A stretch of DNA of 64,000 nucleotides from Sporomusa sphaeroides DSM 2875 (GTDB lineage: Bacteria > Bacillota > Negativicutes > Sporomusales > Sporomusaceae): assembly GCF_001941975.2 (NCBI RefSeq), contig NZ_CP146991.1, positions 1,784,524 through 1,848,523 of the forward strand, written 5' to 3'. Numbering within the stretch: the first letter of the stretch is position 1; every line of letters begins with the position of its first letter. The translations under genes were made by a program, and so were the position numbers. Below are positions 1-64,000 of this stretch, piece by piece. Under the pieces are notes generated by a model. The model did not search any database. It saw only the letters and a program-made list of their open reading frames with translations, and was not told the DNA's origin.

Positions 1-411
1 GCCTTAAAGCAGGAATATACATTGCCTGATGTATCCCAGACGGTAATTATTACCCGTTTGGAAGGGCGCACCCCGGTGCCGGAAAAAGAAAAACTGGTTA
101 AGCTGGCCAGCCACGAGGCTACGATGTGTATTTTCCTGAGTGTGCATATGCTGGACAATGTGGTTAAAGAGCTGGTAGATGGCGGCTATACCTACGAAAC
201 CCCGGTGGCTATTGTGCAAAAAGCCTCCTGGCCTGATCAAAAAATCTTCCGCGCTACCTTAGGCACTATTGCTCAAATTGCCAGAGAAAATAATATTGAC
301 CGTACAGCCATGATTGTGGTCGGTAAGGTCTTGCAAACCGATTATGCTTTGTCGCGGTTATATGCTCCGGAATTCGGACATATGTTCAGACAGGCGCAGG
401 AGGCTAAATAA
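1..411 (+). CDS. cbiF: Cobalt-precorrin-4 C11-methyltransferase CbiF (CobM), 5'-truncated by window edge
   Basis: The frame is open from base 1, so only the C-terminal ~136 residues of a ~250-residue enzyme are visible. This is the end of the SAM-dependent tetrapyrrole methyltransferase fold. Residues VSQTVIITRLEGRTPVPE, then GGYTYETPVAIVQKASWP and the late MIVVGKVL are typical of the precorrin-4 C11-methyltransferase family, which adds the C11 methyl group during corrin ring building. It ends TAA at 411, three bases before the cbiG GTG start, so the two are almost certainly co-transcribed. The TTG at 22 should not be taken as a start, because family sequence continues upstream of it. Assignment to CbiF rather than another methyltransferase of the superfamily is firm because cbiG and cbiH follow. 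Confidence 0.9.
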   Translation, partial: ALKQEYTLPDVSQTVIITRLEGRTPVPEKEKLVKLASHEATMCIFLSVHMLDNVVKELVDGGYTYETPVAIVQKASWPDQKIFRATLGTIAQIARENNIDRTAMIVVGKVLQTDYALSRLYAPEFGHMFRQAQEAK

Positions 412-414
412 ATT

Positions 415-1488
415 GTGAAGCTGGCAGTCATCTCTGTTACCCGCAAAGGGGCCGAACTGGCTGAACGGATAGCACCGCTGCTGGGGCCGGGGGTTGATGT
501 CTATGCTAAAAACGGGCGCAATCTGCCAGAGTTACATCATACCTATGACTCCTTAAGCGACCTGGTAGCTGAAATATTTTCCTTATATGATGGCTTGGTG
601 TTCATTATGGCGACAGGAATTGTCGTGAGGGTCATTGCGGCACAGGTGAAGGACAAACGCTGCGATCCGGCGGTAGTTGTCATGGATGATGGCGGCAATT
701 ATGCGATAAGCCTGTTGTCAGGTCATATCGGCGGCGCCAATGAGTTAACCGGGTTAGTGAGCCGTGCCGCCAAAGCTGTGCCGGTTATCACTACCGCCAC
801 CGATGTTGCCGGCTTGCCGGCTGCTGACATACTGGCAGTCAAACTTGATCTGACCATCGAACCGTTCAGTTCGCTCAAAACCATAAACGCCGCCATTGTT
901 AATGGTGACAGGGTGTTGTTTTTTATTGATAAGGAACTGGCTGACCATGAGCGGTATATTGCTTTGGCCACCAGGCAAGGGGTTGCATTAGTTGATAGCA
1001 GTGAACTTATCCATCCGGATCAGTATGATGCTGCTGTAGTCATTACCGATAAAGAACTTGCTATTCAGAAACCGCATCTGTATTTGCGTCCCCACAGTTT
1101 AGCCCTTGGCATCGGCTGCCGGCGGGATACCACCGGTGCTGAAATTTTGTCAGCCATCAATCAGGCTTGCCGGACAATCGGACGGAGCAGCAACAGTGTG
1201 GCTGTGATTGGCAGTACTGTCGTAAAAGCCGATGAACAGGGTTTGCTCGCAGTGGCGGAGCAGCTGGGTGTGCCGATTAAGTTTTTTACCAATGAACAAC
1301 TGGAACAATGTATAGACCAATATGAATTGTCGTTATCTGATTTTGTTAATGAGAAGATAGGAGTGGGAAATGTATGCGAACCAGCAGCCATACTAGCGGG
1401 GCGGAACAACAAGCTGATTTTGCCCAAAACAAAATATCCCAAAGTGACTGTGGCGGTCACAACGGTAAAATATCGGTGGTGGGAATAG
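415..1488 (+). CDS. cbiG: Cobalt-precorrin-5A hydrolase CbiG
   Basis: CbiG opens the delta-lactone of cobalt-precorrin-5A and releases acetaldehyde. It is a hallmark of the anaerobic (early cobalt insertion) route. The protein has 357 residues with a GTG start. The N-terminal domain starts MKLAVISVTRKGAELAERI and holds a glycine-rich IMATGIVVRVIA stretch (64-75) and LLSGHIGGANELT (~100-112). The CobE/CbiG C-terminal domain starts at ALGIGCRRDTTGAEI (~230) and ends with VCEPAAILAG and LPKTK motifs. The last 115 bases overlap cbiH in another frame. Both products look complete there, so the overlap appears real. It lies 3 nt after cbiF. Confidence 0.93.
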   Translation: MKLAVISVTRKGAELAERIAPLLGPGVDVYAKNGRNLPELHHTYDSLSDLVAEIFSLYDGLVFIMATGIVVRVIAAQVKDKRCDPAVVVMDDGGNYAISLLSGHIGGANELTGLVSRAAKAVPVITTATDVAGLPAADILAVKLDLTIEPFSSLKTINAAIVNGDRVLFFIDKELADHERYIALATRQGVALVDSSELIHPDQYDAAVVITDKELAIQKPHLYLRPHSLALGIGCRRDTTGAEILSAINQACRTIGRSSNSVAVIGSTVVKADEQGLLAVAEQLGVPIKFFTNEQLEQCIDQYELSLSDFVNEKIGVGNVCEPAAILAGRNNKLILPKTKYPKVTVAVTTVKYRWWE

Positions 1489-2198
1489 GGCCAGGCAGCC
1501 TGGAGGATATGACGCCGCGAGCCCGGCAGGCGATTGAAGATGCTGAGATTATTGTTGGTTATGATACCTATTTGGATTTGATAAAAGCTCTACTGCCAGC
1601 CAAAACCACCATTGGCACAGGCATGATGCAGGAAATCGACCGTTGTCAGGCGGCGGTAGATAAAGCCATGACCGGAAAACAGGTGGCGGTAATTTCCAGC
1701 GGCGACCCGGGAATATATGGTATGGCCGGTTTAGTGCTTGAACTTGTTGGCAAGCAGCCGGCAGCCAGGCAGCCGGAAGTAGAGGTTATTCCCGGTATCA
1801 GCGCCGTCGGTGCGGCAGCCTCTATCCTGGGAGCACCGCTGATGCACGATTTTGCCGTTATCAGTCTGAGTGACTTATTAACTCCCTGGGAAGTTATTAA
1901 AAAGAGAGTGGAAATGGCGGTTGCCGGGGATTTCGTTATTGCTATTTATAACCCCAAAAGTACCCGGCGGACAAGCCAAATAGAAACGGTGCGCGAAATT
2001 GCGCTAAAACACCGGCAGGCCGATACTCCGGTAGGGATTGTGCATCACGCTACCCGGACCAAAGAGGATATGACCCTGTCAACCCTGGACAACTTTACCA
2101 AGGAGCATATTGATATGTTTTCCCTGGTCATTATTGGCAACAGCCAGACCTATACCGCCAATGGGAAAATGATTACCCCCAGAGGCTATCACGTATGA
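1374..2198 (+). CDS. cbiH: Cobalt-precorrin-3B C17-methyltransferase CbiH (CobJ)
   Basis: SAM-dependent C17 methyltransferase that catalyses ring contraction in corrin synthesis. It has 274 residues. The family core begins at GKISVVGIGPGSLEDMTPRA (~32), followed by VISSGDPGIYGMAG, EVIPGISAVGAAASILGAPL (~130), AIYNPKSTRR and VGIVHHATR. The ATG at 1374 has a ribosome binding site (ATAGGAGTG, about 10 nt upstream), which favours this start although it gives a ~30-residue N-terminal tail beyond the usual family start. An alternative in-frame GTG lies at 1476, just before GIGPGS. The gene overlaps the end of cbiG by 115 nt, and its TGA overlaps the cbiJ ATG. Confidence 0.9.
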   Translation: MRTSSHTSGAEQQADFAQNKISQSDCGGHNGKISVVGIGPGSLEDMTPRARQAIEDAEIIVGYDTYLDLIKALLPAKTTIGTGMMQEIDRCQAAVDKAMTGKQVAVISSGDPGIYGMAGLVLELVGKQPAARQPEVEVIPGISAVGAAASILGAPLMHDFAVISLSDLLTPWEVIKKRVEMAVAGDFVIAIYNPKSTRRTSQIETVREIALKHRQADTPVGIVHHATRTKEDMTLSTLDNFTKEHIDMFSLVIIGNSQTYTANGKMITPRGYHV

Positions 2199-2965
2199 TT
2201 TTAGTGCTGGCCGGTACGCAGGATGGCCGGCAATTGGCTGCCTGTCTGGCGGCAGGCGGTTATCAGGTAATGGTATCGGTAATCAGTGATTATGGCCGCA
2301 GTTTGGCTGAATTACCAGGTATTGGCGTTCATACCGGACAGCTGACCCTGGCGGGGATGGAGGAATTCATCGCAACCAGGAGGATTAAGGCAATCGTGGA
2401 CGCCAGCCATCCCTATGCCGCCAATGTATCGGCCAATGCTATGTCTGCCTGTGAAACCGGCGGAATTGACTACATCCGCTACGAACGCTCAGAGGTGAGT
2501 GTCCCGGAATACAGGCAGCTGCATCTGGTTAAAGATGCTGCCGAGGCCGCAAAGATAGCAGCCGGTCTTGGCAAGAACATCTTTTTAACCACAGGCAGCC
2601 GCACGTTAAAGATATTCAAGACAGAACCGCTGCTGGCAGATTGCCGCCTGATCGCCCGGGTGCTGCCACAGCCTGAGGTGATAACAGAATGTATCGAACT
2701 GGGGTTCAAGCCTGGTGATATTGTGGCCATCCAGGGGCCATTTTCCCACGCGCTCAATGCGGCGTTATTCAGGGAGTATGGCACAGAGGTCGTCATAACC
2801 AAAAACAGTGGTACGATTGGCGGTGCCGATACCAAAATATCGGCCGCGATGGAACTGGGGCTGAAGCTGGTTGTCATTGGCCGTCCGGCGATTGAGTATA
2901 AAAACCTTTGCCGGACCAGCGATGAAGTCATGACAAGGCTGTTGGCCGGTACTGCTGCGAAATGA
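2195..2965 (+). CDS. cbiJ: Cobalt-precorrin-6A reductase CbiJ (CobK)
   Basis: 256 residues. The N-terminus MILVLAGTQDGRQLAACLAA has the Rossmann-like start of the CobK/CbiJ family. Later signatures are DASHPYAANVS (~70), ERSEV (~90), FLTTGSRTLKIF (~128), RVLPQPEVI, QGPFSHALNAALF (~178) and TKNSGTIGGADTK (~202). It reduces the macrocycle of (cobalt-)precorrin-6A with a nicotinamide cofactor. Its ATG overlaps the TGA of cbiH (ATGA), which implies translational coupling. Because the surrounding enzymes are of the cobalt-early type, the anaerobic name CbiJ is used. Confidence 0.92.
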   Translation: MILVLAGTQDGRQLAACLAAGGYQVMVSVISDYGRSLAELPGIGVHTGQLTLAGMEEFIATRRIKAIVDASHPYAANVSANAMSACETGGIDYIRYERSEVSVPEYRQLHLVKDAAEAAKIAAGLGKNIFLTTGSRTLKIFKTEPLLADCRLIARVLPQPEVITECIELGFKPGDIVAIQGPFSHALNAALFREYGTEVVITKNSGTIGGADTKISAAMELGLKLVVIGRPAIEYKNLCRTSDEVMTRLLAGTAAK

Positions 2966-3014
2966 GAGTGCCATCTCTCAATCCAACGCAAATTAACATT
3001 CGGGAGGGACTAGC

Positions 3015-3641
3015 ATGGAATATATAAAAGACCCGATGGCTATTGAAAACCGCAGTATGGAGATTATCGCTCCCTATTTGGCCGGTTTTAATTTAGATGA
3101 ACAGGCAATCAAGGTGTATTCGCGCATTATTCACGCTGCCGGTGACCCCGATTATGCCTCAATTATTAAAATTCATCCGGAAGCCATTGCTTCCGGGCTT
3201 GCGGCGCTTAAAAACGGCTGCGACATTTTCTGTGATGTAGAAATGGTTCGCACCGGCATAAACAAGCGCCGGCTGGCCGAACTGGGCGGCCAGGCTTATT
3301 GTCTGGTAGCTGATGAAACGGTGGCCCAGGAAGCTAAAGCAGCCGGCATTACCCGGTCAATGGCGGCCATGCGCAAATTTGGTGATAAGCTTAATGGCGC
3401 CATTGTGGCCATTGGCAATGCACCGACAGCCCTGTTTGAGGTGCTCGCAATGATAAAAGAAAATAATGTCAAGCCGGCCCTCATTGTTGGCGTACCTGTC
3501 GGTTTTGTTGGTGCTGCCGAATCCAAGGAACTGCTGCATACCACTTCGCCTGTTCCCTATATCACTGTACTTGGCAACAAAGGCGGCAGCCCGATTGCAG
3601 CAGCTTCGGTTAATGCGGTTATGTATATGTTAGGCCGCTAA
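3015..3641 (+). CDS. cbiC: Cobalt-precorrin-8 methylmutase CbiC (CobH)
   Basis: 208 residues, the normal family length. CbiC moves the C11 methyl group to C12 to give (cobalt-)cobyrinate. Recognisable blocks are PMAIENRSMEII near the start, IIHAAGDPDYASII (~36), DVEMVRTGINKRRL (~75), VAIGNAPTALFEVL (~132), VGVPVGFVGAAESK (~160) and GNKGGSPIAAASVNA near the end. The ATG has a clear ribosome binding site (CGGGAGGGAC). It follows cbiJ after 49 nt, the first real gap in the run, and precedes cbiA by 25 nt. Confidence 0.94.
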   Translation: MEYIKDPMAIENRSMEIIAPYLAGFNLDEQAIKVYSRIIHAAGDPDYASIIKIHPEAIASGLAALKNGCDIFCDVEMVRTGINKRRLAELGGQAYCLVADETVAQEAKAAGITRSMAAMRKFGDKLNGAIVAIGNAPTALFEVLAMIKENNVKPALIVGVPVGFVGAAESKELLHTTSPVPYITVLGNKGGSPIAAASVNAVMYMLGR

Positions 3642-3666
3642 TTTGCTGAATACAGGAGGGTTACCT

Positions 3667-5067
3667 ATGGGCCAATTAAACATTCCCCGGGTGGTCATTG
3701 CCGGAGTCAGCAGCGGCGTGGGTAAAACCACCATTGTAACCGGTATGCTGTCAGCCTTGGCTGAACGCGGCCTTAAAGTCCAATCCTATAAAATTGGCCC
3801 TGACTACATCGACCCAGGCTTTCATCGTCTGGCCAGCGGCAAAAGCGCGCATAATCTCGATACCTGGCTGGTACCGCCGGCAACGCTGGCAGAAATCTTT
3901 GCCAGTACGGCAGCAGGCAATGATATTGCCGTTATTGAAGGTGTCATGGGGTTGTATGATGGCGGGCGCTCCGGTGTCAGCAGCACGGCCGCGGTGGCAA
4001 AAATGCTGAATGCACCGGTAGTATTGGTGATTAATGCCAAGTCTATGGGCGAGAGTGCGGCGGCTATAGCGTTGGGCTTTAAAATGTATGATCCGGAGGT
4101 TAAGCTGGCCGGAGTCATTATTAACCGGCTTGGCTCACTAAGCCACAGGTTGATGGTCTGTGAGGCCTTTGCCAGACTGGGAATTCCCGTTATCGGCACT
4201 GTGTTTCGCAACAACGAACTGGTGATGCCGGAACGGCATCTTGGCCTGACGCCGGTAACTGAGCAGGATGCGGCTGCCACTGTGGCGGAAATGGGACGTC
4301 AGATAGCGCAAGAGGTTAATCTGGATGCGTTGCTGGCGCTGGCTAAAACCGCTGAGCCACTGCCAGACAGTGGTGGGAGTAGCGGGAAGCCTGCAGTTCC
4401 GGCCAAAGTCCGGATTGGTGTAGCTCAGGACGATGTATTTACTTTTTACTATCCCTCAAGCCTGGAGGTTTTGACTGAGTTCGGGGCCGAGCTGGTACCG
4501 TTTAGTCCGCTTGCTGCCAACTGTCTGCCTGAGGTAGATGGGGTGGTACTGGGCGGCGGTTTTCCCGAAATGTTTGTCAGGGAATTATCGGACAATGTCT
4601 TGATGAGAAATGATCTGCGGCGTGCGGCATCAGCCGGCATGCCTGTTTATGCTGAATGTGGCGGCCTGATGTATTTGGCGCGGCAGATTATCGACTTTGA
4701 CGGCCAGGCCTATGATATGGCCGGAATTATCCCGGCAGTATGCCAGATGCAGTCTAAGCTCGAAACAGTAGGCTATGTGGAAACAACCGCATTACAGGAT
4801 AATGTGTTATGTACCGGCGGCGAAAGGCTGCGCGGGCATGAATTTCATTTTTCCCGGATGATTCCCGATGTAAGTGCAGCAGAGTTTCCCTGGGCGTTCG
4901 AATTTACAAAAATGCGGACAGGAGCCAAATATCCGGGCGGTTATGTGTCCGGCGAGGTATTGGCCTCCTATCTGCATATGCATTTTGCCGGTAATCGGCA
5001 AGCTGCCAAGCGGTTTGTCGAACGGTGTATCCGGTATAAGCACCTGACCGGACAGGGAGGGAAATAG
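3667..5067 (+). CDS. cbiA: Cobyrinate a,c-diamide synthase CbiA
   Basis: Glutamine- and ATP-dependent amidation of the a and c side chains of cobyrinate. The N-terminal dethiobiotin-synthetase/MinD-like ATPase domain carries the P-loop GVSSGVGKTTI (residues ~12-22) and DPGFHRLASGKSAHNLDTW. The C-terminal class I glutamine amidotransferase domain holds the nucleophile Cys in YAECGGLMYL (~325), preceded by GVVLGGGFPE. The ATG at 3667 is chosen because ACAGGAGGG lies 8-14 nt upstream. An earlier in-frame TTG (3643) lacks a ribosome binding site. The product is 466 residues, typical of CbiA. cobU begins one base after its stop. Confidence 0.94.
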   Translation: MGQLNIPRVVIAGVSSGVGKTTIVTGMLSALAERGLKVQSYKIGPDYIDPGFHRLASGKSAHNLDTWLVPPATLAEIFASTAAGNDIAVIEGVMGLYDGGRSGVSSTAAVAKMLNAPVVLVINAKSMGESAAAIALGFKMYDPEVKLAGVIINRLGSLSHRLMVCEAFARLGIPVIGTVFRNNELVMPERHLGLTPVTEQDAAATVAEMGRQIAQEVNLDALLALAKTAEPLPDSGGSSGKPAVPAKVRIGVAQDDVFTFYYPSSLEVLTEFGAELVPFSPLAANCLPEVDGVVLGGGFPEMFVRELSDNVLMRNDLRRAASAGMPVYAECGGLMYLARQIIDFDGQAYDMAGIIPAVCQMQSKLETVGYVETTALQDNVLCTGGERLRGHEFHFSRMIPDVSAAEFPWAFEFTKMRTGAKYPGGYVSGEVLASYLHMHFAGNRQAAKRFVERCIRYKHLTGQGGK

Positions 5068-5068
5068 T

Positions 5069-5650
5069 ATGGCAGCAAGCATTGTTTTGGTTACCGGCGG
5101 GGCCCGCAGCGGCAAAAGTACGTTTGCCGAGCGGTATGCGGCGCAAGGCGGCCGGAAGGTTGCCTATATTGCTACCGCCCAAATCTATGATGAAGAAATG
5201 CAGGAACGGGTAAAGCTGCATCAAAGCCGCCGGCCGGCCGGCTGGCCGACGTTTGAAGCTCCTTACCAGGCCGAACAAGCCATGGCTCAGGCTGTTCAGT
5301 GCGCCGAAGCCGTGCTGTTTGATTGCCTGACACTATATACCAGTAATTTGCTCCTGGCTCCGACTGCGCCTGCTGACCGGGAAGAACGCAGGCAAGCTGT
5401 ACTGACAGCCATCGATAAACTGCTGGCCAGCGCCAGGCAGGATCAGGCGGAGGTAATATTTGTTACCAACGAAGTCGGAGCAGGCATTGTGCCCGATAAT
5501 GCGCTGGCCCGTGAATACCGGGACGTTGCCGGGCTGGTGAATCAGAAAGTAGCCGGGGTTGCTGATGAAGTATATCTGGTGGTCAGCGGTCTGGCAGTGG
5601 AACTCAAAAAAATAGCCGTTAGTCTGGGGGAGGGTGAGCATAATGGCTAG
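5069..5650 (+). CDS. cobU: Adenosylcobinamide kinase / adenosylcobinamide-phosphate guanylyltransferase CobU
   Basis: Bifunctional P-loop enzyme that phosphorylates adenosylcobinamide and then transfers GMP to make adenosylcobinamide-GDP, the substrate of CobS. The protein has 193 residues. It starts with LVTGGARSGKSTFAERYA (P-loop), then the kinase segment HQSRRPAGWPTFEAP (~50-64, with the His expected to take GMP), LFDCLTLYTSNLL (~88) and VTNEVGAGIVPDNALAREYR (~130). The start lies 1 nt after the cbiA stop. Its last 8 bases overlap cbiP, so translation is probably coupled. Confidence 0.94.
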   Translation: MAASIVLVTGGARSGKSTFAERYAAQGGRKVAYIATAQIYDEEMQERVKLHQSRRPAGWPTFEAPYQAEQAMAQAVQCAEAVLFDCLTLYTSNLLLAPTAPADREERRQAVLTAIDKLLASARQDQAEVIFVTNEVGAGIVPDNALAREYRDVAGLVNQKVAGVADEVYLVVSGLAVELKKIAVSLGEGEHNG

Positions 5651-7175
5651 AGCAATTATGCTACAGGGAACAAGTTCCCATGTTGGCAAAAGTATTTTAA
5701 CAACGGCCTTGTGCCGGATTTTTAAACAGGATGGACAGCGGGTAACTCCATTTAAGGCACAAAATATGGCGCTTAATTCCTATGTAACCAAAACAGGTGG
5801 CGAAATGGGGCGGGCCCAGGTAGCTCAGGCTGAGGCTGCCGGACTGGACCCAGCTGTTGAAATGAATCCGGTATTATTAAAACCTACCGGTAATGCCTGT
5901 TCACAGGTCATTGTTATGGGTAAGTCTGTCGGCAATATGTCGGCAAAAGAATATCATTCCGGCTATAGTCTCACCGCACTGGGGGTTGTAACCGAGTGTA
6001 TTGAGAAACTGCATAATGACTTTGACGTTATCGTTATTGAAGGGGCCGGCAGTCCGGCGGAAGTTAACCTTAAAGCTAATGATATTGTTAATATGCGTGT
6101 TGCCAAACTGGCTGCGGCGCCGGTACTGCTGATTGCTGATATCGACAGAGGCGGGGCGCTGGCTTCTGTGGTCGGCACTCTGGAACTGTTAGAGCCGGAT
6201 GAGCGCGATTTGGTTAAAGGCATTATTATTAATAAATTCCGGGGCGATATTAATTTGCTGAAACCGGCACTGGATTTTCTCGAAACTAAGACCGGTAAAC
6301 CGGTGGTAGGTGTCATTCCCCATCTTGACCGGCTGGGTATTGATGATGAGGACTCGGTATCACTGGAAGATAAAGGGCAGCCCGCTAAAAACGGTGACCT
6401 GGATATTGCCGTACTGCGGCTTCCTAAAATATCGAACTTTACTGATTTTGACGCCATAGCCGGTGAAACCGATGTCAGGCTTAGGTATGTACGGCAGGGA
6501 GAAGCCATTGGCAAGCCTGATCTTATCATTCTGCCCGGCAGTAAGAACACTACTGAAGACTTGTTATACCTTCGCAATAATGGTTATGAGCAGGAACTTA
6601 TTAAGCTGGTAAAAAGCGGCACACCTGTTGTTGGTATTTGTGGTGGCTACCAGATGCTGGGACGGGAAGTGCAGGACCCTGACCATACCGAATCAGACCT
6701 GGATAAAGTAATGGGTTTGGGTTTAATTGACAGTATTACTGTTTTTGTCGCTGATAAAGTAACCCATCAAGTTACAGCGGCGGCTGACAATCACAAATTT
6801 TTGGGAATTAATTTTAGCGGCGGTAACCTGACAGGTTACGAAATTCACATGGGCCGCACCCAGTTTTTGAGCCCTGTTGACCATGCTTTTAGTATTACCA
6901 CCCGCTCGGGTGAACAGGTAAATATGCCGGATGGTGCTGTTTCAGCAGACGGACTGGTCATGGGAACTTATATGCACGGAATCTTCGATAATGACGCCTA
7001 TCGGCGTGCCGTGCTTGATGCGCTGCGAGTGCGCAAGGGCCTGGCACCGCTGGGGGTCGTTAAGGATACACAGGCGCTGAAAAATGCCGCCTATGACCGG
7101 TTGGCAAAGGTTGTCCGTCAGAATATGAATATGGACTTGGTCTATCGTATTCTGAATGAAGCCACTGGTAGCTAG
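5643..7175 (+). CDS. cbiP: Cobyric acid synthase CbiP (CobQ)
   Basis: Amidates side chains b, d, e and g of adenosyl-cobyrinate a,c-diamide using glutamine and ATP. The N-terminal ATPase domain has MLQGTSSHVGKSILTTALCR and FKAQNMALNSYVT. The middle has IVIEGAGSPAEVNL. The C-terminal amidotransferase domain carries the nucleophile Cys in VVGICGGYQMLGREV (~330) and the late His in GTYMHGIFDN. The ATG at 5643 sits after GGGGGAGGGTGAG. The GTG at 5634 is too close to that ribosome binding site. Length is 510 residues. cbiB starts 2 nt after its stop. Confidence 0.94.
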   Translation: MARAIMLQGTSSHVGKSILTTALCRIFKQDGQRVTPFKAQNMALNSYVTKTGGEMGRAQVAQAEAAGLDPAVEMNPVLLKPTGNACSQVIVMGKSVGNMSAKEYHSGYSLTALGVVTECIEKLHNDFDVIVIEGAGSPAEVNLKANDIVNMRVAKLAAAPVLLIADIDRGGALASVVGTLELLEPDERDLVKGIIINKFRGDINLLKPALDFLETKTGKPVVGVIPHLDRLGIDDEDSVSLEDKGQPAKNGDLDIAVLRLPKISNFTDFDAIAGETDVRLRYVRQGEAIGKPDLIILPGSKNTTEDLLYLRNNGYEQELIKLVKSGTPVVGICGGYQMLGREVQDPDHTESDLDKVMGLGLIDSITVFVADKVTHQVTAAADNHKFLGINFSGGNLTGYEIHMGRTQFLSPVDHAFSITTRSGEQVNMPDGAVSADGLVMGTYMHGIFDNDAYRRAVLDALRVRKGLAPLGVVKDTQALKNAAYDRLAKVVRQNMNMDLVYRILNEATGS

Positions 7176-7177
7176 TC

Positions 7178-8134
7178 ATGGAACAGTATGTGGCATTAGG
7201 CGCGGTTATTATTGACCGACTGGTTGGCGACCCGCGTACATCATTTCACCCGGTCGTTATGCTTGGTACGTTTATTGCCTGGCTGGAAAGACATTTATTG
7301 GCTGTCAATCATCCGGCTATGCGTAAAACCATGGCAGGGGCGGTATTGGTTGCTATTGTGTTGACAACAGCCTATGGGGTGGCATGGCTGATCATGGCGG
7401 CGTTAAGCGCCATTCATTCCTGGGCCGGCTACATCGCCGGCGCAGTGCTGCTGTCATTTGCCATATCGCCCCGTGCTCTGGCGGAAGCCGGGAGGGAGAT
7501 TGCCGGGTTTCTCAATTCCGGCAATATGGAACAGGCCAGGTTTAAGGTAGGCTGGATCGTTGGCCGTGATACGGCTGCTCTTGATACGCCTGAAGTTACC
7601 CGTGCCACTGTGGAAACAGTGGCTGAAAATATTGTTGATGGTATTATCTCGCCGCTATTTTATGCTATAATTGGCGGTGTACCACTTGCTTGCTTGTACC
7701 GGGCGGTAAACACAATGGATTCCATGGTCGGTTATAAAAATGAAAAATACCGGGATTTCGGCATGGTTGCGGCCCGGCTTGATGATGTGTTTAATTACAT
7801 TCCCGCAAGAATTACCGGGTTATTGATCATTATGGCCGCCGCACTGCTCAGGCTGGATACCCAAGGCGCCTGGAAGGCTATCAGGCGCGATGCAGTCAAA
7901 CATCCCAGTCCTAATAGCGGCTTTTCGGAAGCCGGAGTGGCCGGAGCGCTGGGAGTAAGACTGGGCGGTCTCAATTACTATGGTGGAGTGGCTTCTTTCC
8001 GGGCCTATATGGGTGAGGCCAGGCATGAGCTTCGGCCTGTACATATTGAACAAACCATTCAAATTATGTATGCGGTTACCATTTTGTTTCTTATAGCTGC
8101 ATTTGTCTGCAAAGGCTTATTGGCTTTAGCCTGA
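7178..8134 (+). CDS. cbiB: Adenosylcobinamide-phosphate synthase CbiB (membrane)
   Basis: Integral membrane enzyme that attaches (R)-1-amino-2-propanol phosphate to adenosylcobyrate. It has 318 residues with several hydrophobic segments (about 50-70, 75-90, 150-170, 200-225 and 295-315). Family motifs are the N-terminal DRLVGDPRTSFHPVVMLG, GRDTAALDTPEVTRATVETV (~130), NIVDGIISPLFYAIIGGVP, MDSMVGYKNEKYRDFG and HPSPNSGFSEAGVAGALGVR. Its amine substrate would be supplied by PduX and CobD encoded just downstream, which makes this a self-contained side-chain module. Confidence 0.93.
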   Translation: MEQYVALGAVIIDRLVGDPRTSFHPVVMLGTFIAWLERHLLAVNHPAMRKTMAGAVLVAIVLTTAYGVAWLIMAALSAIHSWAGYIAGAVLLSFAISPRALAEAGREIAGFLNSGNMEQARFKVGWIVGRDTAALDTPEVTRATVETVAENIVDGIISPLFYAIIGGVPLACLYRAVNTMDSMVGYKNEKYRDFGMVAARLDDVFNYIPARITGLLIIMAAALLRLDTQGAWKAIRRDAVKHPSPNSGFSEAGVAGALGVRLGGLNYYGGVASFRAYMGEARHELRPVHIEQTIQIMYAVTILFLIAAFVCKGLLALA

Positions 8135-8199
8135 GCAAAATCCGGCTTAATTATGATTTCTTATCCTGCGCGTTCATGCAGGGTGGAGGGAAGCAGAGT

Positions 8200-8925
8200 T
8201 TGAAAGATTTTTTTACCGGATTACAGTTTCTTACGCGTATCCGCATTGTGGAGCAAACCGACTGGTCGCCGGACAGTTTTGGCCGCAGTGTAAAATATTT
8301 TACACTGATTGGTGTTGTTATCGGCTTGTTGTTGGCTGGTTTGGCTTATGTTTTCGCCCAGTTCCTGCCGTCACATGTACTGGCGGCGGCCATTATTATC
8401 GCCGAAATTATACTCACCGGCGGTTTGCACTGCGATGGATTCATGGATACAGCCGACGGTGTATTTTCAGGCCGCTCACGCGAGCGGATGCTGGAGATTA
8501 TGAAAGACAGCCGGGTAGGAGCTAATGGTGTAGTAGCCTTTGGCCTCCTGTTATTATTAAAATATTCGCTTATTGCCGATATGGCGCCGGCCATGCTGAC
8601 TACCGCTCTTTTTCTTATGCCGGTGGCAGGCCGTATGGCTATGGTTATTAGCATCACTTCGTTTCCTTATGCGCGTCCTGACGGCATGGGAAAGGCGTTT
8701 GCCCAGTATGCCGGCCGTACTACTTTGGTTATTGCCGGTGTTATCGCACTTATAGCAATCATTCCGTTTGGTATGCAGGCAGCAATCAGTGCCGGTAGCG
8801 CCGTATTGGCCGGAGTACTGTCAGCAAGATATTTTGCCAAGGTGCTGGGCGGTTTAACCGGTGATACTTATGGAGCTATTACCGAGATCACTGAGTTAGT
8901 GGCCTTGCTGGTGTTTATCATTTAG
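8200..8925 (+). CDS. cobS: Adenosylcobinamide-GDP ribazoletransferase CobS
   Basis: Membrane enzyme joining adenosylcobinamide-GDP with the lower-ligand riboside (phosphate), the penultimate or last step of nucleotide-loop assembly. Signatures are LQFLTRIRI at the start, LTGGLHCDGFMDTADGVFSG (~70-90), the metal-binding HCDG-containing block, then KDSRVGANGVVAFGLLLLLK. Hydrophobic segments lie throughout. I prefer the TTG at 8200 because GGAGGG lies 9 nt upstream and the protein then begins MKDFFTGLQFLTRI, as in relatives. An in-frame ATG at 8176 would add eight residues encoded by the ribosome binding site itself. Length is 241 residues. Confidence 0.9.
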   Translation: MKDFFTGLQFLTRIRIVEQTDWSPDSFGRSVKYFTLIGVVIGLLLAGLAYVFAQFLPSHVLAAAIIIAEIILTGGLHCDGFMDTADGVFSGRSRERMLEIMKDSRVGANGVVAFGLLLLLKYSLIADMAPAMLTTALFLMPVAGRMAMVISITSFPYARPDGMGKAFAQYAGRTTLVIAGVIALIAIIPFGMQAAISAGSAVLAGVLSARYFAKVLGGLTGDTYGAITEITELVALLVFII

Positions 8926-8963
8926 CATAAATAAGATTCAATCACTGAAAGGCAGACTTTTCT

Positions 8964-9848
8964 ATGACCATTAAAGTTAAAGCACCTGGCTCATGCGGCG
9001 AATTGGTTCAGGGAACGGTAAACGGGATCAATTTTTTGATTACTTGTCCGGTGGACTGGTATTCTGAAGTCTCAATTATTCCTGCCGGCAAATTGACAGG
9101 TGTTGAGCCTAAAACAGCGGCAGCTGTTGACAAAACACTTGAATATCTTACTGTTTCCGGCGATTTTGGCATACAAGTAGAATCGGATTTGCCGGTAGGT
9201 AAAGGAATGGCATCCAGCAGTGCCGATATCAGCGCCGCTTGTCAGGCTGTAGCCCTGGCGGCCACCGGTGAACGGCTGTCTTATGACGAAATTGCTGATA
9301 TTGCTCTGGCCATTGAACCGACTGACGGCATTTTTTATCCGGGAATTATTATGTTTGATCATGTGCAGGGCAAGATTCGCCGCCACCTGGGGAATCCTCC
9401 GCCAATGAAAATTGCTGTTTTTGACGCAGGTGGTGAGGTTGATACGCTGTCCTTTAATAAGCGTGAGGATTTAGCCGGCTTAAATCAAGCCAATGAGGAG
9501 CCGATTAGAGCGGCAGTTCATTTAGTAGCACAAGGTCTCATAACCGGAGATGCCCGGCTTATCGGACAGGGAGCTACGATGAGTGCCGTTGCCAATCAAA
9601 AGATATTATATAAACCTTGTCTTGAACAAGTGCTGCATATTAGCCGGGATTTCGGTGCTGTGGGTGTTTGCGTTGCCCATAGCGGCACAGTGCTGGGGGT
9701 TATGTTCTGCGAAAGAGCTATGGCCGGTCACGATGCCTGTATTAAGGAACTGGGCCGCGCCTGTCCGGAAGTTGCTTATCTGAAAACTGTCCGCTTGATC
9801 GCCGGCGGACTTATCATAACAGGAGATGATGGCAGTGAACGCGGATAA
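8964..9848 (+). CDS. pduX: L-threonine kinase PduX-type (GHMP family)
   Basis: GHMP-superfamily kinase of 294 residues. The N-terminus KVKAPGSCGELVQGTVNG matches the PduX group, and LPVGKGMASSSADISAACQA (~74-93) is the GHMP glycine/serine-rich ATP-binding motif. In Salmonella, PduX phosphorylates L-threonine. CobD then decarboxylates the product to aminopropanol phosphate for the corrinoid side chain. Here the gene lies directly upstream of, and overlaps by 23 nt, the cobD homologue, which supports that role. A homoserine-kinase-like role is possible from fold alone but unlikely in this setting. Confidence 0.85.
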   Translation: MTIKVKAPGSCGELVQGTVNGINFLITCPVDWYSEVSIIPAGKLTGVEPKTAAAVDKTLEYLTVSGDFGIQVESDLPVGKGMASSSADISAACQAVALAATGERLSYDEIADIALAIEPTDGIFYPGIIMFDHVQGKIRRHLGNPPPMKIAVFDAGGEVDTLSFNKREDLAGLNQANEEPIRAAVHLVAQGLITGDARLIGQGATMSAVANQKILYKPCLEQVLHISRDFGAVGVCVAHSGTVLGVMFCERAMAGHDACIKELGRACPEVAYLKTVRLIAGGLIITGDDGSERG

Positions 9849-10923
9849 TCATGTTCATGGCGGCAATGTGTATGCCTGGGCACGGGAGCGTGGGGGAACC
9901 TTAAACGGTGTGCTGGATTATAGCGCCAATATAAATCCGCTTGGTTTGCCTGCGAGTGTTCAAACGGCTATAGTTCAGTCTGTTGGTCAGGTAATTCACT
10001 ATCCTGATGTCGAAGCAGCCTTGCTCAAAACAGCAATAAGTAGCTATTATCAAGTCGACGCAACGTACATAACTGCCGGTAACGGGGCTGTTGAACTGCT
10101 GTATGTGCTTGCCCACAGCTTACGCCCCAAACGGGTGCTTATTCCGGTACCGGCCTTCTGTGAATATGAACGGGCGGCCAGGGCGGCCGGGGCCGATGTC
10201 GAATACGTGTATGCGTCGCCGGAACATAATTTTGCGCTTGATGTAAAATCACTGTGTGATTACCTGAGCCGGGTTGAAATGGTGTTTATCGGCAATCCCA
10301 GCAATCCTACCGGCACACTTTTGCCGGTAAGCCAGCTTGAACAGTTACTGTTTGCTGCCAGACAAGCTAAGGTCATGGTGGTTATGGATGAATCCTTTAT
10401 GGACTTTATCATAGATGGCGGCAAATATACTTGTCGGCCGCTGCTTAAGCAATATGATAACCTGGTAATACTCCATTCACTTACTAAATTTTATGCTATT
10501 CCCGGCCTTAGATTGGGATTTGCCCTTGCTCATCCCAGGCTCACTGCCAGACTCCATGCTGCCAAAGACCCCTGGAATGTCAATTCGTTAGCACAGGCAG
10601 CCGGTGTAGCCGCTTTGGCGGATCAGGAGTATCAGCAAAAAAGCCGGGGAATAATAAACTGGGAAAAAGATGTATTGTATGAAGGTCTGAAAGCTTTGCC
10701 TGGTTTAAAACCGTTTATGCCATCTGTCAACTACATATTAATAGATACCAGCTTAAGCGGCCATTCGGCAGCCTGCCTGCGGCAGCGGTTGGCGGCAAGC
10801 GGTATCTTAATTCGTGATTGCAGTAATTATCCGGGATTATCTCCGTATTATATGCGGGTGGCTGTCAAATTGGCCGAGCAAAACAAAATGCTGCTCGAAC
10901 ACTTAGAGCAGGTATTGAGGTGA
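9826..10923 (+). CDS. cobD: Threonine-phosphate decarboxylase CobD (PLP enzyme)
   Basis: Class I/II aminotransferase-fold enzyme that decarboxylates L-threonine O-3-phosphate to (R)-1-amino-2-propanol phosphate, used by CbiB. HGGNVYAWARERG near the start and DYSANINPLGLP are typical of CobD. The PLP lysine is in HSLTKFYAIPGLRLGFAL (Lys ~221), with GNPSNPTGTLLP upstream. The start is uncertain: AGGAG ends at 9825, directly against the ATG at 9826, so the ATG at 9829 or the GTG at 9835 (9-nt spacing) may be used. The gene overlaps pduX. Note that this is CobD in the Salmonella sense, not the membrane synthase called CobD in Pseudomonas. Confidence 0.9.
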   Translation: MMAVNADNHVHGGNVYAWARERGGTLNGVLDYSANINPLGLPASVQTAIVQSVGQVIHYPDVEAALLKTAISSYYQVDATYITAGNGAVELLYVLAHSLRPKRVLIPVPAFCEYERAARAAGADVEYVYASPEHNFALDVKSLCDYLSRVEMVFIGNPSNPTGTLLPVSQLEQLLFAARQAKVMVVMDESFMDFIIDGGKYTCRPLLKQYDNLVILHSLTKFYAIPGLRLGFALAHPRLTARLHAAKDPWNVNSLAQAAGVAALADQEYQQKSRGIINWEKDVLYEGLKALPGLKPFMPSVNYILIDTSLSGHSAACLRQRLAASGILIRDCSNYPGLSPYYMRVAVKLAEQNKMLLEHLEQVLR

Positions 10924-10927
10924 ACCC

Positions 10928-11536
10928 ATGACGAAATTAATTATAGTACGCCACGGTCAGACGCTGTGGAATTTGGAACGAAAGTATCAGGGACATAGCG
11001 ATATTGCCTTAACCGATACCGGACTTAAACAAGCTCAAGCGGTAGCAGAGCGCTTAGCTGAAGAAGCCGTTGCGGCGGTTTATGCCAGTGACTTGTCTCG
11101 TGCCTATAAGACAGCTGGATATATTGCGGCTAAACATAATCTGACAGTACATACTGTGCCGGAACTGCGGGAAATAAAGTTTGGCGACTGGGAAGGCCTC
11201 ACTTATGAAGAAATCTCGGTGCGTTGGCCGGGACTATTAGGTAAATTGTGGACAACACCTGATGAACTGCAAATACCTGGCGGTGAAACTTTTCATCAGC
11301 TCAAAGCGCGGGCATATACCGCTATTGAAAAAATTGTAGCCGACCATCCGGACCAAACAGTAGCCGTAGTGGCCCATGGCGGTACTATTGGCACAATTTT
11401 ATGTGCGGTCCTCGATATACACCTAAATCATGTATGGAGTATCAGACAAGATAATACTGCTGTAAATATTATTGAATATTATGATGGCCGGCCGACAATC
11501 ACTTTATTAAATTGTGTCAGCCATTTTAAAAAATAA
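10928..11536 (+). CDS. cobC: Alpha-ribazole phosphatase CobC (histidine phosphatase family)
   Basis: 202-residue phosphoglycerate-mutase-like phosphatase. The catalytic RHG motif is at the N-terminus (LIIVRHGQTLWNLERKYQGH) and the second histidine lies in VAVVAHGGTIGTIL (~150). YASDLSRAYKTAGYIA and LREIKFGDWEGLTYEEI are standard for the branch. In the cobamide pathway CobC removes the 5'-phosphate from alpha-ribazole phosphate or from cobalamin phosphate. It is the last gene of the run, 4 nt after cobD. Sequence alone would allow another phosphatase role, and location is the main argument for CobC. Confidence 0.85.
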   Translation: MTKLIIVRHGQTLWNLERKYQGHSDIALTDTGLKQAQAVAERLAEEAVAAVYASDLSRAYKTAGYIAAKHNLTVHTVPELREIKFGDWEGLTYEEISVRWPGLLGKLWTTPDELQIPGGETFHQLKARAYTAIEKIVADHPDQTVAVVAHGGTIGTILCAVLDIHLNHVWSIRQDNTAVNIIEYYDGRPTITLLNCVSHFKK

Positions 11537-11539
11537 GGC

Positions 11540-11960
11540 TAGTAGTCTGTCAAGTCTAGAGCCAGAGGATTTGAATTACTAAAAAGTCAAATAATTAATA
11601 ACTGCGCGCGCTCAAGGGTGAAATGGCATTAGCCTGATGAAGCCGGCTAATTAAGCTAAAACCCTACTTTTTTGCCTGATTTTCCGCCTTGAGCAAATGC
11701 AGCCGGCATGATAAGATACATAATAACAGAAGACGCTAATGCCTGGGGTATTCGTTAACCTCTTATATGTTCAACCGACTCATTTACTTGGGGAGTTAGA
11801 TGTTACGCAGCTGCCAAGCCTCCTAAGAGTGGAAGGCAAAAACATAACTAGAAAACGCCCACCTGCTGAGAAGCGGGTATGAACATACGAGAGCACGGTA
11901 CCGTGGGCCGACATAATTATTTAACAAGTGGTACTCCTTCGTGAGAAGGAGAATTTTTTT
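11540..11960 (+). ncRNA. Candidate structured non-coding RNA or leader, family unknown
   Basis: No credible protein frame fills 11537-11960, yet the stretch is rich in complementary segments. GCTCAAGG (11610-11617) pairs with CCTTGAGC (11687-11694). GGCATTAGC (11625-11633) pairs perfectly with GCTAATGCC (11735-11743), but the same bases can instead form a local hairpin ATTAGCC/GGCTAAT (11628-11634/11645-11651). GCCTCC/GGAAGGC (11818-11837) forms a hairpin. GCCCAC (11857-11862) pairs with GTGGGC (11903-11908) and encloses a GAGA-loop hairpin (11862-11877). A terminator-like hairpin closes the unit at 11934-11960. I do not recognise RNase P, tmRNA, SRP, 6S, T-box or cobalamin riboswitch signatures. 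The 5' end is a guess, and whether it is free-standing or a leader of the SGNH gene is open. Confidence 0.5.
11934..11960 (+). terminator. Terminator-like hairpin that also buries a ribosome binding site
   Basis: CTCCTTC (11934-11940), tetraloop GTGA, GAAGGAG (11945-11951), then AA and seven T. It reads as an intrinsic terminator ending the RNA above. The 3' arm contains AAGGAG, placed nine bases before the ATG at 11961, so it could equally gate translation of the 35-codon frame. Confidence 0.6.
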
Positions 11961-12068
11961 ATGCCTAAACCTATACTCTCGCCATTCCTGGACAAGCTAC
12001 CTTTAAGAAATGGACAGTATGTTGTTGCTGGTCTTACAAAATTCGAAAAGGGAGGTGAGTACTGTTAA
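11961..12068 (+). CDS. Possible 35-residue leader peptide
   Basis: Short frame MPKPILSPFLDKLPLRNGQY continuing to ...FEKGGEYC, stop TAA at 12066-12068. It starts directly after the T-run of the 11934-11960 hairpin, with AAGGAG at optimal spacing. Its last codons encode the strong AAAAGGGAGGTGA ribosome binding site of the next gene, so the two would be translationally coupled. I recognise no family. The good ribosome binding site and position are the only support, and it may not be translated. Confidence 0.3.
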   Translation: MPKPILSPFLDKLPLRNGQYVVAGLTKFEKGGEYC

Positions 12069-12615
12069 TACAATAAAAATAGTCGCCATAGGCGATTCAA
12101 TTACATACGGCTTTCCCTATTTGCCAGAGCAATCGTGGTTTTTCTTAGCTTCTAAAGAATTTGCTATTGAGCATGTCAATAGTGGTATCAACGGGGATAC
12201 AACAACCGGTATGCTGAGCCGCTTTGACCGTGATGCACTTGGGCATAAGCCTTCGCATGTTATCATTATGGGCGGGACTAATGATGCTTACGAGGGTGTT
12301 GAGGTTAGCCAGGTCATTGATAACATTCGAGTTATGGTAAAGCTGGCAGTGGAAAACGGTATTACTCCAATTATTGGTCTGCCGATACCGTGTAATGACT
12401 GGTATGCCGAAACTTTGCTGGGTGAATACCGGGAAGTTATTCAACAATATGCTGTCAATAATAGTACTGTCTATATTGACTTTTATTCAGCTATGATTGA
12501 CGAAAGCAATACTGAAATAAAGTCAGGGCTGCACTGTGACGGCGTACATCCCAGTGAGGCCGGTTACAAGGTTATGGCTGGCGTTGCTATTGAGATACTT
12601 CGAAAAATGTTCTAA
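12055..12615 (+). CDS. SGNH/GDSL hydrolase (esterase or lysophospholipase-like)
   Basis: About 186 residues. Block I is IVAIGDSITYGFPY with the nucleophile Ser. The Gly block is NSGINGDTTTGMLSRF. Block III is VIIMGGTNDAY, and block V is CDGVHPSEAGYKVM with the catalytic Asp and His. The family includes arylesterases and TAP-like lysophospholipases. The substrate cannot be told. No signal peptide is evident, so it is probably cytoplasmic. The start is unclear: GGGAGGTGA (12050-12058) is an excellent ribosome binding site but no ATG, GTG or TTG lies 5-11 nt beyond it. The GTG at 12055 overlaps it, and the ATG at 12010 has no ribosome binding site. It may depend on coupling with the short frame upstream. 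Confidence 0.8.
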   Translation: MSTVNTIKIVAIGDSITYGFPYLPEQSWFFLASKEFAIEHVNSGINGDTTTGMLSRFDRDALGHKPSHVIIMGGTNDAYEGVEVSQVIDNIRVMVKLAVENGITPIIGLPIPCNDWYAETLLGEYREVIQQYAVNNSTVYIDFYSAMIDESNTEIKSGLHCDGVHPSEAGYKVMAGVAIEILRKMF

Positions 12616-12676
12616 CTGCTTCGGCATACGTTTTGTGAAAGGGTATTTTATTTTTTCTGTAAACCTGTTTCCAATT

Positions 12677-12706
12677 TTGCCAAAGTATACCTAGCTGTGA
12701 TATAAT
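12677..12706 (+). promoter_or_regulatory. Probable sigma-A promoter of the cyclophilin gene
   Basis: TTGCCA (12677-12682), 18-bp spacer, TATAAT (12701-12706), with the TTG start of the cyclophilin gene 32 nt downstream. The -10 is a perfect match and the -35 a 4/6 match. Confidence 0.5.
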
Positions 12707-12738
12707 TGAGATAATTCTATGTAAAAGAGGGATAAACT

Positions 12739-13170
12739 TTGAAAAAAGCAATTATTGAGATGGATAAAGGCAATGTAATTATCGAGTTATTTGAGAAAGA
12801 TGCGCCCCAGACAGTAGCCAATTTCGAGAAGTTAATCAAAGAAGGATTTTATGATGGATTAACCTTTCACCGGGTAATTAAAGGTTTCGTTGCCCAGGGC
12901 GGTTGCCCCAGCGGCAATGGTACCGGCGGTCCTGGCTATACCATTCCCTGTGAAACTAAAGGCAATCCTAACAAACATGAGCGCGGCTCATTGTCAATGG
13001 CACATCGCGGCCCCAATACCGGTGGCAGTCAGTTCTTTATTGTGTACGAGCCCCAGCCTCACTTGGATGGTGTTCATACAGTATTTGGCAAGGTTATTGA
13101 AGGCATGGAAACCGTTGACCAAATTGCCCAAGGTGACACAATGAATAAAGTAACTGTTACTGAGGAATGA
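12739..13170 (+). CDS. Peptidyl-prolyl cis-trans isomerase, cyclophilin type
   Basis: 143-residue single-domain cyclophilin that catalyses proline isomerisation during protein folding. Motifs are [20 protein letters not shown], then [11 protein letters not shown] with the catalytic Arg-Phe pair, the compact bacterial loop [14 protein letters not shown], and [20 protein letters not shown] followed by [14 protein letters not shown]. There is no signal peptide, so it is cytoplasmic. The TTG start follows AAAGAGGGATAAACT. It is monocistronic or heads a short group with the CoA-binding gene, preceded by a good promoter at 12677. Confidence 0.92.
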
Positions 13171-13213
13171 TTTAAGGGTTATTGCCGTAAAATAACGGTA
13201 AGGGGGATACTCT

Positions 13214-13603
13214 ATGAGCCATGTTGATGCAATGCTCCAAATGAAAACATGGGCTGTTGTAGGAGCTACTAACAACAAGGATAAGTTTGGTTATAAGATT
13301 TTTAAAGCATTAAAAGAAGCGGGATATCAGGTGTACCCGGTAAACCCCGGTGTAAGTGAGATACTTGGTGATACCTGTTATCCGGCGCTTAAGGACCTGC
13401 CGGTTGTGCCTGAGGTGGTAAATGTTGTTGTGCCACCTAAAATTGGCGAACAAATTATGAACCATTGTGCTGAGCTGGGTATAAAAAATGTTTGGCTGCA
13501 GCCAGGTGCCAATGCTGCCAGCGTAGTGACGGCAGCCGCAAATATTGGTCTTAATGTGGTTGATCAGAATTGTGTACTGGTTGAACTTTGCAACCACAAG
13601 TAG
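13214..13603 (+). CDS. CoA-binding domain protein (YccU-like)
   Basis: 129 residues forming a single Rossmann-type CoA-binding domain. MKTWAVVGATNNKDKFGYKI is the nucleotide-binding start. YQVYPVNPGVSEILGDTCYP and VVVPPKIGEQIMNHCAELGI are family landmarks, and the C-terminal NVVDQNCVLVEL is typical. Proteins of this type are stand-alone homologues of the succinyl-CoA synthetase alpha N-domain. Their physiological role is not established. The ATG has an AAGGGGG ribosome binding site. It sits 43 nt after the cyclophilin gene and 42 nt before trxA, consistent with a small stress or housekeeping group. Confidence 0.85.
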   Translation: MSHVDAMLQMKTWAVVGATNNKDKFGYKIFKALKEAGYQVYPVNPGVSEILGDTCYPALKDLPVVPEVVNVVVPPKIGEQIMNHCAELGIKNVWLQPGANAASVVTAAANIGLNVVDQNCVLVELCNHK

Positions 13604-13645
13604 GATACATACCCGTTTTATAATAATAAAAAGGGGGACTGTCTA

Positions 13646-13969
13646 ATGGCAAATGTAGTCAATGCGAATGAAAATAATTTCCAAGAGGAAGTTCTTGACA
13701 CTGCTAAGCCGGTACTTGTAGATTTTTGGGCACCGTGGTGCGGCTACTGCACCAGATTAGCACCGCTCCTGGATGAACTGGCAGAAGAAATGCAAGATCA
13801 AATTAAGGTTGCTAAAGTTAATGTTGATGAAAACCGTTCACTGGCGCAAAAATATGGTGTCATGAGTTTGCCGACCATGATTGTTTTTAAAGACGGCGAT
13901 CAATTGGAAAAAATAACAGGTTATATGCCTAAACCCAATATTGTTGCCAAACTGGAAAAAATAATATAA
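13646..13969 (+). CDS. trxA: Thioredoxin with CGYC active site
   Basis: 107 residues, full thioredoxin length. The active-site segment is LVDFWAPWCGYCTRLAPLL, with Cys32-Gly-Tyr-Cys35 in place of the usual Cys-Gly-Pro-Cys. The cis-proline loop is present in MSLPTMIVFKDGD (~73-85), as is the KVNVDENRSLAQKYGV strand. It is cytoplasmic, with no signal peptide. The Pro-to-Tyr change at the second dipeptide position is expected to alter redox potential and partner choice, as dipeptide variants do across the family. A strong terminator follows at 14005. No reductase is encoded next to it. The ribosome binding site is AAGGGGGAC. Confidence 0.92.
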   Translation: MANVVNANENNFQEEVLDTAKPVLVDFWAPWCGYCTRLAPLLDELAEEMQDQIKVAKVNVDENRSLAQKYGVMSLPTMIVFKDGDQLEKITGYMPKPNIVAKLEKII

Positions 13970-14004
13970 TTTTTTATCCGATGATTAACCTGCTCTCCAT
14001 TTAT

Positions 14005-14034
14005 CCCGGCCCTTGTGGGCCGGGAATTTTATTT
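14005..14034 (+). terminator. Rho-independent terminator after trxA
   Basis: CCCGGCCC (14005-14012), loop TTGT, GGGCCGGG (14017-14024), then AATTTTATTT. Its presence rules out the long N-terminal extension of the feoB frame that runs through it. Confidence 0.85.
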
Positions 14035-14121
14035 GTCCTGAACGCATATCCACGCCTGTACCGGCATAGGAAATTAGCAGTAGTATTTAACATGGTACTT
14101 TTGATAAGCGGGGGATATGGC

Positions 14122-16071
14122 ATGCGAAATACACCGGCAAAAGTTGTACTGGTAGGTTCGCCTAATGTTGGTAAAAGTGCAATATTCAACTATTTGACGG
14201 GAAATTATGTTGCCGTATCTAATTATCCGGGTACTACGGTTGATATTTCAACAGGTCATTTTAACTACGGCAGACGGCGCTTTGAAGTCATTGATACGCC
14301 GGGGATGTATTCGCTAATTCCGCTGACTGATGAGGAGAAGGTTACCAGACTGTTGTTGGGCAATTTGGTGCCAGATATTGTGATTCATGTTATTGATGCA
14401 AAAAACATCCGGCGGATGCTGCCGCTGACCCTTCAGCTTATTGATGCCGGCTTGCCTGTAATCCTTAACTTGAATATTATGGATGAAGCCCGGGATTTGG
14501 GGATGTTAATTGACAGGCTGCTATTGGAAAAAATACTCGGAATCCCGGTTATCACTACATCGGCTGTGGAAAGGACAGGGCTGGAAACACTGAAACAAGG
14601 AGTTGGCAATTATCAGCGGACTAAGCCGAAGGTTTTTAGCCTGAACGAAGAGTTTGAACAGGCAATTGCCAGTATTAGCAGCAGATTAACCCGGCAATAT
14701 GGTTTTAGTAAGCGGATAACTGCGCTCTTGTTACTGCAGGGTGATACTATGATGTCAGATATTGCCCGGTCGGAGGCAGCCTGGCCGGAAATCGCCGATA
14801 CCATCAAGCAGCTGTCAGGACAAAAAAAAGGCAGCCTTGAGGCTAGCGCGGCGGCATTGCGGCAGGAGGTTACCGATAAGATTATCAGTAAGGTGGTTAA
14901 GCAGGCGAGTTTTGAACGCCGGCCGACAGAAAGGCTGGCAGGCTGGCTGGGCAAAATAACCAGACAACCGGTAAGCGGGATTCCTATCCTTTGCCTGGTA
15001 CTTTACTTTGGCTTATATCAATTTGTTGGGAAGTTTGGTGCCGGTTATCTTGTCGATTATCTTAACAATAGCGTATTTATACCGCTGATTAATCCGATAG
15101 CCGAGCAGCTTGTTGGCAGCAGTATTCCGTGGGAGTGGGCACAAGGGCTGCTGGTAGGGGAATACGGCATTTTTACCATGGGATTTCGCTATGCATTAGC
15201 AATTATTTTACCAATTGTCGGGACATTTTTTTTGATGTTTGCGGTATTGGAAGATACCGGCTATTTGCCAAGACTGGCCATGCTGGTGGATGCCGTCTTC
15301 CGGTATTTTGGCTTAAATGGCAGGGCTGTCATCCCGCTGACTTTGGGATTAGGCTGTGGCACGATGGCGGTAATGGTTACCCGTACTCTTGAAAGTAAAC
15401 GCGAACGGCTGCTGGCTACCTTCCTGCTGTCGCTGGCCATACCCTGTTCGGCTCAACTAGGGGTAGTACTGGCACTGTTATCGCATAATACTGCTGCCGT
15501 TACGATCTGGAGTGTATATATGCTGATTGTTTTTATTGCTGTCGGCTGGTTGAGTGCCAAAATTGTGCCGGGAAGTCGCAGTGCTTTTTATATGGAGCTG
15601 CCACCGCTGAGGCTGCCGCTGGTCAGTAATGTTATAAAAAAGGCCTATAGCAGAATGGTATGGTATTTAATGGAGATATTGCCGGTATTTATTGTAACAA
15701 GCATGGTGCTGTGGGCTGGTCATCACAGCGGGGTTTTACATACAGTAATTACCTGGGTTGAGCCTGTGATGGTATTTGTCGGCCTGCCGCCGGCAACAGC
15801 TCAGGCATTCTTATTGGGATTTTTTCGTCGTGACTATGGTGCCGCCGGGTTGTATGACCTGGCGGCTCAGGGCAAACTGACTGATTCTCAATTGGTAATT
15901 GCCGCCATAGCGATAACCCTATTTGTCCCCTGTGTCGCTCAATTTGCCGTTATGGTTAAGGAACGCGGCCTATTCGGGGCTATAGCTATGGTGTTGCTGA
16001 TCATTATAATTGCCTTTGGTTCGGCTGCGGTGGTGCATCATATTCTTAACCTGTTGCCTATTCCGATATAG
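14122..16071 (+). CDS. feoB: Ferrous iron transport GTPase FeoB
   Basis: 649 residues. The N-terminal G domain has G1 GSPNVGKSAIFNYL, the switch YPGTTVDISTG, G3 DTPGMYSL, and G4 NIMD in LNLNIMDEARDLG. The helical linker domain spans ~165-260. The C-terminal part contains the two Gate repeats with many membrane helices (~280-645), including LGLGCGTMAVMVTRTLESK, FLLSLAIPCSAQLGV and VPCVAQFAVMVKERG. It imports Fe(II) across the inner membrane. The ATG at 14122 follows GCGGGGGATAT; the open frame upstream crosses a terminator and lacks homology. feoA lies downstream instead of the usual upstream position. Confidence 0.92.
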   Translation: MRNTPAKVVLVGSPNVGKSAIFNYLTGNYVAVSNYPGTTVDISTGHFNYGRRRFEVIDTPGMYSLIPLTDEEKVTRLLLGNLVPDIVIHVIDAKNIRRMLPLTLQLIDAGLPVILNLNIMDEARDLGMLIDRLLLEKILGIPVITTSAVERTGLETLKQGVGNYQRTKPKVFSLNEEFEQAIASISSRLTRQYGFSKRITALLLLQGDTMMSDIARSEAAWPEIADTIKQLSGQKKGSLEASAAALRQEVTDKIISKVVKQASFERRPTERLAGWLGKITRQPVSGIPILCLVLYFGLYQFVGKFGAGYLVDYLNNSVFIPLINPIAEQLVGSSIPWEWAQGLLVGEYGIFTMGFRYALAIILPIVGTFFLMFAVLEDTGYLPRLAMLVDAVFRYFGLNGRAVIPLTLGLGCGTMAVMVTRTLESKRERLLATFLLSLAIPCSAQLGVVLALLSHNTAAVTIWSVYMLIVFIAVGWLSAKIVPGSRSAFYMELPPLRLPLVSNVIKKAYSRMVWYLMEILPVFIVTSMVLWAGHHSGVLHTVITWVEPVMVFVGLPPATAQAFLLGFFRRDYGAAGLYDLAAQGKLTDSQLVIAAIAITLFVPCVAQFAVMVKERGLFGAIAMVLLIIIIAFGSAAVVHHILNLLPIPI

Positions 16072-16195
16072 TAAAGAGTTTGTGCAAACATGGCAGGGAT
16101 ATATATAATGCGTTAAGGCTTTGCAGGCGGGAGGTGTGTTGGCAAAGCGGAATATACAGAATAATAACATGTTGAAACTAAAGGTGAGGGATGCT

Positions 16196-16444
16196 ATGAC
16201 AGAACAGTCTGTAACAGCACTCAAAGCCGGTGAAAAAGCCAGGATTGTGGCAATAACCGGGCAAGATGTCAGGACTTTGCGCAAACTTACCGTGTTTGGT
16301 TTGTTGCCCGGGGTAGAGATTGAGATGGTACAGACATCACCGGTCTATGTTCTCAGGATTGGTAATACTGAACTGGCGCTGGATTATGAAGCGGCCGTTG
16401 GTCTTGCTGTTGTCAGCTGCCGGCAGGATAAAAAGGAGAAATAA
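16196..16444 (+). CDS. feoA: FeoA domain protein
   Basis: 82-residue SH3-like protein that supports FeoB. The core is GEKARIVAITGQDVRTLRKL, then FGLLPGVEIEMVQTSPVYVLRIGN and a C-terminal ELALDYEAAVGLAV, which is the standard FeoA pattern including the usually Gly-rich turn. The ATG at 16196 is preceded by AAGGTGAGGG. An upstream extension to 16121 has no homology. It follows feoB after ~125 nt and ends at a strong bidirectional terminator. Sequence places it in the FeoA family with certainty; that it acts with the adjacent FeoB is inferred. Confidence 0.88.
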   Translation: MTEQSVTALKAGEKARIVAITGQDVRTLRKLTVFGLLPGVEIEMVQTSPVYVLRIGNTELALDYEAAVGLAVVSCRQDKKEK

Positions 16445-16470
16445 AAACAGGGCCATATTGCCCTGTTTTT
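16443..16470. terminator. Bidirectional terminator between feoA and the DUF1858 gene
   Basis: AAAAACAGGGC (16443-16453), loop CATATT, GCCCTGTTTTT (16460-16470). The perfect 11-bp stem has a T-run on both strands and serves the convergent feoA (+) and DUF1858 (-) genes. Confidence 0.88.
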
Positions 16471-16474
16471 ATAA

Positions 16475-16672
16475 TTATGCATTTACAGCTTTGTTTAAAT
16501 CGTCAATCAGTGCAGTTACGTCAATGCCGTGGGCAGCAGCGCCCTGTTCGATATTCTCGAAGCGGGCAGCAGCGCAACCCAGACAACCCATGCCATAGTT
16601 GCGGAATACCTGAACAGTCTGCGGATATTGTTGAACAACATCAACGATGCTCATGTCTTTAGTGATAGTCAT
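16475..16672 (-). CDS. DUF1858 domain protein (small CxxC protein)
   Basis: 65 residues. MTITKDMSIVDVVQQYPQTV, then VFRNYGMGCLGCAAARFENI with a CxxC pair (Cys30, Cys33), and a C-terminal helix HGIDVTALIDDLNKAV. This is the compact DUF1858 fold, also found fused to hybrid-cluster proteins and related to the ScdA N-terminal domain. The cysteines may bind a metal or cluster or act in redox, which is inference. The start is supported by AAGGAGG on the minus strand, and a promoter lies at 16726-16755. Its position beside feoAB hints at iron or redox physiology. Confidence 0.88.
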   Translation of the reverse strand: MTITKDMSIVDVVQQYPQTVQVFRNYGMGCLGCAAARFENIEQGAAAHGIDVTALIDDLNKAVNA

Positions 16673-16725
16673 TGTAACAGCCTCCTTAAATTACAGTTAA
16701 ATGGAATATGTTGGTAACATAATTA

Positions 16726-16755
16726 ATTATATCACACTTGACTAATGCTTGTCAT
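16726..16755 (-). promoter_or_regulatory. Probable sigma-A promoter of the DUF1858 gene
   Basis: On the minus strand: ATGACA (16755-16750), 18-bp spacer, TATAAT (16731-16726), about 54 nt upstream of the start codon at 16672. The -10 is perfect and the -35 a 5/6 match. Confidence 0.55.
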
Positions 16756-16926
16756 GACTTTATTATGAATTTAGTAGCAGCGTGTATGGTGCATGACAAC
16801 TGATAAGGGCATGGTATTGCCACTGCCGGTGCTTGGCCGCATTACTGTATTAGTATCGTATTATCGATATTTTTTTATGTGTTTTTTACGCTTTTCCACG
16901 AAATTTAATCAGCATTAGGAGCTTCC

Positions 16927-17721
16927 ATGGGAAAAATCGCTTTTTCAATAGGCACCATTCATTTTAGCTGGTTTGGGCTTATTTTAGCCACCGCCATTCT
17001 GGCAGCATGTGCCATAAGCTGGTATCAGGTTCGCTTACGCCGTGAAAATGTGGATACTTTACTGGACTTAACCCTGTATAGCATACCTATAGGAATATTT
17101 TCCGCCAGATTGTATTATGTTGTTGTAAACTGGCAGTTATACGCCGGCAATCCCCGGGAAATTTTGCAGCTATGGCATGGCGGCTTAGCCATCCACGGTG
17201 CGTTAATTGGTATTGCTTTAACGATTTGGCTATATTCGCTAATCAATAGAATTTCTTTTTGGCGCTGGGCCGATATCGTTGTACCAGGGCTCGCTTTTGC
17301 CCAGGCTATTGGCCAATGGGGGAATTTTATCAACCAGGATGCCTTCGGTTATCCGACAGACGCAGCCTGGGGTATCTATATTGATTACATATACCGTCCA
17401 TCAGGGTATGAGCAGTTCGATTTCTTTCATCCTACTTTTTTATATGAATCCGGTTGGGGCTTAGCTATATTTATCTTACTTATTACAGTAAGCCGGCTAA
17501 CAATTAGAAAACCGAGCACACTGGCATCTGGCAGCCTGTTTTTGCTGTATTTGATTTTATACTCGCTGGGCCGCTTGGTTATTGAGGAGTTCCGGCTTGA
17601 CAGTGAAATGCTGGGAGAGTGGCGTTTGGCCCAGCTAGTCAGTGCCATTATCCTAATATGGAGCGGAACCTTGCTGGCTTGGCGTAATAAAAAGAGACGG
17701 AAAAATGGTGAAGTGGTTTAG
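16927..17721 (+). CDS. lgt: Prolipoprotein diacylglyceryl transferase Lgt
   Basis: 264-residue integral membrane enzyme that transfers diacylglycerol from phosphatidylglycerol to the lipobox cysteine of prelipoproteins. About seven hydrophobic segments are visible. The diagnostic motifs are HGGLAIHGALIG (~78-89), GQWGNFINQDAFGYPT (~136-151), where Asp stands where many homologues have Glu, and HPTFLYES (~178). The ATG follows TTAGGAGCTTCC. It starts a group with the polysaccharide deacetylase 17 nt downstream. The 16673-16926 gap upstream carries the divergent DUF1858 promoter, and I see no clear promoter for lgt itself. Confidence 0.93.
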   Translation: MGKIAFSIGTIHFSWFGLILATAILAACAISWYQVRLRRENVDTLLDLTLYSIPIGIFSARLYYVVVNWQLYAGNPREILQLWHGGLAIHGALIGIALTIWLYSLINRISFWRWADIVVPGLAFAQAIGQWGNFINQDAFGYPTDAAWGIYIDYIYRPSGYEQFDFFHPTFLYESGWGLAIFILLITVSRLTIRKPSTLASGSLFLLYLILYSLGRLVIEEFRLDSEMLGEWRLAQLVSAIILIWSGTLLAWRNKKRRKNGEVV

Positions 17722-17738
17722 CAGAGGGAGGAAATACG

Positions 17739-18569
17739 GTGGTTCGTTTTAGCCGGCGTCAGGGATGTTTTATTATTATGGGACTTATTTTTTTATTACT
17801 GTTGGCATCATCCACAATTAGTACCACGGCTGTGGTAGCCGGACACAATCGTAATCGCGACATAGGTGCGGCGCTTGATGATGTTCCCATCTTGAATTAT
17901 CATAAAATTGATACGCTGCACCATGCGCTGTCTATTTCGCCCCAGGATTTTGAGGAGCAAATGGACTATCTGTCCCGTAACGGTTTTACCACCATTACGC
18001 CGGACGAATTGATGGCTTATCTCAACCATGGCAAGGCATTGCCGGAAAAGCCGGTTCTAATTACCTTTGATGATGGTTATCTGGATAACTATACCAACGC
18101 ATATCCGATTATGAAAAAATACGGTTTTACGGCAACAATCTTTCTGATTACCAATTTGGTGGGACATGATGAACGCTATCTGACCTGGGAGCAAGTGCGG
18201 GAGATGCAGCGCGACGGCTTTGTTTTTGGCTCCCATACCGTATCACATAAGGCGCTTACTGCGCTTTCCCGTGAGCAGGCTCTGGAAGAACTGCTAAGTT
18301 CGCGCCAGGAAATTGAGCGGCAATTAGGCAGCAAGGTCAGATATTTTGCCTATCCTACCGGCGCATATAATTCGCAGGTGGAGGAAATGGTGAAACAAGC
18401 AGGCTATAAGGCGGCTTTTACTATCCGTTTTGGTCAGGCAGGCGCTGAAAGCAATCCGTATGCGTTGGAGCGCATACCTATCTTTAGAGGACAGCAGACT
18501 TTCCGCAGCTTTTTTGTCAGGCTTAATGCCGCGCCGGTATTGGAACGGTTTGGGTTGATACGGAACTAA
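17739..18569 (+). CDS. Polysaccharide deacetylase family protein (NodB domain), membrane-anchored or secreted
   Basis: 276 residues. An N-terminal hydrophobic segment (about 10-30) looks like a signal peptide or anchor. The NodB homology domain follows: VPILNYHKID, then ITFDDGYLDNY with the catalytic and metal Asp pair, SHTVSHKALT with the metal-binding His residues, and YFAYPTGAYN. It is expected outside the cytoplasmic membrane, removing N-acetyl groups from peptidoglycan or another polysaccharide. The substrate is unknown, and some relatives act in spore cortex or biofilm glycans. The GTG start follows GAGGGAGGAAATACG. It lies 17 nt downstream of lgt. Confidence 0.88.
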   Translation: MVRFSRRQGCFIIMGLIFLLLLASSTISTTAVVAGHNRNRDIGAALDDVPILNYHKIDTLHHALSISPQDFEEQMDYLSRNGFTTITPDELMAYLNHGKALPEKPVLITFDDGYLDNYTNAYPIMKKYGFTATIFLITNLVGHDERYLTWEQVREMQRDGFVFGSHTVSHKALTALSREQALEELLSSRQEIERQLGSKVRYFAYPTGAYNSQVEEMVKQAGYKAAFTIRFGQAGAESNPYALERIPIFRGQQTFRSFFVRLNAAPVLERFGLIRN

Positions 18570-18601
18570 CAAGGTACTAGTATTAAAAACATGGGACTTA
18601 G

Positions 18602-18622
18602 GTCTCCATTTAATGGATTTTT
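18602..18622 (+). terminator. Weak terminator after the deacetylase gene
   Basis: TCCAT, loop TTA, ATGGA, then a seven-T run. The stem is short and AT-rich, so termination may be partial. It separates the lgt pair from the mraZ control region. Confidence 0.4.
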
Positions 18623-18678
18623 TTAGAATCTTGCAGATTATAAGCAGGATTTTTTTTTTTTGCCCAGAATAGTCTAAA

Positions 18679-18708
18679 AAAGTGGTGTAAAGTGGTGTAA
18701 AGTGGTTA
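18679..18708 (+). promoter_or_regulatory. Triple direct repeat, probable MraZ operator
   Basis: Three tandem 10-bp units AAAGTGGTGT, AAAGTGGTGT and AAAGTGGTTA (18679-18708), 28 nt before the mraZ start. MraZ is known to autoregulate dcw operons by binding sets of short direct repeats spaced one helical turn apart upstream of mraZ. In Mollicutes the unit contains AAAGTG. The exact 10-bp phase here fits that arrangement. Confidence 0.8.
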
Positions 18709-18736
18709 AATTTTTCTTATGGTGGTGATGACAGCC

Positions 18737-19168
18737 GTGTTTATGGGTGAATACCTGCATACCATTGACAATAAAGGACGGCTGATTTTTCCCGCAAGAT
18801 TCCGTGAGGAGTTGGGAGAAACCTGTATTGCCACTAAAGGATTAGATAATTGCTTGTTTGTATATACCCGGGATGAGTGGGCTATCCTAGAAGAAAAATT
18901 AAAAAAGCTGCCATTGGCTAAGCCGGAGGCCAGAGCTTTTGTGAGATTTTTCTTTTCCGGAGCGGCTGAACTGGAATGCGATAAGCAGGGCAGAGTGCTA
19001 TTGCCGGCCAATTTACGGGAGCATGCTCAATTGGACAAGGATGTGGTTGTCATTGGCGTATCGACCCGGATTGAGATTTGGGATAAAGCGGCCTGGGATG
19101 AATATAACCGGCAGATTAATCCTACGGTTACTGCTATTGCGGAGAATTTAGCTGATTTAGGCATTTAA
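18737..19168 (+). CDS. mraZ: Transcriptional regulator MraZ
   Basis: 143 residues, the canonical length when started at the GTG at 18737, giving [20 protein letters not shown]. Two AbrB-like halves are visible, each with the DxKGR motif: [14 protein letters not shown] (~11-24) and [16 protein letters not shown] (~81-96). MraZ rings bind the repeats upstream and repress the dcw operon. In-frame ATGs at 18719 and 18728 would add residues not seen in relatives, and a GGTGGTGA ribosome binding site fits 18737. It is the first gene of the dcw cluster. Confidence 0.92.
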
Positions 19169-19200
19169 TTATAACTATAACCGAAACGAGTGGGTAAAGA

Positions 19201-20139
19201 GTGCGAGACTTTGAACATACCAGCGTATTATTAAAAGAAAGTGTTGACGGTATTTTTTCTAATCCCCGGGGAATTTATGTAGACTGTACACTTGGGGGCG
19301 GGGGGCATTCGGCCTGTTTGGCTGCACAGTTAGCACCAAACGGCTGGTTAATCGGCATCGACCAGGACCCGTCAGCCGTGGAAGCCGGCAAGCAGCGTTT
19401 ATCAGGGGCTGCCTGCCGGATAAGTATTGTTCAGGATAATTTCCGCAACTTAGGTTCGGTGTTAGAGCATTTAGAGACCGGTTTGGTGGATGGCATTTTG
19501 TTTGATTTGGGAGTCTCATCACATCAACTGGATGTTGCTGAACGGGGCTTTTCCTACATGCAGGATGCGCCGCTTGATATGCGGATGAATCCTAATGCCG
19601 ATTTTTCCGCTTATGAGGTTGTCAATAACTACAGTGAACAGAATCTGGCAGCTATTATTGCCGATTATGGGGAAGAACGCTGGGCGAAGCGAATTGCTCA
19701 ATTTATTGTTGAAAATAGAGCCAAAAGCAGTATTGAAACAACCGGGCAGCTGGTGGAGGTTATCAAGAAGGCTATTCCTGCCGGAGCACGCCAGGGCGGC
19801 CCGCATCCTGCCAAAAGAACCTTTCAGGCTATTAGAATCGAAGTGAACAACGAACTGGGAATTTTGCGGGATACTTTTATCACCGCAGTCGACAGACTGA
19901 AGCCGGGAGGACGTATCGGGATCATCACCTTCCACTCGCTGGAAGACCGGATTGCCAAACAGACGCTCCAGGAATTGGCTAAAAACTGTGTCTGTCCGCC
20001 CAAAATGCCGATTTGTATTTGCAATACGAAAGCAAAGGTTAAGGTGAAGGGGAAACCTATCCTGCCATCGTCCACCGAGCTTGAATATAACCCTCGGGCC
20101 CGGAGTGCCAAGCTGCGGTTAGCCGAAAAGTTAGCATGA
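19201..20139 (+). CDS. rsmH: 16S rRNA (cytosine-1402-N4)-methyltransferase RsmH
   Basis: 312 residues. [13 protein letters not shown] near the start, the SAM motif [17 protein letters not shown] (~24-40), [20 protein letters not shown] (~100-119), and ANRTF-type block [17 protein letters not shown] (~203-219). The C-terminal half contains a cysteine-rich insert, [15 protein letters not shown], common in Firmicutes. It methylates C1402 in the decoding centre. The GTG start at 19201 follows GAGTGGGTAAAGA, a weak ribosome binding site. Second gene of the dcw cluster as in most bacteria. Confidence 0.95.
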
Positions 20140-20174
20140 TAAATTGTTCTAAATAGTGGGGAGGAGCAATAAAG

Positions 20175-20630
20175 ATGTTAGTACAGAAAAAACAAGAACT
20201 GTATGTTTATGAACAAGAAGCCGCTTCACCTGCGCCGAAGATTGTGCAAAAAGCTGACAAACAATTGCGTGTTAAGTGTCTGATATTAGTTTCCATGGCG
20301 ATACTAATTGCTGTGGTTACCACTATGCAAAGTGCTGCCATTGTTCAAGCAGGCTATGATTTAGTGAAAGTTAAAAGCCAGGTAGCAAAGCTGGAAAAAG
20401 AAAATGAGCTCTTGCGTCTGGATATTGCAAAATTGAAATCACCGCAGCGTATTGAAGCCATTGCGATGAACGAGTTAGGCATGGTTATTCCTAAGAATGC
20501 CTATTTCGCAGCGGCAGCCACACCTTCAGCCGATCAGTCCTTAACAGTGCCTGTCCAGCCGGAGAGTATTGCTGAGCAGATGCTGAGCGCAATCAAAGTA
20601 CACAAAGCGGAGGCGAGTAAAGGGCGGTAA
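20175..20630 (+). CDS. ftsL: Cell division protein FtsL-like (single-pass, coiled coil)
   Basis: 151 residues. A cytoplasmic N-tail (~1-37), one transmembrane helix (CLILVSMAILIAVVTTMQSA, ~38-57), then a coiled coil (VKVKSQVAKLEKENELLRLD, ~68-87) ending in SPQRIEAIAMNELGM, the typical FtsL/DivIC end motif. A Pro/Ala-rich tail follows. It should belong to the FtsL-DivIC-FtsQ complex of the divisome. Sequence conservation in this family is low, and position between rsmH and the PBP is the strongest argument. Confidence 0.82.
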   Translation: MLVQKKQELYVYEQEAASPAPKIVQKADKQLRVKCLILVSMAILIAVVTTMQSAAIVQAGYDLVKVKSQVAKLEKENELLRLDIAKLKSPQRIEAIAMNELGMVIPKNAYFAAAATPSADQSLTVPVQPESIAEQMLSAIKVHKAEASKGR

Positions 20631-20655
20631 TTTAGACGATGGGGGAGATATATAG

Positions 20656-22752
20656 GTGGCATCTGTTTCGCATGTTACCATCAGGAAGAGGGTGGCTTTC
20701 CTTTTTCTTGTCATATCGGTAATTATGGTGGGGTTGATTGGTCGCTTACTCTATCTCCAGTTTTATAAGAGCGCCTGGCTTTCGGAAAACGCTGTTGATC
20801 AACGCATACGTGAAATTCCTGTTGAAGCCAAACGAGGCATTATTTACGACCGAAATGGCCGCGAACTTGCGGTTAGTGTCAGTACTGAATCTGTATATGC
20901 AATACCAGCCGAAATACGGAATCCTGAAGAAACAGCAGCCAGTCTGGCTGCTATTTTGGCGTTGGATGAAACTAATCTTAAAAACAAGCTAAAAAGGCGC
21001 CAGGCTTTTACCTGGATCAAACGAAAAATTGATGCTGAAACAGCCCGTAAGGTACAAGTGCTTAATATTCCGGGCATCGGTCTGACACAGGAAAGTCAAC
21101 GCCATTATCCCAATGATAACTTGGCTGCCCATGTTCTGGGGTTTAACGGGATTGACAGCCAGGGTTTAGATGGTGTGGAAATGACGTTTGACAGCTATTT
21201 AAAGGGACGTTCCGGCAGTATTGTCATCGAATATGATGCCAGGGGCCGGGAGATACCGCACGCCTCACACCGGTTTGTAGCTCCTGTTGAAGGGAATGAT
21301 ATTTACCTTACCATTGATTTGGTTATTCAGCAGATTATTGAGCGTGAACTTGAACGGGTGATGAAAGAGACTCAGGCCAAAGCGGCCACGATTATTGCCA
21401 TTGATCCACGTGACGGCGGTATTTTGGCCTTGGCTAACAAGCCGGATTATAATCCTAATAAATTCAGTGAGTATTCCCCTAAACTTTGGCGTAATATTGC
21501 CGTTTCCAACTCCTATGAGCCTGGATCAACTTTCAAAATTATTACTACTTCTGCCGTTATGTCAGAACATACTGTAAGACCGGAAGACAGGTTTTTTGAT
21601 CCTGGTGAAGTGGAAGTGCAGGGACGCCATATTCACTGCTGGAAACATGGGGGGCATGGCAGTCAAAGCTTCACCGAAGTGGTACAAAACTCTTGCAATG
21701 TCGGTTTTGTTACTGTAGGATTGCGGTTAGGACGGGAGTCCTTTTACAAGTATATTGACGATTTTGGCTTTGGCCGTCACACCAATATTGATTTGCCGGG
21801 AGAAGCAAAGGGTATTACTATTGACCGTACTAAAGCAACGCCGATTAATATTGCAACCATGTCAATCGGGCAGAGTATTGCGGTTACTCCTGTTCAACTG
21901 GTTACTGCGGTAGCAGCGGTGGCCAATGACGGCAAGCTTTTAAGGCCGCAGATTGTCAGAGAAGTGAAGGACAAATCAGGGCAGGTTATCAGAGGGTTTC
22001 AGCCGGACGTTGTCCGGCAAGTGCTTGATACTTCGGTAACTAAGCAAGTTAATGAAATATTGGAGTCGGTAGTATCGCAAGGTACCGGGAAAAATGCATA
22101 TATTGAGGGGTTCAGGATTGCCGGAAAAACGGGTACGGCGCAAAAGGTCGGTGCAGGCGGATATTCACCTGACAAATATGTGGCGTCTTTTGTCGGGTTT
22201 GCGCCGGCTGACGCCCCACAGGTAGCTCTGTTGGTGATTATTGATGAACCTGTCGGTCTTTACTATGGCGGACAAATTGCTGCCCCGGTATTTGGCGCCG
22301 TAATGAAAGATGTATTGCAATATCTCAAAATTAGCCCCCAGTTGTCCCCGTCGGCAAAATCCGGGACGACCGAGGCCCATGTACTGGTTCCCAGTTTAAT
22401 TAATTTAAGCGTTCCGGAAGCTGTGGCGGAACTGAAAAAAGCCGGCTTGACTCCACGGATAGAGGAAGCAGGCGATAGAATAGCCGATCAGATTCCTAAA
22501 CCTGGCAGCCGCATGCCGCCCGGCGGCGGGGTATTGCTGTATACTATGACGCCAAGGTATGTAGCCGGTGAGGTTACTGTGCCGGATCTAACCGGACGGA
22601 CACAGCGGGAGGCAGCTGATATGCTGGCAGAACTGGGCTTTGTCATTAATCCGGTTGGAATAGACGGCAAAGACGGCAAAGTTATCAAGCAAGATCCTTT
22701 GCCTGGCAGTAAAGTGTTATCAGGAACAAGTATTGACGTCTATTTTGAGTAG
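20656..22752 (+). CDS. Class B penicillin-binding protein with two PASTA domains (FtsI/SpoVD type)
   Basis: 698 residues. An N-terminal membrane anchor (~12-35), PBP dimerisation domain (KRGIIYDRNGRELAVS, ~59-74), and a transpeptidase domain with SxxK in EPGSTFKI (Ser291, Lys294), SxN at Ser346-Cys347-Asn348, and KTG at Lys491 (AGKTGTAQKVG). Two PASTA repeats occupy ~575-698 (LVPSLINLSVPEAVAELKKA and VTVPDLTGRTQREAADML). It cross-links septal peptidoglycan with FtsW. In Bacillus this architecture exists as both PbpB and the sporulation-specific SpoVD. Only one copy lies in this cluster, so it may serve division, or another copy exists elsewhere. Confidence 0.9.
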   Translation: MASVSHVTIRKRVAFLFLVISVIMVGLIGRLLYLQFYKSAWLSENAVDQRIREIPVEAKRGIIYDRNGRELAVSVSTESVYAIPAEIRNPEETAASLAAILALDETNLKNKLKRRQAFTWIKRKIDAETARKVQVLNIPGIGLTQESQRHYPNDNLAAHVLGFNGIDSQGLDGVEMTFDSYLKGRSGSIVIEYDARGREIPHASHRFVAPVEGNDIYLTIDLVIQQIIERELERVMKETQAKAATIIAIDPRDGGILALANKPDYNPNKFSEYSPKLWRNIAVSNSYEPGSTFKIITTSAVMSEHTVRPEDRFFDPGEVEVQGRHIHCWKHGGHGSQSFTEVVQNSCNVGFVTVGLRLGRESFYKYIDDFGFGRHTNIDLPGEAKGITIDRTKATPINIATMSIGQSIAVTPVQLVTAVAAVANDGKLLRPQIVREVKDKSGQVIRGFQPDVVRQVLDTSVTKQVNEILESVVSQGTGKNAYIEGFRIAGKTGTAQKVGAGGYSPDKYVASFVGFAPADAPQVALLVIIDEPVGLYYGGQIAAPVFGAVMKDVLQYLKISPQLSPSAKSGTTEAHVLVPSLINLSVPEAVAELKKAGLTPRIEEAGDRIADQIPKPGSRMPPGGGVLLYTMTPRYVAGEVTVPDLTGRTQREAADMLAELGFVINPVGIDGKDGKVIKQDPLPGSKVLSGTSIDVYFE

Positions 22753-22893
22753 CGGTATTTTATTCATTCTCAGAATTTCAATAAAGATTTTTTGTATATT
22801 TTGTATACTATATATAACTGATTTTGGTAAAAATAGTATAATGGGGTTATTGATTTACTAACTTTTTTCGTAATATAGGCAGGAGGAATTTTT

Positions 22894-24408
22894 ATGGCCA
22901 AGAAATTAGAACAATTGGTGGCATTATTGCCGCAGCCTGTGGTACGGGGACGGCTTGACCAAACCATTGCTGCGGTGGCGCATGATTCCCGTAAAGTGGT
23001 TCCCGGGACTATGTTTTTTTGCTTAACCGGCGTTCATGCTGACGGGCATGATTTTGTTGCCGAAGTTGCCCGGCGTGGTGCAGTTGCCGTCGTAGTGGAA
23101 AAAGATGTGCCAGAGCCGCCAGATGCGGCGATAACCATTATTAAAGTAGCAAGCACCCGGACGGCCATGCAGGCGGTTGTACCCTGTTTTTATGATTATC
23201 CGGGACATAAGCTCCGGATGATTGGGGTAACAGGCACGAATGGCAAAACGACGACCACGTATTTGATTCGCAGTATTTTACGGCAAGCTGCTTATAAAGT
23301 CGGCTTAATCGGGACCATTCAGACTTTGATTGAAGACAGAGTGCTGCCTGTTAAAAATACCACTCCTGATGTCATTGAACTGCAAAGCACACTGGCGGAA
23401 ATGGTTGATAGCGGCATAGACTATGCTATCATGGAGGTTTCCTCTCACGCATTGGCGCTAAACCGGGTGGCCGGTTGCGAGTTTGATGTTGGTGTTTTTA
23501 CCAACATGACCCAGGATCATATGGATTTTCACCAAACTTTTGAGAATTATATTGATGCCAAAGCCGGGTTGTTTCGCTCCTTAAGCCGGCCGCAAAACAC
23601 CAAAACAGGTAAAGCCGCGGTAATCAATTTCGATGATAGCGCTGGTGTGCCAATGGCCGGATATTCATCTTGTCCGGTAATAAGTTATGCTGTTACGAAT
23701 AACGCGGTTTTAACCGCGGCCAATATTGACGTTAAGTCGGCAGGCGTCAGCTTTGACATTCACGGGCCCTTTGGCAAAAGAGAACTAAAGCTCAGTATTA
23801 CCGGGATGTTTAATGTGTATAATGTATTAGGAGCAGTAGGAGCCGCCTTGGCGGAAGGTGTTAACCCGGAGACAATTAAACAAGCACTTGAGGAGTTTAC
23901 CAGCGTACCGGGGCGATTTGAACTGGTGCAGGCCGGGCAGCCGTTTACTGTTATTGTTGACTATGCCCATACGCCTGATGGTTTGGAAAATGTGCTCAGA
24001 ACAGCAAAACAGTTTGCTGCAGGCAAAATCCTGGTCGTCTTTGGCTGCGGCGGGGACCGCGACCGCACGAAACGCCCGGTTATGGGCAAACTGGCCGTGC
24101 AGTATGGTGATATAGTCATCGCTACCTCAGATAACCCCCGCAGTGAAGACCCGGAAAAAATATTGGCAGATATAGAAGTCGGGATCAAAGAAGCCTTAGC
24201 CGGCAATCAGGCCGGCAAACAGTATGAGAAAATTGCTGACCGCCGCCAGGCAATTGCCCGGGCGATAGCACTTGCCGAGCCTGAGGATGTTGTGCTTATC
24301 GCCGGTAAAGGTCATGAAACATATCAGATTTTGGCAGACAAAACGATTGATTTTGATGACAGGCAGGCAGCCCGTGAAATTATCAGGGAGATGAAAAAGA
24401 ATGGCTGA
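22894..24408 (+). CDS. murE: UDP-MurNAc-L-Ala-D-Glu:meso-diaminopimelate ligase MurE
   Basis: 504 residues with the three Mur-ligase domains. ATP site GVTGTNGKTTTTYLI (~110-124). TTPDVIELQSTLAEMVDSG and MEVSSHALALNRV with the Mur-ligase His. C-terminal VFGCGGDRDRTKRPVMG and the substrate-specificity motif DNPRSEDP (~413-420), which marks use of meso-diaminopimelate in place of lysine. The ribosome binding site is GGCAGGAGG. The intergenic stretch 22753-22893 is AT-rich with a TATAAT at ~22838 but no good -35. It overlaps murF by 8 nt. Confidence 0.95.
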   Translation: MAKKLEQLVALLPQPVVRGRLDQTIAAVAHDSRKVVPGTMFFCLTGVHADGHDFVAEVARRGAVAVVVEKDVPEPPDAAITIIKVASTRTAMQAVVPCFYDYPGHKLRMIGVTGTNGKTTTTYLIRSILRQAAYKVGLIGTIQTLIEDRVLPVKNTTPDVIELQSTLAEMVDSGIDYAIMEVSSHALALNRVAGCEFDVGVFTNMTQDHMDFHQTFENYIDAKAGLFRSLSRPQNTKTGKAAVINFDDSAGVPMAGYSSCPVISYAVTNNAVLTAANIDVKSAGVSFDIHGPFGKRELKLSITGMFNVYNVLGAVGAALAEGVNPETIKQALEEFTSVPGRFELVQAGQPFTVIVDYAHTPDGLENVLRTAKQFAAGKILVVFGCGGDRDRTKRPVMGKLAVQYGDIVIATSDNPRSEDPEKILADIEVGIKEALAGNQAGKQYEKIADRRQAIARAIALAEPEDVVLIAGKGHETYQILADKTIDFDDRQAAREIIREMKKNG

Positions 24409-25780
24409 TTTTACATTGCCAGAGGTGCTGAAGGCCACGGGCGGCCGTTTGGCTGCAGCCAGCGGCGGAAAATTATTCAGGGGAATTTCTACCGACACCA
24501 GGAATCTTCAGCCTGGCAGTTTATTTATTGCGTTAGTGGGCGGGCGTTTTGACGGCCATGACTTTATTGCTCAGGCTGTGGCTAAAGGGGCGGCCGGGGT
24601 GATTGCCGGCAGGCCGGTTCAGGTACCTGATAATGTCGCAGTGATCGAAGTAGTGGATACTTTGGCAGCCTTGCAAGCGTTAGCACGGTTTCACCGGCAG
24701 CGGTTTCTTATTCCGGTCATTGCTGTGACCGGTTCTAATGGCAAGACAACGACAAAAGATATGCTGGCCGCGGTGTTGTCCAGTAGATTTAATGTACTTA
24801 AAACCGAAGCCAATTTCAATAATGAAATTGGCTTGCCGCTTACCTTACTAAAGCTGGAAGCCAGTCACGAAGCGGCTGTTGTGGAAATGGGCATGCGGGC
24901 GCGCGGCGAGATTTGCCAGTTAACTGAGATTGCCTTACCCACCGTGGGGGTTGTCACTAATGTCGGGGAAACTCATATGGAGATTCTTGGTTCTGTCGAA
25001 AATATCGCTATGGCCAAGGCCGAGCTTGTGGAAGCAATTACTCACAATGACTTGGTGGTGCTCAATGCCGATGATCCCCATGTACGGGCCATGGAGACGA
25101 AAACTGAGGCAAAAGTGGTGTTTTACGGCTTACAGCCGGAAGCTGTTGTGAGGGCTGAAAATATCAGCAGCAGTGACAATGGTGAGTTGATAACAAAATT
25201 TGACTGCTGTAGTCCGCGCGGTTCTTTTCCGGTTGTTTTGCATACCGTGGGAATTCATAATGTGTATAATGCGCTTGCTGCTATCGCCACCGGCTGGGAA
25301 CTGGGCTTAAAGCCTGCCGAACTGCAAGCAGGTATTGGCAGTTTTGTCCCGGGTGCGATGCGGCTTGAGGTAAAAAGATACGGAGAATACACGGTTGTCA
25401 ATGATGTATATAATGCCAGCCCTTTATCTATGGCGGCGGCGCTTGATACTTTGGCGGCCATGACCCGGGGCCGCAAGATTGCGGTACTGGGGGATATGCT
25501 GGAACTGGGCGAGGCTGCTAAGGAAGCGCACCGCCGCATCGGCAGGCAGGCGGCGGCAGTGGGTATTGACATTGTGTTGACAGTGGGGGAATTAGCCAAA
25601 CATATTGCCGATGCTGCCTGTGAGGATGGCGTAAAAATTGCACAGGCTTTTGCCGGACACCAGGAAGCTACTCTGGTTTTGCGCGGCCTGCTTCAGCCAG
25701 GGGATTATATTTTGCTTAAAGGTTCCCGCGGGATGAAGATGGAAACTATGTTGGAAGCGTTTAACGATATCTTGCTGTAA
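24401..25780 (+). CDS. murF: UDP-MurNAc-tripeptide:D-Ala-D-Ala ligase MurF
   Basis: 459 residues. N-terminal STDTRNLQPGSLFIALVGGR, ATP site AVTGSNGKTTTKDMLAAVL (~108-126), TEANFNNEIGLPLTLL, VEMGMRARGEI, and the C-terminal NDVYNASPLSMAAALDTL followed by AVLGDMLELG, all as expected for MurF. It adds D-Ala-D-Ala to the UDP-MurNAc-tripeptide in the cytoplasm. Its ATG overlaps the end of murE, so the two are coupled. mraY follows after 29 nt with its own ribosome binding site. Confidence 0.95.
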   Translation: MADFTLPEVLKATGGRLAAASGGKLFRGISTDTRNLQPGSLFIALVGGRFDGHDFIAQAVAKGAAGVIAGRPVQVPDNVAVIEVVDTLAALQALARFHRQRFLIPVIAVTGSNGKTTTKDMLAAVLSSRFNVLKTEANFNNEIGLPLTLLKLEASHEAAVVEMGMRARGEICQLTEIALPTVGVVTNVGETHMEILGSVENIAMAKAELVEAITHNDLVVLNADDPHVRAMETKTEAKVVFYGLQPEAVVRAENISSSDNGELITKFDCCSPRGSFPVVLHTVGIHNVYNALAAIATGWELGLKPAELQAGIGSFVPGAMRLEVKRYGEYTVVNDVYNASPLSMAAALDTLAAMTRGRKIAVLGDMLELGEAAKEAHRRIGRQAAAVGIDIVLTVGELAKHIADAACEDGVKIAQAFAGHQEATLVLRGLLQPGDYILLKGSRGMKMETMLEAFNDILL

Positions 25781-25809
25781 GCAGCAGTGATCCGATACAG
25801 GAGGTTACC

Positions 25810-26784
25810 ATGCAAGAATTGCTGTATGCCGCCGTGATGGCATTTGCTATCGCCATACTTGCCGGACCGGTGGTTATTCCCATGCTACGACGAATGAAAT
25901 TTGGTCAAAGTATTAGAGAAGAAGGGCCGGAGCGTCACTATGCAAAGGCCGGTACCCCCACTATGGGAGGGGTGCTGATTTTGTTGGCGCTGGTTGTCCC
26001 CAGTCTGATTTTTTCCGGCAACAATCCGGAAGTATTACTAGCCTTATTTGTTACCTTGGGTCATGGCTTGATTGGTTTTCTGGATGATTTTATCAAAGTT
26101 GTGCTTAAGCGCTCATTAGGGCTTAAGGCCCGGCAAAAGCTGCTGGGACAAATTATTATGGCTGTGGCTCTTTCCTATATTGCCAGCATTTATTTTGGGC
26201 GGGGAACAGATTTATGGATCCCTGTTTGGGGAGCCAATGTCGATTTTGGGGCTTTATATTATTTATTAATTTTCCTGGTGCTTGTCGGTACTACCAATGC
26301 AGTCAATCTTACAGACGGTCTTGACGGCCTGGCAGCAGGCACCACAACGGTAGCTGCATTGGCCTATGCCGTAATTTCGCTTTATTTTGGCAAACCTCAT
26401 TTAGCCCTTTTTTGTGCAGCCTTAGCCGGCGCATGTCTTGGTTTTTTACGGTATAATGCTTTTCCCGCGAAAGTCTTTATGGGGGATACTGGTTCGCTGG
26501 CATTAGGGGGAGCACTGGCTGCGGTAGCCGTGATGACCAAAACGGAATTTCTGCTGGTTATCGTCGGGGGTGTATTTGTTATCGAGGCCCTGTCGGTTAT
26601 TATTCAAGTTGTTTCCTTTAAGTCAACAGGCAAACGGGTTTTTAAAATGAGTCCCATTCACCATCACTTTGAATTGTCCGGCTGGACGGAAACCAAGGTA
26701 GTAACCGTGTTCTGGCTGGCAGGTACGTTGTTTGCCGCGATAGCTTTGAGTATCTTGGCGGTCAGCCGGGCAGGAGGTATCTAA
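25810..26784 (+). CDS. mraY: Phospho-MurNAc-pentapeptide transferase MraY
   Basis: 324-residue polytopic membrane enzyme that makes lipid I from UDP-MurNAc-pentapeptide and undecaprenyl phosphate. Landmarks are KAGTPTMGGVLIL (~43-55), GFLDDFIKVVLKRSLGLKAR (catalytic Asp pair, ~92-111), NAVNLTDGLDGLAAGTT (~160-176), KVFMGDTGSLALGG (~220-233) and MSPIHHHFELSGW (~280-292). About ten hydrophobic helices are visible. The ATG follows CAGGAGGTTACC. The murD GTG starts directly after its stop. Confidence 0.96.
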   Translation: MQELLYAAVMAFAIAILAGPVVIPMLRRMKFGQSIREEGPERHYAKAGTPTMGGVLILLALVVPSLIFSGNNPEVLLALFVTLGHGLIGFLDDFIKVVLKRSLGLKARQKLLGQIIMAVALSYIASIYFGRGTDLWIPVWGANVDFGALYYLLIFLVLVGTTNAVNLTDGLDGLAAGTTTVAALAYAVISLYFGKPHLALFCAALAGACLGFLRYNAFPAKVFMGDTGSLALGGALAAVAVMTKTEFLLVIVGGVFVIEALSVIIQVVSFKSTGKRVFKMSPIHHHFELSGWTETKVVTVFWLAGTLFAAIALSILAVSRAGGI

Positions 26785-28164
26785 GTGGTTAAACAGACGG
26801 AATTTGCTAATAAAAAAGTTTTGGTTTTAGGTGCCGGGGTAAGTGGGATTTCGGTAGCTTGTATTTTGCGGAATTTAGGTGCAGCGGTTACATTAAGTGA
26901 TGCCAAGCCTGCCGGGCAGCTTGGCAAGGATTTTTCCGCATTGCAATCAGCCGGCATTGTGCTGGCATTAGGCAACCAGCAGGCAGAGCTTTTGCATGGA
27001 GTAGAGTATTTGGTATTGTCGCCAGGTATATCTATCTATATCCCGCTTGTTGCTGCCGCCCGGGAGCAGGGGATTACTGTCATGAGTGAAGTGGAAGTGG
27101 CCTATCGCCTCAGTGAAGCACCCATTGTGGCGATTACCGGCACGAATGGTAAAACGACGACGACAACCCTTGTCGGCGAAATGCTTAAAACCACCGGACG
27201 GGAAGTAGCTGTTGGAGGCAATATCGGTGCGGCGCTGTCTGAGCAAGCACTGGCAGTGAAGCCGGACGGCATTCTGGTAGCAGAGATATCCAGCTTCCAA
27301 CTGGAAGGTGTTGTTAATTTTAGACCACATATTGCGGCTGTTTTAAATATAACACCAGACCATCTGGACCGGCATCGTACCATGGATATTTATCAGAGAA
27401 TGAAAGAACAAATATTTAACAAGCAGCAAGCTGCTGATTATATAATCCTGAATTATGATGATCCGGTTGTGCGCGATATGGCTAAGCGGGCAGCCGGTAA
27501 AGCAGTTTATTTCAGTCTTACACAATCGCTTGCAGCAGGTGCTTTTGTCGAAGACGGCAATGTCAGAATCAGCTGGAACGGAAAAAAAACCGATATTTGT
27601 GCTGTTAGCGATATAAAAATCAAGGGCGGCCACAATATAGAAAATGCGCTGGCAGCCTGCGCCATCGGCTATTTTGCCGGAGTCCGGCCAGAAGCTATGG
27701 CGGCGATTCTTAAAACCTTTGCCGGTGTTGAGCATCGCCTGGAGTTTGTAGCTGAAATTGACGGTGTAGCTTATTATAATGATTCTAAAGGTACTAATCC
27801 TGAATCCTCGATAAAAGCCCTGAAGGCTTTTGACGAACAGATTATTCTCATTGCCGGCGGGCGGGATAAAAACACAGACCTGACCGAGTTCATGCAGGTG
27901 GCTAAAGAAAAAACTGCTCATGTAATCCTGTTGGGGGAAGCGCAGCAGCGTTTTGCCGAGGCTGCTGCCCGGCAGGACATAAAAAATGTTCACCAGGTAT
28001 TTTCATTTGATGAGGCGGTAACCCTTGCTCACAGTGTGGCCCAACCGCCGCAAGTGGTGCTATTGTCACCGGCTTGTGCCAGCTATGATATGTTTGATAA
28101 TTATGAACAGCGGGGGAAAGCCTTCAAAGATTTGGTACACCGGTTAGTGAGTTTAAAGCCATAA
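26785..28164 (+). CDS. murD: UDP-MurNAc-L-Ala:D-Glu ligase MurD
   Basis: 459 residues. The N-terminal Rossmann start is KKVLVLGAGVSGISVACIL. The ATP site is VAITGTNGKTTTTTLVGEML (~113-132), followed by VAEISSFQLEGVVNFRP and LNITPDHLDRH. The C-terminal domain has NDSKGTNPESSIKALKAF, IILIAGGRDKNTDL and LLSPACASYDMFDNYEQRG. It adds D-glutamate to UDP-MurNAc-L-alanine. The GTG start has GCAGGAGGT six bases upstream, inside the end of mraY. Confidence 0.95.
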   Translation: MVKQTEFANKKVLVLGAGVSGISVACILRNLGAAVTLSDAKPAGQLGKDFSALQSAGIVLALGNQQAELLHGVEYLVLSPGISIYIPLVAAAREQGITVMSEVEVAYRLSEAPIVAITGTNGKTTTTTLVGEMLKTTGREVAVGGNIGAALSEQALAVKPDGILVAEISSFQLEGVVNFRPHIAAVLNITPDHLDRHRTMDIYQRMKEQIFNKQQAADYIILNYDDPVVRDMAKRAAGKAVYFSLTQSLAAGAFVEDGNVRISWNGKKTDICAVSDIKIKGGHNIENALAACAIGYFAGVRPEAMAAILKTFAGVEHRLEFVAEIDGVAYYNDSKGTNPESSIKALKAFDEQIILIAGGRDKNTDLTEFMQVAKEKTAHVILLGEAQQRFAEAAARQDIKNVHQVFSFDEAVTLAHSVAQPPQVVLLSPACASYDMFDNYEQRGKAFKDLVHRLVSLKP

Positions 28165-28200
28165 GTTGTTGAATTGCGTTTGGTTAAGGGGGGAGCGGGA

Positions 28201-29304
28201 GTGGTAGGCAGACCTAAGTCGCCCGATTATGTCATCTTTTTTGCCATCATTGGTTTATTGGGGTTTGGGATAGTAATGGTATATAGCGCCAGTGCTGTTT
28301 CTGCATATGTCAACTATAATGACAGCTACTATTTTCTAAAACGCCAGATAATCTGGGCCGTGCTGGGAATTCTGGCGATGCTGCTTACCATGAATATTGA
28401 TTATCACGCCTGGCGAAATTTAGCTAAGCCAATCATGCTGGTTACGCTGCTATTGCTAGTGCTTGTCCTCGTTCCCGGGTTAGGTAAAGTAGTCAATGGT
28501 GCCAGGCGTTGGCTGGGGTTTGGTTCACTCTATCTGCAACCGTCAGAAATAGCCAAATTATGCATGGTGCTCTTTACCGCCAACCGTTTAGCTCTGACGC
28601 AAGATAAAATCGGCAGCTTTATGAAAGGTGTTGCTCCCCAGTTAGCTATACTTTTGGTGGTATTTGGCTTAATCTTAAAAGAACCTGATTTAGGTACGGC
28701 CCTGGTTATCGGTGGTACGGTCTTTATTCTGTTGTTTGCCGCCGGTGCTAAACTGGCGCATTTGGGTTCTTTAGGGGCAGTCGGCGTTCTCGGCATTGTT
28801 GGGCTCATTATTGCCGAACCATATCGGTTAAAGCGTCTATTGGCGTTTAGTGATCCGTGGGCAGATCCGCTAAATAGCGGCTATCATATTATTCAGTCTT
28901 TATATGCTATTGGTTCAGGCGGCTTATTTGGCGTTGGACTGGGACGCAGCCGGGAAAAATTCTTATATCTGCCTGAACCGCACACCGATTTTATCTTTGC
29001 CATTTTAGGGGAAGAACTTGGGTTTATTGGTACGGCCACTGTTCTTATCCTGTTCTTCTTATTTGCCTGGCGTGGCTTTAAAATAGCTATCTCGGCGCCG
29101 GATATTTATGGCAGTTTGCTGGCTGCCGGCATAACCAGTATGATTGTTTTACAGGCGCTGATGAATATCGCAGTAGTTACCGCCTCGATGCCGGTAACCG
29201 GAATACCGCTGCCCTTTCTCAGCTTTGGGGGCTCGGCTCTGATTTTTACCATGGCCGGAGTGGGTATTCTGCTTAATGTTTCGCGATATGTCAGCTGGAA
29301 ATGA
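28201..29304 (+). CDS. ftsW: Peptidoglycan glycosyltransferase FtsW (SEDS family; SpoVE-like)
   Basis: SEDS protein of ~367 residues with about ten membrane helices. VMVYSASAVSAYVNYNDSYY is the N-terminal motif. LKEPDLGTALVIGGT holds the conserved catalytic-region Asp, then GIPLPFLSFGGSALI near the C-terminus. It polymerises lipid II at the septum with the class B PBP encoded upstream. The GTG at 28201 is preceded by AAGGGGGGAG at five bases. The TTG at 28174 would lie before that ribosome binding site. Bacillus has SpoVE in the same place, so a sporulation role cannot be excluded. Confidence 0.93.
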   Translation: MVGRPKSPDYVIFFAIIGLLGFGIVMVYSASAVSAYVNYNDSYYFLKRQIIWAVLGILAMLLTMNIDYHAWRNLAKPIMLVTLLLLVLVLVPGLGKVVNGARRWLGFGSLYLQPSEIAKLCMVLFTANRLALTQDKIGSFMKGVAPQLAILLVVFGLILKEPDLGTALVIGGTVFILLFAAGAKLAHLGSLGAVGVLGIVGLIIAEPYRLKRLLAFSDPWADPLNSGYHIIQSLYAIGSGGLFGVGLGRSREKFLYLPEPHTDFIFAILGEELGFIGTATVLILFFLFAWRGFKIAISAPDIYGSLLAAGITSMIVLQALMNIAVVTASMPVTGIPLPFLSFGGSALIFTMAGVGILLNVSRYVSWK

Positions 29305-29321
29305 ATGTAGGGGGCAAACCT

Positions 29322-30440
29322 ATGCGGATGATTATTTCTGGCGGGGGGACAGGTGGGCACATCTACCCCGCCATTACTATCGCAAGAGAGATAGCCAAGT
29401 TGGCCGAGCACTGTGAAATACTATTTGTGGGAACAAAACAAGGTCTGGAAGCCGATATTATTCCTAAAGAAGGTTTTGACTTTACCACCATTGAGGTGCG
29501 CGGTCTTGAACGCAAACTCTCCTGGAAAAATGTGCAGACTTTGTTTAATACGGCAGGCGGTGTTTGGAAATCTATCCGGATTGTCAAGGCTTTTAAGCCA
29601 GATGTTGTTATCGGCACCGGCGGCTATGTATGTGGTCCGGTGCTGCTCAGTGCCAGTTTGCTTAAGATACCGTCGATGATTCAGGAACAGAATGTTATAC
29701 CAGGCATTACGAATAAAATTCTGGCACGCTTTGTTGACAAAATCGCTATCGGCTACCAGGAGGCCCGGGGATATTTTACCGAATACAAGCCTGAACAAAT
29801 TATCTTTACCGGTAATCCTATCAGGCCGGAAGTCATGTCGGCAACACGCGAGGAAGGACAGGCTGCCTTGGGGCTTAGCTCTGCCAGACTCACCCTGTTG
29901 GTTGTCGGCGGCAGTCGCGGGGCCCGCAGTATTAATAACGCTATGCTTGGTGTTCACAAACATTTTAGCGGTAACAAGCGTATTCAAATATTGCATGTGA
30001 CAGGACAAAACGAGTATAATAGCATAGTTGGCAATAATAAGCAAGCTGGTATAGACATTTCCAGTGATGGTAATATTATCATCAAACCGTATTTGTATAA
30101 TATGCCGTTAGCGTTAGCGGCGGCTGATTTGGCTATTTTCCGGGCTGGAGCAGTGGGATTGGCTGAATTAACAGCCCGAGGCATTCCGGCAATACTTGTA
30201 CCCTATCCGTATGCGGCTGAAAATCATCAGGAATTCAATGCACAAGCTCTCGCAAAACAGGGAGCAGCCTGTGTTATTGCCGATAAGGAATTATCAAGTG
30301 CTATACTAATAGATACAATTGAAAGGCTGCTGGACAACCCGGAAGCACTTGCCGATATGGCGAAAAAGAGCAAAGAGTTAGGGCGCCCGCAAGCGGCAGA
30401 AACCATTGCCCGTTTAGCGCTTAGTCTGAAAAAACCTTAA
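29322..30440 (+). CDS. murG: Lipid II synthase MurG (GlcNAc transferase)
   Basis: 372 residues, GT-B fold, membrane-associated. N-terminal MRMIISGGGTGGHIYPAITI with the G-loop, VIGTGGYVCGPVLLSA (~88-103), QEQNVIPGITNKILAR, then VVGGSRGARSINNAML (~185-200) and FRAGAVGLAELTARGIPAIL (~262-281). It transfers GlcNAc from UDP-GlcNAc to lipid I. The ATG at 29322 follows TAGGGGGC. The earlier ATG at 29301 adds seven non-homologous residues. A 135-nt gap follows (30441-30575) in which I see nothing definite. Confidence 0.95.
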   Translation: MRMIISGGGTGGHIYPAITIAREIAKLAEHCEILFVGTKQGLEADIIPKEGFDFTTIEVRGLERKLSWKNVQTLFNTAGGVWKSIRIVKAFKPDVVIGTGGYVCGPVLLSASLLKIPSMIQEQNVIPGITNKILARFVDKIAIGYQEARGYFTEYKPEQIIFTGNPIRPEVMSATREEGQAALGLSSARLTLLVVGGSRGARSINNAMLGVHKHFSGNKRIQILHVTGQNEYNSIVGNNKQAGIDISSDGNIIIKPYLYNMPLALAAADLAIFRAGAVGLAELTARGIPAILVPYPYAAENHQEFNAQALAKQGAACVIADKELSSAILIDTIERLLDNPEALADMAKKSKELGRPQAAETIARLALSLKKP

Positions 30441-30575
30441 ACGCGGGGTATAAGGTAACAATGGCTGTAAGCACTGCATACACTATGATATGCCTAGGCA
30501 GCAGCCGGATAGGCTGGGAATAACTCTTTCTGCGGATGCGGTATCGAGGGGTGCGCAAGAAAGGGGAGAAATATC

Positions 30576-31955
30576 ATGTTAAATACTATAAAAAGAATTC
30601 ACTTTATTGGTATCGGTGGCTCAGGTATGAGTGCTATTGCCAAAGTACTGCTGGATATGGGGTATGCTGTATCTGGGTCTGACGCCCAAAAATCAGCTGT
30701 TACAGCCAAACTTGAGCAGGCGGGTGCAGTAGTGTATACTGGCCACAATTATGAAAATATCGGTGACGCGCAAGCTGTGGTTGTTTCCACCGCTATTCCC
30801 GAAACCAATCCGGAGGTCCGGGCCGCAAGGGAAAACGCAATTCCTGTATACCACCGGGCTGATATACTGGCGTTTCTGATGGCCAGGCGGCAGGGCATAG
30901 CTGTAGCCGGTGCTCATGGCAAGACCACAACGACTTCCATAATTGCTCTCATGCTGGAAAAGTCAGGTATGGACCCGACGATAATCATTGGTGGTGAATT
31001 AGAATCCATAGGCGGCAGCGCCAAACTCGGTCAGGGCCGGTATTTGGTGGCGGAAGCCGATGAAAGCGATGCTTCTTTTTTGAAGCTTTCACCGCAAATT
31101 GCAGTTGTTACTAATATTGAAAATGACCATATGGATTACTACAAGACTATGGACAATATATTACGCACTTTCGAGGAGTTTTTACATAAGCTTGAGGCGG
31201 CAGACGGGCTGGCCGTACTATGCTTTGACAACGCTTATGTAAGAAATATAGCGTCTAAGTTGGATCGGCGCTATGTAAGTTATGCACTGAATCATGAAGC
31301 AGATTATACCGCACGTAATATAAAATCCGACGGTCCGGTTACCATCTTTGATGTATATCACCGGGGAGAATCATTAGGTACGGCAAGGATTTGTGTGCCT
31401 GGCATGCACAATGTGGCCAATGCCTTAGCGGCAGTAGCTGTAGGCAGGGAAGCCGGGCTCAGTTTTTCGCAGATCGTGGATGGTCTTGGCCTGTTCCAGG
31501 GCGCTAAACGCCGGTTTCAGTCCAAAGGGCGGGTTAATGGTATTTGGGTAGTGGATGATTATGCCCACCACCCTACGGAAATTACTACCACTTTGTCAGG
31601 TGCAAGGCAGACGCAACCTAAGCGTTTAATCTGTGTCTTCCAGCCGCACCGGTATACGCGTACCAAATTTTTATGCCAGGAATTCGGCGGTGCTTTCACT
31701 TCGGCTGATTTACTGATTCTTACCGACATTTATTCGGCCGGTGAACAACCTATTCCCGGAGTTAGCGGTGAAAGTCTCAAAGCTGAGGTTGAGAGGCAAT
31801 CCAGTCAGCAGGTAACTTATATACCGGACAAAAGTAAAATTGCCCGGTATCTGGCCGAAATTGCCGAGCCCGGAGATTTGATAATGACTATGGGAGCTGG
31901 TAATATTTATGAGGTTGGTGAAGAATTGGTAGAAAAGCTTATGCAAAAATTATAA
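30576..31955 (+). CDS. murC: UDP-MurNAc:L-alanine ligase MurC
   Basis: 459 residues. IHFIGIGGSGMSAIAKVLLD is the dinucleotide-binding-like start. The ATP site is AVAGAHGKTTTTSIIALML (~109-127), followed by YLVAEADESDASFLKLSP and TNIENDHMDYY. The C-terminal domain has VVDDYAHHPTEITTTLSGAR, VFQPHRYTRTK and TMGAGNIYEVGE. It performs the first amino-acid addition to UDP-MurNAc. The ribosome binding site AAAGGGGAG is clear. In many Firmicutes murB follows; here murA does. Confidence 0.95.
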   Translation: MLNTIKRIHFIGIGGSGMSAIAKVLLDMGYAVSGSDAQKSAVTAKLEQAGAVVYTGHNYENIGDAQAVVVSTAIPETNPEVRAARENAIPVYHRADILAFLMARRQGIAVAGAHGKTTTTSIIALMLEKSGMDPTIIIGGELESIGGSAKLGQGRYLVAEADESDASFLKLSPQIAVVTNIENDHMDYYKTMDNILRTFEEFLHKLEAADGLAVLCFDNAYVRNIASKLDRRYVSYALNHEADYTARNIKSDGPVTIFDVYHRGESLGTARICVPGMHNVANALAAVAVGREAGLSFSQIVDGLGLFQGAKRRFQSKGRVNGIWVVDDYAHHPTEITTTLSGARQTQPKRLICVFQPHRYTRTKFLCQEFGGAFTSADLLILTDIYSAGEQPIPGVSGESLKAEVERQSSQQVTYIPDKSKIARYLAEIAEPGDLIMTMGAGNIYEVGEELVEKLMQKL

Positions 31956-32029
31956 TTTAATTTATAGAGGATTTTGGAGAGCTTAGAGATAAGATGTAGG
32001 GTGATTGTACTTTTCTAGGAGGGAAGACG

Positions 32030-33277
32030 ATGGAGAAATTTATCGTCAAAGGAGAAGTACAACTATGTGGCAGTGTCCGGATCAGCGGGGCCAAAAATGC
32101 CACTTTGCCAATTATGGCGGCAACGCTTCTATGTTCCGGTGTCAGCGTTATTCATGACGTTCCTTTTTTGCGTGATATTCAGGCCATGCAGGATATTTTG
32201 ACACTGCTTGGAGCCAAGATATCCAGGCAGGACCATACCATGCTTATTGATACTACCAACGTCAGTAAGGCTGAAATCCCCGAACATTTGATGCGGGAAA
32301 TGCGAGCCTCAGTATTTTTAATGGGGCCACTATTAGGAAGATTCCGTAAAGTTAGAGTGTCTTATCCCGGCGGTTGCGCTATCGGACCTCGACCAATCAA
32401 TCTACATATTAAAGCTCTAGAGAGAATTGGCGCAAAAGTTGACGAAAGTTTTGGTTTTATCGATGCCGAAGCAGTAGAACTGACAGGGGGCGAAGTTAAC
32501 TTCGATTTTCCCAGTGTTGGTGCTACCGAAAATGCCATGATGGCCGCTGTACTGGCTAAGGGTACTACCATTATTCGTAATGCGGCTCGTGAACCGGAAA
32601 TTGCTGATTTGCAGGCTTTTTTGAATAAAATGGGGGCAAAAGTCAGCGGCGCAGGTACTGACACTATCAGGATTAATGGTGTAAATAAACTGGTTCCTGC
32701 CGAACATACGGTAATGTGCGACAGAATTGAAGCCGGTACTTTTTTGATCGCGGGAGTTATGACCCGCGGTGATATTGTTATCGAAAATATTGTTCCCGAA
32801 TATTTATTTTCAGTGACCGATAAGCTTCAGGAAATTGGAGCGCAGATAACAACAGGCAATGATTTTATCAGAATAAAGGCCGGGGAGCTTAGAGGTGTCG
32901 ATATTAAAACACTGCCATATCCCGGTTTTCCCACCGATTTGCAAGCACCCATGCTCTCCTTAGTAACCATTGCCAAAGGGACCAGTATTATTACCGAAAC
33001 TATTTTTGAGAACCGGTTTAAGCATGTTGATGAGCTTACCCGAATGGGGGCCAAAATCAAGGTGGAAGGCCGTACTGCCATTATCCGCGGGGTAGCGAGC
33101 CTGACAGGCGCCATTGTGGCTGCTCCTGATTTGCGCGCCGGCAGTGCGCTGGTTTTGGCGGCATTAACGGCGAAAGGCACCACCGAGATTGAACAGGTAT
33201 ATCATATTGAGCGCGGTTATGAAAATTTAGAGCAAAAGTTGCAGTCTTTAGGAGCACAAATTGTAAGGACAGGGTAA
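32030..33277 (+). CDS. murA: UDP-GlcNAc 1-carboxyvinyltransferase MurA
   Basis: 415 residues with two EPSP-synthase-like domains. N-terminal SGAKNATLPIMAA, and the active-site loop VRVSYPGGCAIGPRPINLHI with Cys116, the residue alkylated by fosfomycin. Cys is retained, so the enzyme should be fosfomycin-sensitive. Later blocks are ENAMMAAVLAKG, MCDRIEAGTFLIAG and GFPTDLQAPMLSL. It commits UDP-GlcNAc to peptidoglycan synthesis. The ribosome binding site is TAGGAGGGAAG. ddl follows after 17 nt. Confidence 0.95.
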   Translation: MEKFIVKGEVQLCGSVRISGAKNATLPIMAATLLCSGVSVIHDVPFLRDIQAMQDILTLLGAKISRQDHTMLIDTTNVSKAEIPEHLMREMRASVFLMGPLLGRFRKVRVSYPGGCAIGPRPINLHIKALERIGAKVDESFGFIDAEAVELTGGEVNFDFPSVGATENAMMAAVLAKGTTIIRNAAREPEIADLQAFLNKMGAKVSGAGTDTIRINGVNKLVPAEHTVMCDRIEAGTFLIAGVMTRGDIVIENIVPEYLFSVTDKLQEIGAQITTGNDFIRIKAGELRGVDIKTLPYPGFPTDLQAPMLSLVTIAKGTSIITETIFENRFKHVDELTRMGAKIKVEGRTAIIRGVASLTGAIVAAPDLRAGSALVLAALTAKGTTEIEQVYHIERGYENLEQKLQSLGAQIVRTG

Positions 33278-33294
33278 CTAAAGGGGGATTTTTT

Positions 33295-34227
33295 ATGAAA
33301 AACAAAAAAATTGCAGTTGTTATGGGTGGGCCGTCGTCTGAACGAGAAGTATCGTTAAATACAGGGCGGGCTATTTTAACAGCGCTGCGAGAAAAAGGGT
33401 ATACTGCCGTTGGCGTAGACCTTGATCCCCCTAATTTCATTGAACAGCTTAAACAAGAGCAGATTGATGTAGTCTTTAATGCTATTCATGGACTGTATGG
33501 TGAAGACGGACTGATGCAAGGCACCCTGGAGATGCTGGGAATACCGTATACCGGTTCAGGAGTGTTAGCCAGTGCGATGGCCATGGATAAAGCGATAACC
33601 AAGCGCTTGTTTATGTCTGCAGGGATACCTACCCCGCAGTCCCGGCTGTACAGCAAACAGGATACAGATTTGGCTTTGGTGGCAGAGGATATTTTAACTA
33701 CCTTTGGTGTGCCGGTAGTAGTAAAAGCCGCCGCTCAGGGCTCAAGCATCGGTGTCATCATTGTCGAAAAGGCCGGTGATATTGAGTCTGCTGTGCGGGA
33801 AGCCTTTAACTACAGCGGTCACATTGTTGTTGAAGAATTTATCCGGGGGAAAGAGCTGACTGTTTCCATCCTTGGCACAGGCTCGCCGGAGGCACTGCCC
33901 ATCATCGAAATAGTACCCCAATCCGGACGGTATGATTATCGGTCTAAATATACTAAGGGAGCCACCGAATATATTGTGCCGGCCAGACTGGAAACCCAGG
34001 TTGCCGACCATGTACAACGCATAGCGCTTGCCGCATATAAGCTGCTGGGCTGCCGGGGGATTGGCCGGGTTGACGTCATGCTGGGCAACGATAATCAGCC
34101 TCATGTTCTGGAAATTAATACTATTCCAGGCATGACGGCTACCAGCCTTGTGCCCAAGGCAGCAGCTGCTGTCGGTATAGGTTTTGACGAATTGTGTGAA
34201 CGCATTTTGTTGATGGTAGCTGAATAA
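33295..34227 (+). CDS. ddl: D-alanine--D-alanine ligase Ddl
   Basis: 310-residue ATP-grasp enzyme. N-terminal IAVVMGGPSSEREVSLNTGR, NAIHGLYGEDGLMQGTLEML, the ATP-binding VVVKAAAQGSSIGVIIVEK, FIRGKELTVSILG, and the C-terminal metal-binding HVLEINTIPGMTATSLVPKA. The short length is the DdlB type common in dcw clusters. It makes the dipeptide used by MurF encoded upstream. It follows murA after 17 nt with AAAGGGGGA as ribosome binding site, and a terminator closes this sub-operon at 34234. Confidence 0.95.
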   Translation: MKNKKIAVVMGGPSSEREVSLNTGRAILTALREKGYTAVGVDLDPPNFIEQLKQEQIDVVFNAIHGLYGEDGLMQGTLEMLGIPYTGSGVLASAMAMDKAITKRLFMSAGIPTPQSRLYSKQDTDLALVAEDILTTFGVPVVVKAAAQGSSIGVIIVEKAGDIESAVREAFNYSGHIVVEEFIRGKELTVSILGTGSPEALPIIEIVPQSGRYDYRSKYTKGATEYIVPARLETQVADHVQRIALAAYKLLGCRGIGRVDVMLGNDNQPHVLEINTIPGMTATSLVPKAAAAVGIGFDELCERILLMVAE

Positions 34228-34233
34228 AAGGTG

Positions 34234-34265
34234 AAATGGGCAGTATTAACTGCTCATTTTTTTAT
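34234..34265 (+). terminator. Terminator between ddl and ftsQ
   Basis: AAATGGGCAGT, loop ATTA, ACTGCTCATTT (one G-T pair), then a T-run to 34265. It splits the dcw cluster into mraZ-to-ddl and ftsQ-to-ftsZ transcription blocks. A TATAAT-like -10 follows at ~34289 with a poor -35. Confidence 0.8.
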
Positions 34266-34324
34266 TTCTTTAGCGGACAATCCGTTGTATAATTACTGCA
34301 TAAGGTGTCTACAGGAGTGATTGC

Positions 34325-35071
34325 ATGCAAACGGCAGAACGCTTGAAAGCGGACAGGAAGCGCCGGGCTTCGCGATTCGCGCTTTGTCTGGCGGCTTTAG
34401 CAGTGCTGATAGCATTTTTTTTATTTATTAATTCTTCCTATTTTACGGTAGGGACAGTCGTTGTCTCAGGCAATAAGTATATTGCTGTCGAAGATGTATT
34501 GCGTGTTGCGGGTGTTCCTGAACAAGTAAATATTTTTCGGCTGAAAACCCCTGAAATACGGGACCGATTGCTGAATGACCTGCGGGTGGCTGAAGTGCAG
34601 GTTGAAAGAGAATTTCCGGCTACTATCGGTATTCATATTCAGGAACGTCAGCCGTTGGCATTTGTCGCCAATCAGTATGGTTTTGTGGAAATTGACAGGC
34701 AGGGCATAGTTATGGCGGCTTTTAAAAATTTGAAACAAGTCAAAGTGCCTGTTATTACCGGCGTCCGTTTGGGGAATGTATATGTTGGTGACCAAGTGAA
34801 TAATCCTGGACTTTTAAATGTATTAACATACTTGGCGGCGCTGGATGAGGAGGTCTTAAACCAATTATCCGAGGTCAACATTAAGTCTGCTGATGAACTT
34901 GTAGCTTATACCACCGGCTCGATTTATATTCGGGTTGGTGACAATCAACGGCTTATGGAAAAAGCCAAATTAACAGGTGAAATTTTACAGGAAATTTCCG
35001 CAAAAAAAATGGTTGTTGAATATATAGATCTTAACTATACTTCACCCATTATCAAAATACGGGACAAATAA
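34325..35071 (+). CDS. ftsQ: Cell division protein FtsQ/DivIB (POTRA domain)
   Basis: 248 residues. A short basic cytoplasmic tail (RLKADRKRRASRFALC), one transmembrane helix (~18-38), then a POTRA domain beginning FTVGTVVVSGNKYIAVEDVL (~41-60) and the beta domain with ERQPLAFVANQYGFVEIDRQ (~103-122) and PVITGVRLGN. It acts outside the membrane with FtsL and DivIC to control septal synthesis. The ATG follows ACAGGAGTG. Its position upstream of ftsA/ftsZ is canonical. Confidence 0.9.
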   Translation: MQTAERLKADRKRRASRFALCLAALAVLIAFFLFINSSYFTVGTVVVSGNKYIAVEDVLRVAGVPEQVNIFRLKTPEIRDRLLNDLRVAEVQVEREFPATIGIHIQERQPLAFVANQYGFVEIDRQGIVMAAFKNLKQVKVPVITGVRLGNVYVGDQVNNPGLLNVLTYLAALDEEVLNQLSEVNIKSADELVAYTTGSIYIRVGDNQRLMEKAKLTGEILQEISAKKMVVEYIDLNYTSPIIKIRDK

Positions 35072-35097
35072 GGTGTAATTGGAAAGGAGACGATATT

Positions 35098-35790
35098 TTG
35101 TTACCTATTAAGCAGGGGCAATTTGCCATTGCCTTGGTCTGTGTAGTGCTGGGTATTATGCTGGCGGTACAATATCGTACCACTGAGGATATTAAATCAA
35201 GTATTCCCTATCAAAGGGTAGAGGATTTATCCCAACGGCTGAACCAGACTGAAAAGGAACGGGATGAGCTGGCTAAGCAGGTTCAGGATTTAAAACGCAC
35301 TTCAGGTGTTGAAGTTGCATCCAAGGAATTTGACCGGGTAAGGATGGGCGCCGGTGTAGTAGCCGTAGAAGGTCCGGGAATTATTGTAACAATTGATGAT
35401 AGCAAACGGCCGTCCAAACCGGGGGAAAACCCTAACCTGTATCTTATTCATGATGATGATATCTTAAAAGTCATTAACGAATTATGGGCGGCAGGTGCTG
35501 AGGCTATTTCTATTAATGAGCAGCGGCTCATTGCCAGCTCGGAAATTCGCTGTGCCGGTCCAACTTTATCGGTGAATAACTCCCGTTATTCGCCACCTTA
35601 TGATGTGCGGGCTATCGGAGAACCCACAACATTGGAAAATGCACTGAAAATGCGCGGCGGTGTTATTGAAACCTTGCAATTCTGGGGTATTCAAGTGACA
35701 ATTAAAAAGCAAGAGGCAGTAGTGGTCCCGGCATATAAAGGCGCTTTCCGGTTTGAGTTTGCCAAGCCGGCTAAGGAAGGTGAGCAGTAA
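35098..35790 (+). CDS. DUF881 family protein (YlxW/YlxX-like)
   Basis: 230 residues, TTG start with AAAGGAGACG. An N-terminal membrane helix (FAIALVCVVLGIMLAVQY, ~8-25), a coiled coil (LSQRLNQTEKERDELAKQVQ, ~43-62), then the DUF881 domain with GAGVVAVEGPGIIVTIDDS, LIHDDDILKVINELWAAGAE, AISINEQRLIASSEIRCAGP and NALKMRGGVIETLQ. The function is unknown. The family sits with sbp between ftsQ and ftsA/ftsZ in many Firmicutes and Actinobacteria, which suggests a role in division or envelope. Only one copy is present, where Bacillus has two. Confidence 0.88.
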   Translation: MLPIKQGQFAIALVCVVLGIMLAVQYRTTEDIKSSIPYQRVEDLSQRLNQTEKERDELAKQVQDLKRTSGVEVASKEFDRVRMGAGVVAVEGPGIIVTIDDSKRPSKPGENPNLYLIHDDDILKVINELWAAGAEAISINEQRLIASSEIRCAGPTLSVNNSRYSPPYDVRAIGEPTTLENALKMRGGVIETLQFWGIQVTIKKQEAVVVPAYKGAFRFEFAKPAKEGEQ

Positions 35791-35791
35791 T

Positions 35792-36121
35792 ATGGTCTTG
35801 CCGATTATTGGACTTATTATAGGTATTCTTATTGGTATCTCTTTCCCGATTACTGTACCGCTTGAATATGCAAAATTTATGTCGGTAGCTTTGTTGGCTT
35901 CGTTAGACTCGGTATTTGGCGGCCTTAGAGCCGGAATTGAATACAAATTTGACAATACGGTATTTATAACCGGCTTTTTCACCAATGCGCTTATGGCTGC
36001 CGGCTTAGTTTATATTGGTGAGCGCCTGGGGATTGATTTATATTATGTTGCACTATTGGCTTTTGGTTTACGGATTTTTCAAAACCTGGCTATCATTCGC
36101 CGGTATTTTCTTAAGAAATAA
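35792..36121 (+). CDS. sbp: Small basic protein Sbp (DUF1290)
   Basis: 109 residues, three hydrophobic segments (~2-22, ~27-44 and ~58-78). MVLPIIGLIIGILIGISFPI and FMSVALLASLDSVFGGLRAG are the DUF1290 signatures. It is a membrane protein of unknown function whose gene lies next to DUF881 and ftsA/ftsZ in many Firmicutes. The ATG at 35792 overlaps nothing and begins right after the DUF881 stop, with AAGGTGAG upstream. A longer in-frame start inside the previous gene has no support. Confidence 0.88.
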   Translation: MVLPIIGLIIGILIGISFPITVPLEYAKFMSVALLASLDSVFGGLRAGIEYKFDNTVFITGFFTNALMAAGLVYIGERLGIDLYYVALLAFGLRIFQNLAIIRRYFLKK

Positions 36122-36129
36122 ATTCTCCG

Positions 36130-36169
36130 GAGCTTCAGGCCGTCTGTTAGTGGTTCGGTCTTGAAGCTC
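36130..36169 (+). repeat. Inverted repeat in the sbp-ftsA gap
   Basis: GAGCTTCAGGCCG (36130-36142) pairs with CGGTCTTGAAGCTC (36156-36169) through 13 pairs with one bulge and one G-T. No T-run follows, so it is not a clear terminator. It lies within the 159-nt gap before ftsA. Confidence 0.6.
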
Positions 36170-36280
36170 TAGTTGTTACTGCCTTAAAAAAAGCGAGTAT
36201 TTTTCCGGAAAAAAAAAGGGAAAATGCTACTTTTGTTGAAACTATTGGGAAGAAACATAATACTGTGCTGCGAGGGATTT

Positions 36281-37474
36281 ATGAACAAAAAAAACATATT
36301 AGCTATTGATGTCGGCACAGGCATGGTCAAAGTATTTGCCGGAAAACTACAAGCCGATGGCAGTGTAGCAATTGTCGGCAGTGGGACTGCCCCGACAGCA
36401 GGATATGCCAGGGGAGTCATTACGGATATAAATGCTTTGGCTTATTCTATAAGACAAGCAGTAGATTGTGTTATTATGGCGGCTGACACCCAAGCTGCCG
36501 GTGGTGTTTATTTGGGGCTCAGTGGTTCAACACTTGTTACGCAAAATAGTATTGGCAGCGTTGCGCCGTCAACACCTGGAACGGTAACCCGTTTGGATGT
36601 TGAGCGTGCCTGCAAAGCGGCCATGTTTTCGGTTGCCCAGGATGATGCCGACATTTTGCATGTGTTTCCTGCCAAAGAATCGGCAGTCCTGCCAGGGACC
36701 GCCTTAGAAGTAGAAGCCCATATCATATCAGCTCCTCAAGCCATTATCCAGGAGCTCCGAGAGGCACTTGCCGGGAAGGGAATCCAGTTGAATGGTATTG
36801 TCGCTGGCAGTGTTATCGCAGCCGAAACTATGAAAAATGAGCTGCCGGCGCGGCCAGGCAACTTTATCTTTATCGATATGGGTGCCGGTACTTCTGAACT
36901 TGTTATTTATGTCGGTGGCAACCTTTGTTACTCGGCTTCGTTACCGTTAGGCGGTGATTACATAACTAGTGATTTAATGCAGGGAATAGGCGTCAGCCAA
37001 GCCCACGCGGAGGAAATCAAACGCTACTATTCCCGGCTGTCTCCTGATTTGCGTAACCAGGGAATAGTGCTTGATTGCAATGATTATGGAACGACTGACA
37101 AACATGTTCACTTTGACTTTTTATATGATATTATTGAAAGCAGAGTAGATGAAATTGTTACTTTGATGTACGATTATCTTAAGCCGTTAATGGACAAGTA
37201 TCTGCCTGGCTCAGAACAGACCTTTGAACGTATTTATTTGACTGGTGGTTCAGGGGCGACGCCTAGTATGGCAGCTTGTGTAGCTAAAGTTTTTCAGCTT
37301 GATACCGAAGTGGTGAAACCAGACCGGCTGGCTGCTGAATATGTACATCCGTCCAATACTGTGTGTTATGGCATTATAAGCCATGGTACACGGATTGTTG
37401 CAAACGAGCCGGAGGCTGGTCAGAGCGCGTGGGGTGTATTTATTGATAAAGCAAAGAAACTATTGAAAATTTGA
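36281..37474 (+). CDS. ftsA: Cell division protein FtsA (actin-like)
   Basis: 397 residues. Actin-fold phosphate-1 loop ILAIDVGTGMVKVFAGK at the N-terminus, FIFIDMGAGTSELVIYVGG (phosphate-2, ~203-221), LPLGGDYITSDLMQGIGVS, and RIYLTGGSGATPSMAACVA (adenosine motif, ~321-339). The C-terminal AWGVFIDKAKKLLKI looks like the amphipathic membrane-targeting helix. It anchors FtsZ to the membrane. The ATG at 36281 follows GCGAGGGATT. An in-frame ATG at 36224 would add 19 residues lacking homology. ftsZ follows. Confidence 0.92.
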   Translation: MNKKNILAIDVGTGMVKVFAGKLQADGSVAIVGSGTAPTAGYARGVITDINALAYSIRQAVDCVIMAADTQAAGGVYLGLSGSTLVTQNSIGSVAPSTPGTVTRLDVERACKAAMFSVAQDDADILHVFPAKESAVLPGTALEVEAHIISAPQAIIQELREALAGKGIQLNGIVAGSVIAAETMKNELPARPGNFIFIDMGAGTSELVIYVGGNLCYSASLPLGGDYITSDLMQGIGVSQAHAEEIKRYYSRLSPDLRNQGIVLDCNDYGTTDKHVHFDFLYDIIESRVDEIVTLMYDYLKPLMDKYLPGSEQTFERIYLTGGSGATPSMAACVAKVFQLDTEVVKPDRLAAEYVHPSNTVCYGIISHGTRIVANEPEAGQSAWGVFIDKAKKLLKI

Positions 37475-37501
37475 TAGATGTTAAGGGAGGAAAACTTTGT
37501 A

Positions 37502-38551
37502 ATGTTGGAATTTGACATGGACTTAGACCAGTTTGCTTCTATAAAAGTTATCGGTGTAGGCGGTGGCGGCAATAATGCGGTTAATCGCATGATTGGTGCC
37601 GGATTGCAGGGCGTGGAATTTATTACTGTTAATACCGATGCTCAGGCGCTCATTGGTTCTGAAGCCGCTTATCGGATTCAGATCGGGGAAAAGTTAACAA
37701 AAGGTTTAGGGGCAGGCGCTAATCCGGATATTGGTGAAAAAGCGGCGCAAGAAAGCCGCGAGGATATCATTAAGGTTCTTAAAGGTTCCGATATGGTGTT
37801 TATTACCGCCGGCATGGGTGGTGGTACGGGTACTGGCGCAGCGCCGGTGGTAGCCGAATGTGCCAAAGAGGTCGGAGCTTTAACGGTTGGGGTTGTTACC
37901 AAACCATTTACTTTTGAAGGACGTAAACGTCAACTCCAAGCCGAACGGGGAATTGCCAAGCTTAAGGAAAAAGTAGATACGTTAATTACCATTCCTAATG
38001 ACCGTTTGCTCCAGGTAGTTGATAAACGAACTTCTATTATGGATGCTTTCAAAATTGTTGATGACGTGCTGCGGCAGGGTGTACAAGGAATTTCTGATCT
38101 GATTGCTGTGCCTGCGTTAATTAATCTTGACTTTGCCGATGTTAAGACGATTATGAGTGACGCTGGTTCAGCACTCATGGGTATTGGTTTTGGCACAGGC
38201 GACAACAGGTCCATTGCGGCTGTTGAAGCAGCTATCAGAAGCCCGCTGTTAGAGATGTCGATTGATGGTGCTAAAGGTGTATTGCTCAACTTCACCGGCG
38301 GTCCCAATACTACACTGTTTGAAGTCAATGAAGCTGCCGATATTATTGCCAAAGCTGCTGATCCGGAAGCTACCATTATCTTCGGTGCTACCATTGATGA
38401 GATGTTTGAAGATCAAGTACGGGTAACTGTTATTGCTACCGGTTTTGATCCTAAGCCACTCCTGAAACACAGTGAAGGAAAAGAAGGAACTCCGGTTATT
38501 GAACCATTTAAAGGGCGGGACTTAGATATCCCCGCCTGGATGCGTCGCTAA
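37502..38551 (+). CDS. ftsZ: Cell division GTPase FtsZ
   Basis: 349 residues. [19 protein letters not shown] near the start, the tubulin signature [16 protein letters not shown] (~103-118), [13 protein letters not shown] and [15 protein letters not shown]. The C-terminal linker is short and ends in [12 protein letters not shown], the conserved peptide that binds FtsA and other partners. The ATG at 37502 follows AAGGGAGG at 10 nt. The frame could begin at a TTG (37478) ahead of that ribosome binding site, but relatives do not. A strong terminator follows. Confidence 0.96.
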
Positions 38552-38570
38552 AAAGATAGTAGGAAAATTA

Positions 38571-38599
38571 AACCCGGCTCAATCTGAGCCGGGTTTTTT
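38571..38599 (+). terminator. Terminator after ftsZ
   Basis: AACCCGGCTC (38571-38580), loop AATCT, GAGCCGGGTT (38586-38595), then T-run to 38599. A perfect 10-bp stem that closes the dcw cluster. Confidence 0.92.
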
Positions 38600-38639
38600 G
38601 TGTCTGTTTTTGCAGTTAATTTCTGGCAAAAACAGACAC
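38600..38639 (+). repeat. Perfect 14-bp inverted repeat behind the ftsZ terminator
   Basis: GTGTCTGTTTTTGC (38600-38613), 12-nt spacer, GCAAAAACAGACAC (38626-38639). The arms are exact. It starts at the last base of the ftsZ terminator, ahead of the spoIIGA leader. Only a weak CTCTTTT follows. It could be a second terminator or a protein-binding palindrome. Confidence 0.7.
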
Positions 38640-38742
38640 TCTTTTACTTAGCTGCTTGTTATAATTGGAATAGCAATTAGGTTCAGCGCATATAGTGTAG
38701 AGTGTTACAGCTTATAAAATTCCAGCCGGGAAGGTATGTCCA

Positions 38743-39663
38743 GTGTATATTTATGCTGATGTAGTATTGATTGTTAATTGTATCATGAATAGCGTTATTC
38801 TGGTCTTAACAGCGCATGCGGCAGGCATTTCTTATAGCTGGAAACGCCTGTTGCCGGCCGCCCTCTTTGGGGGAGTTTATGCTTTGAGTGGAATTTTTCC
38901 GGAGCTGGCGGTATTGTACAGTATTCCGGGAAAGTTGCTGATGTCTGTAGTGCTTGTCTTGCTGGCTTTTGGTTACAGGACGGTCAGGACAACATTGGTC
39001 CTTGTCGGTGCCTTCTTTATTGTCTCCTTCATTTTGGGCGGAGCTACCTTAGGTTGGCTATACTTTATTCAAACAGAAGCACCCCAGCAGGCAGGCAATT
39101 ATCTTGATATGTCCTGGAGCAGCTTAGCTGCAGGCAGTGTCATAGCCGTCATGCTTGTTACGCTTATTGCCAGAAGACTGATGGGGAAAATGATTCGCCG
39201 GCGAAATTTCTATCAAGTGCGGATTGAATATAATGGACAGAACAAAGATGTCACCGGCATGCTGGATACCGGGAATAACTTATATTCACTGCTGGGGAAC
39301 AAGCCGGTAGTCCTGCTATGCTGGCAGTCGGCAATTCAGTTGCTAGGCTCACAGGCAGCCGGTTATTTAACTTCTACCAGTCCGGCGGCCTGGTTGTCAA
39401 ATCTTCACGAATGTCAGGATGCAGCTTGGCTGGCAAGAGTGGAAGTTATTCCTTGTCAATCTGTCGGTGGAAAAAATATGCTGCTTGGTTTTAGACCGGA
39501 CGGTATTAGTGTGAGGACTGAGGATGGCTTGGCATATACGACCGAGGTGCTTATTGGCCTTTATGACGGTGTATTTGCCAGTGATCGCCCTTATGAGGCA
39601 CTTTTGCACCCGGCGCTTATAACCGGAGCACATATCACAAAGGAGGTGAGTGTATGCGCATAA
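38743..39663 (+). CDS. spoIIGA: Sporulation sigma-E factor processing peptidase SpoIIGA
   Basis: 306 residues. Five N-terminal membrane helices (~5-25, 35-52, 60-78, 85-107 and 128-145) are followed by an aspartic-protease-like domain with the catalytic Asp in [20 protein letters not shown] (Asp175). The later [11 protein letters not shown] and EVLIGLYDG are family blocks. In Bacillus it cleaves pro-sigma-E in the mother cell after a SpoIIR signal from the forespore. The GTG start follows GGGAAGG. It overlaps sigE by 10 nt, the same arrangement as the Bacillus spoIIG operon. Confidence 0.93.
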
Positions 39664-40391
39664 CCTGGCCAATAGTTAAACTATATATCAGGCTTAAAAT
39701 TATATCATTGCTGCAAGCCATCGGTTGGCTCAAGCCTGATGAGGTATTTTATGTAGGCAGCGCAGAAATTTTACCGCCACCGTTATCAAGTGATGAAGAG
39801 ATATTTTTGCTTAATCGGTTACAAAAAGGGGATAAATCGGTTAAGAGTGTTTTTATTGAGCGAAATCTCCGGCTGGTTGTCTATATTGCCCGCAAATTTG
39901 AAAATACCGGCGTCAGTGTGGAAGATTTGGTTAGTATCGGCACGATCGGACTGATTAAGGCAGTGAATACTTTTGATCCTGTCAAGAAAATCAAACTGGC
40001 GACCTATGCTTCGCGTTGTATTGAGAATGAAATCTTAATGTACCTGCGTCGTAATAGTAAAACCCGGGCAGAGGTATCTTTTGATGAGCCGCTTAATATC
40101 GATTGGGATGGTAATGAACTGTTGCTTTCAGATGTGCTGGGAACCGAGAATGACATAATTTATAAGTCGGTCGAAGAAGAGGTTGATAAAACCCTGCTGT
40201 ATACGGCGATGAATAAATTATCCGGACGGGAACGGCGAATTATGGAACTTAGGTTTGGTCTTAATGATGATGGCAATGAACGTACGCAAAAAGAAGTGGC
40301 CGATATGCTGGGGATTTCGCAATCATATATATCAAGACTGGAAAAGAGAATCATCAAGAGGCTGCGCAAAGAAATTATCCGCATGGAGTGA
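39654..40391 (+). CDS. sigE: Sporulation sigma factor SigE (pro-sigma-E)
   Basis: 245 residues. The N-terminal pro-sequence ([20 protein letters not shown] ...) is amphipathic and ends near [16 protein letters not shown], where SpoIIGA is expected to cut, as in the Bacillus EALPPPLS region. Then region 2 ([38 protein letters not shown]), region 3, and region 4 with a helix-turn-helix [20 protein letters not shown]. It directs early mother-cell transcription. The ATG follows AAAGGAGGTGAG and overlaps spoIIGA. Confidence 0.95.
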
Positions 40392-40443
40392 GTCCAGCGG
40401 ATAATTTTTTTTTGCGTGTGCGCGTGTCTTTATGGGCATATAA

Positions 40444-40473
40444 GTATAAAACCTCCAAGCCATGGCAATAATG
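40444..40473 (+). promoter_or_regulatory. Sigma-F/sigma-G type promoter upstream of sigG
   Basis: GTATA (40444-40448), 15-bp spacer, GGCAATAATG (40464-40473). This matches the Bacillus sigma-F consensus GYWTA-N15-GGNRANANTW at all but the last base, and similar promoters are read by sigma-G. It lies 54 nt ahead of the sigG start and would place sigG, and spoIIR behind it, under forespore control. Confidence 0.7.
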
Positions 40474-40526
40474 CTTGTGTGAGTAAGTTGTTTTAGTAGC
40501 TTAGGGAAACTGGGGAGGTAAACAAC

Positions 40527-41300
40527 ATGATTGTCAATAAAGTTGAGATATGTGGTGTAAATACAGCAAAGCTCCCGGTGCTTTCTGCCACTAAAATGCG
40601 CGAGCTGTTCGAAATAATGCAAGGCGGCGAGAGAGCCGCTCGTGAACAGCTAATCTATAGTAATCTGCGGCTGGTGCTTAGCGTAATTCAGCGATTCAAC
40701 AACCGGGGCGAATATGTTGATGATTTATTCCAAGTTGGTTGTATCGGGTTAATGAAAGCCATTGACAACTTCGATTTATCGCAGAATGTTAAGTTCTCTA
40801 CCTACGCGGTGCCGATGATTATTGGGGAAATCCGGCGTTATTTGCGAGATAATAATCCCATTAGAGTAAGCCGTTCGATGCGGGATATTGCCTACAAGGC
40901 GCTGCAAGTGCGCGATTCGCTGGTTAGCCGGTTTTCACGGGAGCCCTCCATTAGTGAGATTGCCAATGAGCTTAAAGTGCCAAGGGAAGAAATAATTTTT
41001 GCCCTTGATGCCATCCAAGAGCCCATTTCTTTGTTTGAACCCATCTATCATGATGGTGGTGACCCGATATTTGTGATGGATCAAATCAGCGACGACAAAA
41101 ATCTGGATTTAAGCTGGCTTGAAGGTGTGGCTATTAAAGAGGCGCTGCGCAAACTGAGCGAGCGGGAAAAACATATTCTAACCTTACGATTCTTTGAAGG
41201 AAAAACTCAAATGGAAGTAGCCGAGGAAATCGGTATTTCCCAAGCCCAAGTGTCCCGTTTAGAAAAAGCAGCCTTAGGGCATATGCGCAAATATATTTAG
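40527..41300 (+). CDS. sigG: Forespore sigma factor SigG
   Basis: 257 residues, strongly like Bacillus SigG. MIVNKVEICGVNTAKLPVLS contains the NKVEICGV N-terminus diagnostic of sigma-G. RLVLSVIQRFNNRGEYVDDL and FQVGCIGLMKAIDNFD are region 2. YLRDNNPIRVSRSMRDIAYK is region 3, and MEVAEEIGISQAQVSRLEKA is the region 4 helix-turn-helix. It governs late forespore genes. The ATG follows TGGGGAGG. Placed directly after sigE as in Bacillus, but spoIIR follows after 30 nt, so signal and sigma factor may share a transcript. Confidence 0.96.
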   Translation: MIVNKVEICGVNTAKLPVLSATKMRELFEIMQGGERAAREQLIYSNLRLVLSVIQRFNNRGEYVDDLFQVGCIGLMKAIDNFDLSQNVKFSTYAVPMIIGEIRRYLRDNNPIRVSRSMRDIAYKALQVRDSLVSRFSREPSISEIANELKVPREEIIFALDAIQEPISLFEPIYHDGGDPIFVMDQISDDKNLDLSWLEGVAIKEALRKLSEREKHILTLRFFEGKTQMEVAEEIGISQAQVSRLEKAALGHMRKYI

Positions 41301-41330
41301 GTTCTGCTGTGTGGGAGGCAATAGATAGTT

Positions 41331-41942
41331 ATGAGGAGAAAACAAATAGTTAGCTTTAAAATCGTATTATTGGCAGTATTATTTTGTTTTGTTGCCGGTG
41401 GCTGGGCGTTGCTTTTTTATCAGCACGAGCGAGGTGTCGCACTGCCTAATCGGGGTGATTATGTGAGACTGCATATCTTAGCCAATAGTGACAGTATTGA
41501 AGATCAGCAGATCAAGCTAAAAGTTCGTGATGCGGTGGTTGCGTATATAACCCCTTATGTTAAAGATGTTGGCGATGCTAAAGCAGCTGAAAATATTATT
41601 ACCAGCCACAAACAAGAGATTATCACACTGGCAAGAAAAACACTGCTGGACAACGGCGCCGATTATCCGGTTACCGTACAACTGGGAACTTTTGCATTTC
41701 CTGTACGCTCCTATGGCAATCTGGTATTGCCTGCCGGCGATTATCAAGCTGTTCGTATTCTTTTAGGGCAGGCGGCAGGTCAAAACTGGTGGTGTGTATT
41801 ATTTCCGCCACTGTGCTTTATTGATGGTGCTAACAAGGCCCTGGCCCCGCTGTCCTCGGCAAAAGAAACGGTTGGGCAGCAAGGCAGCGCAGCGCCTGTT
41901 CCCGAAGTCCGCTGGAAAATTGTTGAATTCTTTAATAAATAA
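41331..41942 (+). CDS. spoIIR: Stage II sporulation protein R SpoIIR
   Basis: 203 residues. An N-terminal hydrophobic segment (IVLLAVLFCFVAGGWALLFY, ~11-30) acts as export signal. Then YVRLHILANSDSIEDQQIKL, VRDAVVAYI and the late AGQNWWCVLFPPLCFIDGAN, all SpoIIR signatures. The forespore secretes it into the intermembrane space, where it triggers SpoIIGA to activate pro-sigma-E. It is encoded 30 nt after sigG and within 3 kb of its targets spoIIGA and sigE, so the whole signalling chain is in one locus. Confidence 0.94.
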   Translation: MRRKQIVSFKIVLLAVLFCFVAGGWALLFYQHERGVALPNRGDYVRLHILANSDSIEDQQIKLKVRDAVVAYITPYVKDVGDAKAAENIITSHKQEIITLARKTLLDNGADYPVTVQLGTFAFPVRSYGNLVLPAGDYQAVRILLGQAAGQNWWCVLFPPLCFIDGANKALAPLSSAKETVGQQGSAAPVPEVRWKIVEFFNK

Positions 41943-42022
41943 ATATTTCAACACACATTTATCCCTTGTCCTTCATATAATTATTGTAGAATGTAAAGGT
42001 ATGGGACGGAGGAGGGGGATAG

Positions 42023-42280
42023 ATGTTAAAGACCAGCGATTTGAAATTAAAAGAAGTTATAAACGTAATTGATGGTAAACGGTTAGGTAATATTACAGAT
42101 ATAGAAATTGATGTTGAAACCGGGAGGCTTACCGCGATTGTTGTACCAGGAGTAGGCAAATTTTTAGGCCTATTCGGTCGCAATGAAGATGTGGTTATTC
42201 CTTGGGATAAAATTAATAAAATCGGAATGGACGTAATTTTAGTGGAAGCAGGTAGTTTTGGTGAGCTCAAACACGGCTGA
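42023..42280 (+). CDS. YlmC/YmxH family sporulation protein (PRC-barrel)
   Basis: 85 residues. MLKTSDLKLKEVINVIDGKR, LGNITDIEIDVETGRLTAIV, and a hydrophobic VVPGVGKFLGLFG then VVIPWDKINKIGMDVILVE, forming the PRC-barrel fold of the YlmC/YmxH group. Members are common in spore-formers, and the molecular role is unknown. The ATG has a strong ribosome binding site, GGAGGAGGGGG. It stands alone between spoIIR and a terminator at 42387. A CATATAAT at ~41974 could be a -10 for sigma-E but no matching -35 is evident. Confidence 0.88.
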   Translation: MLKTSDLKLKEVINVIDGKRLGNITDIEIDVETGRLTAIVVPGVGKFLGLFGRNEDVVIPWDKINKIGMDVILVEAGSFGELKHG

Positions 42281-42386
42281 TAAAGCAAACACGGCTTACA
42301 CCGAGCCTGTGGCGACGGTGGAATCGATGTTGATCCTGCTCTGCTCTTATGCTTTTAAGACCGCTATACTTTCTTTCTGTTAGGAT

Positions 42387-42425
42387 AAAAAATCTCTAAC
42401 CTGGTTATAGGTTAGAGATTTTTTT
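42387..42425 (+). terminator. Terminator upstream of the nrd operon
   Basis: AATCTCTAACCT (42391-42402), loop GGTTAT, AGGTTAGAGATT (42409-42420), T-run to 42425, preceded by an A-run. It has a perfect 12-bp stem. The 42281-42386 stretch before it shows no gene. Confidence 0.9.
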
Positions 42426-42452
42426 GCAATATTTTTCCCTCGAGCAGGAAAA

Positions 42453-42500
42453 ACACAATATATGGCGTATATTTAATTTATAAGATACAATATATAGTAT
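42453..42500 (+). promoter_or_regulatory. Two NrdR boxes upstream of nrdR-nrdD-nrdG
   Basis: ACACAATATATGGCGT (42453-42468) and ATACAATATATAGTAT (42485-42500), offset by 32 bp, about three helical turns. The NrdR-box consensus is ACACWATATATWGTGT and boxes occur in pairs at this phase upstream of ribonucleotide reductase genes. Here they precede nrdR itself, so the operon is probably feedback-repressed by ATP/dATP-sensing NrdR. Confidence 0.82.
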
Positions 42501-42563
42501 TGTGACCTGCGAAGCTATAAATATTATAGCACATTTTGCGGAGTAATCAAGGAGTGGATACAT

Positions 42564-43028
42564 TTGCGCTGTCCATTTTGCGGAGTGATTGACAGCAAGG
42601 TTGTTGATTCAAGAGCTGCTGATGAAGGGAACTCTATTCGCCGACGCAGAGAGTGCTCGGTTTGCGTCCGCCGTTTTACCACTTATGAAGTGGTTGAGGA
42701 AATACCGTTGATGGTTATAAAAAAAGATGGTCGTCGGGAACGGTTTGACCGGGGCAAGCTATTAAACGGACTATTGCGGGCGTGCGAAAAACGGCCAGTA
42801 CCTATTGATACTATTGAGAGAGCTGTTAGTAAGGTAGAGAAAGACATTTATAATCATTCTGAGCGGGAGGTGTCTACCCGCCAGATTGGTGAGTCTGTGA
42901 TGCAGCATCTCAAAGAGCTTGATCAGGTGGCTTATGTACGATTTGCTTCCGTATATCGCCAATTTGCTGATATTAATAACTTTGTGCAGGAACTTGAACT
43001 CCTAATGAAAACACAGCATAAGGAGTAA
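42564..43028 (+). CDS. nrdR: Transcriptional repressor NrdR
   Basis: 154 residues. The zinc ribbon [20 protein letters not shown] has Cys3 and Cys6, then Cys31 and Cys34 in [14 protein letters not shown]. The ATP-cone domain follows ([20 protein letters not shown] to ~140). It represses nrd genes when dATP is high. The TTG start gives exactly the family N-terminus, with CAAGGAGTGG upstream. Two NrdR boxes lie 60-110 bp upstream and the target nrdD is next, 21 nt later. Confidence 0.95.
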
Positions 43029-43049
43029 ATTGAATATGGGGGAAGAGTC

Positions 43050-45062
43050 ATGTTTATTAAAATAAAGAAACGGGACGGACGGGAAGCCGCTTTTGATGAA
43101 AGCAAAATAACGGAAGCTATTTATAAAGCTGCCAAGGCCGTGGGGGGAGCTGACCGGCAATTAGCTTTGGAGCTCACTCTTGAAGTGTTAAAGTTTTTAA
43201 AACAGAAATATAATGGCGGCGTATTTGGTGTGGAAGAGGTGCAAGATGCGGTTGAGAAGATTTTGATTGAGACAGGCCATGCTAAGACCGCTAAAGCCTA
43301 CATTTTGCACCGGGACAAGCGTACCCGCCTGCGTGAAGCCAAGTCAGACCTTATGGATGCAGTTGGCGAAATTTTGGTGGAAACCAGTCGTGAAAACGCC
43401 AATGTATCTAATTCGCCATCAGCCAAGATGCTGCAAATCGCCAGTGCAGCCAGTAAGGCTTTTTATTTAAACCGGCTGATTCCGGAAAAGTTTGCTCAGG
43501 CTCATGTTAAAGGGGATTATCATATTCATGATCTGGACTTTTACGGAAAAACTTTGACTTGTGTGCAAATACCCTTAGGAAAGTTACTTCATAGTGGTTT
43601 TAACAATGGTCATGGTTTTATTCGTCAGCCTAAACGCCCGGCCTCAGCCACGGCGCTGGCGGCAATTATTTTGCAGAGCTCGCAAAATGACATGCATGGT
43701 GGCCAGTCGTTTGCTTTTTTTGACCATGATATGGCTGCTTTTATGGAAAAAGCCAGCAATGAAGAAGTATACCAGGCAATGGAAGCGCTGATTTATAATT
43801 TAAACAGCATGCATTCACGGGCAGGTGCCCAAGTGCCTTTTTCCAGTCTTAACATAGGTACCGATACTTCACCGGCCGGGCGGGCCGTAATTAAAAATTT
43901 GCTGTTAGCCTATGAAAAAGGCTTAGGACGTGGTGAAAATCCCATCTTCCCCAATATTATCTTCCGCCTGCAAGAAGGAGTTAACTTTAATCCCGGCGAT
44001 CCCAACTATGATTTATTTAAACTGGCGATCCGCGTTGCTGCCCAGCGCCTTAACCCTACCTTCAGTTTCATGGATTCCACCTTTAACAAGCCTTATGGGA
44101 ATCAAGTGGGCTACATGGGCTGCCGTACCAGAGTAATGTCCAATCGCTGCGGTCCAGAGGTAACTGACGGGCGAGGCAACTTAAGCTTTACTACCATAAA
44201 TTTACCGCGCCTGGCTATTAAAGCTGAACGAAATTTTATGAAGTTTTATGAGAGTCTGGCAGAACTTATTGATTTGACTTGTGAACAGTTATACCACCGT
44301 TTTCAGGTTCAGGCTCAACTAAAGGTTCGGGATATGCCGTTTCTAATGGGGCAAGGCCTTTATCTTGATTCAGATAAACTGAAAGCTAATGATTATATTG
44401 AAGATGTTATTAAAAATGGTACCCTGTCAGTTGGTTTTATTGGTTTGGCTGAGGCGCTGACTGCTTTAAATGGTTATCATCATGGAGAAAATGAAGAGGC
44501 CCAAATTATGGGTGAAGAGATTGTGGCCTTTATGCGTGATAAGCTTGACCGGGCAGCTGAGCATTACGATCTGAATTATACGTTATTAGCCACGCCGGCT
44601 GAAGGTTTGTCCGGGCGGTTTGTCAAGATGGATCTCCGGGAGTATGGTATTATTCCTGGGGTTACAGATAAAGAATATTACACGAATTCATTCCATATTC
44701 CTGTTAACTACCCGATCAGTGTTTTTGATAAAATTCGCATTGAAGGTGTGTATCACAAATATGCCAATGCCGGGCATATTAGTTATGTAGAATTTGCTGC
44801 GCCGCCTGTCAATAACCTGGGCGCTTTAGAAGAGATTATCCGCTATATGGGCAAATGTGATTTCGGATATGCCGGCTTTAATTTTCCGGTGGATTTTTGT
44901 GAAGGCTGCGGCCATCTTGGCGTAATTGACACCGAAGAATGTCCCTCTTGCGGCACTACCAGTGTTCGCCGGGTTCGCCGCATTACCGGTTATCTGAGTA
45001 CGGTGGACCGGTTTAATGATGCTAAGTTGAACGAATTAAACCAAAGAGTGCGGCATATTTAA
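43050..45062 (+). CDS. nrdD: Anaerobic ribonucleoside-triphosphate reductase NrdD (class III)
   Basis: 670 residues. An N-terminal ATP-cone (FIKIKKRDGREAAFDESKIT) gives allosteric control. The catalytic barrel has HIHDLDFYGKTLTCVQIPLG and SNRCGPEVTDGRGNLSFTTI with an active-site Cys. The zinc site is CEGCGHLGVIDTEECPSCG. The glycyl radical motif is RRITGYLSTVDRFN, with the radical at Gly647, 23 residues from the end. It reduces NTPs to dNTPs without oxygen and needs NrdG for activation. It co-occurs with nrdR and nrdG, consistent with a strict anaerobe. Confidence 0.96.
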   Translation: MFIKIKKRDGREAAFDESKITEAIYKAAKAVGGADRQLALELTLEVLKFLKQKYNGGVFGVEEVQDAVEKILIETGHAKTAKAYILHRDKRTRLREAKSDLMDAVGEILVETSRENANVSNSPSAKMLQIASAASKAFYLNRLIPEKFAQAHVKGDYHIHDLDFYGKTLTCVQIPLGKLLHSGFNNGHGFIRQPKRPASATALAAIILQSSQNDMHGGQSFAFFDHDMAAFMEKASNEEVYQAMEALIYNLNSMHSRAGAQVPFSSLNIGTDTSPAGRAVIKNLLLAYEKGLGRGENPIFPNIIFRLQEGVNFNPGDPNYDLFKLAIRVAAQRLNPTFSFMDSTFNKPYGNQVGYMGCRTRVMSNRCGPEVTDGRGNLSFTTINLPRLAIKAERNFMKFYESLAELIDLTCEQLYHRFQVQAQLKVRDMPFLMGQGLYLDSDKLKANDYIEDVIKNGTLSVGFIGLAEALTALNGYHHGENEEAQIMGEEIVAFMRDKLDRAAEHYDLNYTLLATPAEGLSGRFVKMDLREYGIIPGVTDKEYYTNSFHIPVNYPISVFDKIRIEGVYHKYANAGHISYVEFAAPPVNNLGALEEIIRYMGKCDFGYAGFNFPVDFCEGCGHLGVIDTEECPSCGTTSVRRVRRITGYLSTVDRFNDAKLNELNQRVRHI

Positions 45063-45089
45063 GGATGTTCGCTTGCTGTCGCTCGGAAC

Positions 45090-45149
45090 TAAGCGATTCG
45101 CACAAATTTCTGCGTCGCTCTCGCTCCTAGAAATCTGGCTCACTGCTTA
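45090..45149 (+). repeat. Imperfect palindrome in the nrdD-nrdG gap
   Basis: Outer arms TAAGC/GCTTA (45090-45094/45145-45149), inner arms ATTTCT/AGAAAT (45106-45111/45129-45134), and a GC-rich centre GTCGCTCTCGCTCC. It fills the only sizeable gap in the nrd operon and lacks a T-run. It looks like a small repeat insertion or an mRNA processing hairpin. Confidence 0.45.
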
Positions 45150-45163
45150 AAGAAGGTGAATAC

Positions 45164-45700
45164 ATGGAAATTCGTATTGCCGGAATCACTGAAGAAAGTA
45201 TTATGGATGGTCCGGGGTTGCGGTTGGTGATTTTTACGCAAGGCTGCCCGCACCGCTGCCCGGGTTGCCATAATGAAGATACGCATGATGTAAATGGCGG
45301 CTATCCTATTGCTGTGGAAGATCTTTTTAATCATATTAAACAACTCGCTGCCCGTAACAAGTTGTTACAGGGAGTAACCTTTTCGGGTGGCGAACCATTT
45401 CTTCAGCCAAGGCCTTTGGCCCATCTGGCCAAACGGCTAAAAGCCCAGGGGCTGGATATTGTTACTTACAGTGGCTTTACTTTTGAGCAATTGACGGCCA
45501 TGGCGGTAAAACGGAAAAGTATTGGGCAATTGCTTAAGTATACTGATCTTTTGGTTGACGGATTATATCGTGAGGCCGAACGGGATTTAGGCTTAGCCTT
45601 TAGGGGTTCCCGCAATCAACGCCTGATTGATATCAAAGCAACTCTGGCTGCTAACAAGGTAATACTCTGGGAGGATGCGGCAAAAAAACTTTGGGCGTAA
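45164..45700 (+). CDS. nrdG: Anaerobic ribonucleotide reductase activating protein NrdG
   Basis: 178-residue radical SAM activase. The cluster motif CxxxCxxC is in FTQGCPHRCPGCHNEDTH (~26-43), IAGITEESIMDGPGLRLVIF precedes it, and VTFSGGEPFLQPRPLAHLAK (~67-86) is the SAM-binding GGE block. It generates the glycyl radical on NrdD. The ATG follows AGAAGGTG. It is separated from nrdD by 101 nt holding an imperfect palindrome, but no terminator, so co-transcription is likely. Confidence 0.95.
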   Translation: MEIRIAGITEESIMDGPGLRLVIFTQGCPHRCPGCHNEDTHDVNGGYPIAVEDLFNHIKQLAARNKLLQGVTFSGGEPFLQPRPLAHLAKRLKAQGLDIVTYSGFTFEQLTAMAVKRKSIGQLLKYTDLLVDGLYREAERDLGLAFRGSRNQRLIDIKATLAANKVILWEDAAKKLWA

Positions 45701-45773
45701 AATTTAATGTATACTATTGTAATGTTATTAACAATAACTATTATAAGAGACATTACAGGTGGATGTGATTACT

Positions 45774-47504
45774 GTGACATGGCAATTAAAAGAGCGCTTG
45801 CAGAAAATAGTAGCAACTGAGCAGGGAACCATGAAATATGCGCCTGGGGCCCGTTCTCCCATGGCGCTTGTTTATCCGAATACCTACCATGTTGGGATGT
45901 CCAATCTTGGCTTGCATATCATTTACGAGCAAATAAACAGCCGGGGCGATACTGCCTGTGAACGGCTGTTTTTGCCTGATAAAAAAACCTTTGATGAATA
46001 TATCCGGACAAACACACCGCTGTTAACTTTAGAAAATCAGCTGCCTTTATATGAATTTCCGCTCATTTCGTTTGCTGTTTCTTTTGAAATGGATTATTTC
46101 AATCTGCTTGCCATATTGGCAGCCGGTAAGGTTCCATTATTGGCTGCCGACAGGCAAGAGGGAGAGCCGCTGGTTATTATCGGAGGTCCGTGCGCTACTT
46201 TTAACCCGGAACCATTGGCTGACTTTGTTGATGCCTGTATTATTGGTGAAGGTGAAGAAGTAATTCAGGAGTTTTTAGATTGCTATTATGATAGCCGTAA
46301 GTGCGGATTGGTACGCGAGGAATTATTATTACGCCTGGCGCAAATTGAAGGCGTATATGTGCCGCGTTTTTACCAACCCAGATATAATGAGGCCGGGCTT
46401 ATTGAGCGGTATGAGCGGCATGAAGCTGCGCCTGTCAGGGTAAACCGCCGCTATGTTAAAGATTTGGGCAGATATTCCGGGCAAACGGTTATTGTTACTG
46501 CTGATACAGAATTTAAAGATATGTATCTGATTGAAGTTGCCAGAGGCTGTGGCCGGCATTGCCGGTTTTGTATGGCAGGCTATTGTTTCCGTAATCCGCG
46601 GGTGCGGTCACTGACACAAATTGCTGAAGGTGTGGACAAGGCTAAAGCGTTTCGCGCCAAAGTCGGTTTAATGGGGGCGGCAATTTCCGACTATCCTGAA
46701 ATTGATAAGTTGTGCCAGTTGATTTTAGCTCAGGGGTTGACCCTGTCGGTTGCCTCACTGAGGGCTGACTCATTGACCGCTCCGCTGGTAGAGGCTTTGG
46801 CTGTCAGTGGCCATAGAACCATTACCTTGGCCCCGGAAGCCGGCAGTGAACGGATGCGTAAAATAATTAATAAGCAGATTAGCAACGAGCATATCTTCCA
46901 GGCAGTCAAGGCGGCGGTAACCGCCGGTATTCCTCATGTGAGGCTGTATATTATGGTTGGTTTGCCGGAGGAACAGGAACAGGACATAGAAGCTATTGTT
47001 GAAATGGCAGAGCAGATTAAGCTGTACATGGAATCTTTAGGCTGCAACGGCATGCTGACACTGAGTATTAACCCGTTTATTCCCAAACCGTTTACCCCCT
47101 TTCAGTGGTTGCCTATGGCTGCGATGTCAGAAGTTGCGGCTAAACTAAAATATATTCAAACTGCATTAAAGAAGCGGAAGGGAATTGAGACGCTGATTGA
47201 ACAGCCTAAAGAAGCCTATATCCAAAGTGTGCTGGCGCGGGGTGACCGCAGGCTGGGACAAGTCTTGCTTGCCGCTGTGACTAAGGGTGGAGTGAAAGCC
47301 TGGAGGACGGCGCTAAAGACATATAATGTCGATGAAGATTTTTATTTGTACCGTTTTCGCGACGAAGCGGAAGTTTTGCCATGGGACAACTTGCATATGG
47401 GTTTTCCTATGTCCTATTTATTGACAGAGTATCGCCAAGCTCAGGCAGAGAAATACACCTTGCCATGCAGTGCGGGGTGTAAAAGATGCGGTATATGCAA
47501 ATGA
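45774..47504 (+). CDS. B12-binding-domain radical SAM protein, TIGR03960-like
   Basis: About 576 residues. The N-terminal part (MALVYPNTYHVGMSNLGLHI and IIGGPCATFNPEPLADFVDA) is the cobalamin-binding-like domain. The radical SAM core has the cluster motif CGRHCRFCMAGYCFRNPRVR (~255). TLAPEAGSERMRKIINKQIS and RLYIMVGLPEEQEQDIEAIV follow. The C-terminus has a Cys cluster CSAGCKRCGICK. The exact reaction is not known to me. It usually lies beside a DUF2344 protein and ribonuclease G; neither is adjacent here. The GTG at 45774 is favoured by AGGTGGA at ~10 nt; the GTG at 45759 overlaps it. Confidence 0.85.
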   Translation: MTWQLKERLQKIVATEQGTMKYAPGARSPMALVYPNTYHVGMSNLGLHIIYEQINSRGDTACERLFLPDKKTFDEYIRTNTPLLTLENQLPLYEFPLISFAVSFEMDYFNLLAILAAGKVPLLAADRQEGEPLVIIGGPCATFNPEPLADFVDACIIGEGEEVIQEFLDCYYDSRKCGLVREELLLRLAQIEGVYVPRFYQPRYNEAGLIERYERHEAAPVRVNRRYVKDLGRYSGQTVIVTADTEFKDMYLIEVARGCGRHCRFCMAGYCFRNPRVRSLTQIAEGVDKAKAFRAKVGLMGAAISDYPEIDKLCQLILAQGLTLSVASLRADSLTAPLVEALAVSGHRTITLAPEAGSERMRKIINKQISNEHIFQAVKAAVTAGIPHVRLYIMVGLPEEQEQDIEAIVEMAEQIKLYMESLGCNGMLTLSINPFIPKPFTPFQWLPMAAMSEVAAKLKYIQTALKKRKGIETLIEQPKEAYIQSVLARGDRRLGQVLLAAVTKGGVKAWRTALKTYNVDEDFYLYRFRDEAEVLPWDNLHMGFPMSYLLTEYRQAQAEKYTLPCSAGCKRCGICK

Positions 47505-47547
47505 TAAATGGAGACTTGACTCAGATAGGGTTTTAACCCCATCTGAA
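47503..47547 (+). repeat. Dispersed hairpin repeat, copy A
   Basis: GATAAATGGAGACTTGACTC followed by a hairpin TCAGAT-A-GGGTT/AACCC-C-ATCTGA with a TT loop. It begins inside the stop codon of the radical SAM gene. Copy B at 57665 is the same apart from two single-base gaps, one in the linker and one in the loop. Confidence 0.75.
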
Positions 47548-47572
47548 AGCTATGCTTTCTGTTGGGACAAAA

Positions 47573-47603
47573 AACCGAAGCCATCGGCTTCGGTTAATTT
47601 TTT
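47573..47603. terminator. Terminator between the radical SAM gene and the small membrane protein gene
   Basis: AACCGAAGCC (47573-47582), loop ATC, GGCTTCGGTT (47586-47595), then AATTTTTTAAT. On the minus strand a run of T follows as well (TTTTTTGTCC), so it can serve both convergent genes. Confidence 0.88.
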
Positions 47604-47620
47604 AATCATTTTGATTAGCA

Positions 47621-47836
47621 TTAATGCTTTGGCTTGCGAAGCTGTGTACCATCTATAATATCGATTACTGTAAAGAATAAGAAGAAGCCACAGATAACCT
47701 TTACCACGAACTTCAGACTGCCTAACACCGCAGCAAAAATGTACCATTCCCTCACTAACGGAGTAATGAGGAGCAAAATTATTAAGATCAATGATGATAA
47801 GAGAAATAATTGAGTAGCAGGATAATTTTTAAGCAT
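47621..47836 (-). CDS. Small two-helix membrane protein, hypothetical
   Basis: 71 residues. MLKNYPATQLFLLSSLILII is the start of the first transmembrane segment (~8-28), and a second lies at ~44-63 (VVKVICGFFLFFTVIDIIDG), with a basic tail RKPKH. I recognise no family. The ATG at 47836 has AAGGGAGG nine bases upstream on the minus strand. A closer ATG two codons earlier touches the ribosome binding site. It converges with the radical SAM gene on a shared terminator. The good ribosome binding site and clean topology make it likely real. Confidence 0.6.
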   Translation of the reverse strand: MLKNYPATQLFLLSSLILIILLLITPLVREWYIFAAVLGSLKFVVKVICGFFLFFTVIDIIDGTQLRKPKH

Positions 47837-48238
47837 GTGCTTCATCCTCCCTTTCTTATTCTTTCTCCTATTTTCATTATATTCTGTATTTTCTTTTTTG
47901 TCCATTCTGTTTATCTATTAATTTCATGAGATAACGAAAGTGGTTTAGCTGACGATTCAGAAGGAAAATAGTACCGCGAGCGGCAATGCAGCCCCTGGGG
48001 CTGCAGCAGGGCTTTTACATCGGTCAGCGTTCCTGGCAGGTGGCAGTTTTATATTTGCAGCATAGTATATACGGGGAAATAACGGCAAACTAAAAAAACA
48101 AACATCTTGTAAATAATAACAAGATGTTTGTATATGCATCAGCATATTCATTTGTGACCTTCTGTTAATAGAAGGCTTTAGTGATGCTCTGGTGTTGCCT
48201 TATCAAGCTTCGGGATGCCTGATATTACTGGATCTAAC
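47837..48238. other. Stretch without a gene, with two palindromes
   Basis: About 400 nt. It contains the leader of the small membrane protein gene (minus strand), a perfect odd palindrome TGCAGCCCC-T-GGGGCTGCA (47987-48005), the minus-strand terminator at 48092-48130, and the trailer of tRNA-Pro. I see no credible coding frame. Confidence 0.5.
48092..48130 (-). terminator. Terminator of the tRNA-Pro transcript
   Basis: CAAACATCTTGT (48099-48110), loop of eight, ACAAGATGTTTG (48119-48130), a perfect 12-bp stem. On the minus strand it is followed by TTTTTTTA, so it terminates leftward transcription from the tRNA gene. Confidence 0.85.
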
Positions 48239-48315
48239 TGGTCGGGGCGACAGGATTCGAACCTGCGGCCTCTTAGTCCCGAACCAAGCGCGCTACCAAA
48301 CTGCGCCACGCCCCG
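48239..48315 (-). tRNA. tRNA-Pro (anticodon CGG), CCA encoded
   Basis: The minus strand reads CGGGGCG (acceptor 5'), D-arm GGCGCAGTTTGGTAGCGC, anticodon stem CTTGG-TTCGGGA-CTAAG with anticodon CGG, variable AGGCC, T-arm GCAGGTTCGAATCCTGT, CGCCCCG, discriminator A and encoded CCA. It is 77 nt long. It decodes CCG proline codons. No other tRNA is nearby. Confidence 0.95.
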
Positions 48316-48483
48316 GCTCACAGTTACTAATTCTACCACGTGCATAATACTATGTCAACAGTCAGGGTCAGGTTTTTGAAGAAAATTTTGATATATCAGG
48401 TTTATGAGTCTTTAGTCCCAAAGGACTTTTCATACCAAGTGTCGAAATGTAAGAAAAAAATGGAAAAGTGCGGAGGTATGTGT

Positions 48484-49197
48484 TTGAATTTAGTTAAAAC
48501 GATTTTTTTGGTTCTTAGCTGTGCCTTCTTTTTGCTGGCGGCACCCGGCAATATTGCTCAGGCGTCTGGCCAGGATCTACCTGTTTTACAACAAGGTGAC
48601 ACCAATGATGCCATTTATACGCTGCAGGCAGAATTAAAAAAGATAGGTTTCTATCAATACAATGTTGACGGTAATTTTGGTTCGCTTACGAAGCTGGCAG
48701 TTATGCAATTTCAACAGACTGTCGGTATTGAGGACGATGGTGTGGTTGGTTCGGAAACCTGGTTGGCGCTGCAAAATTATTTAGGGAATAATCATGCAGC
48801 AAGCCGCGGTCAGTTTGGCCGAAACACCGGACAGCAAATTGCTGGTTTGGCTCAGCAATTTTTAGGAGTTCCCTATGTATGGGCTGGTTCAGCCCCAACC
48901 GGATTTGATTGTTCCGGTTTTGTTTACTATATATACAGTCGTTACGGTATTTCCCTGCCGAGAATGGCGGACGAACAATATAATATTGGTCACCGTGTAC
49001 CGCTAAACGCCATTCAGCCCGGTGACTTAGTTTTTTACAGCACCTATATTCCGGGTCCTTCTCATGTCGGTATATATGTGGGTAATGGTCAATTTATTCA
49101 TGCTAGTTCCGGTGCCGGCGAGGTAACCTTAACAGCTATGTCTAAGCCCTATTATCAGGCAAGATTTTTAGGAGCTTTCCGTGTAGTAAATAAATGA
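48484..49197 (+). CDS. Secreted NlpC/P60 peptidoglycan hydrolase with peptidoglycan-binding domain
   Basis: About 237 residues. A signal peptide (NLVKTIFLVLSCAFFLLAA ... AQASG). A PG_binding_1 domain (DTNDAIYTLQAELKKIGFYQ, DGNFGSLTKLAVMQFQQTVG). A C-terminal NlpC/P60 domain with the catalytic Cys in PTGFDCSGFVYYIYSRYG, His in PGPSHVGIYVGNGQ and a third polar site near FIHASSG. It likely cuts gamma-D-Glu-DAP bonds in peptidoglycan. The TTG at 48484 has GGAGG at seven bases. The ATG at 48478 is only one base from it. A sporulation or growth role cannot be told. Confidence 0.88.
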   Translation: MNLVKTIFLVLSCAFFLLAAPGNIAQASGQDLPVLQQGDTNDAIYTLQAELKKIGFYQYNVDGNFGSLTKLAVMQFQQTVGIEDDGVVGSETWLALQNYLGNNHAASRGQFGRNTGQQIAGLAQQFLGVPYVWAGSAPTGFDCSGFVYYIYSRYGISLPRMADEQYNIGHRVPLNAIQPGDLVFYSTYIPGPSHVGIYVGNGQFIHASSGAGEVTLTAMSKPYYQARFLGAFRVVNK

Positions 49198-49206
49198 GAG
49201 TGAAGA

Positions 49207-49235
49207 ATAGCCGGATATCTCCGGTTATTTTTTTG
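49207..49235 (+). terminator. Terminator after the NlpC/P60 gene
   Basis: ATAGCCGGA, loop TATC, TCCGGTTAT, then a T-run to 49235. Nine pairs with one G-T. Confidence 0.85.
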
Positions 49236-49492
49236 TTTGCCCGGAGTGAAGGCGGGAATAATACTAATATATATTTCGCGTTAAACCATCTGGCAGTCGC
49301 AGGCGGATGGTGCATTGACAACGCTCCACCACTGACGCTTTTGCCAATACATTACCCGCCTGCAAAAATAGTTAGCACGTTATATATATAAGAAAAACAT
49401 GTAAAATATTTTTTAGCAAAAAGTGTTATACGGGTTTAAATGTGCTAAAATATCTATGGTAAACTGAATTTTAGCCACAAATTGAGGTAGAT
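49236..49492 (+). other. Gap before rsmD, no gene seen
   Basis: 257 nt. AGGCGGG (49250-49256) and CCCGCCT (49355-49361) are complementary, with GC-rich complementary bits between, so some RNA structure is possible. An open frame crosses the preceding terminator and lacks a ribosome binding site, so I do not call it. Confidence 0.35.
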
Positions 49493-50065
49493 ATGCGGAT
49501 TATAACCGGAATTGCAAAAGGGACCAGGCTCAAAGCACCAAAAGGTCTTGATGTGCGTCCCACTGCGGATCGAGTCAAAGAATCAGTATTTAATATTATT
49601 ATTAACTTAGAATTGCCAACTGCTGAGGATGCGGTAGCTGGTGCCCATGTGCTGGATTTGTTTGCCGGCACAGGCAATCTGGGGTTAGAAGCTCTTAGCC
49701 GCGGGGCAGCGCATGCGCTGTTTATCGATCATAGTCAGCATAGTCTTGCGGCTATAAAAGACAATATTCATACGGCAAAATTGAGTGAAAAGACCGAAAT
49801 CTGGCGGGGTGACTCGGTCAAGGCAATTGATAAGTTAAGTCAGCTGGGTCGGACATTCAGGCTTATATTTATAGATCCTCCTTATAACCAGGGACTTGTT
49901 TCTGCTGTGCTTCTCAAGCTTGATACAACCGGTGTTGCAGAAGCTGGGGGACTCATTGTTGTTGAACATTCCAAACATGAACCGATAACTACTCAATGGC
50001 AGTATCTCAAGTTAATTCGTACCGAGCGCTATGGAGAAACAGTCGTAACTTTTTTGATGCGTTAA
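49493..50065 (+). CDS. rsmD: 16S rRNA (guanine-966-N2)-methyltransferase RsmD (YlbH)
   Basis: 190 residues. MRIITGIAKGTRLKAPKGLD, VRPTADRVKESVFNII, SAM motif VLDLFAGTGNLGLEALSRGA (~52-71), and the catalytic LIFIDPPYNQGLVSAVL (~120-136) with the DPPY tetrad. It methylates G966 of 16S rRNA. It sits 34 nt upstream of coaD, the same pairing as Bacillus ylbH-coaD. The ATG follows a modest TTGAGGTAG. Confidence 0.94.
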   Translation: MRIITGIAKGTRLKAPKGLDVRPTADRVKESVFNIIINLELPTAEDAVAGAHVLDLFAGTGNLGLEALSRGAAHALFIDHSQHSLAAIKDNIHTAKLSEKTEIWRGDSVKAIDKLSQLGRTFRLIFIDPPYNQGLVSAVLLKLDTTGVAEAGGLIVVEHSKHEPITTQWQYLKLIRTERYGETVVTFLMR

Positions 50066-50099
50066 TACGCGACACTAATTTGCTACAGGAGGAGCCAAT

Positions 50100-50585
50100 A
50101 TGCGGATAGGAGTTTGCCCAGGCAGTTTTGATCCGGTTAGTAACGGGCATCTGGATATTTTTCTGCGATCCAGCAAAATGTTTGATTTAGTGATTGCCGC
50201 GGTTTTTCATAATCCTAATAAAAAGCCGCTGTTTACCATGGAAGAACGGGTAGATATGCTAACCTTGGCGACACAAGGTATACCCAACATTAAAGTAGAT
50301 AGCTTTTCCGGCCTTTTAAACGACTATGTACGGCGTCAGAACAGTACCTTTATTGTCAGGGGCTTACGGGCGCTGAGTGACTTTGAATATGAATTTCAAC
50401 GGGCACTGCTCATCAAGAAAATCGATCCCGATATGGAAACGATTTTTATGATGACCAGTAGCGATTATTCGTTCATTAGTTCAAGCGGCATTAAGGAGTT
50501 AGCGAGATTTGGCGGACCAATTACAGGATTGGTTCCTGCATGCTTAGAAGAAAAAATAGTAAAAAGAATTCGTGAAAAAAGCTAG
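50100..50585 (+). CDS. coaD: Phosphopantetheine adenylyltransferase CoaD
   Basis: 161 residues. MRIGVCPGSFDPVSNGHLDI with the T/SFDPxxxGH nucleotidyl transferase motif, FHNPNKKPLFTMEERVDML, FIVRGLRALSDFEYEFQRAL, and the late TSSDYSFISSSGIKELARFG with the ISSS-type motif. It makes dephospho-CoA from 4'-phosphopantetheine and ATP, the penultimate step in CoA synthesis. CoA and its pantetheine arm are needed by the ACP-based fatty-acid genes downstream. The ATG follows CAGGAGGAG. Confidence 0.96.
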   Translation: MRIGVCPGSFDPVSNGHLDIFLRSSKMFDLVIAAVFHNPNKKPLFTMEERVDMLTLATQGIPNIKVDSFSGLLNDYVRRQNSTFIVRGLRALSDFEYEFQRALLIKKIDPDMETIFMMTSSDYSFISSSGIKELARFGGPITGLVPACLEEKIVKRIREKS

Positions 50586-50610
50586 ATTTGTTATGGGAAG
50601 GGAGAAAACT

Positions 50611-51072
50611 ATGACTATTGAGAAATTGCTTGATGACATGGAGAACCTGCTGGTTGAGGCCGCCCGCGTACCTTTTACTAATAAAAGAGTCATCGAAGAA
50701 GATGATTTGGCCAAATTTTTAGATGACCTGCGTGAACTGATGCCGAAAGAGCTTGATGAAGCTAAACATATTATTGCTGAGCGGCAGCGTATTCTTGATG
50801 AGGCACAGAAAGAAGCGCAAAGTATTGTGGAACAGGCTAAAACCTATTGTATTAAGCTTACCGATGAGAACCTGATAAATAAACAGGCGCAGGAGCAGGC
50901 TAATGAACTTGTTATGCAGGCCCGCAAAACCGCTAAAGACTTACAGTCCGATGCGGTCAGCTACGCTGATGAAGTATTTAAGCATGTGTTGGTTCATCTG
51001 GAAAGAACACTTGAAGTAGTTCAGCAAGGCCATCGCGAGTTACAACAAAACAAAAAAAGCCAGGATAAATAA
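50611..51072 (+). CDS. Coiled-coil protein resembling ATP synthase subunit B / V-ATPase subunit H
   Basis: 153 residues, almost entirely helical. MTIEKLLDDMENLLVEAARV, an acidic FTNKRVIEEDDLAKFLDDLR, then long heptad-like charged helices (AKHIIAERQRILDEAQKEAQ, ARKTAKDLQSDAVSYADEVF). No membrane segment, so it is not a true subunit B. The function is unknown. Homologues occur in Firmicutes near coaD. A septum-site or DivIVA-like scaffold role would be a guess. The ATG at 50611 follows GAAGGGAG; a start at 50572 inside coaD is unlikely. Confidence 0.7.
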   Translation: MTIEKLLDDMENLLVEAARVPFTNKRVIEEDDLAKFLDDLRELMPKELDEAKHIIAERQRILDEAQKEAQSIVEQAKTYCIKLTDENLINKQAQEQANELVMQARKTAKDLQSDAVSYADEVFKHVLVHLERTLEVVQQGHRELQQNKKSQDK

Positions 51073-51148
51073 AGTGGCATGGCGATGCCGGATTTTTAAC
51101 TGCGTTGCTTTTAATGTAGAAGAATATTTTTCTTACAGACAAAGAAGA

Positions 51149-51173
51149 AAGGAGCTATGCTCCTTATCTTTTT
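51149..51173. terminator. Bidirectional terminator between the coiled-coil gene and ylbJ
   Basis: AAGGAGC (51149-51155), loop TAT, GCTCCTT (51159-51165), then ATCTTTTT on the plus strand and a TTTCTTCTTT run on the minus strand. It overlaps the last codon of ylbJ. Confidence 0.7.
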
Positions 51174-52414
51174 ACATACCCATATATTTCTCTACAGAGG
51201 TGAACAGCGATCGATAGTGCTATCATAATGCTCAGCAATATTCCGATCTGATAGGTAGTTTGTTCGATTCTGGTCAGCCATAAGCTCCAGGTATTGCTTT
51301 GAGCAATATTCATCGATACCGGCAGGACCAATAGTTTGGTAAACTGCTCTCCCGGGCCGAGCAATAACACGGTAATCCCGGCAGCCAGCACAGCGTGCAG
51401 CAACCGGCCTACCATGTACGGAATCATACGTATACCTGACTCGATAACAATACTGGCTACCTGGCCATGAACCGAAAGGCCGCTCCAGGCGATGATCGCA
51501 CTGACGATAACAACCTTTTGATCGAGTGGGGCAACAGCTTGGCTGGCAGCCAATGTACCCAGATCAATTTCCAGCAAGCCGCTTACCAATGCCGGGGCTA
51601 AGCTGGCGCTGTAACCGATGACTCCGAGCATTGCGGCAAACATGGCTGTAAGGATATCGGTAATACCGACAATGGTCATAATACGGATAAATACCGAGAA
51701 AACAATGATAAAGCCGCCAATCAGCAGGATGGTATTCATCGAAGATTTGACCGCATCACCAAGCAATTGGCCGGGTGAGCGCTTATCTTCCTGTCTGGCA
51801 TTATACAAAGCCCGAAATGCACGAATAATGATATTGCCGCGTACTACCGGACCCTCCTGGGTGTAATTATCCCGGTCCCGTCCGTGAAACCTGAAGATTA
51901 TTCCCACAAAAAAACTGGATATGTAGTGGGCCAAGGCAATGGTAGCACCTAATTCGGGCATACCAAACATACCTACAGCTACTGCGCCCACCATAAACAG
52001 CGGATCGGCCGTATTAGTGAAGGAGAGCAGCCGCTCAGCCTCGACGGCACTACATAATTGATTCTTGCGAAATTTGCAGGTGATTACAGCATCCATTGGG
52101 TAGCCGGAAGCAAGACCCATGGACATGGCAAAGGCTCCGACACCGGGAACATTGAATATCGGCCTCATCAGGGGTTCGAGTAGCACGCCGATGAAATGAA
52201 CAACTCCAAGCCCCATAAGTATTTCTGATAAAATGAAAAAAGGCAGCAGGGCAGGAAAAACAACATTCCACCATAAATTTAAACCCATAATAGCTGAATC
52301 AAAGGCATCTTTGGGATATGTCACCATAGCGATAGTTACAAATACCGTACAAAAGGCCATGCAATAGGCCAATAATCGTGAACGATAACGCTTGCCACTG
52401 CCCCAAATCCGCAT
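51164..52414 (-). CDS. ylbJ: Sporulation integral membrane protein YlbJ
   Basis: 416 residues with roughly eight membrane helices. The nucleoside-recognition (Gate) domain is seen in LNLWWNVVFPALLPFFILSE and GLASGYPMDAVITCKFRKNQ, then LLSFTNTADPLFMVGAVAVG, and the second half around LLIGGFIIVFSVFIRIMTIV and IIAWSGLSVHGQVASIV. Bacillus YlbJ is needed for spore cortex formation and is made under sigma-E. The ribosome binding site on the minus strand is GGAGGAGGAG. It is divergent from ylbK. A TATATT and CAATATAT pair upstream resembles a sigma-E promoter weakly. Confidence 0.9.
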   Translation of the reverse strand: MRIWGSGKRYRSRLLAYCMAFCTVFVTIAMVTYPKDAFDSAIMGLNLWWNVVFPALLPFFILSEILMGLGVVHFIGVLLEPLMRPIFNVPGVGAFAMSMGLASGYPMDAVITCKFRKNQLCSAVEAERLLSFTNTADPLFMVGAVAVGMFGMPELGATIALAHYISSFFVGIIFRFHGRDRDNYTQEGPVVRGNIIIRAFRALYNARQEDKRSPGQLLGDAVKSSMNTILLIGGFIIVFSVFIRIMTIVGITDILTAMFAAMLGVIGYSASLAPALVSGLLEIDLGTLAASQAVAPLDQKVVIVSAIIAWSGLSVHGQVASIVIESGIRMIPYMVGRLLHAVLAAGITVLLLGPGEQFTKLLVLPVSMNIAQSNTWSLWLTRIEQTTYQIGILLSIMIALSIAVHLCREIYGYVKR

Positions 52415-52459
52415 ATACTAATCTCCTCCTCCAAGCCGTGCGGTTTGATAATATATATA

Positions 52460-52489
52460 TTGACAAGGCAGAGGTAATATAACTAAAAT
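52460..52489 (+). promoter_or_regulatory. Sigma-A promoter of ylbK
   Basis: TTGACA (52460-52465), 18-bp spacer, TAAAAT (52484-52489). It lies in the 114-nt divergent region between ylbJ and ylbK, about 40 nt before the ylbK start. Confidence 0.6.
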
Positions 52490-52528
52490 ACGGTGCAAAT
52501 ACTGCGTAGTTGTATTGGAGGGATGATG

Positions 52529-53353
52529 ATGCCGCCCAAAATAGGTCTGGCTCTGGGGTCAGGCGGGCTGAGGGGGATTGCTCATATTGGCGTTCTTAAA
52601 GTGTTGGAAAAGTATAATATTCCTGTAGATTATATTGCCGGCTGTAGTATTGGCAGTCTGATAGGTGCTTTGTACACGGCCGGGCTTGATCCTGAAACCA
52701 TGTTTAAGCTGGCCAAAAATCTAAAAAAGCGTCACTGGCTGGATTTTGTTATACCACAGATGGGGATGGTTTCCGGTGAACGGGCGCTGGCAACTATCCG
52801 ACTCTTAACAAAACAAAAAACCTTTGCCGAGCTAAAAACTCCTTTGGCAGTTGTAGCAACAGAGCTAAATAGCGGGAGGGAAGTTGTTTTTACCGAGGGT
52901 GATGTTGCCCAAGCCGTGAGGGCTAGTATTTCTGTGCCGGGTGTCTTTATTCCTTTTACCATCGATGGTAAATTATTTGTCGACGGTGCTGTTATAAATC
53001 CTACTCCGATAGACACTGTCCGGAATATGGGGGCCGATGTTGTTATCGCTGTTGACTTGGCTCATGCAGGTACGATAACCAATATCAGCAATATGTTTGA
53101 CGTAATTATTCAATCTATCGATATCATGGAAAGGGAATTGTGCAAGCATCGCCAGCATCATTGCGATGTGCTTATTCAGCCAGATGTGGGCAGCTTTTCG
53201 CCCAGCTCTTTCGAGACGATGGATGAATGTGCACTGGCTGGTGAAGTTGCCGCCGAGTCGGTTATTCCGGAAATCAAAAAAATATTGGCTAGTCTGCAAT
53301 GTACAGAGGAGAAGTCTGATAATCCTGATTGCCTGCCCGCCACACAGGATTAG
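52529..53353 (+). CDS. ylbK: Patatin-like phospholipase YlbK (RssA family)
   Basis: 274 residues. The oxyanion Gly stretch is in KIGLALGSGGLRGIAHIGVL, the nucleophile serine in the GCSIGSLIGALYTAG elbow (GxSxG form), and the catalytic Asp in FVDGAVINPTPIDTV (DG motif). A patatin-family acyl hydrolase, no signal peptide. Three consecutive ATGs lie at 52523, 52526 and 52529, with GGAGGG ending at 52522; the last has the best spacing. Its 3' end overlaps the convergent tmcAL by 65 nt. Confidence 0.9.
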   Translation: MPPKIGLALGSGGLRGIAHIGVLKVLEKYNIPVDYIAGCSIGSLIGALYTAGLDPETMFKLAKNLKKRHWLDFVIPQMGMVSGERALATIRLLTKQKTFAELKTPLAVVATELNSGREVVFTEGDVAQAVRASISVPGVFIPFTIDGKLFVDGAVINPTPIDTVRNMGADVVIAVDLAHAGTITNISNMFDVIIQSIDIMERELCKHRQHHCDVLIQPDVGSFSPSSFETMDECALAGEVAAESVIPEIKKILASLQCTEEKSDNPDCLPATQD

Positions 53354-54542
53354 GAAATCCTAAGGCATATATGTCTGTTGCGCTAATATCACAGGCTAAC
53401 ATAGCTTGCAGCGGCGATAGGCTGCCAGGCTGTTGTTGTTTGCTGGTAAGATAATGCGCAGTTTTTGTTATTAGCGGTATTGTGGCATGCTGGGAAATTT
53501 CTTTGAGTAAGCGGCGTCCATTGTTGTTAAATGCCAATATACGGGCATATAAGGGGCCTGACTGGTCAAATTGTGCCAGTTGGTCTTTAGTGGTTTCTAA
53601 CAGTGCATGGATTATGATTCTTTGCAGGCGGGTTATAGTGTAGCGTTTACTTTTGCTATGTGCCAATAGTTCCTGGACAGTAGTGGCTTTGAAGGCAGCC
53701 TGGTTTATTTTATTATGGAGACCTTCTGTGATGTCAGGTAATCCGGCCAGCGCATCCAGGCGCATGGCTCTGATTTTGGCTAAAATAATATTGCTAAAGT
53801 CTGCTAAGGTTACAGGGGCCTTTCCTGCATTGATCAATTCGTTAATTTGCCGGGCGCAGCTAGGGGGGAGTGCTTGCCAGGCCGTACTGCCGGGAGACAA
53901 TGCACCTTTTTGGAGAATGGCTGCCCTGATAGCTGTAGCGCTGGCAATAGGAGAAGTAATCAGGCTATCATGGTAATCGGCAGCAAGACGCTTAAGCGGC
54001 AAAGGGACAAGCTGGGGAGCATAGGTATTAATTGCCCGTACATATTCAATTGCCAAGAGATTATTAGGGGATTGAAACAGACCTGCATCAACGCTTGCTC
54101 TTGCCGATACGGCTGCTGCAAGGCTGGCAGCATATGTCTGACCGGTTTTCATTTGTTCACGCATTGCAGTAATGACGGCCGGTTGGTTTAACGCGTTTGC
54201 GGCTGCCAGCAGCTTTGCCATATCCGGCATTTCCGCACCAAAGCAGACATGGCTGACAACTCCCAAATGATTAAGCAGCCGAATGCCGCCGGTTGCAAAG
54301 TATTGGGCACTGCGTACCGAAAACACTACCGGGAGTTCAACAATCAAATCGACACCAGCCTTAACAGCCATGGCAGCTCGTGACCATTTATCAGTCATGG
54401 CCGGTTCACCCCGTTGTGTAAAATTGCCGCTCATGACCCCGATCGCAAATGGTGCGCCTGAAATTCGTTTGGCTTCGTTTAGATGCCATAAATGACCATT
54501 GTGGAAGGGATTGTATTCTACAATCAGACCGACTGCTTTCAT
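53289..54542 (-). CDS. tmcAL: tRNA(Met) cytidine acetate ligase TmcAL (YlbM)
   Basis: 417 residues. The nucleotidyltransferase HIGH-like motif is in GLIVEYNPFHNGHLWHLNEA (HNGH, residues 14-17), followed by MSGNFTQRGEPAMTDKWSRA, VELPVVFSVRSAQYFATGGI and ISYHDS-type block AADYHDSLITSPIASATAIR. In Bacillus it uses acetate and ATP to acetylate the wobble cytidine of elongator tRNA-Met. Here it is transcribed away from ackA, which makes acetate. The minus-strand 3' end runs 65 nt into ylbK. Confidence 0.92.
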   Translation of the reverse strand: MKAVGLIVEYNPFHNGHLWHLNEAKRISGAPFAIGVMSGNFTQRGEPAMTDKWSRAAMAVKAGVDLIVELPVVFSVRSAQYFATGGIRLLNHLGVVSHVCFGAEMPDMAKLLAAANALNQPAVITAMREQMKTGQTYAASLAAAVSARASVDAGLFQSPNNLLAIEYVRAINTYAPQLVPLPLKRLAADYHDSLITSPIASATAIRAAILQKGALSPGSTAWQALPPSCARQINELINAGKAPVTLADFSNIILAKIRAMRLDALAGLPDITEGLHNKINQAAFKATTVQELLAHSKSKRYTITRLQRIIIHALLETTKDQLAQFDQSGPLYARILAFNNNGRRLLKEISQHATIPLITKTAHYLTSKQQQPGSLSPLQAMLACDISATDIYALGFPNPVWRAGNQDYQTSPLYIAD

Positions 54543-54814
54543 TACATATCACCCTGTTTCCTCGTATATTGTTTTATTATAGCATCTACAGCTGCATTAC
54601 TGCAGCTAAACGTCGCCGCAGAGTGCCAATGACGGCATACGGCAAAAAACTTTCCAGATTTTATGCATTTGTGAAATTTTTTATTAAATAAGTTTTCCTG
54701 ATGAAGGGAAACTAAGGCAGGCGTCGAAAACATAAAAATTGGTTAGTGAAATGAGTTAGCTCATAAATAGTGTCTGACAGAAAAACCATACCCAATAATA
54801 AGGAGGATTTTGTT

Positions 54815-56017
54815 GTGAAAGTTTTAGTTGTCAATTGTGGAAGCTCCTCAATTAAGTACCAGTTGGTTAATATGAATGATGAGTCGGTTTTGGCCAAAGG
54901 TTTGGTGGAGCGTATTGGTCTTGATGGCTCGATATTAACTCATCAGCCGGAAGGCAAAGACAAAGTAGTAATCAATGCCGATATCAAGAACCATAGCATT
55001 GGAATTAAGCTGGTTATCGAGGCTCTTACCGATGCAAAGCATGGTGTAATCACTGATATGAAAGAAATCGCGGCCGTTGGACACCGGGTTGTACACGGCG
55101 GTGAAAAATTTGCTGATTCTGTGTTGATTACTCCGGCGGTAATGGATGCTTTGGAAGAATGCATTGAAATGGCACCATTGCATAACCCACCTAACATTAT
55201 GGGGATAAATGCTTGTGCCGAGATCATGCCAGGTGTTCCTCAGGTAGCTGTTTTTGATACTGCTTTTCACCAAACAATGCCTAAACATGCATTTCTTTAT
55301 GCTTTACCTTATGAAGCCTATGAGAAATACGGCATTAGACGCTATGGCTTCCATGGTACTTCCCATAAATATGTTTCACAACAGGCTGCAGACCTCATGG
55401 GCGAATCGATAACCAATCTGCGTATTATTACCTGTCATTTAGGAAACGGTGCCAGCATCGCCGCTGTTAAGCATGGTAAATGCATTGATACCAGCATGGG
55501 CTTCACACCGCTTGAGGGTCTGGTAATGGGTACCCGCTGCGGCGGCATTGATCCTGCTATTATTCCTTTCTTAATGAAGAAAGAAGGCATGACCGCCGAA
55601 CAAATCGACAGCTATCTTAATAAAAAATCCGGTGTACTTGGGGTTTCCGGCGTATCAAGTGATTTCCGTGATATTGAAAATGCTGCTAATTCCGGCAATG
55701 ACCGTTCTGAACTGGCGCTCGAAATGTTTGCTTACAGAGTGCGTAATTTCATTGGTTCCTATACTGCCGCTATGGGTGGTGTTGATGCTATTGTGTTCAC
55801 TGCCGGTCTTGGTGAAAACTCTATCTCTATGCGCGAAAAAATCTGTACCGGCCTGGAATTCCTTGGCACCAAAATTGACCCTGTCAAGAATAACGTTCGC
55901 GGCAAAGCGCAAGAAATCAGTGTTGATGGCGCTCAAGTTAAGATTTTTGTTATCCCGACCAACGAAGAACTTGTTATCGCCCGGGATACCAAAACAATTT
56001 GCAGCAAACTTGCATAA
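54815..56017 (+). CDS. ackA: Acetate kinase AckA
   Basis: 400 residues from the GTG at 54815, which has AAGGAGG at eight bases. N-terminal [115 protein letters not shown] and the late [20 protein letters not shown]. It interconverts acetyl phosphate and acetate with ADP/ATP, giving substrate-level ATP in fermentation or acetogenesis. No pta lies next to it. Confidence 0.96.
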
Positions 56018-56042
56018 CCACCATACAACCTTCGCATGATAG

Positions 56043-56072
56043 GCAGGGGACATTTTGTTCCCTGCTTTTCTT
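56043..56072 (+). terminator. Terminator after ackA
   Basis: GCAGGGGAC (56043-56051), loop ATTTT, GTTCCCTGC (56057-56065), then TTTTCTT. Nine pairs with one G-T. A second small hairpin TAGCC-GCAA-GGCTA followed by ACTTTTT lies at 56077-56097. Confidence 0.8.
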
Positions 56073-56160
56073 ATCCTAGCCGCAAGGCTAACTTTTTGTC
56101 AGGGCAACATCGGCTTCTACCTTCGTTGGCGCTCGTTACAAGCCGTGTTTTCTTTATTTC

Positions 56161-56189
56161 TTGACAAAGTTTCAGGGGGTCGATATAAT
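56161..56189 (+). promoter_or_regulatory. Consensus sigma-A promoter of the DUF177-rpmF operon
   Basis: TTGACA (56161-56166), 17-bp spacer, TATAAT (56184-56189). Both hexamers and the spacing are perfect consensus, suiting a strongly expressed ribosomal protein operon. It shows that a TTG at 56161 in the DUF177 frame is not a start codon. Confidence 0.88.
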
Positions 56190-56208
56190 AGATGAAGGTT
56201 GGTGGAAA

Positions 56209-56727
56209 ATGATGAAAATTAACATAGCACAGTTAAAAAAAGAGCTTGGGGGTACCCAAACTTTTTCTTTCCAAACTTCGGTTGACGAACTTGCCCTTAA
56301 CCAGCGGGAAGAAGCCTGGACTGATAATGTCCTGGTTGACGGTGTGGTTACCAATAAGGGAACCTATTACGAAGTAACCGGTACCATCCATGCTACCCTG
56401 AAGGAATCCTGCAGCCGGTGCCTGGAATCTGTGGTTAGCGTACTTACCATCCCTTTTAGTGAAAAAATCAGGGAAACCGGTCTGGAAGAAACAGGCGAAG
56501 ATTCCGAGTTTGAATTTAGCTGTTTTACTGGTGATGAAATGGAGATCACTGACTTAATTCGTGAGAATATTTTGTTGGCCAAGCCGTTGAAACCAGTGTG
56601 CAGTGAGAACTGTCGTGGTCTATGTCCCGAGTGCGGGGCCAACCTAAACATAAGCACCTGCGGCTGTAATCCGATTAAAATCGATCCAAGGCTTGCGGTT
56701 TTAGAAAAACTCTTGTCCAAGGACTAA
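56209..56727 (+). CDS. ylbN: DUF177 family protein (YceD/YlbN)
   Basis: About 172 residues. MKINIAQLKKELGG, GTIHATLKESCSRCLESVVS, and a C-terminal Cys-rich part CSENCRGLCPECGANLNIST ending CGC, which may bind zinc. The family pairs with rpmF in most bacteria, and its relatives have been linked to 23S rRNA accumulation. Starts at 56209 and 56212 (adjacent ATGs) are both possible; the promoter is 20 nt upstream, leaving a very short leader. rpmF follows after 42 nt. Confidence 0.88.
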   Translation: MMKINIAQLKKELGGTQTFSFQTSVDELALNQREEAWTDNVLVDGVVTNKGTYYEVTGTIHATLKESCSRCLESVVSVLTIPFSEKIRETGLEETGEDSEFEFSCFTGDEMEITDLIRENILLAKPLKPVCSENCRGLCPECGANLNISTCGCNPIKIDPRLAVLEKLLSKD

Positions 56728-56769
56728 GGTTATGCAGGTTGGCCAATTTTGTTAAGGAGGTGGAAACAA

Positions 56770-56946
56770 ATGGCAGTACCTAAGCGTAAAATGTCTAAAG
56801 CTCGCCGTGATAAGCGTCGTGCTAATTGGAAACTTACTATTCCAGGTTTAGTTGAATGTCCTCAATGTCACGAAAAGAAAATGCCTCACCGTGTGTGTCC
56901 TGAATGTGGTCATTATAATGGTAAAGTTGTGGTTCAAGCAGAATAA
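56770..56946 (+). CDS. rpmF: 50S ribosomal protein L32
   Basis: 58 residues. [20 protein letters not shown] is the standard N-terminus, then a four-cysteine zinc ribbon CPQC ... CPEC ([20 protein letters not shown]), so this is the zinc-binding C+ form. The ATG at 56770 follows AAGGAGGTGG. An upstream in-frame extension has no homology. It sits in the conserved DUF177-rpmF pair and is closed by a strong terminator. Confidence 0.97.
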
Positions 56947-56956
56947 AAAAATAAGC

Positions 56957-57003
56957 AGTGAGCAAGATAAAAGGCAATTAAATTTATCTTGCTCACTTTT
57001 TTA
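56957..57003 (+). terminator. Terminator after rpmF
   Basis: AGTGAGCAAGATAAA (56957-56971) pairs with TTTATCTTGCTCACT, then a T-run to about 57003. A perfect long stem. Confidence 0.92.
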
Positions 57004-57004
57004 C

Positions 57005-57054
57005 TTGCAATGTTGGTAGCAAGTAGCTATAATTAATACTATCAATTGGTATTA
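57005..57054 (+). promoter_or_regulatory. fapR promoter with overlapping FapR-like operator
   Basis: TTGCAA (57005-57010), 17-bp spacer, TATAAT (57028-57033). An inverted repeat TAATAC (57034-57039), 9 nt, GTATTA (57049-57054) starts directly after the -10 and covers the start site. FapR sites in Bacillus are similar AT-rich palindromes with a TTAGTAC/GTACTAA type core over or near the -10. Autoregulation by FapR sensing malonyl-CoA is the natural reading. Confidence 0.7.
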
Positions 57055-57082
57055 TAAGTTGCTGATAAAATTAGGTGATGTT

Positions 57083-57652
57083 ATGGCTCGGGTCCAAAAA
57101 AAAATACGCCAGGAGAAATTAAAAGAGAAGTTGTTAACAACACCTTTTCTTACTGATGAAGAACTGGCAGCCTATTTGAAAGTTAGCGTGCAAACCATTC
57201 GGCTTGACCGGCTGGAACTTGGTATACCCGAGCTTAGGGAACGTACCAAGCAGATGGCCGAGGAAGCCCAGAACAAGCTTAAGACCATTGCCAGTGCGGA
57301 TGTTATTGGTGATCTGATTGACCTGGAGTTAGGGAAGTCAGGAATATCGCTGATGACAGTAACGCCGGAAATGGTATTTGAGAAAACAAAAGTTGCACGG
57401 GGGCATTATATCTTCGCTCAGGCGAATTCTTTGGCGTTGGCAATTATTGATGCGCCCTTGGCTGTAACCGGGGTTGCGAATATCAAATATAAGATTGCCG
57501 TGCGTGAAGGGGAAAAATTGGTAGCCAAAGCAGAGAATATTAAAAAAAGAGGCAATAAATATTTTATTTGGGTAAAAACTAGAAATGATAGCCAAGAAGT
57601 ATTTCGTGCTAAATTTATTATGGTTTCCATGGATACTGATTTGCCTAAATAA
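57083..57652 (+). CDS. fapR: Fatty acid and phospholipid biosynthesis regulator FapR
   Basis: 189 residues, matching Bacillus FapR (188). An N-terminal DeoR-like helix-turn-helix (FLTDEELAAYLKVSVQTIRL, DRLELGIPELRER), a linker helix, and a C-terminal hot-dog effector domain (KVARGHYIFAQANSLALAII, TGVANIKYKIAVREGEKLVA) which binds malonyl-CoA and releases DNA. The ATG at 57083 follows TTAGGTGATGTT. It heads the plsX-fab operon. Confidence 0.93.
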   Translation: MARVQKKIRQEKLKEKLLTTPFLTDEELAAYLKVSVQTIRLDRLELGIPELRERTKQMAEEAQNKLKTIASADVIGDLIDLELGKSGISLMTVTPEMVFEKTKVARGHYIFAQANSLALAIIDAPLAVTGVANIKYKIAVREGEKLVAKAENIKKRGNKYFIWVKTRNDSQEVFRAKFIMVSMDTDLPK

Positions 57653-57664
57653 CAAAGTATTGTA

Positions 57665-57707
57665 GATAAATGGAGACTTGATCAGATAGGGTTTAACCCC
57701 ATCTGAA
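57665..57707 (+). repeat. Dispersed hairpin repeat, copy B
   Basis: GATAAATGGAGACTTGATCA and hairpin TCAGAT-A-GGGTT/AACCC-C-ATCTGA with a single T loop. It matches copy A at 47503 except for two single-base gaps. It begins 13 nt after the fapR stop, within the 196-nt fapR-plsX gap. Confidence 0.75.
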
Positions 57708-57848
57708 TCTTAGTTGGAATTATCCAGGGACTTAGCCGCTCGCTTGTGCCCGTAGGGGTATAGCGTTTGCAGAAGCGGGGTCTTAGAGCGGGTTAGTCAT
57801 CGGATAAATAGTCATATTCTGTGGGGTTTCGTGAAAGGAAGATATTGA

Positions 57849-58880
57849 ATGAGGGTTGCCATTGATGCTATGGGGGGAGATTATGCGCCCGATGAAATTG
57901 TTTTAGGCGCATTACAAGCCGCCAAGGCGTATGTAAATGATGATGTTGAAATTGTTTTGGTCGGTGACCAAAGTCAAATTACTCAAGCGCTTGAACGTCA
58001 TGGCAATGGAAAAGAATCAAATATTACTGTTCATCACGCCAGCGAAGTTATTGATATGCATGAATCGCCGGGCGCTGCTGTGAGAAAAAAGAAGGATGCT
58101 TCTGTCGTTGTTGCTACATCACTTGTTAAACAGGGGCATTGCGATGTGGTAATATGTGCGGGTAGCACGGGTGCGGCTGTAGCTGCCGCACTATTAGGCT
58201 TAGGCCGGATTAATGGAATTGAGCGGCCAGCTATTGCAACACCGATGCCAAACCTTACAGGCACAACCATTCTCTTAGACTCGGGCGCTAATGTTGATAG
58301 TAAACCCAAACATTTGGTCCAAAACGCTATTATGGGTGCCATCTATGCGGAATATGTCCTTAATATTCCCAGCCCGCGGGTAGGGCTTTTAACTATTGGT
58401 GAGGAAGAAAGCAAAGGCAATGAACAGGTTTTAGCTACATATCCGCTGTTAAAGCAGCTTAACACAGTGAACTTTATTGGCAATGTGGAAGGCCGTGATA
58501 TTCCGAAAGGAACGGTTGACGTTGTTGTTTGCGACGGCTTTGTAGGAAATATTGTATTAAAATTTGGGGAAGGCTTGGCTAAAGCCATTTTGCAATTGAT
58601 TAAAGAATCCATCAAAACCAGCGGTTTTTTGACAAAAGTGGCTTCCATGCTGGTGTTGCCGGCTTTGAACGGGTTAAAGAAAAAGCTGGACTATGCCGAA
58701 TATGGCGGAGCGCCGCTCTTAGGTGTAAATGGAGGGTTTATCATCTGCCATGGCAGTTCACAGGCTAAAGCTATAAAAAACGCTATTAGAGTAGCTAAAG
58801 AATTTACTGAGCAGGATGTTGTCGCCCACATCCGCGAAACCATTGCTAAAGAGGGGGTTGTAACACATGAAGGAAATTAA
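57849..58880 (+). CDS. plsX: Phosphate acyltransferase PlsX
   Basis: 343 residues. MRVAIDAMGGDYAPDEIVLG, ICAGSTGAAVAAALLGLGRI, LLDSGANVDSKPKHLVQNAI, EESKGNEQVLATYPLLK, VEGRDIPKGTVDVVVCDGFV and GAPLLGVNGGFIICHGSS. It converts acyl-ACP to acyl-phosphate for phospholipid synthesis at the membrane surface. The ATG follows GAAAGGAAG. fabH overlaps its end by 14 nt. Confidence 0.95.
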   Translation: MRVAIDAMGGDYAPDEIVLGALQAAKAYVNDDVEIVLVGDQSQITQALERHGNGKESNITVHHASEVIDMHESPGAAVRKKKDASVVVATSLVKQGHCDVVICAGSTGAAVAAALLGLGRINGIERPAIATPMPNLTGTTILLDSGANVDSKPKHLVQNAIMGAIYAEYVLNIPSPRVGLLTIGEEESKGNEQVLATYPLLKQLNTVNFIGNVEGRDIPKGTVDVVVCDGFVGNIVLKFGEGLAKAILQLIKESIKTSGFLTKVASMLVLPALNGLKKKLDYAEYGGAPLLGVNGGFIICHGSSQAKAIKNAIRVAKEFTEQDVVAHIRETIAKEGVVTHEGN

Positions 58881-59883
58881 AGACGTAGGCATTATTGGTC
58901 TTGGCACCTATTTGCCTGAAAAAATAATGACAAATAAAGACCTGGAAAGTATAGTGGACACTTCAGATGAATGGATTGAATCGAGAACCGGCATCCGGGA
59001 ACGCCGGATTGCTTCGCCAGATATGGCAACCTCTGATTTAGCCACCCGGGCGGCAGAGAAAGCGCTTATCGATGCCGGTGTTACTGCCGACGAGATTGAT
59101 CTTATCATTGTCGCTACAGCCACTCCGGATATGTCTTTTCCCTCAACCGCCTGCTTAGTACAGGCTAATCTCAAAGCCAGTCGTGCAGCTGCTTTTGATT
59201 TAGCGGCCGGATGTTCCGGATTTGTTTATGGTATTGTGACCGGCAGTCAATTTATTAAGGCCGGGTTATACAAAAAGGTATTGGTCATCGGTGCGGAGAC
59301 GCTTTCTAAAATACTGGACTGGACTGACCGGAATACCTGCGTTTTATTCGGTGATGGTGCCGGTGCGGCGGTATTGGCTGAAACAGAGGCCGGTTACGGT
59401 ATTATTGGCGCCCAATTAGGAGCCGATGGTTCTGGCGGCGATTTACTAAAACTCCCTGCCGGTGGCTCGCGCAATCCGGCAAGTTCTGAAACTGTTACGC
59501 AAAAAATGCATTTTGTCCATATGAATGGTAACGAAGTGTTTAAGTTTGCTGTTAAAATAATGGGAGAAGCTGCGATTCAGGCATTAGAACATGCCGGACT
59601 TAGTGCCAATGATGTTGATTGCCTGATTCCGCATCAGGCCAACAACAGGATCATCCAATCGGCGGCAAAGCGTCTTAAGCTGCCGATGGATAAAGTTATG
59701 GTCAATGTTGATAAATATGGTAATACATCTGCTGCCTCTATTCCCATCGCCCTCGAAGAAGCTGTACATGGCGGCAAAATAAGACAAGGTGATATTGTCG
59801 TGCTTGTTGGCTTCGGTGCTGGGTTAACCTGGGCATCAGCTGTTATAAAATGGGGCAAGGAGGCCGACACTATTGCTAAATAG
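58867..59883 (+). CDS. fabH: Beta-ketoacyl-ACP synthase III FabH
   Basis: 338 residues, thiolase fold. The catalytic triad is Cys116 (FDLAAGCSGFVYGI), His256 (CLIPHQANNRII) and Asn286 (DKYGNTSAASIPIAL). The N-terminus VGIIGLGTYLPEKIMTNKDL and WIESRTGIRERRI are FabH-typical. It condenses acetyl- or branched acyl-CoA with malonyl-ACP to start fatty acids. The start overlaps plsX and its end overlaps fabK by 11 nt, so plsX-fabH-fabK are coupled. Confidence 0.95.
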   Translation: MKEIKDVGIIGLGTYLPEKIMTNKDLESIVDTSDEWIESRTGIRERRIASPDMATSDLATRAAEKALIDAGVTADEIDLIIVATATPDMSFPSTACLVQANLKASRAAAFDLAAGCSGFVYGIVTGSQFIKAGLYKKVLVIGAETLSKILDWTDRNTCVLFGDGAGAAVLAETEAGYGIIGAQLGADGSGGDLLKLPAGGSRNPASSETVTQKMHFVHMNGNEVFKFAVKIMGEAAIQALEHAGLSANDVDCLIPHQANNRIIQSAAKRLKLPMDKVMVNVDKYGNTSAASIPIALEEAVHGGKIRQGDIVVLVGFGAGLTWASAVIKWGKEADTIAK

Positions 59884-60814
59884 CAAACTCTGCCAGCTTT
59901 TACAGATTAAATATCCGATTTTGCAAGGTGGAATGGCTTGGGTAGCTACCGCTGAATTGGCAGCGGCAGTTTCAAATGCAGGAGGTTTGGGGTTAATTGG
60001 TGCCGGGCATATGCCGCCTGATGCACTGAAGATAGAAATCAAAAAGGCAAAAGCTCTGACTGACAAACCCTTTGGTGTCAATATTATGCTTATGTCGCCT
60101 TTTGTCAAAGAGGTTATGCAGGTAGTTGTTGATGAAAGGGTAGCGGTAGTTACTACCGGGGCAGGTAATCCTGGAGAGTATATTCCGGCATTAAAGGAAG
60201 TAGGTACCAAGATTATTCCGGTTGTTGCCTCGGTGGCGCTGGCTAAACGCCTGGAACGGGTAGGTATTGACGCTATTATTGCTGAAGGTATGGAAAGCGG
60301 TGGTCACGTAGGTGAAGTAACAACCATGGCACTGGTGCCGCAGGTTGCCGATGCTGTTTCGGTGCCGGTTATTGCGGCAGGCGGTATTGGCGATGCTCGC
60401 GGGGTTGTGGCTGCCCTGGCTTTGGGTGCTCAGGGTGTACAAATCGGAACACTGTTTGCCGCTTCGGTTGAATGTACCGCTCACCCTAACTATAAAGCTG
60501 CCATTATCAAAGCCAAAGAACGTTCAACTGTTGTTAGCGGCGCAATAACAGGACATCCGGTAAGAGTTATTGCCAATAAACTAACCCGCGAATTTGCCGA
60601 AATGGAAAGACAAGGCGCAACGGTTGAGGAATTGGATCGTTTAGGTGCCGGAAAACTTAGGAATGCGGTACGTGAAGGCGATGTAGAGTATGGTTCCGTG
60701 ATGGTTGGGCAGGTTGCGGGGTTGATAAACTCAATCCGGACCGTGGATGAAATTATGCAGGATATTATTCAAAATGTTCCGAAAGTCATTACTGGACTGA
60801 CGCAAAATATATAA
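59873..60814 (+). CDS. fabK: Enoyl-ACP reductase II FabK (FMN-dependent)
   Basis: 313 residues, TIM-barrel flavoprotein of the nitronate monooxygenase/IMPDH-like fold. Start LLQIKYPILQGGMAWVATAE, then NAGGLGLIGAGHMPPDALKI, VVTTGAGNPGEYIPALKEVG, AEGMESGGHVGEVTTMALVP (~140-159, with the flavin-site His), IAAGGIGDARGVVAALALGA and GTLFAASVECTAHPNYKAAI. It replaces FabI as enoyl reductase. The TTG start has AAGGAGG at eight bases. Confidence 0.93.
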   Translation: MLNSKLCQLLQIKYPILQGGMAWVATAELAAAVSNAGGLGLIGAGHMPPDALKIEIKKAKALTDKPFGVNIMLMSPFVKEVMQVVVDERVAVVTTGAGNPGEYIPALKEVGTKIIPVVASVALAKRLERVGIDAIIAEGMESGGHVGEVTTMALVPQVADAVSVPVIAAGGIGDARGVVAALALGAQGVQIGTLFAASVECTAHPNYKAAIIKAKERSTVVSGAITGHPVRVIANKLTREFAEMERQGATVEELDRLGAGKLRNAVREGDVEYGSVMVGQVAGLINSIRTVDEIMQDIIQNVPKVITGLTQNI

Positions 60815-60845
60815 ATATCCGACAAATACATAAGGAGGGAAAGAA

Positions 60846-61790
60846 ATGGGTAAACTAGCATTTGTTTTTCCCGGACAGGGATCACAAACTGTCGGTATGG
60901 GCAAGGACTTCTATGATAAGTTTGATATTGTCCGGGACATATTCAAGTCGGCAGATGAAGCTCTTGGCTTTTCAATTACCGATATGTGTTTTAATGGTCC
61001 TGAAGAAGAACTCAAGAAAACATATAACACCCAGCCGGCTATTTTGACGATGAGTGTGGCCTGCTATGAGGTATTAAAACAGCGTGGAATTACTCCTGAT
61101 ATTGTGGCCGGACACAGTCTGGGCGAGTATTCGGCATTGGTTGCCGCTGGAGCGCTGGCCTTTACAGATGCTGTTCAATTGGTACGAAAGCGTGGACAAT
61201 TCATGCAGGAAGCCGTACCGCTGGGAGAAGGCAGTATGGCGGCTATCATGGGACTTGACCGCGATAAGGTTGTGGAGATTTGCCGGCAGGTAGAAGCTGA
61301 AGCTGGCGTTGTGCAGGCCGTAAACTTTAATTGCCCGGGGCAAATTGTCATTGCCGGTAAGACACAGGCTGTTGAGAAAGCCAATGAACTGTTAAAAGCG
61401 GCAGGTGCCAAAAGGGCTATCTCCTTGCCTGTCAGTGCACCTTTCCATAGTTCTTTGATGCAGCCTGCAGCGGTAAGACTGGGGGCTGAACTTGACAAAG
61501 TGTCTGTTAAGGATGCAGCTATTCCGGTTGTCGTTAATGTTAACGGCCAAATTGTTACGCAAGGCGAAGCCCTAAAAGAATTGCTGGTCAAACAGGCTGC
61601 CAGTCCGGTGGTGTGGGAGGACTGTGTGGCGCAAATCGTGAACTTTGGCGCAGATACTTTTGTAGAAGTAGGACCAGGAAAAGTTCTTACAGGCTTCACC
61701 AAGAAAATTGCAAAAGATGTCGAAACACTGAATATAGAAGACGAGGCTTCTTTAGAAAAAGTTCTTGATTATTTCAAGGAGGTTCGCTAA
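60846..61790 (+). CDS. fabD: Malonyl-CoA:ACP transacylase FabD
   Basis: 314 residues. LAFVFPGQGSQTVGMGKDFY, active-site Ser91 in VAGHSLGEYSALVAAGAL, QEAVPLGEGSMAAIMGL, and His201 in LPVSAPFHSSLMQPAAV. It loads malonyl groups on ACP encoded two genes downstream. The ATG follows AAGGAGGGAAAGAA. The ribosome binding site of fabG is inside its last codons. Confidence 0.96.
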   Translation: MGKLAFVFPGQGSQTVGMGKDFYDKFDIVRDIFKSADEALGFSITDMCFNGPEEELKKTYNTQPAILTMSVACYEVLKQRGITPDIVAGHSLGEYSALVAAGALAFTDAVQLVRKRGQFMQEAVPLGEGSMAAIMGLDRDKVVEICRQVEAEAGVVQAVNFNCPGQIVIAGKTQAVEKANELLKAAGAKRAISLPVSAPFHSSLMQPAAVRLGAELDKVSVKDAAIPVVVNVNGQIVTQGEALKELLVKQAASPVVWEDCVAQIVNFGADTFVEVGPGKVLTGFTKKIAKDVETLNIEDEASLEKVLDYFKEVR

Positions 61791-61791
61791 A

Positions 61792-62535
61792 ATGCATTTA
61801 GACGGACAAGTTGCCATCATTACCGGAGCTTCTCGGGGAATTGGGCGGGCAGTGGCTATTGCGCTGGCCAAGGTTGGTGCAAAGGTCGTAATTAATTATG
61901 CCGGCAATGCCGAGGCGGCTGAAGAGGTTCGTACATTCATTGCCGATAATGGCGGTCAGGCAATTACAGTCAAGGCAGATGTTGCTGACGCCGATGCGGT
62001 AGACAGTCTTGTCAAGCAGGCCATTGACACCTATGGTAAAATTGATATTCTGGTAAACAATGCCGGTATCACCCGGGATTCACTGTTAATGCGCATGAAG
62101 GATGAGGATTGGGATGCTGTAATGAATACCAATCTTAAAGGAATATTCTATTGCACTAAGGCAGTAACAAAGAGTATGATGAAACAAAGAAGCGGTAAGA
62201 TCATCAACATGACTTCGGTTGTGGGTCTTATGGGCAATGCCGGACAGGCTAACTATGCTGCGGCCAAAGCCGGTGTTATCGGATTTACTAAATCAATGGC
62301 AAAAGAGTTGGCATCACGGGGCATTACCGTCAATGCTATTGCACCAGGCTTTATTGCTACCGACATGACACATGGTTTGTCAGAACAGGTTAAAGTCGAT
62401 TTGGAGGCGAAAATTCCTCTGAGCCGTTTGGGTGAAGCCGAAGATGTGGCCGCTGCCGTAGTATTTTTAGCAAGCCAGTCGGCAAATTATATTACCGGAC
62501 AGACTTTAAATGTTGACGGTGGTATGGTAATGTAA
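61792..62535 (+). CDS. fabG: 3-oxoacyl-ACP reductase FabG
   Basis: 247-residue short-chain dehydrogenase. Cofactor motif [39 protein letters not shown], catalytic Ser142 ([10 protein letters not shown]), Tyr155 and Lys159 ([13 protein letters not shown]), and [18 protein letters not shown]-dependent reduction of the 3-keto group. The ATG at 61792 follows AAGGAGG inside the end of fabD; the longer frame into fabD is not supported. Confidence 0.96.
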
Positions 62536-62573
62536 TATATGTTAAAATTCCTTGGAAGGAGGTGAATACCATT

Positions 62574-62810
62574 ATGACAACTTTTGACAAGGTTAAAGAA
62601 ATTGTTGTGGAACAGCTCGGTGTTGATGAAGCTGATGTAGCAATCAATTCTACTTTCATTGACGATCTTGGCGCTGATTCACTGGATATTGTTGAACTGA
62701 TTATGGCCTTTGAAGAGGAATTCAGCATTGAAATTCCCGACGAAATCGCTGAAAAAATTAAAACAGTAAAAGACGCTGTGGAGTACATAGACAAGGAAAA
62801 GCAAGCGTAA
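62574..62810 (+). CDS. acpP: Acyl carrier protein
   Basis: 78 residues, acidic. [20 protein letters not shown], then the phosphopantetheine attachment site Ser36 in [20 protein letters not shown], and [17 protein letters not shown] at the end. The ATG at 62574 follows AAGGAGGTGAATACC. It is the shared acyl carrier of the surrounding Fab enzymes. A long stem-loop, not an obvious terminator, lies just downstream. Confidence 0.97.
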
Positions 62811-62842
62811 TTCAAATGTTTTTTTGGCGTCGTAATTGGTGT

Positions 62843-62908
62843 CATTACCTTATTCAAACGGAGAAAGTCCCGTGGAAACTTTTTCGCGGGACTTTCTTAA
62901 AGGTAATG
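62843..62908 (+). other. Two-tier RNA stem-loop between acpP and the next gene
   Basis: Outer arms CATTACCTT (62843-62851) and AAGGTAATG (62900-62908), perfect 9 bp. Inner arms GAAAGTCCCG (62863-62872) and CGGGACTTTC (62887-62896), perfect 10 bp. Only TTAA follows the inner stem, so a plain intrinsic terminator is doubtful. It may be an attenuator, processing site or 3' stabiliser of the abundant acpP message. Confidence 0.65.
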
Positions 62909-62954
62909 TGTTAGGTAGCTTATGGTATGGTTTATTGATTGGAGGAGTTGTTAC

Positions 62955-63902
62955 TTGAAACTTCCGGAGCTTAAAATTGGCCAACATGTTGCTAAGATCC
63001 CAATTATCCAAGGGGGCATGGCGATAAGACTGTCAACTGCCCGTTTGGCGGCAGCAGTGGCTGAAGCTGGCGGCATCGGACTTATCGCAGCATCAGGTAT
63101 GGCTTTTGATGAGTTGCGCCATGAAATCAGACTGGCGCGCAGCTTGACCAAAGGGATAATTGGTATAAACATCATGGTAGCGGCAAGAGAATTTGCTCGC
63201 TATGTTGATACTGCCATTGATGAAGGGATTGATTTGGTAGTAGCAGGAGCTGGATTCTCGCGTGACGTATTCCCAATGGGGAAAAAGTCGGGTACTCCAA
63301 TCGTGCCAATTGTATCATCAGTTAAGGCCGCCAAAATTTCAGAAAAGCTGGGCGCTGCCGCTATTATTGTTGAAGGCAAAGAAGCAGGTGGTCACCTGGG
63401 GACTGATGAATCTTTGAGTGTACTTCTGCCTGATATCAAAAAATCCGTAGCTATTCCCGTTATCGGCGCCGGCGGCATCATTTCCGGTCGGGATATTGCT
63501 GAAGTAATGAAGCTTGGTGCTGATGGCGTACAAATGGGAACCAGGTTTGCCGCCAGTGTGGAGTCTAACGCCGCTCCGGCTTTAAAAGAATTTTACTTAA
63601 AGGCTAAACCTGAAGACGTAGTATTGATTAAAAGCCCGGTGGGGTTGCCGGGACGTGCTATCAAAAACCCTTTTGCTAAGAAAATCCTTGAATGTACCGT
63701 CGATGGTCCGGATAAATGTGTGGCATGTCTAAAACATTGCGAAAAGAATTTTTGTATAATTAGTGCACTGATTCGTGCTCAACAGGGAGATGTTGACACC
63801 GGACTGGTATTTACCGGCGAGTATATTCATAAAATAGATGAAATATTACCTGTTAAAGAAATATTTACACGGCTTCTTAGGGAAGTTGAAGAAATAAATT
63901 AG
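62955..63902 (+). CDS. FabK/nitronate monooxygenase-like flavoprotein with C-terminal Cys cluster
   Basis: 315 residues, same fold as fabK. LKIGQHVAKIPIIQGGMAIR, AEAGGIGLIAASGMAFDELR, VAGAGFSRDVFPMGKKSGTP, EGKEAGGHLGTDESLSVLLP (with the flavin-site His), GAGGIISGRDIAEVMKLGAD and GTRFAASVESNAAPALKEFY. The C-terminal part adds CTVDGPDKCVACLKHCEKNF-C, a cysteine set absent from the FabK upstream. It could be a second enoyl reductase or a nitronate monooxygenase. The TTG at 62955 follows GGAGGAG at seven bases. Confidence 0.82.
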   Translation: MKLPELKIGQHVAKIPIIQGGMAIRLSTARLAAAVAEAGGIGLIAASGMAFDELRHEIRLARSLTKGIIGINIMVAAREFARYVDTAIDEGIDLVVAGAGFSRDVFPMGKKSGTPIVPIVSSVKAAKISEKLGAAAIIVEGKEAGGHLGTDESLSVLLPDIKKSVAIPVIGAGGIISGRDIAEVMKLGADGVQMGTRFAASVESNAAPALKEFYLKAKPEDVVLIKSPVGLPGRAIKNPFAKKILECTVDGPDKCVACLKHCEKNFCIISALIRAQQGDVDTGLVFTGEYIHKIDEILPVKEIFTRLLREVEEIN

Positions 63903-63915
63903 TGGGGTGACCTTC

Positions 63916-64000
63916 TTGAAAAAACGAGTTGTAATTACAGGAATGGGCGCGATTACGCCTATTGGTATTGGAACAGACGCTTTTTGGCAGGCTTTGCTTG
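63916..64000 (+). CDS. fabF: Beta-ketoacyl-ACP synthase II FabF, 3'-truncated by window edge
   Basis: Only 28 codons are visible: MKKRVVITGMGAITPIGIGT followed by DAFWQALL. This is the invariant N-terminus of FabF-type condensing enzymes. The TTG start follows GTGGGGTGACC. It lies 13 nt after the flavoprotein gene and continues the fatty-acid operon beyond the window. Confidence 0.88.
   Translation, partial: MKKRVVITGMGAITPIGIGTDAFWQALL

Follow-up and report, generated by a model that had tools for sequence, protein, structure and literature searches.

Identification of a second 6S RNA gene

The stretch at 11540–11960 of the window (the whole 64-kb stretch of Sporomusa sphaeroides DNA that was analysed, to which all positions refer) almost certainly contains the gene of a second, diverged 6S RNA with its own predicted promoter and terminator. 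At the Rfam gathering thresholds (release 15), two matches were found in the window: a 6S RNA (RF00013, 6S/SsrS) at 11737–11913 on the forward strand and a tRNA at 48242–48315 on the reverse strand. The 6S match scored 66.7 bits, above the gathering score of 46.4 (E 5.5e-11), and covered the entire model, positions 1–187 of 187. A permissive Rfam search of 11480–12100 returned it again, together with three other matches far under their own gathering scores. The preliminary description, made from the letters of the DNA, had recognised no known RNA family here; the strong match to RF00013, a kind of result which that description had itself named as speaking against it, overturns this. Its suggestion of a free small RNA fits, in that a gene with such a predicted transcript and its own terminator is encoded here. 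A candidate new RNA is thereby struck off the list, and its function is assigned by family.

The S. sphaeroides genome has two 6S copies about 397 kb apart, one with 91.7 bits at C1:2193027–2193204 and the window copy at C1:1796260–1796436. Because the better-scoring 6S RNA lies elsewhere in the genome, the window copy is the second paralogue, and its lower score (66.7 vs 91.7 bits) marks it as diverged. We call it 6S-2; this label is our own and implies no orthology to bsrB. Like 6S RNA (SsrS, RF00013) in general, the window RNA has a full-length model match, a rod fold with a central bubble, a terminator and the marks of a product RNA, and no defining feature that we tested was missed, although it is a low-scoring, diverged paralogue. 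It is a well-supported, ordinary member of a known RNA family, whose paralogue history is mildly interesting.

The coordinates 11540–11960 span three separate elements: a single repeat arm, a promoter region, and the 6S gene with its terminator (Table 1). No ORF of 60 aa or more is present there, in agreement with the earlier statement that the stretch holds no protein gene. The arm belongs to an interspersed repeat with further matches in the same genome, and at 3 of the 7 further places (L036, L041 and L042 in the set L036–L042) it is followed by its near-complement. The proposal of a mobile-element remnant fits in so far as part of a repeat is present; the remainder is promoter region and 6S gene.

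Table 1. Positions of the features in and around the 6S-2 gene
Feature	Position	Strand	Remarks
One arm of interspersed repeat, outside the 6S gene	about 11538–11575		seven further matches of 30–40 bases in the same genome
Moderately conserved region before the 6S-2 promoter	11583–11688	+	aligned in 10 loci; nearly fixed distance to 6S
Box AGTCAAA in upstream region	11585–11591	+	
Box TCAAGG in upstream region	11612–11617	+	
Box TTTTTTGCCT in upstream region	11668–11677	+	
Predicted sigma-A promoter, TTGAGC-17-TAAGAT	11689–11717	+	extended TG at 11709–11710; start near 11725; read by eye
Predicted 6S-2 transcript including terminator, ~230 nt	11725–11958	+	putative ends
6S RNA core (RF00013)	11737–11913	+	66.7 bits; fold with paired changes
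Closing stem, 5′ strand	11741–11755	+	partner 11895–11908; 98.6% of cells paired, 11 loci
Inner helix beside central bubble, 5′ strand	11760–11773	+	partner 11880–11893; 97.9% of cells paired, 11 loci
Predicted product-RNA template, 5′-GUCGGUUGAACAUA	11766–11779	+	start opposite C11779; placed by eye
Small hairpin, 3′ side of central bubble	11861–11878	+	93.3% of cells paired, 11 loci; no two-sided changes
Intrinsic terminator: 7-bp stem, GTGA loop, T-run	11934–11960	+	from scan; hairpin proper 11934–11951

Fold and covariation of the 6S rod

RNAalifold proposes a 6S rod for alignment A2, which holds 11 loci of 6S-2. In this rod 96.4% of the 614 pair cells are paired, and 0 of 500 shuffles were as high. 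Two-sided changes occur in 9 of its 56 pairs (0/500 shuffles); four of these nine are in the terminator helix (helix 8), where they affect 4 of the 6 pairs. There are also 31 further pair types, a value reached by 2 of 500 shuffles. Slid versions of the rod pair just 40.7–50.0% of cells, a comparison in which the rod is favoured because it was derived from the same A2 alignment on which it was counted.

Excess structure by folding energy is clear in the 3′ half only. The predicted transcript gave a z of −2.61 (1 of 200 shuffles as good) and 11728–11960 gave −2.14 (5/200), while the 5′ half, 11537–11736, was at chance level with a z of 0.06 (100/200); the whole stretch had a z of −1.53, with 6 of 100 shuffles as good. 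The claim of a structured stretch of about 420 nt is clearly supported for its 3′ half only. The hairpin CTCCTTC-GTGA-GAAGGAG with its T-run, followed by the ATG at 11961, was confirmed as described.

Promoter, product RNA and proposed working

The TTGA, TG and TA..AT positions of the predicted 6S-2 promoter are invariant in 10 loci. It matches the consensus at 8 of 12 positions, which is under the limit of the program scan, and for this reason it is absent from the scan's list. In the 11 loci the columns of the predicted template vary at two positions only, one with G or T and the other with C or T. According to section 12 of PMC8414754, an A preceding the start and GG at positions 4/5 or 5/6 are common to product RNAs, and AA at 9/10 is added there for B. 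subtilis 6S-1 and the lactic acid bacteria. These marks are present in the predicted product RNA GUCGGUUGAACAUA with the A before it; the test is a weak one, since the start position was placed so as to fit.

6S RNAs mimic an open promoter and bind the active site of the polymerase that carries the housekeeping sigma factor, and copying of a short product RNA by this polymerase brings about their release, as described in passages of PMC8876501. In the window, a predicted sigma-A promoter of the extended −10 type at 11689–11717 would start a transcript of about 230 nt ending at the hairpin at 11934–11958, and its core at 11737–11913 folds as a 6S rod with closing stem, central bubble and apical arm. 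By analogy with the 6S RNAs studied so far, 6S-2 would mimic an open promoter, fill the active site of the sigma-A polymerase and reshape housekeeping transcription. Once nucleotides are available again, the polymerase would copy the short product RNA from 6S-2, the product RNA would refold, and 6S-2 would be released. Family membership, the fold with its paired changes, paralogy, synteny and the terminator are shown by the analysis, and the promoter, the transcript ends and the product RNA are sequence-based predictions. The expression of 6S-2, its binding to the polymerase and a timing that might differ from that of the main copy we infer only by this analogy.

B. subtilis likewise has two 6S genes, 6S-1 and 6S-2 (bsrA and bsrB), at separate places in its genome. 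According to the part of PMC11077062 that treats them, both are enriched with sigma-A and differ in their expression profile; Sporomusa 6S-2 may act in the same way, with sigma-A association and a profile of its own. A small hairpin in the 3′ part of the central bubble, as in the window RNA, is described for B. subtilis 6S-1 in a passage of PMC8876501. The main copy of the window's genome would yield the product RNA GUUGGCUCAAAACA (by eye from L001), 11 of whose 14 letters are as in GUUCGGUCAAAACU of B. subtilis 6S-1, given in the same passages of PMC8876501. Other Firmicutes with two 6S copies are named in a passage of PMC8414754. The Bacillus cereus group has two 6S paralogues per genome, as here, but these form one operon (both points from passages of PMC7726162), whereas the copies of the window genome are about 397 kb apart. 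Among open-licence papers we found no literature on 6S RNA in Sporomusa, and in those that pair 6S RNA with Negativicutes the passages concerned do not treat the 6S RNA of Negativicutes.

The region upstream of 6S-2

A block that runs from AAGTCAAA as far as the promoter is common to ten 6S-2 loci. These loci make up alignments A1 and A3, which leave out L023 (G002), whose upstream part is unalignable, and L047, a MAG locus in which by eye only the promoter is kept and which is also absent from A2. The GTCAAA of the block lies 149–151 nt before the 6S model start, even where the phosphatase gene is farther off or not found. Identity per 20-nt block ahead of 6S-2 is 0.55–0.80; in the same loci the −80 to −41 stretch ahead of the cyclophilin gene gives 0.69–0.70, and ahead of 6S-1 identity is 0.70–0.94 at −160 to −21, which by eye is partly the end of a coding gene. 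Conservation upstream of 6S-2 does not appear unusual by these comparisons. The region 11583–11724 probably reads as promoter and operator DNA, and 11583–11688 as regulatory DNA.

Sporomusa 6S-2 may possess a dedicated control region of about 150 bp read by a putative regulator, with two paralogues that split before the families of the order being switched apart; we offer this tentatively and think it rather unlikely. It rests on the half-sites AGTCAAA and TCAAGG, which occur in both orientations with nearly fixed spacing. The pattern AGTCAAA-N8-14-TTTTTGACT was found in 4 of 9 genus genomes (three at the 6S-2 site, one elsewhere) and TTTTGACT-NN-TTTT-N3-5-CTTGA in 7 of 9, always at the 6S-2 site; both are absent from the window genome. 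AAGTCAAA-N18-32-CAAGG has five places in its own genome including that of the window, against one for the backward control, and AGTCAAA alone occurs 14 times in the window, where 8.23 are expected. On these scans of the genus genomes and the window a regulon for the upstream boxes was rejected, and no regulator could be named.

A sequence-only model of the upstream part, R1, matched strongly once in each of its 10 source genomes, as its construction dictates, and weakly once in each of 3 of the 18 other genomes of the order (E 0.0099, 0.0449 and 0.0912). The stretches around these three places contain tRNA genes and no 6S. Two of them, L091 and L092 (E 0.0099 and 0.0449), belong to another family and lie directly ahead of tRNA clusters; these matches perhaps reflect merely a shared type of strong stable-RNA promoter.

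That the conserved part before 6S is more than promoter DNA, being itself a structured RNA or a piece of a longer 6S precursor, is improbable in our view. Ten loci do align across it, and a structure whose dyad occupies A1 columns 69–82/90–103 has 89.4% of 199 cells paired (0/500 shuffles; slid versions 29.6–61.0%), two-sided changes in 3 of 20 pairs (5/500 shuffles) and a covariation score reached by 0 of 500 shuffles. However, the counts were made on the very alignment that yielded the structure. Its RNAalifold energy is just −6.73 kcal/mol, the covariation term being unfavourable at +0.44, and its further pair types are no more numerous than in shuffles (250/500). A DNA dyad bound by a protein would produce equal paired changes. 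The window's own upstream stretch folds at the chance level given above, and a promoter with invariant positions occupies the 3′ end of this part. It has no Rfam match above threshold, and a known RNA was rejected for it, as the other matches of the permissive search were all far under their gathering scores.

Distribution and history of the 6S paralogues

Across the class, 242 of 250 genomes gave a 6S RNA match. Two to four 6S RNAs per genome were found in 24 of the 28 members of the order; outside the order, more than one copy was counted by hand from the table in at least 23 of 222 class genomes, a lower bound because the class search used stricter filters. All 12 family genomes contain 6S RNA, with 30 copies altogether. 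The aligned family copies are of three kinds: the main copy in 12 genomes, 6S-2 in 11 of 12, and 6S-3 at seven loci of six genomes. The sole family genome in which no 6S-2 was found, G001, is 72% complete. A pattern scan of named GTDB contigs gave eight stretches, of which five belong to Sporomusa records and the other three to MAGs.

A tree was built from 60 6S copies that come from 27 of the order's genomes; it leaves out one 48-bit copy of G023 without a locus, genome G024 and L047. Under midpoint rooting it separated a main group from a 6S-2/6S-3 group with a support of 100. This indicates that the two 6S groups of the order separated early. Multiple 6S RNAs in two early groups, kept by 24 of 28 genomes, offer a natural system in which to ask why more than one polymerase-holding RNA is kept.

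It is very unlikely that 6S-2 is a decayed paralogue which has lost its function, even though it scores under the main copy and its promoter falls short of the consensus. The 6S-2 core is 76–88% identical to the nine other loci of alignment A3, with paired changes, and decay would not keep pairs; 6S-2 is also kept by 11 of the 12 family genomes.

6S-3 sits behind a tRNA cluster at 5 of its 7 loci (L018, L027, L029, L030 and L019), and at four of the seven its model start lies 2–5 nt after a tRNA-Cys gene. In L027 a perfect TTGACA-17-TATAAT promoter stands ahead of the tRNA-Cys gene that precedes 6S-3, which suggests a joint tRNA-6S transcript. No tRNA was found in the fetched stretches of the 6S-3 loci L021 and L028 or of 15 further second-group 6S loci.

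Neighbouring genes

Six window proteins were searched by tblastn (E 1e-3) against 19 loci, which represent 12 distinct places, seven being second copies of the same place. The cyclophilin gene follows 6S-2 at 11 of the 12 distinct loci and was not found in L047. The histidine phosphatase gene is present at 9 of 12; in S. ovata L044 it is several kb off. For the SGNH protein, and likewise for the 35-aa frame at 11961, a match came from 1 of 12, the window's own locus. Pfam names the neighbours as aminotransferase, histidine phosphatase, GDSL lipase, cyclophilin and CoA-binding, and gave no match for the 35-aa frame.

The preliminary description had also suggested that mutually exclusive pairings form a switch in this stretch. 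The words it quoted are placed correctly, with GGCATTAGC at 11625–11633, GGCTAAT at 11645–11651 and GCTAATGCC at 11735–11743, and the pairings are present in the window sequence, but they are not conserved across the 10 loci of alignment A3. Helix 11625–11633/11735–11743 has 67.4% of 89 cells paired (459/500 shuffles as high; slid versions 28.1–50.6%), and outside the window's sequence 4 to 7 of its 9 pairs are kept. For helix 11628–11634/11645–11651 the value is 40.6% of 69 cells (350/500 shuffles as high; slid versions 29.0–46.4%, at least one of them higher), and 1 to 3 of 7 pairs are kept outside the window's sequence. GCTAATGCC runs into the 5′ end of the 6S core, and its GCC enters the closing stem. 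What was taken for the buried ribosome binding site of the ATG at 11961 is the terminator stem ahead of the 35-aa frame, a frame found, among the 12 distinct loci, at the window's own only.

The idea that the stretch is a riboswitch-like leader, with such pairings controlling the SGNH hydrolase gene, has a negligible probability and was rejected by synteny: the pairings can form in the window sequence alone and the last stem covers the GGAG before the ATG at 11961, but the SGNH gene and the 35-aa frame are present at only one of the 12 distinct loci while the RNA is present in all 12, the pairings are unconserved, and the 6S match is full-length. The GDSL/SGNH hydrolase gene itself, at 12010–12615, lies between 6S-2 and the cyclophilin gene at this one locus of the 12. 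A strong promoter-like site at 12677–12706, TTGCCA-18-TATAAT with a TG, is kept before the cyclophilin gene in 10 aligned loci.
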